Shown: positions 1 through 27,900 of the stretch, one piece after another
How the letters are laid out: every line of letters begins with the position of its first letter
Numbering within the stretch: the stretch's first letter is position 1
The notes under the pieces: model-generated
The model's database searches: none
Told to the model about the DNA's origin: nothing
What the model saw: only the letters and a program-made list of their open reading frames with translations
Made by a program: the position numbers and the translations under genes
IMG/VR virus record: IMGVR_UViG_3300025904_000143
Span: 1-27,900 of that record
Origin: a virus
Length of the DNA stretch: 27,900 nt
Reading direction: 5' to 3' (one strand)

Positions 1-822
1 TTAGACTTCCGACTTCCGACTTGCAGTTTGCAAATAAACCTCCCGTTGCTGTTCAATTATTTGCGGCAGGTTGGCTTCGTTCAGCAGGGCATCGCGCAGC
101 CAGTTGGTTATTACCAGGCGTTTGGCTACCCGCTTTTGTTCTTCGTGCTGTTCTTTGGTCAGGATGTCGTTGGCCAGGTTTTGTTTCAGCATCTCAAGGG
201 CGGCGTTCAGTTCGCGGCGTTTCATCAAGTTGGTTGACAGGGCAATCTCCATCTCTTTGTCCTTTACCAGTTGGGGCAGGGCATCCTCCATGGCGCCATG
301 TTTGTAGTCGGTGCCGATGAGGCCAAGGGTGTTTAAAAAGGCATAAACGGTGGTAGCGGTGATGCCGATGGGCTTGCCGCCCTTTACTTTTTCATAAGCG
401 TCAATAACCAGCTGCTTAGCCGTGTCGAACTTCTCATTGGGAGTGGGCCCGGGTTTTTCTTCTATCAGCAGACGGTTTTTATCCTGCACCAGCTTTACGC
501 GGTCATCGCTTTCCAGGTAGCCTTGTATAAATTGCTCAAATGATACCACGCACAGCCCAAAGTATTCGCCATATTTCCCGCGGATGCCATTGGCAAAGGC
601 CACCGGAACCTCTGCTATCCGCATAGAAGGGAAGCGCTCCATAATGGAATCAGTTACTTCGTTTACGAGATAGCTGGGATCCTCCGGAACTTTAAAATTC
701 AGATCGGCATAACATTTGGCTATGGATGCGTTTACAACTTTAAACAGGTCTTCTTTAACCGCATTCAGCACATTAGGCTGAAATAAGGGGTTGTTATTTT
801 CAATTTTGGCTAATTGGCTCAT
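1..822 (-). CDS. Conserved-looking phage protein of unknown function, replication-module partner
   Basis: A complete 273-residue soluble protein with no signal peptide or membrane segment. I do not recognise a catalytic motif. The middle contains an aromatic stretch near residues 78-103 (FANGIRGKYGEYFGLCVVSF). The C-terminal third is predicted helical and charged, with many K, E and Q residues. It follows the winged-helix gene at 823-1503 without a gap: the upstream stop codon directly abuts this ATG, so the two are probably translationally coupled. By position I infer a role in phage DNA replication or its loading, but this rests only on the neighbour. The last codons are made of a 7-bp tandem repeat (GACTTCC on the plus strand, about three copies at 4-24). 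The C-terminus may therefore have been remodelled by intergenic repeat DNA. Confidence 0.6.
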   Translation of the reverse strand: MSQLAKIENNNPLFQPNVLNAVKEDLFKVVNASIAKCYADLNFKVPEDPSYLVNEVTDSIMERFPSMRIAEVPVAFANGIRGKYGEYFGLCVVSFEQFIQGYLESDDRVKLVQDKNRLLIEEKPGPTPNEKFDTAKQLVIDAYEKVKGGKPIGITATTVYAFLNTLGLIGTDYKHGAMEDALPQLVKDKEMEIALSTNLMKRRELNAALEMLKQNLANDILTKEQHEEQKRVAKRLVITNWLRDALLNEANLPQIIEQQREVYLQTASRKSEV

Positions 823-1503
823 TTATCCTCTGAATTTTGTGGCTGTGAAAACTTCGATTACTTTTTTATCTCCGCGCCTCGGCTGCTTTTCTTTTTGAGC
901 GCAACTTTTTTCTTTTTCCGTGCTTAAGATCCTTAAGTGGATAGGCAGCCAATTCCTGAAATTTTTGAGCAGATCTTCTTTGGTTTTGCTGTTTAGCTCG
1001 CCCAGATCATGCTTCTCTTCGTAGAAAATTTTAATTTTTTCCTGCAGGTCGATATTATACTGTTCGGTAAGTGTGCGACAAATGGATGTCGTCCAAAAAA
1101 AATCAGACAGTGCGGTGCAGGTTATTACTTCTCTTTTTTCTGTTTCTGTTTTTGTATTATTTAAGTGATAGGAAGTATTAAAGGGTGTATGAAAAGATGT
1201 AGTTAAAGAAGTATGTAAATATTTATCGTTGTTGAGCTGATACTTTACATTGCTGTCGCCTTTTCCTTTGCTAAAGAAGTTTATCATTCCTCTTTGTTTC
1301 AGCTCATTACGCGCTTTTATAAGGGTAGGGTTGGTGATGCCCAGGTCGCCGCATACGCGGGTGTTCTGACGCTTAAAGGGATTCCTCCAGTTTTGCTTGT
1401 TGGAGACGTCCAGCAGGTGGAAGTACAACAATCCAGCAACCGTTCCGAAGGGATGCTCTTCGTGCTTGCGCCAAAAGTTATTTATTAGTTCTATGTAGTT
1501 CAC
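823..1503 (-). CDS. Winged-helix replication-initiator-like phage protein
   Basis: A 226-residue protein. Residues 1-90 read as a helix-turn-helix/winged-helix module of the kind found at the N-terminus of phage replication and DnaD-like proteins. FWRKHEEHPFG and LLYFHLLDVSN are followed by a recognition-helix-like segment (GDLGITNPTLIKARNELKQR) and a wing ending in VKYQL. A Thr/Asn/Ser-rich linker (about 95-120) joins a helical C-terminal part with a basic tail (EKQPRRGDKK). This layout is typical of Bacteroidota prophage replication proteins, in which the N-terminal domain binds the origin and the C-terminal part contacts helicase or loader. It sits directly upstream of the 273-aa gene. No origin iterons were identified inside the gene. 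Function is inferred from domain layout only. Confidence 0.65.
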   Translation of the reverse strand: MNYIELINNFWRKHEEHPFGTVAGLLYFHLLDVSNKQNWRNPFKRQNTRVCGDLGITNPTLIKARNELKQRGMINFFSKGKGDSNVKYQLNNDKYLHTSLTTSFHTPFNTSYHLNNTKTETEKREVITCTALSDFFWTTSICRTLTEQYNIDLQEKIKIFYEEKHDLGELNSKTKEDLLKNFRNWLPIHLRILSTEKEKSCAQKEKQPRRGDKKVIEVFTATKFRG

Positions 1504-1651
1504 GTAGTTGTAAGTTTTGAGTTTTGAGTGATGAGTGAGTGCTTAGGCGTAGTGATAAGTTTTGATGAGTGAATACTGAGTGTTGTATGGTTAAAGCAGT
1601 CAAACTCAAAACCCAAGACTCAGAACTCAACACTCACCACTCCAGACTCAA
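1504..1651. repeat. Intergenic short-repeat leader with opposed arms
   Basis: A non-coding spacer made of degenerate GAGT/TGAGTTTT units on the plus strand (about 1513-1590). It is followed by the complementary theme, ACTCA/AACTCAAAAC units (about 1600-1650). The two arms can pair, for example GTTTTGAGTTTT with the later CAAACTCAAAAC, so the transcript could fold into a long imperfect hairpin between the 148-aa gene and the replication gene. Confidence 0.6.
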
Positions 1652-2098
1652 TCAGACTTTAAACTTATGGGTATAGTACCACTCCAGGATATACACGCCG
1701 TCGCTCCAGGTGAGCTTGCCGTCGGCGGCTACTTGTGCTACCAGGATAGATAAATTGTGAAGGAACGCGCTTTTTACATCGCCATCCAGGCTTTGTAAAA
1801 CCCGTACAGCGCATTTGGTTATTTCGGCGGGATCGGTCAGTTGTCCGCAGCTATCAGCCAGTTTTAACTCGGTCAGAATGGTTGGCAGCTTAGCTCGCAG
1901 CAAGTTTTTCACTTCGTCGTCAATATCACCGGGAATGATGGCAGTCAGAATATCTGCCGCAGGCGAATCAATAAAAGTTTTTACGTTTTCGGTTACTTCA
2001 ACGCCAATATGAATGGCGGTTTTCATGTCGGCAGGGATGCCGTCGAATAATGCTTTGATCTGGTTCCAGATCTTGCTTAGAAAGGATTGTAGGGACAT
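1652..2098 (-). CDS. Phage protein of unknown function in the lysis region
   Basis: A 148-residue, mainly helical acidic protein without a cleavable signal. The N-terminus is amphipathic (FLSKIWNQIKALFDGI). The middle contains a hydrophobic stretch (ADILTAIIPGDIDDEVKNLL), and the C-terminus ends in an aromatic segment (LTWSDGVYILEWYYTHKF). Proteins of this size and layout commonly lie beside endolysin genes in Bacteroidota prophages. I recall the type but not an assigned function. It is downstream of the endolysin and membrane-protein genes on the same strand and preceded by a repeat leader. A role as holin or lysis regulator is possible but not shown by the sequence, since no convincing transmembrane helix is present. 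Confidence 0.6.
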   Translation of the reverse strand: MSLQSFLSKIWNQIKALFDGIPADMKTAIHIGVEVTENVKTFIDSPAADILTAIIPGDIDDEVKNLLRAKLPTILTELKLADSCGQLTDPAEITKCAVRVLQSLDGDVKSAFLHNLSILVAQVAADGKLTWSDGVYILEWYYTHKFKV

Positions 2099-2100
2099 GG

Positions 2101-2235
2101 GTTTTTAATTAGTGAGTTAGTGAATTAGTGAATTAGTGAGTGGTGAGTAGGTGAATTCTTGAATTAGTGAATGGTGAGTAGGTGAGTTAGTGAATGGTTA
2201 AGTGGTTGTCGACTATAATGACTAATGACCAATCA
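2101..2235. repeat. C-poor short-repeat leader (TTAGTGAA family)
   Basis: A degenerate tandem run of TTAGTGAATTAGTGAG and GGTGAGTAGGTGA units on the plus strand, nearly free of C until about 2150. Read on the coding strand it is a nearly G-free CACTAATTCACTAA leader immediately upstream of the 148-aa gene. The right end switches to the TGACTAATGACCAAT theme, also seen near 21640 and 25000. Confidence 0.65.
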
Positions 2236-2237
2236 AT

Positions 2238-2480
2238 CTACTTTTTCCTCATATCATCCACCTCATGCTGCAATACGGAAACTTGTGTCTCCAGTACTTT
2301 TAGCCTGATATCGTATACCCGGTTTTGGGTTTCCTGGCTGAGTTTGATGTCGTGGATGTCGCTTTTTAGTTGCAGGTAGGAGGTCATAACCGTGGCTACT
2401 ATGCTGGCTGTGCTGAAGATGGTTACCAGCAGATTTTTGATGGTGATGCCTTTTAGTTCGCGGTGTTCGATAGTGGTCAT
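2238..2480 (-). CDS. Single-pass membrane protein with coiled coil, spanin- or holin-like
   Basis: An 80-residue protein. A cytoplasmic N-terminus (about 1-15) is followed by one hydrophobic segment (about 16-38, LLVTIFSTASIVATVMTSYL). The rest is a charged coiled coil (about 40-80) with heptad-like spacing of I, L and V and a KK end. Its ATG overlaps the endolysin stop codon by four bases (ATGA), so the two genes are translationally coupled. One N-terminal membrane helix followed by a periplasmic coiled coil is the architecture of inner-membrane spanins, which fuse inner and outer membranes after endolysin action. No partner outer-membrane lipoprotein was found here, so a holin-like or accessory role remains open. 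Confidence 0.6.
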   Translation of the reverse strand: MTTIEHRELKGITIKNLLVTIFSTASIVATVMTSYLQLKSDIHDIKLSQETQNRVYDIRLKVLETQVSVLQHEVDDMRKK

Positions 2481-2953
2481 ACTGTTTGTGGAATTGATAG
2501 GAATAAATGCCGTTCGGTCGCACGGCGTTTTGTTAGCGTATCACATGCTACTTTTTGGCCCGAATGCGGATCGGTTATCTTATCCCATACCAGGAACTGT
2601 TCGGCGGCGCCATGGTAATCTTTTGCGTTGAGTTTTCTTAATAATGTCGATTCTTTGAGTGCATAAGTGCCTTCGTTATATGTGAATGACACGAGGGCAT
2701 CAAATTGATCCTGTGTTAAGGGGACGTTTACATAGCTGTTGACGGCGTTTTCGTACTGCCCGAGCGTATTGACAAAAATTGCCGAGGCCTGTACCTCGCT
2801 GGCCAGTTTATCGCCTGGTTTTACGGCTCTGCCGTCGTGGTAATGGGTTGAACCATAGCCGATGGTCCACACGCCGGCTACGTCGCGGTAGGCATTAAGG
2901 CGCAGACCCTCAAAGCTTTTGATGAGCTGTTCGCCCTTTGAGCTTAGTTTCAT
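2477..2953 (-). CDS. Phage endolysin, GH24 lysozyme (muramidase)
   Basis: A 158-residue protein matching the T4-lysozyme family (glycoside hydrolase 24), which cuts the MurNAc-GlcNAc bond of peptidoglycan. The catalytic E-8x-D-5x-T signature is present: Glu15 in SFEG, Asp24 in AYRD and Thr30 in WTIGYG. The family block LTQDQFDALVSFTYNEG follows at about residues 99-115, with a C-terminal KRRATERHLF segment. The length is the usual 145-165 residues. No signal peptide or SAR segment is obvious, so export through a holin is expected. The downstream membrane protein overlaps by four bases, which makes a compact lysis cassette. The upstream spacer is a repeat leader. Confidence 0.93.
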   Translation of the reverse strand: MKLSSKGEQLIKSFEGLRLNAYRDVAGVWTIGYGSTHYHDGRAVKPGDKLASEVQASAIFVNTLGQYENAVNSYVNVPLTQDQFDALVSFTYNEGTYALKESTLLRKLNAKDYHGAAEQFLVWDKITDPHSGQKVACDTLTKRRATERHLFLSIPQTV

Positions 2954-2956
2954 GGG

Positions 2957-3110
2957 TATTGGGTAATTAAGTTGATTGAGTTGGATTAGGTTGATTGGTT
3001 AAGTGGTTGTATTGTTGTAATAGTTGTATTGGTTGATTGGGCTGGATTGAGTAGACCTGCCGGCAGGCAGGCTAAGTTGACTGAGTTGAGAGTTGATTAA
3101 GTTGATCTGT
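2957..3110. repeat. C-poor short-repeat leader with CCTGCCGGCAGG palindrome
   Basis: A run of TTGATTGAGTTGGATTAGG and GGTTGTATTG units upstream of the endolysin. On the mRNA strand it is almost G-free. It is interrupted at 3056-3067 by the perfect 12-bp palindrome CCTGCCGGCAGG, followed by a partial repeat CAGGC. The palindrome is the only GC-rich part and looks like a separate small insertion. Confidence 0.6.
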
Positions 3111-3251
3111 TAGCTATGCTCTGAAATGAGATCAGGGCATAACCGCTTTCATCGCCGGGATGAAAGATTTGGAGAGCAAAATGCAGAAGGACAGTTGCCT
3201 CTACTGGCGTTTTAACGGTATGTTCAAAGATAAAACTTACCTATTTAATAA

Positions 3252-3275
3252 GTGGTGACACTGTTTTGTCACCAC
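3252..3275. promoter_or_regulatory. Perfect inverted repeat GTGGTGACA-N6-TGTCACCAC
   Basis: A nine-base-pair perfect stem with a six-base loop (CTGTTT), in the spacer between the beta-helix and endolysin genes. The core TGACA-N6-TGTCA with a loop ending in GTTT recurs at 13575-13590, upstream of the small membrane protein. This suggests a shared operator or a repeat-derived hairpin rather than a chance palindrome. The rest of the spacer, 3111-3332, shows no further gene. Confidence 0.45.
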
Positions 3276-3332
3276 GGTACAATGATAAGTTCCGTGTTGA
3301 AATTTTGGTGGATTTGAAAAAGGACAGCCGAC

Positions 3333-4328
3333 TTACTCTCGCTTATGGCCACGGCCACGGCCATGCTTACTGCCATGGTCGCCACGATCGCCGTGATCTT
3401 CATCATCATGGTACAGCTTCTCAGGCAGGATCTTCTCATCTATATCTGCTTTCGGGATGTTGGTTTCCCAGCCTTTGGGTTTTGATACGGTTTTGAGATC
3501 TACCCAGAGGTCCACCTCGTGGTTATCTTTGTTGTAGAACCGTATTTTATTATAGCTGATCTCGACGTCGTTACTTGGCTGGCCCGAATAGTTGCCGTAC
3601 GACAGGCCATCGCATGTATATTCTGATGCGGAACTGTAAATGGTATTATGGTCCATTTTGATGTGGCTGCCGCCCTGTATCTGCATTCCGACAAAGCCGC
3701 CATTAATAACCACATTATTGCGGGCTACCTGGTAGCTGCCGCCAACATCGCCCAGAACGATACCGGCCGCACCGCCGGAGTCTTTAATTCGCTGACCGCC
3801 GCGGATCCAGTTGCCTATTACCTGTATCGAATCACCGGGCAAACCGTTTGATTGGTATACGCTCAGCTGGTCCTGCGGATGCTCTGCTTCGCCTGCAATA
3901 TTTTCTACCCGGTTATAATTGATCTGGCTTGCGGGGGCGCTCACATTGTTAAACTGAACAGCACAGCCGGCAGGGAAGGGGCCGTTCATATTGCGGAAAT
4001 AGTTGTGATTTACCTTTACCGTTACCGATTTTTTTACGTTTACACCCGTTTGTACATTGCTGATATAGCAATTTTCGATCGATACATTCTGGCAGTGCTC
4101 AATCAGGATCGCCTCTTTTTTTGAATCCTTCAGTCTGCAATTGGTAATGCGTACGTTGGAGCAGTCGCGCAGTAAAATGCAGTTTGACAGGCCACCGGTT
4201 ATTTGATAACCGCTAATGGTGACATTGTTCTGGTGCGAAATAACAATAGGACTAGCCGGCTTATAGCTTCTCTGAGCGAATGCGCCGGTGCTAAGCAGCA
4301 GCAGGATAATGGTTAACAGCTTTTTCAT
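3333..4328 (-). CDS. Secreted right-handed beta-helix protein with His/Gly-rich tail
   Basis: The open frame reaches 4460, but the likely start is the ATG at 4328, which gives a typical signal peptide (MKKLLTIILLLLSTGAFAQ) and 331 residues. The mature part is a ladder of pectate-lyase-type PbH1 coils. About 22-residue steps each carry Asn/Cys/Ile ladders such as VRITNCRL, VSIENCYI, VKVNHNYF, INYNRVENI and VEISYNKIRF. This fold is used in polysaccharide lyases, phage tailspikes and surface proteins. I see no catalytic residues that allow a substrate call. The C-terminal 25 residues are low-complexity His/Asp/Gly then Arg/Gly-rich (HDDEDHGDRGDHGSKHGRGR), possibly metal-binding. With its own signal peptide it is more likely cargo or a host gene than a virion protein. 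Confidence 0.8.
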   Translation of the reverse strand: MKKLLTIILLLLSTGAFAQRSYKPASPIVISHQNNVTISGYQITGGLSNCILLRDCSNVRITNCRLKDSKKEAILIEHCQNVSIENCYISNVQTGVNVKKSVTVKVNHNYFRNMNGPFPAGCAVQFNNVSAPASQINYNRVENIAGEAEHPQDQLSVYQSNGLPGDSIQVIGNWIRGGQRIKDSGGAAGIVLGDVGGSYQVARNNVVINGGFVGMQIQGGSHIKMDHNTIYSSASEYTCDGLSYGNYSGQPSNDVEISYNKIRFYNKDNHEVDLWVDLKTVSKPKGWETNIPKADIDEKILPEKLYHDDEDHGDRGDHGSKHGRGRGHKRE

Positions 4329-4479
4329 TTGGTTGTGAACAATGGGGTAAATTAAATAAAAATTGTCAATTGGATGAACGTTGGATCGTTTCTGGCGGCA
4401 ATGGTTTATCGCCTGGTTTAGAACAAGGATCGGCGATATTAGTTTGGAGTGATGAGGCACGCTTTCACTTAAACCGTAA

Positions 4480-4605
4480 CGTCATAGGAGGAACGAAGCA
4501 ATCCCAAACTATACAGGGCGAACAGGACAGTGTGGAACTTGCATAGCGGATCTGCAAATTGGGTCCGCTAGCTAGCGGATTCGTCGCTCACTCCTCGCAA
4601 TGACG
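4480..4605. repeat. CGTCATTGCG-family palindromic repeat, copy A
   Basis: It begins CGTCATAGGAGGAACGAAGC, continues AATCCCAAACTATACAGGGC, and ends ACTCCTCGCAATGACG, so the ends are inverted repeats. It shares the internal GAAGCAATCCCAAACTATAC and GGAACTTGCATAG blocks with the copy at 17116-17259. Near the right end (4564-4579) it carries the perfect palindrome TCCGCTAGCTAGCGGA where the other copy has ATTGCTTCG. The remaining spacer to 4677 shows nothing else. Confidence 0.8.
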
Positions 4606-4677
4606 CCAGGGATGTTTAGAAAATCTTAAATTACAATTGGGAGGTTTTGACCATCAATTGATTGACAAACTTATATG

Positions 4678-6345
4678 CTAGTTTTTGACTACGATTTTAA
4701 ATCCATCTTTAATATTATCTCTCCGTAGCATAAGACTAGAATCAGGATAATGAAATGTACATGGTATTGGACAACCAGAAAGCGTGAAAATATCATTGCC
4801 AGGTGTGTCTTTAACTATATTGACTTTTAGTCCCGACTTGGTTACGAATACTGACGTACTTTCTTGCTTTATATCACCCAAAGGCGCTAACTGCGTATTC
4901 CAGTTTTTTGCCATAATGGCGACGGAGCAAATAAATACAAATGCCGGGACAAGCCTCTGCCATCTGGCTTGCATGTTGATTATAAAATAAGCTGCTGGTG
5001 CTAAGCCTAACGTCCACAGTATAAAGACAGAAAAACGAATGTCTGGTGCGGTAACTAACCAAAAAACAAGTGCTACGCTTATCGGAATCAAAACCAGATT
5101 AAGCTTCTGCATGCTTATTCTTTTCAGCCTCATATAAATGGCAATGGAGATGAGTGATATAGATGGCATGATAATCTGAACAGTATTAACCATTCTTTTG
5201 CACCATGCCGGTACCCAAGCGTAGTTGTGTGCAGCGGCATTAGCAGCAGGGCCATGTAAATGAGTTCGTGCAAAGCCTATAACGTATTCATTAAAGTCTA
5301 TAACATTTTGCTTAGGCACCTTCCAATCAACCGGAACACTGAGTTGGGGAAATGGAAACAGCAAATATCCACTTGCGACAATACCTCTAATGATTAATGG
5401 CACAAATAACACAATATAGAACGGTACTGTGCTTACAATTAACTTCAACGACCAAAGTTTATTTTTGATTAACAGATAACAAACGATCGTCATTACTCCA
5501 AGAGCTACCCCAATGAAGCTGAACTTCATAACGACACCGAACAGGCAGTAGAATGAAAGGAGAAAAATATCCTGAAAAGTGATTTCTTTAGCTTCAATAC
5601 AGGCGATCAAATCTGATATGATCTTAAAGGTAAAAACGTTAACAAAAATATCAGGTGTAGGACTGCTTAAGTTCGTCACTCCTGCGTTTATGCATAATGG
5701 CAAGAACAAAAGTTGATAGGCAGAATGAAACGAAAACTTATCTTTTCCTAACAAGACCTTTGCATTTAGCAAGACGGTTTCAATACAAATGGCCACTACC
5801 AACAACCCATTAGCTGCACAAGCTCCTTTATTATAGCTCCAAAGGCCATTTAAAAAGGCTGGGTATAAGAAATAAGATTGGTTGTTGCCCAGATATATAA
5901 ATAGATTCCCGATGCCTGGAACTACTGGATATTTATTTAACCATGCTATATAAGTGAAGTGATAGACATGTGTATCGTAGATAAAAGTATTGTCAAGGCT
6001 TGATAATAATAAGAAAATAAAAATGAGGATAGATAGCGTTAAGACGATAGGTTTAGGAAATGTAGCCAAATGAAAACCTGCCTTATAAAGCCTTGTGAAA
6101 CCAAATGCAGCAAAAGGGAATAAGCACAGCCAGGCATAGACGTTCACCGGGTAAAATAAATTCCATAGCTGCAAAAAAACAATCAGTAATGCTAAGCCAT
6201 ACCAAAACGCCGTAAACCAGTTGCCTGATAAAACTCCCTTGTGACTCCTGAAGGGAAGAAAAGAAAAACCTAAAGATGAGACCAGAACAAATGTTAAAAG
6301 CCAGAAAAACGGCAAAATAAGCGCGTCAGTTAAGGTTTGGTGCAT
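4678..6345 (-). CDS. Polytopic membrane protein, GT-C-like (LIC_10190-like)
   Basis: A 555-residue integral membrane protein with about 11-13 hydrophobic segments spread through the first 480 residues, then a soluble C-terminus of about 70 residues. An early loop contains IYDTHVYHF-YIAWLNKYPVVPGIGNL. An acidic DxxxYH loop after the first helices is a layout shared with GT-C-type glycosyltransferases and with the LIC_10190-type membrane proteins of Bacteroidota and Leptospira. I think this family is the best guess, from memory. Such proteins are thought to act in surface polysaccharide assembly. The gene is visibly more AT-rich than the phage structural genes and has no phage function that I recognise. 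It is probably cargo (lysogenic conversion of the cell surface) or a transferred host gene. Confidence 0.7.
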   Translation of the reverse strand: MHQTLTDALILPFFWLLTFVLVSSLGFSFLPFRSHKGVLSGNWFTAFWYGLALLIVFLQLWNLFYPVNVYAWLCLFPFAAFGFTRLYKAGFHLATFPKPIVLTLSILIFIFLLLSSLDNTFIYDTHVYHFTYIAWLNKYPVVPGIGNLFIYLGNNQSYFLYPAFLNGLWSYNKGACAANGLLVVAICIETVLLNAKVLLGKDKFSFHSAYQLLFLPLCINAGVTNLSSPTPDIFVNVFTFKIISDLIACIEAKEITFQDIFLLSFYCLFGVVMKFSFIGVALGVMTIVCYLLIKNKLWSLKLIVSTVPFYIVLFVPLIIRGIVASGYLLFPFPQLSVPVDWKVPKQNVIDFNEYVIGFARTHLHGPAANAAAHNYAWVPAWCKRMVNTVQIIMPSISLISIAIYMRLKRISMQKLNLVLIPISVALVFWLVTAPDIRFSVFILWTLGLAPAAYFIINMQARWQRLVPAFVFICSVAIMAKNWNTQLAPLGDIKQESTSVFVTKSGLKVNIVKDTPGNDIFTLSGCPIPCTFHYPDSSLMLRRDNIKDGFKIVVKN

Positions 6346-6529
6346 GAATACTAATATAGCGACTATAATTGAATCAACAACACAATTCTGTTTATGGATT
6401 TATTAATGAGAAGTTGTTAGGGGTAAGGGTTAAGGGTGCGAGCTGATTATTAAATTCATAACCTTAATTGTTTATTGTCCGTATATTCAGCCTTATGATC
6501 CGCATGAGTAATGAGCCTTTCTCATTTCA

Positions 6530-8137
6530 TTAAGGGTTAGTTAATGCAAATCCATTACTATCTAAAGTCGCTGGCGGCGTAAGGGTATAAGTTCCTTTTA
6601 CAGACACATTACCAAGCAGCCTCTTTGCTCCAGAACCATTCAATGTTAAATTCTTATAGCCAGGTGTTGGGTCAGATGGCACCTGTATATCCTGATTGCC
6701 AGCAAGTCCGTATATAAATGTATTTGCTGCCTGGTTGCAATACAACTTACCTGTCGCCATTGGCGCAGTGGCGCTTTGGTAGTTTAAATAGCCGTTATTA
6801 TTCCAAACAGAATTAGTGTTATCTCCATTTATAACACCTGTTGTCGAAAAGCCCGTACCTGAACTAATATTTGTAACGGTGATTGCACCGCTAATTAATA
6901 TTGGAGCGACAAAAGACCCTGTATTATTATCTTTCAAACTAATATTCTGATTGTTGGTGGTGAATTTTAACGTTCCTGTACCTGTATTAAAAAAGTAACA
7001 ATCTAATGCGAAACCGCCCCTAAACTCAACATTTGGATTGCCCCCGCTCCAATCTATTCCTTGGGTTCCTCCCAATCCAAATTGCCCAATAAACAATAAA
7101 TTACCAGCCCCTGTCTTTTTAAATGCCGAGCCGTCGGCACCATTACTAATATTGGTAGTGCCATTGACTATCAAATCATATATCCCGCAGTCAAAATTAG
7201 AATTGACAGTTAGATTGCCTGTTATAGTTGTGGTACCTCCTGAAGATTTTGTTCCAGGTAAGCCTGTCATTAGGTTGATGTAGCTCGTATATGGCAATGT
7301 ATAATTGCCTGTCATATTATAAGCCATAGCTGAAGTAGAGCCATGCATATAATTAAATATGCCCGTGGCCATAGGAACTGTTGTATTGTTAAGCGTTATT
7401 TTACCATCATTATTTAATGTAGATGAGGCATTGTCACCATTGATAGTACTGAAACTATTTAAATTGGAACCACCGATATTCGTAAGGGTAATTGCACCGC
7501 TAATTAATATTGGAGCATTCCAGGTTCCAGATATATTATTATTGCCAAAAAAAGTTTGGTTATTAGTCGTAAACTTAAACGTTCCTGTTCCAGTATTGAA
7601 TTTATATGAATCGTAAGCAATGCCACCTCTAAACTCAACATTTGGATTGCCCCCGCTCCAATCTATAGTACTCGTCACGCTAGTAAATTGGCCGATAAAT
7701 AACAGATTACCTGAACCTGATTTACCGAATTTACCTTGATTGGTATTACTAACTGTAGTCGTACCATTAACCGTTAAGTCATAGCCTAAACATTCGAGAT
7801 TGAAGACCGAAAGATTTCCAGAAATAGTAGTATTAGCTGTCAGATATTTATTGCCAAATCCTTGTGTCGTTAAATTTCTATAGCTTAAATTCAATACCCT
7901 TTGATCATAATACCCACCATATATAATAGTGGATGATGTGCCGCTTGAGAAACTATTGATAAAATTGTTATAGCCATTAAGCACAAGTGAAATATTGGAA
8001 TTATTAGCAGCAAAATTCACTATCCCAGTTGCTTGGAGGTCACCGTTAACCGTAATATTTATATTCGTTATACTGCTATCGAGCAATGAACCAGCAATGT
8101 AAAGATTATTTACAGTGATCCACATATCGACTATCAC
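6530..8137 (-). CDS. Repetitive beta-rich adhesin or tail-spike-like protein, 5' end out of frame
   Basis: The frame opens at a GTG (8137; first ATG at 8125) and codes about 535 residues rich in Asn, Thr, Ser and Gly, with almost no Cys or Lys, as in beta-solenoid adhesins and tail spikes. It contains two tandem copies of a roughly 200-residue unit. Shared blocks are GNLLFIGQF, DWSGGNPNVEFRGG, NTGTGT-KFTTNNQ, APILISGAIT and INGDN. The DNA period is exactly 609 bp: the same 37-bp stretch lies at 7021-7057 and 7630-7666. The true N-terminus is probably the short frame at 8146-8313, separated by a one-base loss in a G run near 8162. The gene follows a collagen-like fibre and lies in the usual fibre position. 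It is AT-rich compared with its phage neighbours. Confidence 0.75.
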   Translation of the reverse strand: MIVDMWITVNNLYIAGSLLDSSITNINITVNGDLQATGIVNFAANNSNISLVLNGYNNFINSFSSGTSSTIIYGGYYDQRVLNLSYRNLTTQGFGNKYLTANTTISGNLSVFNLECLGYDLTVNGTTTVSNTNQGKFGKSGSGNLLFIGQFTSVTSTIDWSGGNPNVEFRGGIAYDSYKFNTGTGTFKFTTNNQTFFGNNNISGTWNAPILISGAITLTNIGGSNLNSFSTINGDNASSTLNNDGKITLNNTTVPMATGIFNYMHGSTSAMAYNMTGNYTLPYTSYINLMTGLPGTKSSGGTTTITGNLTVNSNFDCGIYDLIVNGTTNISNGADGSAFKKTGAGNLLFIGQFGLGGTQGIDWSGGNPNVEFRGGFALDCYFFNTGTGTLKFTTNNQNISLKDNNTGSFVAPILISGAITVTNISSGTGFSTTGVINGDNTNSVWNNNGYLNYQSATAPMATGKLYCNQAANTFIYGLAGNQDIQVPSDPTPGYKNLTLNGSGAKRLLGNVSVKGTYTLTPPATLDSNGFALTNP

Positions 8138-8145
8138 ATTATGAT

Positions 8146-8313
8146 TTATACCAACATCATCCCCGCTTGCGGCATAGTAACGTTCCTCCTATCCAACGCA
8201 TTGCTCATCCATGTATTCGGGTCGCTCCAATTGCCATCTTTTACGCTGTACCAAACGTTTTTTCGGCGGCGCAGCATGGTGTGGTTTGGTGATGTGGATA
8301 CGGCTAATTGCAT
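8146..8313 (-). pseudogene. Detached N-terminal frame of the repetitive adhesin
   Basis: An ATG at 8313 opens a 55-codon frame containing VWYSVKDGNWSDPNTW and RRNVTMPQAG. It then meets a run of four G (plus-strand CCCC at 8161-8164) and ends out of frame. If that run had five G, the reading would continue as PQAGDDVGINHNVIVDMW, straight into the 535-codon frame. The GNWSDPNTW...PQAGDDV...HNVTVD pattern is a common opening of Bacteroidota surface adhesins. I therefore infer a single-base deletion or a sequence error. Confidence 0.7.
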
Positions 8314-8314
8314 G

Positions 8315-8738
8315 TTAGAATCCTCTTGTTTTTAATCGTACGTATAGGTCGGCGGTTAGAGCGGTTTTGTTGACCACGTAGAGGGGCACGCCGCTTTCGA
8401 TGGTGATCACGCGGTTGCCTGCCAGGTCAAGGTCGAACACTGCGGGGGCCAAAGCTGCCAGTGAGGCCAGGGCCGTGGTGCCGTTATTGCCCGAGTTTGC
8501 CGGTATGCTCACTTGCACCAGGTTATTTTCGGCGGTGGCGGTGCTGCCTATGAAGAAGTCGAGGTTGCGGGCATTGGCAGTATCGGTTCCTGAATAGAAT
8601 ATCAGTGATGACCGATGCGTTTGTATCGCCAGTAAAAAGTAATGTGGCGGTGTTTATCGCCAAGCCCGATGGCAGCTTTACGGCAATGTATGTGGATGTT
8701 TTGGTGGCGAAAACGCTTTGGTTGGAATTGTTGGTCAT
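8315..8738 (-). pseudogene. Small phage virion-type protein split by a frameshift
   Basis: Two abutting frames make one protein. The first (8523-8738) begins MTNNSNQSVFATKTSTYIAV and reads sensibly to SVITDI. It then turns into an implausible Arg/His/Gln-rich tail. Shifting frame near 8605-8610 gives FYSGTDTANARNLDFFIGST and runs into the second frame (8315-8518), ending ADLYVRLKTRGF. The joined product would be about 140 residues, soluble and beta-rich, with no signal peptide. It lies between the collagen-like fibre and the adhesin, so a small head-fibre, decoration or fibre-accessory role is plausible but unproven. There is no slippery heptamer at the junction. This looks like a mutation or sequencing error rather than programmed frameshifting. 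Confidence 0.6.
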
Positions 8739-8739
8739 G

Positions 8740-8905
8740 GGGTGGTTAATTGGTTGTAATGGTTGTTAGATTGGTTGTAATGGTTGTATTGGGTAGTAGT
8801 TTAAGTAGTTGCAATGGTTGTATTGGTTAAATCGGTTGTAAATGTTGAAATTCACCCTTCTTCAACCAATACAACTGCTACAACCAATACAACCTATCTG
8901 AATCA
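8740..8905. repeat. Short-repeat leader (GGTTGTAATGG family) with opposed arm
   Basis: GGTTGTAATGGTTGTATTGG units lie at about 8743-8845 on the plus strand, followed by the inverse theme (AACCAATACAACTGCTACAA) at about 8865-8905. The arms are complementary and could pair over about 15-20 bp at a time. The spacer lies between the collagen-like gene and the split 140-codon gene. Confidence 0.65.
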
Positions 8906-8906
8906 A

Positions 8907-9851
8907 CTAAACAATCGACTGTGCAAAATTTGCATTGAATTTATTAGCGGCTGCATTGATCAGACCGGTTATTTTGGCGCTGCTGTATACCGATGTTGTG
9001 GAAACGGTGGTGTCATCAATGGATGTGCCTGTTGCAGGGGGATCGATCCAGTGATCGTTATAGTTGGTGCCGTCAATTTTGGCTAACACTTGTCCGACTG
9101 TTCCTCCGGTGGGTACGCCTGGCCCTGCAGCTCCGGCGGGGCCAGTGTTACCTGTATCGCCTTTTGCTCCCTGCGGACCTGTCGGGCAGGTAGCTCCGGT
9201 CGGTCCGGTTGCACCATCGGCTCCTGCAATACTTATCCCGGCAGGCCATATGCCGCCGGCTTTCGGTCCAAAGAACATCAGTGTACTGGTGTTGACGTAA
9301 AAATCACCATCGGTGCCTGTTGAAAGGTTGGAAGGGTCGGTTGTCCCATTCAATATGGTTTTGCCGTCGGTGCCGTTCGTGCCGTTGGTTCCGGGTGTGC
9401 CTTGTGGTCCGGCGGGCCCGGTTTGCATGGAAAATATTTGGCTCCATATTCCGGTTGATTTCTTATAAAAAATGCCGTTGCCGGTATTGATATAGGTGTC
9501 GTTATTGTTTCCTGTTGCACTGCCGGGAAGGCCCAGGCCGTATAATATCGTGCCATCGGTTGAACCGGATGATGACGGCAGGGTATATACGACAGTCCAC
9601 ACGCCGGCTATTTTTTGCGCAAAATTGCCTGCTGAGGTATTGATAAATACGTCGCCGTTTTTGCCAACGGTGTTTTGCGGCAATGTTCCGCCGAAGGAGA
9701 TATTAGCGCCCAGGTTTAGGTTCGTGCCGATAAATCCCAGCAGGGTAGAGAAGGCGAACTGGTAGTCGGTGCCGTTATCTACCAGGATCGAGATATCCGC
9801 CGGATTGATGGAGGTGGTTATGGGAAGGTCGGTTATTTTTTTGTCGGACAT
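8907..9851 (-). CDS. Collagen-like phage tail-fibre protein
   Basis: A 314-residue protein. The N-terminus (MSDKKITDLPITTSINPADI) is the attachment-type opening seen in many phage fibre proteins. Residues about 70-140 hold two related blocks of the GDVFINTSAGNFAQKIAGVW / NDTYINTGNGIFYKKSTGIW type. Two Gly-X-Y collagen runs follow (about 144-165 and 212-245), each expected to form a trimeric rod. The second run is broken once by CPTG instead of GPTG. The C-terminus (VYSSAKITGLINAAANKF) resembles fibre tips. The protein probably forms a side or tail fibre that contacts the host surface. It is downstream of the head-tail connector gene, with a repeat nest in between. Confidence 0.85.
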   Translation of the reverse strand: MSDKKITDLPITTSINPADISILVDNGTDYQFAFSTLLGFIGTNLNLGANISFGGTLPQNTVGKNGDVFINTSAGNFAQKIAGVWTVVYTLPSSSGSTDGTILYGLGLPGSATGNNNDTYINTGNGIFYKKSTGIWSQIFSMQTGPAGPQGTPGTNGTNGTDGKTILNGTTDPSNLSTGTDGDFYVNTSTLMFFGPKAGGIWPAGISIAGADGATGPTGATCPTGPQGAKGDTGNTGPAGAAGPGVPTGGTVGQVLAKIDGTNYNDHWIDPPATGTSIDDTTVSTTSVYSSAKITGLINAAANKFNANFAQSIV

Positions 9852-9905
9852 AATGGTGTTGTTGTTTCAATTGATGTGCAGGCCGCTCAATTGCCGCTGG
9901 GCTTT

Positions 9906-9945
9906 GTTACTTTTTTCTTGATAAAAAAGTAACCAAAAAATCAAG
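9906..9945. other. Hairpin with loop complementary to downstream sequence (possible pseudoknot)
   Basis: A perfect 11-bp stem, GTTACTTTTTT (9906-9916) with AAAAAAGTAAC (9923-9933). The six-base loop CTTGAT (9917-9922) is perfectly complementary to ATCAAG at 9940-9945. That is the geometry of an H-type pseudoknot. The hairpin lies just upstream of the collagen-like gene start, within a repeat nest. Confidence 0.55.
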
Positions 9946-10430
9946 TCAATAGACGCTTGCTTCTTGCCGCACATGGCCTTTGCCCGGCAATCGACCAAAA
10001 CCACGGGCTGCAATACTTTGCCCTCCGCTAGCCAGCGGACCCGCAGGCTCTCGCTTCTGCAAAGTTTGCTAATGCCCTTTCCCGCGCACAGGCCACCATT
10101 GTTTTGGTCGATTTCGGCCGAAGCTGGTCCATTGACGGGGTAGAGGAACAATTTCATGTGAAGAGATCCAAAACATTAATAGGTAAAGCCCTGCGCACCG
10201 CATTTCGACTGAGCTCAATGTGACACCCTTTTTTTTGCTCCGATAAAAGTGCGTTGCCATGCTGAGCCTGTCGAAGCATTGGTGGGCAAAGGCTTTTCTG
10301 ATGCATTGTGTTGGTCGATTTCGGCCGAAGCCGGTCTATTGACGGGGTAGAGGATTTTGTCTGAACCAGATTTTTTTTAATTATTGAATTACCTGAATTC
10401 TGTTTATTCAATAATTCTGATAATTCGGGT
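9946..10430. repeat. Nest of intergenic repeats
   Basis: A gene-free stretch. ATCGACCAAAAC (about 9988) and GTTTTGGTCGAT (10101-10112) are inverted arms. They flank the near-palindrome TCCGCTAGCCAGCGGA at 10024-10039 and the inner pair GCAATACTTTGC / GCAAAGTTTGC. A 43-bp direct repeat starting TTGGTCGATTTCGGCCGAAG lies at 10104-10146 and again at 10311-10353. Between the copies, TTCGACTGAGCTCAATG (10204-10220) faces CATGCTGAGCCTGTCGAA (10258-10275) as an imperfect inverted repeat. Open frames across this stretch are composition artefacts. Confidence 0.75.
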
Positions 10431-11051
10431 TCAGACAATTTGATCCACGCGCAAATAATCCCCCGCATAATCATCCCCTGGATAATTAAAGCTAGTTTTA
10501 TCGACGCTGCGGATACGCGGGCCCGACTGGCGGCTGCTTTTGTTTTTGGGGTTGAATTGCCAGAGCGGGAAATCGGCTTTATGATCGCGCAGGAATTTCT
10601 CTACTTCGTTGGCGTGTGCATTGGCTACGCTTCTGTGCTGCTGTACCAGCCTGGCTACGTCCTGCGGCGACAATGGATCGGCATTGTCATGGTGTTTGAT
10701 CACCGGTCCTGAAGCGGTATAATGCACTGCATCAGCCTCGACAAAGCGGGCAAAGGTGAAGTAGACCAGCGTAGGCACCAAACCTTCATAAAGAACGATG
10801 TGACCGTAGTGGTCGAGGTATTCCGTGCCGTTCAGCAGGTCTTTGTAGGGCTGTGGGGTATTATCCTGCAAACTGCCATCGGCATTAAAGTATTGTATAA
10901 AGTCATAGTACAAAGCGTGACCCAGAAACGGTTTTAGGTCCAACTCCTGTGCTTTTTTGACGAAGACTTTAAGCCGGTCGGATTTAATATTGACCGACAG
11001 GTCCTCATAGTTTTGAAATGTGATCTGATCGATCAGGTATGGGGTGTTCAT
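10431..11051 (-). CDS. Head-tail connector-like phage structural protein
   Basis: A 206-residue soluble protein. The N-terminal two thirds are predicted helical and aromatic (VKKAQELDLKPFLGHALYYDFIQYF, GHIVLYEGLVPTLVYFTFARFVEAD). The tail is basic and disordered (KNKSSRQSGPRIRSVDKTSF). The pattern of a site for LDLKPFLG, then Y, then a helical GLVPTLVYF block recalls the DUF6712-type proteins of Bacteroidota prophages. These sit after the capsid gene and are thought to be head-completion or connector proteins (gp6-like). Family assignment is from memory and moderate. It follows the damaged capsid/portal region, consistent with a head module. It is preceded by a repeat leader and one MITE copy. 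Confidence 0.65.
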   Translation of the reverse strand: MNTPYLIDQITFQNYEDLSVNIKSDRLKVFVKKAQELDLKPFLGHALYYDFIQYFNADGSLQDNTPQPYKDLLNGTEYLDHYGHIVLYEGLVPTLVYFTFARFVEADAVHYTASGPVIKHHDNADPLSPQDVARLVQQHRSVANAHANEVEKFLRDHKADFPLWQFNPKNKSSRQSGPRIRSVDKTSFNYPGDDYAGDYLRVDQIV

Positions 11052-11052
11052 T

Positions 11053-11130
11053 GTTTTGGTTGATTGAGTTGGATTAAGTTAGATTGAGTTGGATTAAGTT
11101 GACTAAGTTGGATTGAGTTGATGGGGTTGT
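11053..11130. repeat. C-free short-repeat leader (TTGATTGAGTTGGATTAAG family)
   Basis: Tandem GATTGAGTTGGATTAAGTTG units lie immediately upstream of the connector-like gene. The stretch has no C on the plus strand apart from one position, so its mRNA is essentially G-free. The same unit occurs at 2957-3010 and 23803-23840, and inverted at 11345-11395 and 23930-23950. Confidence 0.7.
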
Positions 11131-11168
11131 AGTAGTCAGGTCAATGCATACTGCCGTGGCGTAGAGTT

Positions 11169-11302
11169 GACTCACCCGGTCATATTCCGCTAGCTAGCGG
11201 ATCGACACCCTCTATACCGCAAGCGGTAAAGAGGGAATAGATTTTTTTACCCTCTTTGCGAAGCAGAGAGGGTCGAACAGCGCAGCGCATTCGGGGTGAG
11301 TC
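11169..11302. repeat. MITE-like element, copy 1
   Basis: A 134-bp element bounded by inverted ends GACTCACCC and GGGTGAGTC. It holds two hairpins. The first pairs 11208-11220 with 11223-11235 (core TACCGC/GCGGTA), and the second pairs 11249-11259 with 11263-11273 (core TGC/GCA). The end block GGTCGAACAGCGCAGCGCAT is identical in copy 2 (24394-24526). The palindrome TCCGCTAGCTAGCGGA sits at 11186-11201 only in this copy. It lies between the connector gene and the portal-like remnant. Confidence 0.8.
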
Positions 11303-11329
11303 GACTATGCGATTGGTTGATCAGATTAG

Positions 11330-11398
11330 TTAATTCTAAAGTGGCCTAACTCAATCCAACTCAATCAACCACTTAACACAATCAACTACTCACTAATT
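11330..11398. repeat. Short-repeat spacer, inverse orientation
   Basis: AACTCAATCCAACTCAATCA, then ACCACTTAACACAATCAACT. This is the reverse complement of the repeat family at 11053-11130, so the two could pair across the intervening MITE. It runs to the 3' end of the portal-like remnant. Confidence 0.6.
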
Positions 11399-11797
11399 AA
11401 CCATCCCCTCCGCTTCCTCCTGCTTAAAGCCGTAGGCATAAACCAGGGTGGCAATTTTGTTTTGAGCGGGTATGGCCGACAGCAAGAGTTGGTTAATGCT
11501 TGCTCCGGCTTTGATGCCGGTAATATCATCGGAAATTACGGTGGGCACGGGCGTGATATTCCAGTTGCCGGATGGGTTGATATTGGTGTAAAAGTTGCCA
11601 AATATTTCGGCGAAGGTTTCCGATAGCTTCTGCCGGTCGGGTGCGGTGTTATCGTTGAACTCGCGGATGGCTTCTTTCTTTTCGCCGCCATTGCTCAGGC
11701 CGGATGATTTTTCAGCGTTGATCAGCTCTTTCGGTATCGAGAAGCCTTTGATGATACGTGCCTCAACCGATTTCTCTGTCGACTCGAACAGCATCAA
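11393..11797 (-). pseudogene. C-terminal remnant of a phage portal protein
   Basis: An open frame of about 134 codons with no convincing start; the first ATG lies at the scar. The sequence SVEARIIKGFSIPKELINAE, then EKKEAIREFND, then PDRQKLSETFAEIFGNF, has the order found at the C-terminus of dodecameric portal proteins. There, a (G)F(x)IP-LL motif is followed by an N/E-rich -A---F- helix and a final helical stretch. The last residues (IATLVYAYGFKQEEAEGMV) also fit the portal tail of Bacteroidota phages. A complete portal has about 400-500 residues, so roughly three quarters are missing. It is fused out of frame to the capsid-like fragment at 11763-11939. The portal call is from motif memory. 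Confidence 0.5.
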
Positions 11798-11939
11798 GGA
11801 TCACCTTGCGCGATTTGACGTCATTAATAACGGTCAGCAAGCCACGTTTCACCGAATCGGCTTCGAGTAAGGTGCTGGCCATAAACCCGGCGAGCGCTTC
11901 GCCGGCATAAGTATTGTTTGTAAATGTAAATTGGGGCAT
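11763..11939 (-). pseudogene. N-terminal fragment of a major-capsid-like protein
   Basis: Starting at the ATG at 11939, the first 49 residues (MPQFTFTNNTYAGEALAGFM, then LLEADSVKRGLLTVINDVKS, then RKVILDA) resemble the conserved opening of Bacteroidota phage major capsid proteins, in which TYAGE...ADS..KGL..V is typical. Complete members have about 350-400 residues. After ILDA the frame enters DNA that codes the portal-like segment in another frame and stops within nine codons (VRVDREIG). It lies directly after the ClpP-type prohead protease, the normal place of the capsid gene. The capsid therefore appears to be lost by a deletion joining it to the portal. Confidence 0.5.
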
Positions 11940-11944
11940 TTTTT

Positions 11945-12107
11945 TTAGAATGTTGTAAAGTTGTAAAGTTGGTTTTGGAGAATGTTGTAAAGTTGTAAAG
12001 TTGTAAAGTTGAAAAGTTGTAAGGTTCGGCGAGGTCAATTAGATTGTTGTGTGTTGATTTTGGTAACTTTTCAACCTTCCAACGTTTCAACTTTCCAACC
12101 TGCGCGG
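11945..12107. repeat. TTGTAAAGTTG short-repeat leader with inverse arm
   Basis: TTGTAAAGTTGTAAAGTTGG units at about 11951-12025 form a tandem array with a 10-11-bp period. The complementary theme (AACTTTTCAACCTTCCAACG) follows at about 12064-12100. It separates the prohead protease from the capsid-like fragment. On the mRNA strand the array directly upstream of the capsid start is almost free of G. Confidence 0.7.
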
Positions 12108-13298
12108 CTACCGCGCAACGGCCTTCTTCACCGCATTCTTACCCAAAGTAGTTTGCGGGGCGAAGAATGGTGCGGGTTCAGTTTTGGCTTTATTGCTGCG
12201 GCGGGAGTTTTCGGGGGCGAAGTCGGAGTGGATCTCGTTCTTTATTTCATCGCGGGTTTTGTTCAGGCGCTCATTTGCAGCGTCGAGGGCGGCTTTGGCT
12301 TCGGTTAATAGTGCGTTTTGTGCATGCAATTTTGCCTTGATGGATAGCACACGGTTTTGTACGTCGGTGCGTTTTCTGGGACTGATCAGAATATCGTCCG
12401 GGATGCCGCTGTCATCGTCATCATCCGCATCAGGATCATCCGACGAGGTTATGGATGCTATTTTCCCGCCTTTTACGGCCAACTTTTTACCGGACGACGT
12501 GGTGTAAGAGTCGGCTGCTGCCGGGGTAAGCATGTCTTCATCCTCGTATACTTCAGTGCCTTCGTCCAGTTCGCCGGTGTGGTGCAATGTGCCTTTGTCG
12601 GTAATAGTTTGTTTGTTGACTACCTTCCTGAAGAAGTTCATAATCTTATCTAAAACGGATGTGGTTTTTTCGATAAGGTCCTTGTTTTCGATGTTCATGT
12701 TTGTATTTGTGTTTAAGATTTTGTTGATGCATCGTTGATAGATAGCAGGCGCTGTGCTGGCATAGTCTTTTATGATTGCGCTATTGCTGATGGGCCGGGT
12801 GTAATCTTCAACCTGATCGATAAAGCCGAGGTCGAGCGCCTGGTCGGCGGTCATCCAGGTGACGGAGTTGATCAGACTGTTTATCGTCACACCGTCCAAC
12901 CCGGTTTTGTCCATGTAGATCTGCGCCAGGCGCGATTGAACCACATTCAGCATCTGCACATCTTTCAATAACTCATCAGCATTGCCACCCGAGCCAATCA
13001 TTGGCTTGTGGATCATGAGCAGGGCATACTTGCTCATCGCCACCACCTGGCCGCCCATCGCCACTATGGAAGCAGCAGAGGCGGCCAGTGCATCTATATA
13101 GGTTGTAACTTTTCCGGGGTATTTCTTCAGCAGATCGTAAATGGCAATAGCATCAAAAGCGCTGCCGCCAACCGAGCTGATGTGGACTTCTACATCCTGT
13201 CCGGCGGCATTTTGCAACTCGGACTGGATATAGCTTGATGATAACGTTCCTGAACCGATGTTGTCGGTTTCGGTGTCGTAGAGGTAGATTTTGGGCAT
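12108..13298 (-). CDS. ClpP-type prohead protease with scaffold-like C-terminus
   Basis: A 396-residue protein. Residues 1-170 are a ClpP/S14-type serine protease domain. GGSAFDAIAIYDLL (about 44-57) is followed by the nucleophile motif DALAASAASIVAMGG (Ser74 probable) and the His box LLMIHKP (His97). The third catalytic residue is not obvious. The closing block TWMTADQALDLGFID (about 147-161) is characteristic of head-maturation proteases. Residues about 200-396 are helical and low complexity, with an acidic patch (DDPDADDDDDSG) and a long helix (NRVLSIKAKLHAQNALLTEA), fitting an internal scaffold. Such proteins assemble and process the procapsid. The next gene in order should be the capsid, and only a fragment of one is present. 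Confidence 0.9.
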   Translation of the reverse strand: MPKIYLYDTETDNIGSGTLSSSYIQSELQNAAGQDVEVHISSVGGSAFDAIAIYDLLKKYPGKVTTYIDALAASAASIVAMGGQVVAMSKYALLMIHKPMIGSGGNADELLKDVQMLNVVQSRLAQIYMDKTGLDGVTINSLINSVTWMTADQALDLGFIDQVEDYTRPISNSAIIKDYASTAPAIYQRCINKILNTNTNMNIENKDLIEKTTSVLDKIMNFFRKVVNKQTITDKGTLHHTGELDEGTEVYEDEDMLTPAAADSYTTSSGKKLAVKGGKIASITSSDDPDADDDDDSGIPDDILISPRKRTDVQNRVLSIKAKLHAQNALLTEAKAALDAANERLNKTRDEIKNEIHSDFAPENSRRSNKAKTEPAPFFAPQTTLGKNAVKKAVAR

Positions 13299-13345
13299 TT
13301 AAGTTGTGAGTGTTGAGTTGTGAGTATTGAGTGTGTTTGAGTCAG
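13299..13345. repeat. GTGAGTGTTGAG short-repeat leader
   Basis: TTGTGAGTGTTGAGTTGTGA and similar units directly upstream of the prohead protease start, with no C. The related inverse motif CACTAAATCACTAAATCACT lies at 13512-13535. Confidence 0.55.
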
Positions 13346-13349
13346 AATA

Positions 13350-13427
13350 TTATTCGAGTTCTGATTCTCTCCAGTAATAAATCAGGACCGCTGTTAGGTA
13401 GATGATGATTGCTATGCTGATTGGCAT
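13350..13427 (-). CDS. Possible 25-residue membrane peptide
   Basis: A short frame, ATG at 13427 to TAA at 13350, coding MPISIAIIIYLTAVLIYYWR followed by ESELE. One uninterrupted hydrophobic helix (about residues 4-19) is followed by a charged tail, as in small inner-membrane peptides. It precedes the prohead protease on the same strand. Length alone does not exclude chance. I see no clear promoter or ribosome signal. Confidence 0.3.
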   Translation of the reverse strand: MPISIAIIIYLTAVLIYYWRESELE

Positions 13428-13570
13428 ATTGTCTGAACTATGATTGTATTGATTTTTTGAATTACTATGATTTTGATGGATGAATAGTCAAATATTGGTC
13501 GTCATTAGCATTCACTAAATCACTAAATCACTAATTATACTTCCAAAGATCGGGATAATGGTTTATTGAT

Positions 13571-13608
13571 GTGGTGACAGGGTTTTGTCAGTGTTATTTG
13601 TAGATTTG
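13571..13608 (+). promoter_or_regulatory. Operator-like inverted repeat and -7-like element for the small membrane gene
   Basis: TGACA-GGGTTT-TGTCA (13575-13590) matches the core and spacing of the perfect inverted repeat at 3252-3275. A Bacteroidota -7-type element TAGATTTG lies at 13601-13608, 16 bases before the ATG at 13625. No TTTG sits at the ideal -33 spacing, since the TTTG inside the palindrome is only 13 bases away. The assignment is tentative. Confidence 0.35.
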
Positions 13609-13624
13609 AGAAAACCTTGTTATA

Positions 13625-13807
13625 ATGAATTTTCTATATATAATATGTGGAATAATAGTAGTCCTGTTTGGGGTGTGGCAAACCGTTTATACAGCAAAAA
13701 AAATTGCGCAAAGGGGAGTAGGTATATTAGGAGCAGATATTCAAATCCTTGGCGTCGGGAATACTTGTATAATATGCGGAATTATTGTAATCGTCCAACA
13801 TATTTAA
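13625..13807 (+). CDS. Small two-pass membrane protein, unknown function
   Basis: A 60-residue protein with two hydrophobic segments, MNFLYIICGIIVVLFGVW (1-18) and CIICGIIVIVQHI (about 48-60). They are joined by a basic, Gly-containing loop (TAKKIAQRGVGILGADIQ). The ICGIIV motif occurs in both segments, so the helices may be an internal duplication. It is on the plus strand, opposite to the phage operon and co-oriented with the SGNH hydrolase downstream (150-bp gap). I do not recognise a family. A competing longer frame overlapping it is rich in Asn, Arg and Tyr without domains and looks like a shadow. Confidence 0.5.
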   Translation: MNFLYIICGIIVVLFGVWQTVYTAKKIAQRGVGILGADIQILGVGNTCIICGIIVIVQHI

Positions 13808-13957
13808 GTAGCCCTCACCAATCGTTAGTTAAGCAGCATGTTAATATTGATCGGGATGACACAATTTTGTTAATGAATTGGACTAGAATAATGTACAATT
13901 TATAGGATATCTATGTCTTACTCAGCTTGTTTAATTAACTGATATCGACCTTCATCT

Positions 13958-14806
13958 ATGAAAAAATACCTGATTCTGCTGATTGCCATTATATCGTTCA
14001 GCTCTTTCACCCAAAAGAAAATACTCTGGGTAGCCATCGGCGATTCCATTACTTATTTAAACGACCACCCGGACGAAACAATGAACCGTGTAACCAGCGG
14101 TTATCTGAGTCGGGTTACGGCCACATTGCCGAACGTGCAATACATTAACCAGGGCCACAACGGTTGGAAATCAACCGACATAGCCGCCAATATTGACAAG
14201 CTGGGACTGGTTAAGGCCGACGTCTACACCATTTTCCTGGGAACCAACGATTGGTGGGGCGGCATTCCCGTTGGCACTATCAACGACTATAAAAATGTAA
14301 CCGGAACGGGGACGGTCTTTGGCTCATTCCGGATCATTATAGACAAGGTGCGCCAGTTGAACAATCAGGCAAAGATCATATTGATAACGCCGATGCAACG
14401 CAGTGATTTTATTTATGTGCTTGATTACAACAACAACGCCTATGGATCTTATAAACAGAAAAATGGGCAGTCGCTTGCGGAAGTCGCTAATGCGGTAATT
14501 GCTATTGGCAAATATGAGCACCTCTCGGTGATCGATATTTATCATGACCCGCGATTTGATATTAAAAACATGGTCAATTTTAAGCGCCTGAAGGACCCGC
14601 AATCCGGTGAATACAAAGATTTTAAGTACCCGCAGTCGACCACAATTCCCTATGATCCAAAAACCGATGAATACCCTTATCCTCCGGCAGCCATAAACAT
14701 GACCTACGACGGCCTGCACCCGTCGGATAAAGGGGATTCGGTTATAGCCCGTTTGGTTGTTGATGCGTTTGACCGGCTGGGTGTTGCTGGCCGAGAGGAT
14801 AAGTAA
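13958..14806 (+). CDS. Secreted SGNH/GDSL hydrolase
   Basis: A 282-residue protein with a signal peptide (about residues 1-18). All four SGNH blocks are present: GDSIT with nucleophile Ser30, an oxyanion Gly in NQGHNGW (about 64-70), LGTNDWW with Asn97, and YDGLHPSDKGD with Asp251 and His254 as catalytic partners. Such enzymes remove acyl or acetyl esters from carbohydrates and lipids. The natural substrate is unknown; acetyl-xylan or surface-glycan deacetylation is typical of Bacteroidota members. The gene is on the plus strand within a mostly minus-strand prophage, next to a signal peptidase and a lipoprotein, suggesting a host-derived block. No clear Bacteroidota promoter is visible just upstream. 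Confidence 0.92.
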   Translation: MKKYLILLIAIISFSSFTQKKILWVAIGDSITYLNDHPDETMNRVTSGYLSRVTATLPNVQYINQGHNGWKSTDIAANIDKLGLVKADVYTIFLGTNDWWGGIPVGTINDYKNVTGTGTVFGSFRIIIDKVRQLNNQAKIILITPMQRSDFIYVLDYNNNAYGSYKQKNGQSLAEVANAVIAIGKYEHLSVIDIYHDPRFDIKNMVNFKRLKDPQSGEYKDFKYPQSTTIPYDPKTDEYPYPPAAINMTYDGLHPSDKGDSVIARLVVDAFDRLGVAGREDK

Positions 14807-14860
14807 TGTTTCAGCTATCCTAAAAAATACTTAGACCCTGACTCAACTTAATCACCTCAT

Positions 14861-15109
14861 TCAACCCACAAGTTCCACTTTCATCTCAAACTCTTCCCGG
14901 CTCAGTTTGCCTTTGCGCAACTGACTAAGGTGTTTTAAGCCGCTTAGCCTGTTAAGCTCGTTTTGGTATAGGTGGCGTTCTTCATCAGTTTTGGGGGCTT
15001 GCTGAAGCCTTAAACGGATAGAGGCACGTGATATCTCGTCCTCCAGCGTATCGGGCGGACAAGTACTGAATTGCTCATAAGTTTTTTGGGGGAGGGGTAC
15101 AGCAGTCAT
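14861..15109 (-). CDS. Small hypothetical protein
   Basis: An 82-residue soluble, highly charged protein with no signal. The N-terminus is Pro-rich (MTAVPLPQKTYEQFSTCPPD). Two helices follow, DEISRASIRLRLQQAP and DEERHLYQNELNRLSGLKHL, and a final SREEFEMKVEL segment. I do not recognise the family. It lies convergent with the SGNH hydrolase (54 bp between stop codons) and downstream of the lipoprotein gene. No terminator hairpin is apparent in the convergent gap. It could be a host gene or phage-derived. Confidence 0.5.
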   Translation of the reverse strand: MTAVPLPQKTYEQFSTCPPDTLEDEISRASIRLRLQQAPKTDEERHLYQNELNRLSGLKHLSQLRKGKLSREEFEMKVELVG

Positions 15110-15203
15110 CAGTTTAGTTTGTTTAACTATTATACGACTGAATGAAAAATTAAGTTTTAAGGTGGCGTTATCATTGTGTTATGAATTGGTCTGAATTCAG
15201 GAT

Positions 15204-15737
15204 TCATGGCATTCGCCCGGGTTTTCGGCTGGACAATGCAAGGTGTTTTGTTCTTATCACGTTGAAAAGGGGATCGCTATAATAACTGGTGTCTGATGTG
15301 GAGTACAGGTGTAGTTTGACATTAAAAGAGCCTTCGGTGATATTTATTCTGGACGGTCCATTACCAATACCGCCAGAAAATGAGCCCTGTGCACGATCTC
15401 CATCAGAACTTCTGATGGTAATTATGCCACTGTCCAGAAAATAGGGTTCGCTATTTCCGACCTTGAATTTAATAAGTGCTTCATAGTAAGGACTGTCCAG
15501 GCGAAAAGTCCCCGGGTGAAATGTGCTGTCGATAAATAGATCAATGTAATCTTTCCCGGATGTGGCTTCTAACATGAATGTGTTATTATCATACCATGAA
15601 GCGTCTGGTTGGGCGATTTTACTTATGCCGTTTACTTTCCAATAGATATTGTTGTCGGGTTGCGGATCGTTCTTCTTGCAAGAGCTGATGATTGTGATCA
15701 AAATCAGCAGTGCGGATAATTTGGATAAAAGGTTCAT
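15204..15737 (-). CDS. Small lipoprotein with DUF6252-like beta domain
   Basis: A 177-residue lipoprotein. A hydrophobic signal (about 1-19) ends in the lipobox IISSC with Cys20 followed by KKND. A Lys-Lys-Asn-Asp tail after the Cys is not the export signal recognised for surface lipoproteins, so the periplasmic face is as likely as the outside. The mature part is beta-rich (WKVNGISKIAQPDASWYDNN, then LEATSGKDYIDLFI, then GTFRLDSPYYEALIKF). It resembles the family DUF6252 (a 'K-NG-W-A-' opening followed by calycin-like strands). The function of that family is unknown. The upstream stretch (15738-15894) contains no strong promoter match but has AT-rich short repeats next to the signal peptidase. 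Confidence 0.8.
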   Translation of the reverse strand: MNLLSKLSALLILITIISSCKKNDPQPDNNIYWKVNGISKIAQPDASWYDNNTFMLEATSGKDYIDLFIDSTFHPGTFRLDSPYYEALIKFKVGNSEPYFLDSGIITIRSSDGDRAQGSFSGGIGNGPSRINITEGSFNVKLHLYSTSDTSYYSDPLFNVIRTKHLALSSRKPGRMP

Positions 15738-15854
15738 GATATAAGGCTTTTAGGTATAGAGCGGCTGATGACCGCAATGTTTAATGCGTCATTATAATGT
15801 TACAATATTGACAGAGTTAAATACTCTTGTTTTAACTTCATGCAAATCCAGCGA

Positions 15855-15894
15855 TCCACTAATTAACTAATCTCTAATTAACTAATCTCTAACC
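15855..15894. repeat. CTAATTAACTAATCTCTAA tandem repeat
   Basis: Two to three near-identical units, CTAATTAACTAATCTCTAAT then TAACTAATCTCTAACC, abut the stop codon of the signal peptidase gene. It is the only short-repeat tract seen at the 3' end of a host-type gene rather than in a 5' leader. Confidence 0.5.
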
Positions 15895-16989
15895 TTAATT
15901 TATCGGTTTAAACACCCTGTTCCACCTGATCTTATTGAAAAAGCTTTGTGTTGAATCGGAACTGAAGAACGTGATGATCGCCTTGCCTACAATATGGTCT
16001 TCTGGAACATAGCCCCAGAAGCGGCAGTCGAGCGAGTTGTGGCGGTTGTCGCCCATCATCCAGTAATAGTTCATTTTGAAGATGTAGCTGGTTGCTTTTT
16101 GTCCGTTCAGGAGGATGTCTTTGCCCTGGGTTTCCACTTTGTTATGCTCATATAATTCGATTGCGCGGCGGTATAAAGCCATGGTCGAATCATTCAGCGG
16201 AATAGTGTATCCGCGCTTGGGCAAGGTGAGCGGACCGAAGTTATCCTGGTTCCATTTGAAATGAGCATTGTGCGGGAAAACCAATGAATCCCACTGACCG
16301 GCAGGCAGCACCACAGGCGTTACGTTTTTGATATAAGGCTGGCTTTTTAAGGCCGAGAGGTTTTTATAAGGAACAGTTACGGCGCTGCCATCGGTTTCAG
16401 ATGGTTTCACACCTAAATCAGTATAGAACTGTGGGTTGATGTTAGAACCATCGGTAACAATACGATAATCAGTCTGCGACTCAGGCGCATTCGGAGCGGC
16501 CTTGCCATTGATGTATACTTGCCCGTTTACGATGGTCAGCACATCACCAGGCGTTGCCTGGCAGCGTTTAATGAGGGCGGTGCGTTCATCTACAGGGCGG
16601 TTATATTGCGGATCGGCTTCTTCGGGTTTATTGAATACTACGATGTCGCCTTTTTTTACTTCGGATATTCCGGGCAGGCGCCAATAAGGTAGTTTGATCA
16701 GGTCGGTATAAGTTTTTATGCCATAAACGGTTGGCTCGGTAAAAGGTATAGAAAGCGGCGTATTGGCAATGCGCGGACCGTAGCTGATCTTGCTCACAAA
16801 AAGGTAATCGCCAACCAATTGCGTTCCTTCCATAGAGCCGGAAGGGATAGCATAGGCCGAAAACAATAATCCGCGGATAATAGTAGCGGCAACCAGTGCG
16901 AACAGCAAGGCATCCATCCACTCGCGCAGTTTGCTTTTTTTAGGTTTTTGCGTATCAGTCTTTTTCCGGAACGGCCATTTCCAATTCAT
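15895..16989 (-). CDS. lepB: Signal peptidase I
   Basis: A 364-residue membrane-bound serine protease that cuts signal peptides. A basic N-terminus and one membrane helix (about 24-45) are followed by the catalytic box AIPSGSMEGT, where Ser52 is the nucleophile. The box TALIKRCQATPGD carries the general base Lys141. The last box MMGDNRHNSLDCRFWGYVP lies near residues 310-330. Between the catalytic boxes and the C-terminal box is the long insertion typical of Bacteroidota signal peptidases, which makes the protein much longer than proteobacterial LepB. It appears intact. This gene is usually a core chromosomal gene and its presence between phage modules is unexpected (see finding). It may be a second paralogue. 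Its upstream region holds no clear promoter element. Confidence 0.96.
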   Translation of the reverse strand: MNWKWPFRKKTDTQKPKKSKLREWMDALLFALVAATIIRGLLFSAYAIPSGSMEGTQLVGDYLFVSKISYGPRIANTPLSIPFTEPTVYGIKTYTDLIKLPYWRLPGISEVKKGDIVVFNKPEEADPQYNRPVDERTALIKRCQATPGDVLTIVNGQVYINGKAAPNAPESQTDYRIVTDGSNINPQFYTDLGVKPSETDGSAVTVPYKNLSALKSQPYIKNVTPVVLPAGQWDSLVFPHNAHFKWNQDNFGPLTLPKRGYTIPLNDSTMALYRRAIELYEHNKVETQGKDILLNGQKATSYIFKMNYYWMMGDNRHNSLDCRFWGYVPEDHIVGKAIITFFSSDSTQSFFNKIRWNRVFKPIN

Positions 16990-17115
16990 GATAAATATGA
17001 TTTATCATGTTAGATGGGGGTAGGGGCAAATTGTTACAATGAAAGAGAATAATTTTATTGTGACAACATCTACAAAGTTTTGGAAGATGATATTTCTCGC
17101 ACAAATTATCCGCCG

Positions 17116-17259
17116 CGTCATTGCGAGAAGCCGGCAGGGTTAAGTGTAGGGGGGCGACGAAGCAATCCCAAACTATACAGGGCGAATGGGCAGGTGTAGA
17201 ACTTGCATAGCCTCTCTGCCAATCGGGGATTGCTTCGTCGTACACTCCTCGCAATGACG
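17116..17259. repeat. CGTCATTGCG-family palindromic repeat, copy B
   Basis: It starts CGTCATTGCGAGAAGCCGGC and ends ACTCCTCGCAATGACG. Inside are the blocks CGAAGCAATCCCAAACTATA and GAACTTGCATAG shared with copy A, and GGGGATTGCTTCGTCG where copy A has the TCCGCTAGCTAGCGGA palindrome. It occupies most of the gap between signal peptidase and the small HTH-like gene. The rest of 16990-17362 shows no gene. Confidence 0.8.
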
Positions 17260-17362
17260 TGGTGGTTCATTTAATTTTGTCATTTCATCTTCAGAGAGGC
17301 GAGGTTTTTACAGCTCAGCGTGACGCTCGTCTTTGCCAACAAAGTCGGAAGCGTTGATAATA

Positions 17363-17596
17363 TTAATTCTCCTCAAAACTATTCAACGCCCGCCATATGG
17401 TGCGTTCATCCCTGTTGAATTTTCCTTCAGCCTCTAATACTGCCTGGTTTTTGGTAATACCGCGTGTCTGAATTTGCGCCTGTACCCAAAGGTATATTTC
17501 ACGGTAAGTAAAAATTTTGGCAGTGATGAACCCGGCTTTGTACAGTTCAGAAAATATGCCGTCGTCGAATAGGGTGTTGGCGATTTTGATGTTCAT
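17363..17596 (-). CDS. Small helix-turn-helix-like phage protein
   Basis: A 77-residue protein, predicted helical. The C-terminal half (GITKNQAVLEAEGKFNRDER, then TIWRALNSFEEN) reads as a helix-turn-helix, where a conserved GKF-R-ER-IWRAL-type recognition helix is expected. The N-terminal half (FDDGIFSELYKAGFITAKIF, then TYREIYLWVQAQI) is an ordinary helical region. It is downstream of the tape-measure gene on the same strand, so a co-transcribed regulator or small virion-associated protein is possible. The HTH call is by eye and tentative. Confidence 0.5.
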   Translation of the reverse strand: MNIKIANTLFDDGIFSELYKAGFITAKIFTYREIYLWVQAQIQTRGITKNQAVLEAEGKFNRDERTIWRALNSFEEN

Positions 17597-17690
17597 TGGG
17601 GTTGGTTGTAGTGGTTGTAGCAGTTGTATTGGTTGTAGAAGTTATAGAGGTTATAAAAGTTGAGCAAGTCAGCCTTTTAGCATTCAGCTT
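17597..17690. repeat. GGTTGTAGTGGTTGTAGCAG short-repeat leader
   Basis: TTGGTTGTAGTGGTTGTAGC, then AGTTGTATTGGTTGTAGAAG units, directly upstream of the small HTH-like gene. It belongs to the same family as 8743-8845 and 23840-23895. Its mRNA reads CAACCACTACAACC, almost free of G. Confidence 0.6.
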
Positions 17691-17698
17691 TCACCTCC

Positions 17699-18796
17699 TT
17701 AAAGATTAACCCGGTTGATAGTTTGAGCGAGGATATTTTGCTCAGTATTGATGTCCTTCACATCGACATAAACAGGAGGGAAGTTATTGATCATTTGATA
17801 GGCTACCGTGTTGGCTAAATTTTTCTGATCATTTACCGGTTGATTGTAATAGCGGTTGGCATTGCCGCCATCGGTAAATATGCCGCCTACGGCGTAGCCC
17901 TTTGATAGGTTGGGGACAGAAAAGTCCCGGCCGCCATAGGCTACATTAATGGCGCTAACCAGGTTTCGTGCCCATGGATCGCGCATGGCTTCGGATACCA
18001 CTACAGCTTCACCTGATTGGAGATAGGCATTGGTATCGTCGGTACGGTTGTAACCGGATAATAAAGCCCCCTTCCCGTCCGATTTGAAATAACCGCCTTT
18101 AGCGAGCGCTGGCGGTTGTTGTTTGCTGATAATGGCCAATTGTGCAGCCGTTTGGGCAACAATGGCGCCTATGGCTATCGTTCCTAAGGTTGCTTCAGCT
18201 TTGGTAATGGCAACGGCTCCGTTTATAATTGCCTGCGCCCTTGCTGCGGTTTGGTCGGCTTTAAATGCCTTTTTCTTTGCTGCATTCTCTAAATTATCGT
18301 AGCGCTGGTTAATCCTTGCTATTTTAGCTTTATCATCTCCGGCTGCTGCTATTGCTGCCTTTCTTGCTTTCTCGTCTTTCGCTATTTCATAATCACGCCT
18401 GGCATCATTACTTTTGGTCATAACAGAAAAAACAGTATCGGCAGTTTTTTGCGTACTATCGATGATGCTTGACCTGATCTTCTCCTGCGACGCCTTTGTA
18501 TCAGTTTCAATTTTTTTATTGGCGACCTGGTTAGCTGCCACTGCCGAATTACCGCCATCCACTGCCGCCTTTTTATAATATCCGATTACATTGCCAAACG
18601 CTTTTTTGAAACCGGTACTAAAGAAACTGAATATTCCATTACTTGTTTTTTGGGCAGTACCAGATATTTCGTTGAGAGTGACCTTCACACCTTTTGCAAT
18701 TTCCTGGTTCATGATCTTGGCGCCTTCTAATTGCTCTTGCGCGTTGCTGTTTACCTGCACATCGATCGTAATCGTTTTCTTAATATCGTCTGTCAT
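17699..18796 (-). CDS. Short phage tail tape-measure protein
   Basis: A 365-residue protein. The N-terminus (about 1-60) and the helical, Ala/Lys/Gln-rich middle (about 70-200, with SVMTKSNDARRDYEIAKDEK) are coiled-coil-like. A hydrophobic stretch (about 200-222, LGTIAIGAIVAQTAAQLAII) follows. The C-terminal block KGGYFKSDGKGALLSGYNRT, then SGEAVVVSEAMRDPWARNLV, is the recognisable end of Bacteroidota tape-measure proteins. The length is well below the 600-1200 residues usual for siphophages. Either an internal part is missing or this is a compact form. At about 0.15 nm per residue (textbook helix rise) it would set a tail of roughly 55 nm. It lies downstream of a host-type secreted gene. Confidence 0.75.
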   Translation of the reverse strand: MTDDIKKTITIDVQVNSNAQEQLEGAKIMNQEIAKGVKVTLNEISGTAQKTSNGIFSFFSTGFKKAFGNVIGYYKKAAVDGGNSAVAANQVANKKIETDTKASQEKIRSSIIDSTQKTADTVFSVMTKSNDARRDYEIAKDEKARKAAIAAAGDDKAKIARINQRYDNLENAAKKKAFKADQTAARAQAIINGAVAITKAEATLGTIAIGAIVAQTAAQLAIISKQQPPALAKGGYFKSDGKGALLSGYNRTDDTNAYLQSGEAVVVSEAMRDPWARNLVSAINVAYGGRDFSVPNLSKGYAVGGIFTDGGNANRYYNQPVNDQKNLANTVAYQMINNFPPVYVDVKDINTEQNILAQTINRVNL

Positions 18797-18888
18797 TATA
18801 AATAAATTTCAATTATGTAATAAATGCCAATTGGCATAGTTTGTTATTGGTAAATGGTTTTTAAAGCATCAAAAAAATAGTGATTTAT

Positions 18889-19452
18889 TTAGAGATCAGC
18901 TCGTCTTTTGTCGGATACCATTTTCGTAAGAGAGGTATCCGCATAAAAAAGCACCAATATTAATGATTGGCCTACGGGTTCGATTTGCACTCCCATAGCG
19001 TTCTTGTTTTTCGCTAGCCATATAGTTTTGACTATAATATCTTTTGACCATATCTTCCTGATCTTAGCATCGGTACTTCTGAATTCGGGATAGTTATCTG
19101 CCTCAAAAGGCTTACCATAAACTGCTGTAATATCATGAGCCAGGCTATCATATTCATCTAGTATGTCGTTGTCGCTATACTCAAATGAGAATATTGCTTG
19201 ATATGCTTTATTTTTGACGAATTCTACAAGAAGACGAAAAACAGGTCTTTGACTTAAAGAAAAATCTGAAAACGTCAGCTCGTTTTTTGTACAGAGTGAA
19301 TCTATTTGTCTGCCACCTTTTGCAAGCACAGCAGCTTTTACCGTAGCTGAATCGCTTCCAAACGGAATATCCATAAAGCCGTCTATTGATTTCTTTTGAG
19401 CGAAGGCCAGGCAAGGGAGTAAAAGTATAAGGAGAAATAGAATCTTTTTCAT
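18889..19452 (-). CDS. Secreted protein of unknown function, probable moron
   Basis: A 187-residue protein with a clear signal peptide (MKKILFLLILLLPCLAFAQK, cleavage after AFA). The mature part is a small mixed alpha/beta domain (DGFMDIPFGSDSATVKAAVL, then FRLLVEFVKNKAYQAIFSFE). The opening 'G(F/I)..IPFGSD...VK..(L/V)..KGG' recalls small Bacteroidota secreted proteins with repeating FG-type openings, but I cannot name a family. It has its own promoter of the Bacteroidota type (19481-19512) and sits between tail genes. That is the usual signature of a moron: a gene added to a prophage and expressed on its own. Its role could be host-fitness or superinfection-related; the sequence does not say. 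Confidence 0.7.
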   Translation of the reverse strand: MKKILFLLILLLPCLAFAQKKSIDGFMDIPFGSDSATVKAAVLAKGGRQIDSLCTKNELTFSDFSLSQRPVFRLLVEFVKNKAYQAIFSFEYSDNDILDEYDSLAHDITAVYGKPFEADNYPEFRSTDAKIRKIWSKDIIVKTIWLAKNKNAMGVQIEPVGQSLILVLFYADTSLTKMVSDKRRADL

Positions 19453-19480
19453 AAGTAATAAGGTTTGCTAAGTATGTTAG

Positions 19481-19512
19481 CAAATATAAAAACCGGCGGC
19501 GTATTTTCCAAA
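19481..19512 (-). promoter_or_regulatory. Bacteroidota-type promoter for the 187-residue secreted gene
   Basis: On the minus strand TTTG lies at 19512-19509 and TATATTTG at 19488-19481, with a 20-base spacer. This fits the TTTG-N(17-23)-TAnnTTTG consensus of Bacteroidota sigma-ABfr promoters. The ATG at 19452 lies 28 bases after the -7 element. The best such match I found in the window. Confidence 0.6.
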
Positions 19513-19524
19513 TATTTTAATTGG

Positions 19525-21630
19525 CTATCCCAGCTTTGCCAGTTCAACTTTGCAAGGCTGCCCTTTGCGCCAACTGTCTATTTTGTTGATATAATAATAG
19601 GCGTTGTCTTGCTCCAGGTAGACCGGTATCATCAGATCCAACTCTAAAATATCGCGGGGAATTAGCAGAAAATAGCGGATCACCTTCCTGGTTTGGGTTA
19701 GCACTTTTTGCAGTTCGGGATAATACTTTGTTTTTAATCCGGGCATTGTTGAACCCGCTGTTCCTGGCATGTCACAGAAGCAAAGGTTGTAATCGCCTTC
19801 GGGTTTGTAGAAGTAAGGGGTCGAAATAATATCATTTACTACCATATTGGTAGTGCCATCTGTAAACGTAACGGTTTTACCGGATGGCAGGCGGGTTTTC
19901 TGATCGACCAGAATGCGCGGCCAAACGCCAATGCTAAAATCCATACTGCCTGAAGTATTGTCGATCATCTTTATCTGAGCAATTTGCCCGGTGACGTAAG
20001 GGCGATTGAGTGTAGGCGCAAACTGACTTTGGAAAAGATCGACTGTTGCAGGCAGCGTAGTATTGTTGATATCGATCTGGGCATCGGCGAAGCCTTTGGG
20101 CAGCACATTGTCATCTTCCTTGTATTTCATGTAATTCGCCTGCGCATAATTTCCTAATTGAAATGATACCTGTTTGCCCTGATCGATACATTTGCCTGTC
20201 CAATCTTTTGCGATGGGAATATTGTTCACGATGTCACGCAGGGAATTAAAACTTACTGTTCGTGTAGCGTTATCTGTTTGACAAATGATGCCAAAGCGTT
20301 GCAGGGTATCTTTCAGCAGATCTTTCTGGCTTATATCAGGGAATATACGTTCGCATTGGACAGTCTGATCAAACTGCACCGTTGTATTCTGACTCTCGAT
20401 AACCAGCGTTGCACCGGGATAAATATGTGCATTGGAACCCGACAAACCTTGCCACGAATAGCCGATAAAGATTCCGCCATCTGCAGGCAGGGTAGTTTCA
20501 CACGAAACCACGGTATTGTACAAATGCTGATAGCCGGTAATATGGCTTCCGCTTGTACCGGGGTCTCTAACCCACCCGTTTGGGTTAGTACTGTTCTTTT
20601 CGCCGCCATTAAATGCAAATTGCACGCTGACAATTGACGTGTCGGGCACGGATGGGTAATCGGGATCGCGATAATAAATAATTGCATTCAGGGCGCTTGG
20701 ATCGGTATCTGGCGTTATGCGGCCGTAAAGGTAAACATGCGGAAAAGTGACGGTCACCTTAACGGAATTGGTTTTTTGCGACGTAAATAACTGACCCGAA
20801 AACTGTTTAGACGGATCGGACATAATACTGTTCCAGCTTAAAACTCCGTCGGGATTGAGCGCATTTGGATGGTTTAATTGTGTGGCGGTTTGATTGGCCG
20901 CACTCATACCCCTCACGTCCGGCTGATTTTGGTAATCGCTACCATGCTGCCAGGAGCTATTGCTGAACTGACAAATGAGCAATGGATAAAGCGGATCGTC
21001 AAGCAATGATCCTTTGCCTTTATATCCAGCCGATTGCAGCAGCAGGTCGATAGCAGATTTGATAAAGAAGCCAGGCCGCAGATGATGTACATCAATGGGT
21101 GGTGTAAAATCCTGACCATTCATAAAGCCGTAGTCGATAACCGGGTATATCCATCCATCGGTTTTGGTTTGTGAAGTGGCTGCGTTTTGCAGGTTCCAGG
21201 TATGATCGTAGGGCTTCCAAACCAAATTTCGCCCATAGTTGGTCCACTGGCTGGTACTGTCGCCCATATCATATAGTTTGCCGTCTATCGCATCGAAAAA
21301 GTCGACATTGCCCGATAATACAGTGATGTTAGCGTTATCCTGCTCGACATTATTGAGTTCGGCAATGCCATAAGGGATAATCTCAAGGCCATCCTGAATT
21401 AGCCTTGCCGGATATTGCTGATACGGTGCATTGGTGGTAAAGGCGATATCATCCGGGAAGCCCAATGTCTGCCGGTTGCGCTGGGTGAGCGGCAGCTTGA
21501 ACTGGTTACTGGTGTTGCCTTGTTGATTCTGCACCTCTGCCAGGTTATTGATCTGAAAGGTGAGGGCGATGGGACTGTCATCGTTCAGGTCGACGAGCTG
21601 ATCGGAGATGTATAATTGGAGTTGGTTCAT
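19525..21630 (-). CDS. Large phage tail/baseplate-like protein
   Basis: A 701-residue protein with no signal peptide. The N-terminus (MNQLQLYISDQLVDLNDDSP, then IALTFQINNLAEVQNQQGNT, then SNQFKLPLTQRNRQTLGFPD) is a conserved opening of large Bacteroidota prophage tail proteins that follow the tape measure. It continues with a ligand-type beta-rich stretch and ends at an EYRYF-type C-terminus (QDNAYYYINKIDSWRKGQPC). I read it as a distal-tail or hub/baseplate protein, but have no catalytic motif to support an enzymatic claim. Transcription order is unusual because it lies upstream of the tape measure. The stop codon is followed within 72 bp by the secreted gene promoter. Confidence 0.6.
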   Translation of the reverse strand: MNQLQLYISDQLVDLNDDSPIALTFQINNLAEVQNQQGNTSNQFKLPLTQRNRQTLGFPDDIAFTTNAPYQQYPARLIQDGLEIIPYGIAELNNVEQDNANITVLSGNVDFFDAIDGKLYDMGDSTSQWTNYGRNLVWKPYDHTWNLQNAATSQTKTDGWIYPVIDYGFMNGQDFTPPIDVHHLRPGFFIKSAIDLLLQSAGYKGKGSLLDDPLYPLLICQFSNSSWQHGSDYQNQPDVRGMSAANQTATQLNHPNALNPDGVLSWNSIMSDPSKQFSGQLFTSQKTNSVKVTVTFPHVYLYGRITPDTDPSALNAIIYYRDPDYPSVPDTSIVSVQFAFNGGEKNSTNPNGWVRDPGTSGSHITGYQHLYNTVVSCETTLPADGGIFIGYSWQGLSGSNAHIYPGATLVIESQNTTVQFDQTVQCERIFPDISQKDLLKDTLQRFGIICQTDNATRTVSFNSLRDIVNNIPIAKDWTGKCIDQGKQVSFQLGNYAQANYMKYKEDDNVLPKGFADAQIDINNTTLPATVDLFQSQFAPTLNRPYVTGQIAQIKMIDNTSGSMDFSIGVWPRILVDQKTRLPSGKTVTFTDGTTNMVVNDIISTPYFYKPEGDYNLCFCDMPGTAGSTMPGLKTKYYPELQKVLTQTRKVIRYFLLIPRDILELDLMIPVYLEQDNAYYYINKIDSWRKGQPCKVELAKLG

Positions 21631-21632
21631 GG

Positions 21633-21720
21633 GTGGTCATTAGTCATTGGTCATTAGTCAATGGTAAATAAGTGGTCAATATTCAATTAGTAGCTTATCG
21701 GCTTTGATCAATTATTCGCC
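21633..21720. repeat. TGGTCATTAGTCATTGG short-repeat leader
   Basis: GGTGGTCATTAGTCATTGGT, then CATTAGTCAATGG, upstream of the 701-residue gene. The same unit appears near 2215-2230, 24341-24356 and 24995-25012. These tracts lie upstream of coding starts and often carry a spurious CAT (a start codon on the other strand). Confidence 0.6.
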
Positions 21721-21731
21721 ACTCACCAAAA

Positions 21732-23801
21732 TCATTGCGTCTGAATATTAATCGAAGGCATATTAAACGTAATACTGAAAGGTGCCTGTCCGTTCATGGT
21801 TTCGTATTCACTGTAGGTGGCGGTGTTGATGACGATGGTTTGCCATTTTACCGGGTTCTTGTTCACCAGCATCTGCACTTTGGGCGAGTATTTGATGGAT
21901 TGTAATCCTTTGATGTCATTGACAGACAGATCTTCTGTCATTACCTTCATCTTTTGCCCGGCGTCTTTGGATATCACTTCCTCAATGCCTTCCTGGTTTT
22001 CCCAGTCGGACACAAAGTTTTTGATGATGGTGGCATTTTGCACATCGAGTGAAACTTCCTGGTTGTAAACGAAGCGATAGTATTCCCAGCTACCGCTTAA
22101 GCCTATCCAGCGCAAGTAAACCGAACGTTCGTCAACGGCATCGTCAATTCGGATGGTTTGGGTTTGGGTGATTGCGTGACGTGTTCCGCTTTCATCATTG
22201 TACTTTAAGGTTAGGGTGATGTAATGCGCTTCATCCGGGAAGCTTTCATTTATTAATAACCTGTTTAATCCCAATTGTACCGGAATCGGCGTAGTAGAAA
22301 TAGTTTGGCCTGATATGATGAGTTTGCTACTGTCCTGGTTTAAAAGCCATGAACCATCTTCGTTCAGCAGAAAGTTGGCCTGTGCATCGCCGGGTAGCGG
22401 ATTGCGGTTAATGTCGAGCTGGGTTAACTCGCAATAAATGTTCAGGCCCAGCAGGTTTTCGCTATAGATAAAACCAATATCAAAAGGATAGCCGTTGGAG
22501 TACGCAGGCTCGTCGAAATCTGTAACCCACTTTGCCAATTGCGAATTGTTACTTACTGATGCAAAGGGCACATATTCAGCCAAATTGCCGCCATATTTGC
22601 TACGCAGCTGTTTGGCCGAATAGACCACATAATAAGGATCGGCGATTGGTATATATGGCGAGGTGTAACCAACAGGCGTACCATCGTCCCAACTTTCGGC
22701 ATATTGAATTTGGTAGCTCGCGCTCAAGTTGTCGTCGCGGAAGTTTGGTTGGGCAAAGCTGCTTTCATCTTTGGCACGCAGCAGGCTTTGCAGGAAGTTG
22801 GAGAAATCGGCACGGGTAATGCCTTTTGCGTTCGGCCTGTTGGTAGCAGTGATGGTTTGCTGCTGACCGCTGAGCTTATCCTGGTAAGTGATCTGTGTAA
22901 GTACTTTATAATATGGCCGCAGACTGTTGATGTTGACATATCCGCCCGAAGATGACGGGATATAAGGCGCATCGATCACCAGGGAATTGTATTGCGCCTG
23001 GTAAACCGGGTAAACGCCATTGTATGCCCCCGCGCTGATGTAGATCATTTCGTCCGGCTTTATGCTGATGACCGTCGCATTAATATTGAGCTGCGGCTTT
23101 TGTGTTTGGTTATCCCGCGTGATGCTGGTCACCTCGAAATCTTTACGCTGATAAGTGAAGACGATAGGATTAAATGCCGCATTCCAGCGCGAGATATTGC
23201 CGCCGCCTAAGTCGACGGATGGATCACCGATCAGCAAGTTACGAACGGTAAGCAGGGTAAATTGCTTAACCGCAGTGCAATTATTGGCATCGCGAATGTA
23301 AGCAGTGTGGGAACCGCTGGTTAACCCGGTAAAAGTATGGGACGATTGATAATTGCCGGCATCCAAACTGTACTGGATTGGCCCATAGCTGGATGATGCA
23401 TTGATGGTGATCTGTCCATCAGCTGCGCCGGGTGCTGATTCTTTTCTATCAGTAACAACTGCATCGATGACAGCATCGCACACGGCAGGGTTCGGGCTTG
23501 GCGTGCCTGCGGCAGAATCGACCACGGTAAAATTACGAATGTCGACTATCATACCGTCCGAAGCCTGCTTGCGACTCAGGATGCCGCTGTAGATCAAGAG
23601 GCTTTGACCCGGAACGATGAAGCCGTGATTGTTGGTATTACCGGTATCGTAAAATGCAACAGTAACGGCCATATTGTTACCATTGGCGGGATTGTTGTTC
23701 TCGTCGGTAATAATGATATAGACATCGCCATTGGTATAGACGATGCCATTATCGGTGGTGCTCACCTGGTTGGTGATCTGGATTTGGGGAAATAAAGACA
23801 T
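21732..23801 (-). CDS. Large phage tail-like protein with SprB-type repeat
   Basis: A 689-residue protein. Residues 1-100 resemble a tail-associated opening (QIQITNQVSTTDNGIVYTNG). Residues about 108-184 form a SprB-type domain (CDAVIDAVVTDRKESAPGAADGQ-type start, then YSLDAGNYQSSHTFTGLTSG, then IRDANNCTAVKQFTL). This matches the PF13573 pattern 'YSLDG...FTGL.AG.YT..V.DANGCTA'. SprB repeats otherwise occur in gliding-motility adhesins of Bacteroidota. The remaining 500 residues are beta-rich without recognised domains. It lies beside the 701-residue tail protein and is probably part of the tail tip or a receptor-binding structure. Confidence 0.65.
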   Translation of the reverse strand: MSLFPQIQITNQVSTTDNGIVYTNGDVYIIITDENNNPANGNNMAVTVAFYDTGNTNNHGFIVPGQSLLIYSGILSRKQASDGMIVDIRNFTVVDSAAGTPSPNPAVCDAVIDAVVTDRKESAPGAADGQITINASSSYGPIQYSLDAGNYQSSHTFTGLTSGSHTAYIRDANNCTAVKQFTLLTVRNLLIGDPSVDLGGGNISRWNAAFNPIVFTYQRKDFEVTSITRDNQTQKPQLNINATVISIKPDEMIYISAGAYNGVYPVYQAQYNSLVIDAPYIPSSSGGYVNINSLRPYYKVLTQITYQDKLSGQQQTITATNRPNAKGITRADFSNFLQSLLRAKDESSFAQPNFRDDNLSASYQIQYAESWDDGTPVGYTSPYIPIADPYYVVYSAKQLRSKYGGNLAEYVPFASVSNNSQLAKWVTDFDEPAYSNGYPFDIGFIYSENLLGLNIYCELTQLDINRNPLPGDAQANFLLNEDGSWLLNQDSSKLIISGQTISTTPIPVQLGLNRLLINESFPDEAHYITLTLKYNDESGTRHAITQTQTIRIDDAVDERSVYLRWIGLSGSWEYYRFVYNQEVSLDVQNATIIKNFVSDWENQEGIEEVISKDAGQKMKVMTEDLSVNDIKGLQSIKYSPKVQMLVNKNPVKWQTIVINTATYSEYETMNGQAPFSITFNMPSINIQTQ

Positions 23802-23802
23802 G

Positions 23803-23950
23803 GTTGATTAGGTTGATTAGGTTAAGTGGTTGATTGAGTTGTATTGATTGTAGTGGTTGTAGAGGTTATCGACGTTATAAAGGTTGTAGTAGTTGAATAG
23901 ATCGGCTATTGACTTTGGTGTTAAAATTCAACTTAATCTAACTCAATCAA
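23803..23950. repeat. Short-repeat leader with complementary end
   Basis: GGTTGATTAGGTTGATTAGG and GTTGATTGAGTTGTATTG units run into GGTTGTAGTGGTTGTAGAGG, then the inverse AACTTAATCTAACTCAATCA appears at about 23930-23950. Two of the window's repeat families are joined here in a single leader, upstream of the 689-residue gene. Confidence 0.65.
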
Positions 23951-24355
23951 CCAACTCAGCGACGATACCGTCAATCAGCGGATCAAGTCGCAGATTAATA
24001 TTGGCTTCACTCAGTGGTTCGGACAGGATGCCTGGAGTGCCGGGGCAGCCGTTTTGGTCGATTGATTTTTTGATAGCCCAGGCGGCTTTGTCGGGGATGC
24101 CTTTGGCCTGGCACCATTGGTTGATGCGGTCGATCATGGGCGGACTGCCGGACATTGGTCCCGACTGGTAGGGCCGCGACCTGTTTCCAGTATTTGCAGG
24201 TAGCCCGGTAGTTGCAATTGACCGCTATCGCCATCAGTTTCGATTACGATTTGCTGCCCGGTTTGCCCGGTGGCGTATTTTCCATTTGATTGCATTGAAT
24301 GGATTAGGTCGGATTTGAGGGATTCTAAAAAAGAGGTTAAATGGTCATTAGTCAT
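23943..24355 (-). pseudogene. HK97-gp10-like tail protein, split by a frameshift
   Basis: The likely start is the ATG at 24355 (MTNDHLTSFLESLKSDLIHS). The frame reads sensibly through QLQLPGYLQILETGRGPTSR, then turns into QCPAVRP and stops at 24134. The adjacent frame resumes at 24155 as MSGSPPMIDRINQWCQAKGI, then DKAAWAIKKSIDQNGCPGTP, to the stop at 23943. The pair 'LE(T/Y)GR-P...' followed by 'I..W...KGI...AA(Y/W)AI...I...G' is the order found in HK97-gp10-like and related minor tail proteins. One base is missing or gained between 24147 and 24160. No slippery heptamer is seen there. Intact it would be about 135 residues. Confidence 0.6.
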
Positions 24356-24393
24356 TGAGGGTTGGTGGGTGTGGGATAGCATGTCGCAGATTT

Positions 24394-24526
24394 GACTCAC
24401 CCGGTCATTGCTTCGCTCGACCACCCTCTCTATGCTGCGCATAAAGAGGGGTTTTAATTCTTTTTCTTACCCTCTTTCCACAAAGTGGAGAGAGGGTCGA
24501 ACAGCGCAGCGCATTCGGGGTGAGTC
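24394..24526. repeat. MITE-like element, copy 2
   Basis: A 133-bp element with ends GACTCACCC and GGGTGAGTC. Hairpin 1 pairs 24424-24435 with 24439-24450 (core TATGC/GCATA). Hairpin 2 spans about 24469-24497 (core TCCAC/GTGGA). The right block GGTCGAACAGCGCAGCGCAT is identical to copy 1. It lies between the tail-completion gene and the split gp10-like gene. Confidence 0.8.
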
Positions 24527-24534
24527 TACGCGGA

Positions 24535-24981
24535 TTAATAATTTTCGAAATACATCGCAGCCAACGTGATTGTCAAGCTAACCCCCGTTGAGTTAACGTC
24601 GAATTTATTATAAACGGGCAGGCATTTGGCTTTGTCGCCGGCTTTGATGCGGAAATAGCGACCGTCGCCTTCGCGGTATTTGGAGGCTTTGACGATGAAT
24701 TCGTTCGCCATCCGGAGTGCCTGGTTCACATAATCTTCGTTTCCTGATGTGTATTGATCGAACTCGGTTTTGTAAAGAAACTCGAGATAGAGTGGGAATT
24801 TATTGTCTACCGAGCCATTCACCTGCGGCGAAAGGTCAATGGGCTGCAGAGGGTACAGGAACACGCACGGAAACGAGGCGTCATCCGCAAGCTGATTGAT
24901 CTCATTAACGGTTCCGTAAATAAAAGTGGGTTGCTCGGTAAGCGATTGAGTGATCGCTTCGATTTGATCTCTGATTGGCAT
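24535..24981 (-). CDS. Tail-completion/terminator-like phage protein
   Basis: A 148-residue soluble protein. The opening (MPIRDQIEAITQSLTEQPTF, then IYGTVNEINQLADDASFPCV) and a central beta segment (LYPLQPIDLSPQVNGSVDN) are followed by an amphipathic helix (NEDYVNQALRMANEFIVKAS). The C-terminal strand-rich part ends VSLTITLAAMYFENY. Size and layout match the tail-terminator/tail-completion proteins that cap the tail tube in siphophages. It lies next to the gp10-like gene, as expected for that module. The start is supported by the G-free leader (24985-25020) upstream. The assignment is from general resemblance. Confidence 0.6.
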   Translation of the reverse strand: MPIRDQIEAITQSLTEQPTFIYGTVNEINQLADDASFPCVFLYPLQPIDLSPQVNGSVDNKFPLYLEFLYKTEFDQYTSGNEDYVNQALRMANEFIVKASKYREGDGRYFRIKAGDKAKCLPVYNKFDVNSTGVSLTITLAAMYFENY

Positions 24982-24984
24982 GAG

Positions 24985-25022
24985 GTTGGTTTATTGGTCA
25001 TTGATCATTAGTTCATTGGTGT
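24985..25022. repeat. TTATTGGTCATTGATCATTA short-repeat leader
   Basis: Units of the same TGGTCATTAG family as 21633-21690, directly upstream of the tail-completion gene. Confidence 0.5.
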
Positions 25023-25049
25023 TGTCTGTGTCGGAATTTTAAAGAAAAA

Positions 25050-25115
25050 CGTCATTGCGATGAACGGCCCGAGCGGTGAAGAAGCAATCGCACGCTATAC
25101 AGAGCGAATAGGAAG
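25050..25115. repeat. CGTCATTGCG-family repeat, degenerate copy C
   Basis: CGTCATTGCGATGAACGGCC, then GAAGAAGCAATCGCACGCTATACAGAGCGAATAGG-type sequence. The left end and the GAAGCAATC / CTATACAG-GCGAATAGG blocks match copies A and B, but the right half is missing or unrelated, so it looks truncated next to the hairpin at 25127-25163. Confidence 0.6.
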
Positions 25116-25126
25116 TTTAGAACCCC

Positions 25127-25163
25127 TTTCTGGTTTAAGAGTTCAGCGCTCTTAAACCAGAAA
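25127..25163. terminator. Perfect 15-bp inverted repeat (hairpin)
   Basis: TTTCTGGTTTAAGAG (25127-25141) and CTCTTAAACCAGAAA (25149-25163) pair perfectly around a seven-base loop. There is no clean T-run on either strand. It could still act as a terminator between the tail-chaperone region and the next operon, or mark the end of an element. Confidence 0.4.
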
Positions 25164-25193
25164 AAGTGGTAACTTCGGCTAAGCTTTATCGGA

Positions 25194-25307
25194 ATGAAAG
25201 GACCTTTCTTTTGGACACCATGGAGAATCAGTATTGTTATATTTCTGTTTTCTATTCTCGTATTATGGGTGTTTTATGAGTTTTTTAGTCACGTTGGGTG
25301 TTGTTAA
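25194..25307 (+). CDS. Possible 37-residue membrane peptide
   Basis: A plus-strand frame, ATG at 25194 to TAA at 25305-25307, coding MKGPFFWTPWRISIVIFLFS, then ILVLWVFYEFFSHVGCC. The start-of-helix arginine, a long hydrophobic run (about 13-31) and a Cys-Cys end are those of a small inner-membrane protein. It lies alone in the 365-bp gap opposite to the phage operon, downstream of the 15-bp hairpin. No promoter match was found. Chance cannot be excluded. Confidence 0.35.
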   Translation: MKGPFFWTPWRISIVIFLFSILVLWVFYEFFSHVGCC

Positions 25308-25346
25308 AAATGCCTCAATCGTAACTCGTAATTCTAAAATCGTAAA

Positions 25347-25547
25347 TCACCTCTGCGCATTCAATAATTCCTGGTAGCGCCGCTGATATTCTGCTTCGGT
25401 CTTATTTAAAAGTAGTTTGGTTAGCACCCGGTCGTAGGGGAGGGCGAGGATTTCGACCCATTTGGTGACGTCGCCGCCGGCGAGGGAATTGACGGTGTTT
25501 ATGTATTTAAATTTTTCAAACGCCGCAACACCTGCCTTCTTCTCCAA
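25347..25547 (-). CDS. Frameshift extension of the tail-assembly chaperone
   Basis: Sixty-six codons overlapping the end of the 230-residue gene by 49 bases, in the -1 frame. There is no ATG, only a TTG at 25547 as a potential start, so independent translation is unlikely. Joined after the slippery site it adds 53 residues, KYINTVNSLAGGDVTKWVEI, then LALPYDRVLTKLLLNKTEAE, then YQRRYQELLNAQR. The result is a 281-residue fusion, as in lambda gpG-T. The extension is helical and ends in a basic tail. In the lambda model the G protein coats the tape measure and the T part recruits tail-tube subunits. The gene lies directly after the large terminase rather than before the tape measure, which is unusual. 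Confidence 0.7.
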   Translation of the reverse strand: MEKKAGVAAFEKFKYINTVNSLAGGDVTKWVEILALPYDRVLTKLLLNKTEAEYQRRYQELLNAQR

Positions 25548-26191
25548 TACAGATGCAGGCGCTGAAAGAACCCGATCTTCTGTTTCAATAAGTCGGGATA
25601 ACAGGAAAAAAAATGTTTGGCTATGGGTAGTGCCTCCGTTACCCTTAATTTTTTCACTTCTTCGTTGAATTCCTCGGCTTCGTATTCATCGTATCTTTTG
25701 CCAGTTGCCCTGCAAAAAAAGTATTGGGCCAACACGTTGCAGCAGGCTTTAAGCGATGGCTGAAAATGTTCCTGCCAGTTTTCTTCGCCGTACAGGCAGA
25801 TGTGGTAGTTGATCTCGTCGGCAATGATATCGCGCGCGGCTAAAAAAGCGCCGGCAGGTTCAACCGACAAATTATGGATCACCTTAACGTCCACCTTGCG
25901 CTTGCCCAGTATAAAGGTGACGCTATTCGGAACTGTCTCGTTGTTATACAGGTATTTGATCTGGTTGGCCAGCGATTCTACATATTCGCCGAAGATGCTG
26001 AAGTCGTCAAAATTAATGACGTTGTTGAGTTCTTCTTTCGGAATGCCTGAGAGAATGCTGATGGCATCCAGGTCGTTCAGGTAATGTTTTTCCTGCATCC
26101 CGATCATTTGACCGAGCGTGATCTCGTTAAGGATAGTAGGTATGCGCACCCTTAAGCTACCATCGATTGTCTTTAATGTTTTTTCGATCAT
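25499..26191 (-). CDS. Tail-assembly-chaperone-like protein (gpG-like)
   Basis: A 230-residue soluble protein, mostly helical. Residues about 1-75 include IRDGSLRVRIPTILNEITLG-type text (as read: SLRVRIPTILNEITLGQMIG), then DLDAISILSGIPKEELNNV. The middle has a beta/alpha segment (NSVTFILGKRKVDVKVIHNL). The C-terminus has AIPIAKHFF-type helices (VTEALPIAKHFFSCYPDLLK) and a basic end (LHLYWRRRQVLRRLKNLNT). The chaperone assignment rests chiefly on the overlapping -1 frame with a canonical slippery heptamer, the hallmark of phage tail chaperones. It starts 26 bp after the large terminase stop. No portal gene intervenes. Confidence 0.65.
   Translation of the reverse strand: MIEKTLKTIDGSLRVRIPTILNEITLGQMIGMQEKHYLNDLDAISILSGIPKEELNNVINFDDFSIFGEYVESLANQIKYLYNNETVPNSVTFILGKRKVDVKVIHNLSVEPAGAFLAARDIIADEINYHICLYGEENWQEHFQPSLKACCNVLAQYFFCRATGKRYDEYEAEEFNEEVKKLRVTEALPIAKHFFSCYPDLLKQKIGFFQRLHLYWRRRQVLRRLKNLNT
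25508..25514 (-). promoter_or_regulatory. Programmed -1 frameshift site A AAT TTA
   Basis: In the frame of the 230-residue gene the codons are TTG AAA AAT TTA AAT ACA TAA. The heptamer A AAT TTA is X XXY YYZ in the right phase, and both tRNAs can re-pair after slipping back one base (AAT to AAA, TTA to TTT). It lies just before the 0-frame stop. A weak downstream hairpin (TCGCC-GGC-GGCGA) starts about 24 bases after the heptamer, further than the usual 5-9. No strong pseudoknot is obvious. Confidence 0.75.
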
Positions 26192-26217
26192 AGATTAATC
26201 AAATTTGAGAGCGGCGC

Positions 26218-27411
26218 CTACGAGTTTGTTTCCTTATAGGGAAGTTTGCTTTTGGGCATAGCTAATTTACTGATTTTTAATTTATTTAATGCAATATATC
26301 TCAGCGGATCGATCAGGTGATTAAAACGGTCAACTGGTTCATTTATCGTTTTACCTGAACGATCCATCCGCCATTTGTATCGACTCAATTCTTCACGCAG
26401 ATTGATACTGTTCCTGGTGACGTTGAGCCTGTAACGTTTTAGAATATCGATGGAGTTCTTAACGCTGTCCGCACCTTTTTTTACGCTGGTCATATACCAA
26501 CCTAAACGTTTAAGCTCTTCAATTGATTTAGGTTCGGCGCTATCAGCAATTATTTCGGTTCGTTTGCTGATTCCAAGGCCGGTTAGCTTTTCTGATATAT
26601 CCAGGTTGGTTAAGCCGGTTTCGTATATCAGCTCGTTTATCCATAGCTCACCGTTGTAACGGTACACCTCGATGCAGCCGGTTTCATCGTTGGTAAAGCC
26701 AAAATCAAGCCCCAGTGCCAGCAGGTTTGCGTCCTTAGGAATGGTGTCGCATAGTTTCCAATTAGTAAGGACGAGGCCGTTGACCTTTCCGGTAAGTCCG
26801 CGTGCATACACTTTCCATTGTTCTTCATCCACCTGCCGGAGCGATTCGATCTTATTGTGCGTACCATCATCAAGGAATGGATTATGGCGATGGTCGGATA
26901 TAATAAGCTTCACATCGCCTCGCCCAATTAAATTGTCATGTACCCAAAAAGCTGCGTTAGGGTTATAGTCGATATAGATCCGTTTTCGCGTTCGCAAAGC
27001 CAGTTCACTGTAGATCTGCCAGTCTATGCCATTCGCCTCGTTTATAAATAAATAATCTCTTTTTCCTGACTTCGCATCCTGTGCATCTGAATAACTTTTG
27101 AATTCTACGATGCTGCTGTTATTAAACAAAAAAACACGGTCGGACTTTGTATAAGATTTGACGCTTGCCCTTATCTGTTCGGAATCATTATACATTTTCA
27201 GGGCATCACGCAGGGCACCGGCTTTTAGGTTTGGAATGTCTTGCCCGACAACGGTGATTACCTGTTTCGATTGTTTACAGGCAATCCTAAAAAGCACCTG
27301 CATAATGGCGTAAGTTTTGCCCGAACTGGTTCCGCCCTGGTTGACCACAATCGGTGCCGTGGCCTCATGATTTGCAGGGAAAAGTACAGAGGTTTGTTGC
27401 TTTGCCGGCAT
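26218..27411 (-). CDS. Phage terminase large subunit (packaging ATPase/nuclease)
   Basis: A 397-residue PBSX/Terminase_3-type packaging motor that cuts concatemeric DNA and drives it into the prohead. The ATPase domain has Walker A at about residues 25-33 (QGGTSSGKT) and a Walker-B-like strand YLFINEANG (about 120-128, with Asn-Glu in place of Asp-Glu). The RNase H-fold nuclease domain has acidic residues at the three expected places: Asp236 in LGLDFGFTND, Asp290 in EIIADSAEPKS, and Asp368 in NHLIDPLRY. The protein is full length for the family. It is 33 bp downstream of the small terminase and 26 bp upstream of the chaperone-like gene. A portal gene, normally next, is absent here. Confidence 0.97.
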   Translation of the reverse strand: MPAKQQTSVLFPANHEATAPIVVNQGGTSSGKTYAIMQVLFRIACKQSKQVITVVGQDIPNLKAGALRDALKMYNDSEQIRASVKSYTKSDRVFLFNNSSIVEFKSYSDAQDAKSGKRDYLFINEANGIDWQIYSELALRTRKRIYIDYNPNAAFWVHDNLIGRGDVKLIISDHRHNPFLDDGTHNKIESLRQVDEEQWKVYARGLTGKVNGLVLTNWKLCDTIPKDANLLALGLDFGFTNDETGCIEVYRYNGELWINELIYETGLTNLDISEKLTGLGISKRTEIIADSAEPKSIEELKRLGWYMTSVKKGADSVKNSIDILKRYRLNVTRNSINLREELSRYKWRMDRSGKTINEPVDRFNHLIDPLRYIALNKLKISKLAMPKSKLPYKETNS

Positions 27412-27444
27412 TTGAGTTATAGTAATGTGTTGGTAATTTTATTT

Positions 27445-27900
27445 TTATAGTGCAACATCCCCTTCAGAAAAGGCGAGTGGTGGCCCTGAACGGATGAGCT
27501 CGGTTTTGAGGTCTATATTTGTGGCCCCGGACGGTCTGTTATTGTAGCGATCATTCCATCCCAGGCCTTTTAACGCAAAAATGGCACCTGAAGACGGCCC
27601 GTTAAGCAGCTTTTTTTCATATTCGGCCATGATACGTAGACGAGCGCGTTGAAGTAATCCGGAGTATTTGCCCTTAGCTTCGTGTAGCTCCATCTGCGTA
27701 AGGTTACTAAAACCCAGGTGAAAAGCTAATCCGGCAATAGTAGGAGGTTCAGGTTCACGATCATAAACCTTTACATCCTTTAATTCGCCTTTGACTTCCT
27801 TTTGTTCGATAGGATATTCGCCTTCAATCCATTTGAAATAACACGTGATAAGGCTGTCCAGCTCTTCAGCTGAAGTAAATTTTTTCTTAGTCTTTTTCAT
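27445..27900 (-). CDS. Phage terminase small subunit
   Basis: The first 151 residues from an ATG exactly at the window edge, so an upstream extension cannot be excluded. The N-terminus is basic (MKKTKKKFTSAEELDSLITC), and a helix-turn-helix-like segment follows (PPTIAGLAFHLGFSNLTQME). The middle is helical (RARLRIMAEYEKKLLNG), and the C-terminus has the common block AIFALKGLGWNDRYN. These are the features of the DNA-recognition subunit of Bacteroidota phage terminases. It assembles into a ring that recognises the packaging site and recruits the large subunit. The short (33-bp) gap to the large subunit supports the call. Confidence 0.85.
   Translation of the reverse strand: MKKTKKKFTSAEELDSLITCYFKWIEGEYPIEQKEVKGELKDVKVYDREPEPPTIAGLAFHLGFSNLTQMELHEAKGKYSGLLQRARLRIMAEYEKKLLNGPSSGAIFALKGLGWNDRYNNRPSGATNIDLKTELIRSGPPLAFSEGDVAL

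Follow-up and report, generated by a model that had tools for sequence, protein, structure and literature searches.

Small TCC...GGA hairpin modules in Bacteroidota and their phages and the apparent replacement of small inverted repeats by them

Introduction

Among known kinds of element, the modules described here come closest to bacterial REPs and to the hairpin elements found in organelles. CGTC- and GTAG-tagged REPs, including those associated with RAYTs, are, like the modules, short dispersed bacterial palindromes with variable loops, and two of them, CGTC-1 and CGTC-4, correspond to RPE-6 and RPE-4, respectively (PMC3733652). The modules differ from REPs in measuring 14-22 bp and in occurring either alone or inside REPs, tRNA copies and terminators; CGTC-REPs are themselves among their recipients. 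A REP head (GTAG or CGTC) was sought beside the module stem in 76 contexts with the strands pooled, and no conserved word was found at +1 to +8; at the genome level, we also saw no dependence on RAYT/Y1_Tnp (correlation 0.32, with genomes G013 and G096 lacking PF01797).

The Rickettsia palindromic elements (RPEs) likewise resemble the modules in being short palindromes scattered over a single genome. A known hallmark of RPEs is that they insert into genes in frame. The single coding case that we examined, a GIY-YIG copy (L202), appears frame-shifted, with no ORF of at least 60 aa running through the module; an RPE-like in-frame insertion seems less likely on this one case. Small palindromic repeats are, more generally, usually viewed as units inserting beside other sequence, in contrast to the substitution for an existing hairpin described below.

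Small hairpins that spread through a genome are also described, in the relevant parts of the sources, as organelle hairpin elements or GC clusters of sponges (PMC2800124), Volvox (PMC2670323) and yeast (GC42; PMC4478555). The double-hairpin elements of Allomyces are summarised there as lacking target duplications (PMC2800124), and the loops of GC42 as more variable than its stems (PMC4478555). The modules share with these elements, as far as the same passages describe them, presence/absence polymorphism and a loop that varies more than the stem (PMC2800124, PMC4478555); the organelle elements differ in their location and in their longer units, and the passages concerned report no replacement rule. 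In the open-licence literature, we found no description of a hairpin-for-hairpin exchange and no known enzyme for one; the module words (16-18-mers) were printed in no open-licence paper found, and the 7-mer stems gave chance matches only.

Palindromic modules in a phage genome and in its relatives

The window, that is, the whole stretch of DNA analysed, is a 27.9-kb virus record with phage genes (e.g., a large terminase at 26218-27411), the nearest relatives of which are in viral contigs, with remoter matches including Flavobacterium and Bacteroides phages; an Rfam search of it matched no family. Exactly where the first-pass annotation had placed them, we recovered the 16-bp perfect palindrome TCCGCTAGCTAGCGGA (stem TCCGCT/AGCGGA, loop AGCT) at 4564-4579 (module 1) and 11186-11201 (module 2), and a one-mismatch copy, TCCGCTAGCCAGCGGA, at 10024-10039 within an intergenic repeat (module 3), none of them assigned to a strand. 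With up to three mismatches allowed, these are three matches versus 0.06 expected in 100 shuffles.

Module 1 lies in a degenerate, head-to-head CGTC-REP dimer (4480..4606, plus strand), at the position where the right REP stem would be expected to have its 3' strand, GATTGC. A sister dimer (17115..17259, plus strand) provides an empty allele, with GATTGC at 17228-17233 in the setting GGG[GATTGC]TTCGTCG (17225-17240). Module 2 lies in a MITE-like repeat (11169..11302, plus strand; ends GACTCACCC/GGGTGAGTC) that is predicted to fold into a single structure in which the module forms a separate hairpin (z -7.7); its sister (24394..24526, plus strand) is likewise empty, with TGCTTCGC at 24409-24416 (GGTCAT[TGCTTCGC]TCGACC at about 24403-24422). 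Both sister repeats do contain ATTGCTTCG, from which it had been proposed that the palindrome replaces the same GCTTCG context in each. The replacement holds, but the stretch lost differs: GATTGC with TTCG kept in the CGTC-REP, versus TGCTTCGC with TCGAC kept in the MITE-like repeat.

The comparison of occupied and empty sites extends to other phages. The protein encoded beside the second palindrome has relatives at 90-95% identity in other phage contigs, and three of these contigs (L318, L321 and L345) share the MITE at the corresponding intergenic position, where GCGAAGC or GCGTAGC stands instead of the palindrome. The empty allele reads GGTCGA[GCGAAGC]TATGACC in L321 (reverse complement) and GGTCGG[GCGTAGC]AATGACC in L318 and L345, whereas the minus strand of the window has TCCGCTAGCTAGCGGA plus one A at this site, as GTCGA[TCCGCTAGCTAGCGGA]ATATGACC. 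GCGAAGC is an extraordinarily stable DNA mini-hairpin. On these alignments, the GCGAAGC/GCGTAGC of the related phages is a better empty allele for module 2 than the sister copy in the window, and, since all three relatives are without the palindrome, that at 11186 would most simply be a gain in the lineage of the window. A further copy of the MITE, located in L319, shows replacement of its other hairpin tip (CTCTTTA[TCCGCTAGCCAGCGGA]TAGAGAG), with CCGATAGCTATCGG at a third place. In the downstream intergenic repeat, that of module 3, the window has TCCGCTGGCTAGCGGA (10024-10039, minus strand), which is absent from the L321 orthologue, where TCCCGATAATTATCGGGA is found at a second slot instead. 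The hairpin is present at some orthologous phage sites and absent at others (window versus L318, L321 and L345), and likewise in tRNA arrays.

A broader class of hairpins and its distribution

A search of 84,980 genomes recovered 92 stretches with the exact 16-mer; judged by record title, about 75 belong to Bacteroidota. Twelve genomes that have it contain 1-13 copies each when one mismatch is allowed, against 0 for the reversed control, and only one of 247 genomes sampled from the phylum, namely the centre genome, has the exact form; IMG/VR has 37 stretches with TCCCGATAGCTATCGGGA and two with the 16-mer. When repeated hairpins were sought de novo in 400 kb each of three genomes (G008, G003 and G004), the module did not surface because it is low-copy. 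The genome-wide count suggested in the first-pass annotation thus gives no high-copy element; the widespread entity is a broader class of 14-22-bp self-complementary modules of the form 5'-TCC...GGA-3', of which the 16-mer is one member. The stems of this class are TCCGCT, TCCGCC and TCCCGAT, and the loop of 2-8 nt often makes the whole a perfect palindrome. Across 99 Bacteroidota genomes, TCCCGAT-N2-8-ATCGGGA occurs 294 times (in 48 genomes) versus 7 for the backward pattern, and TCCGCY-N2-6-RGCGGA 967 times versus 479, with up to 109 versus 2 in one genome. Outside the Bacteroidota, 13 of 14 genomes have no more than one TCCCGAT hairpin, the exception being a member of the Dehalococcoidia (G265) with 64; the remaining 100 Chloroflexota genomes have 0-2 each.

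Within single genomes, the loops behave in two ways. In G037, eight of nine TCCCGAT modules have the identical AGCT loop amid unrelated flanks and with sharp boundaries; therefore, whole modules are copied. In G096, the stem is constant and the loop different at every copy, and in 39 of 42 copies from G078 the minority letters amount to 32% in the loop, 1.3% in the stem and 1.7% in the flank. Such per-copy loop variation with a constant stem is not predicted by whole-module copying alone. The 42 copies of G078 (e.g., L435, position 1501) are REP-like, of the form CCATCACAAAA-TCCGCC-NNN-GGCGGA-GTGAT, in which the 3-nt loop is hypervariable.

The surroundings do not bear out the idea of one target context common to the sites: the flanks of 76 distinct 16-mer contexts share no word, GCTTCG is one recipient among many, and its sharing in the window is incidental. 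In 17 of the 76, an outer stem of at least 4 bp lies directly on the module versus 1.4 expected; these are mostly terminators (e.g., AAAAAAAGCCA[module]TGGCTTTTTTT). A GC-rich stem with a T run after it, as in an intrinsic terminator, is seen in a subset only (e.g., L005, L007, L009, L039, L064 and L070), and this layout is absent from the tRNA and REP cases. That every module caps a larger hairpin was rejected as a general rule, the excess over permuted flanks being only slight when imperfect stems are allowed (pairing 0.49 versus 0.36). The 16-mer is further found within cobalamin riboswitches (L058 and L071), and the module in CGTC-REPs of the window and L052, as well as of L191 with a TCCGCC module. 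In a single 120-bp repeat family of G008, slot A is either CCCCACTTGGG or TCCGCTAGCTAGCGGA, and slots B and C hold different TCC..GGA hairpins (TCCCGATAGCTATCGGGA, TCCTGAAGTTTCATTCAGGA or TCCCGATGTTGCAATCGGGA). The CGTC-REP tips of G265 alternate between C-GAA-G, CC-type and CCCCGAT/TCCCGAT hairpins; in L464-L480 of this genome, five or more hairpin types are intermingled at these tips, and TCCCGAT or CCCCGAT stems are common among them.

Replacement of small inverted repeats

Apart from terminators, the commonest setting of the 16-mer is that of tandem partial tRNA copies adjoining an intact tRNA, and the intact tRNAs beside modified copies allow the exact swap boundaries to be read. In the complete genome of Marivirga arenosa, the intact tRNA-Met has GGATTCATA[ACCCTGAGGT]CGGCAG where its copies have GGATTC(A/C)TA[TCCGCTAGCTAGCGGA]CGGCAG. 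A comparable pair for tRNA-Val is GAGCA[CCTCGTTTACACCGAGG]GGGT versus GAGCA[TCCCGATTTTATCGGGA]GGGT; the segments lost in copies of tRNA-Thr, tRNA-Asp and tRNA-Arg are GCCGGTCGGC, CCTGTCACGCAGG and ACCGTAGGT, respectively, and an anticodon arm in G265 (L468) shows TCTGACTGCCAGTCAGA versus TCCCGATGGAATCGGGA. The inverted repeats lost from tRNA-Thr (GCCGGTCGGC) and tRNA-Met (ACCCTGAGGT) are not tRNA stems, which suggests that the hairpins exchanged are those of DNA and not of RNA.

Empty alleles were also sought automatically, with no boundary set by eye, by searching elsewhere for both exact 9-mers adjacent to a module with another short segment between them, and were found for 57 of 264 module contexts. 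This table was thinned by hand to 33 lost segments, with one per recipient family and the module-like and terminator rows removed; the set includes four added pairs from the window/sister, related-phage and tRNA comparisons. The hand-thinned segments are 3-17 nt long (median 8), and 20 of them have at least two terminal complementary pairs; at least three are seen in 15, where letter shuffles lead one to expect 0.65. Their summed terminal pairs are 70 versus 11.4 shuffled, a value reached in none of 50,000 shuffles; in view of the thinning by hand, the precise figure is provisional. The unthinned table, in which related rows and variant modules are included, gives 278 pairs versus 50.5, and a separate test of 12 occupied/empty pairs gives 35 terminal pairs versus 4.2 (0 of 200,000). 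Roughly one in three lost segments (AAC, GTT, TAACCC, GGC) is no inverted repeat; hence, near-pure insertion also occurs. The occupied/empty pairs show this loss of 3-17 nt and no target duplication.

The recipients comprise the GCGAAGC tip of the MITE, the tips of terminators, both tips and stem strands in CGTC-REPs and, in pseudo-tRNAs, anticodon arms as well as cryptic inverted repeats, and in most cases their common feature is a small inverted repeat (GCGAAGC, ACC..GGT, CCC..GGG, anticodon arms). The earlier suggestion that a module is placed into unrelated host repeats is accordingly upheld well beyond the window, by replacement rather than clean insertion.

Possible origins of the modules

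The reading that we favour, at a probability of about 0.55, is a DNA-level hairpin-for-hairpin replacement, in which TCC..GGA modules displace the small inverted repeats of their recipients. The replacement phenomenon, mainly in Bacteroidota and their phages, is well supported; its enzyme and donor step we infer. On extrusion in single-stranded DNA, a small hairpin would probably be cut or would stall the polymerase, and a more stable hairpin present elsewhere in the cell would then be copied into the gap; stems would stay perfect while loops would drift or get re-made, and the window would record three such replacements in one phage lineage. A stronger form, which we put forward as doubtful, is a dedicated DNA process in Bacteroidota and some Chloroflexota that would recognise small extruded hairpins and swap in fixed-stem hairpins with a newly made loop; it would thereby give new caps to tRNA copies, REPs and terminators, and would be carried by phages from one genome to another. 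The swap boundaries are exact in recipients as unlike as tRNA copies and dispersed repeats. If true, hairpin replacement would account for the mosaic tips of bacterial repeat hairpins, its rule would predict the sites of new modules, and the change and spread of transposase-less REPs (CGTC type), a long-open question, would become testable by strain sequencing.

Alternatively, though we regard this as unlikely, the TCC..GGA hairpin could be a sequence-specific non-autonomous mobile element, recognised and inserted in trans by some transposase or nuclease (IS200-like/RAYT, or a small GIY-YIG). Sharp boundaries, the same modules in unrelated flanks and the GIY-YIG ORFs less than 400 bp from many tRNA-type modules are in line with such an element, as are the correlations across 99 genomes of module number with GIY-YIG number (Spearman 0.49) and with Y1_Tnp number (0.32), which are, however, confounded by phylogeny. 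Moreover, most modules do not lie near a GIY-YIG gene, G013 and G096 (10 and 9 TCCCGAT hairpins) have no PF01797 (Y1_Tnp) match, no conserved flanking tetranucleotide is seen, and the occupied/empty pairs lack the target-site duplication by which a MITE- or IS-derived element would be recognised. Three particular candidates were rejected: a RAYT/IS200 transposase as the mover (weak correlation, counter-example genomes), a GIY-YIG as the mover (close to tRNA-type cases only) and a larger element ended by the palindrome, none being seen in a non-exhaustive survey of 400 kb of G037 and the phage alignments.

Convergence under selection, with TCC..GGA stems arising independently at hairpin tips because they serve well in terminators or as a binding site, strikes us as improbable. 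It would suit the many copies that are terminator tips and the constant stem (1.3% minority letters) with variable loop (32%) in G078; however, such a function is unlikely for modules in broken pseudo-tRNAs, disrupted ORFs and dispersed repeats, and convergence predicts neither the same loops at unrelated places of one genome nor the hairpin-for-hairpin rule. It is quite improbable, in turn, that only the host repeats move, their tips being divergent sub-families with words shared through horizontal transfer between Bacteroidota: the host repeats are indeed dispersed and one tip type can be amplified in a family (L464), but the same words recur across many unrelated families, tRNAs and terminators, and between orthologous phage sites it is chiefly the tip that differs. 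That a few palindromes in one window are a coincidence has a negligible probability, for although the exact 16-mer is rare across the phylum, this reading is refuted by the 0.06 window matches expected, the 92 genome-wide matches, the outer-stem excess, the class enrichment (294 versus 7) and the occupied/empty pairs.

Further observations

In tRNA-Arg copies at L032:1860-2700, the D-arm GCTCAGC is swapped for another hairpin, TCACGCCTAGCGTGA, by which stem types beyond TCC..GGA would appear to take part. Tandem small GIY-YIG ORFs with tRNA 3' parts and a terminator were detected in Marivirga arenosa (L060:5230-6250), L038, L017, L082 and L202. These GIY-YIG/tRNA duplications form pseudo-tRNA arrays beside the intact tRNA and, judged from their layout, resemble a very small tRNA-associated element in its own right.

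Between genes of the window, degenerate 9-nt repeats such as GGTTGTAAT and TTGATTGAG, lying on both strands, additionally form tracts at 2954-3053, 8753-8855, 11042-11119, 17593-17679 and 23812-23903, and similar tracts are found in the intergenic stretches of related phages. A gene at 6530-8137 has an internal duplication with a spacing of 609 bp, and the ORFs at 13958-14806 and 15895-16989 resemble, by eye from their translations, an SGNH/GDSL hydrolase and a signal peptidase I, respectively.
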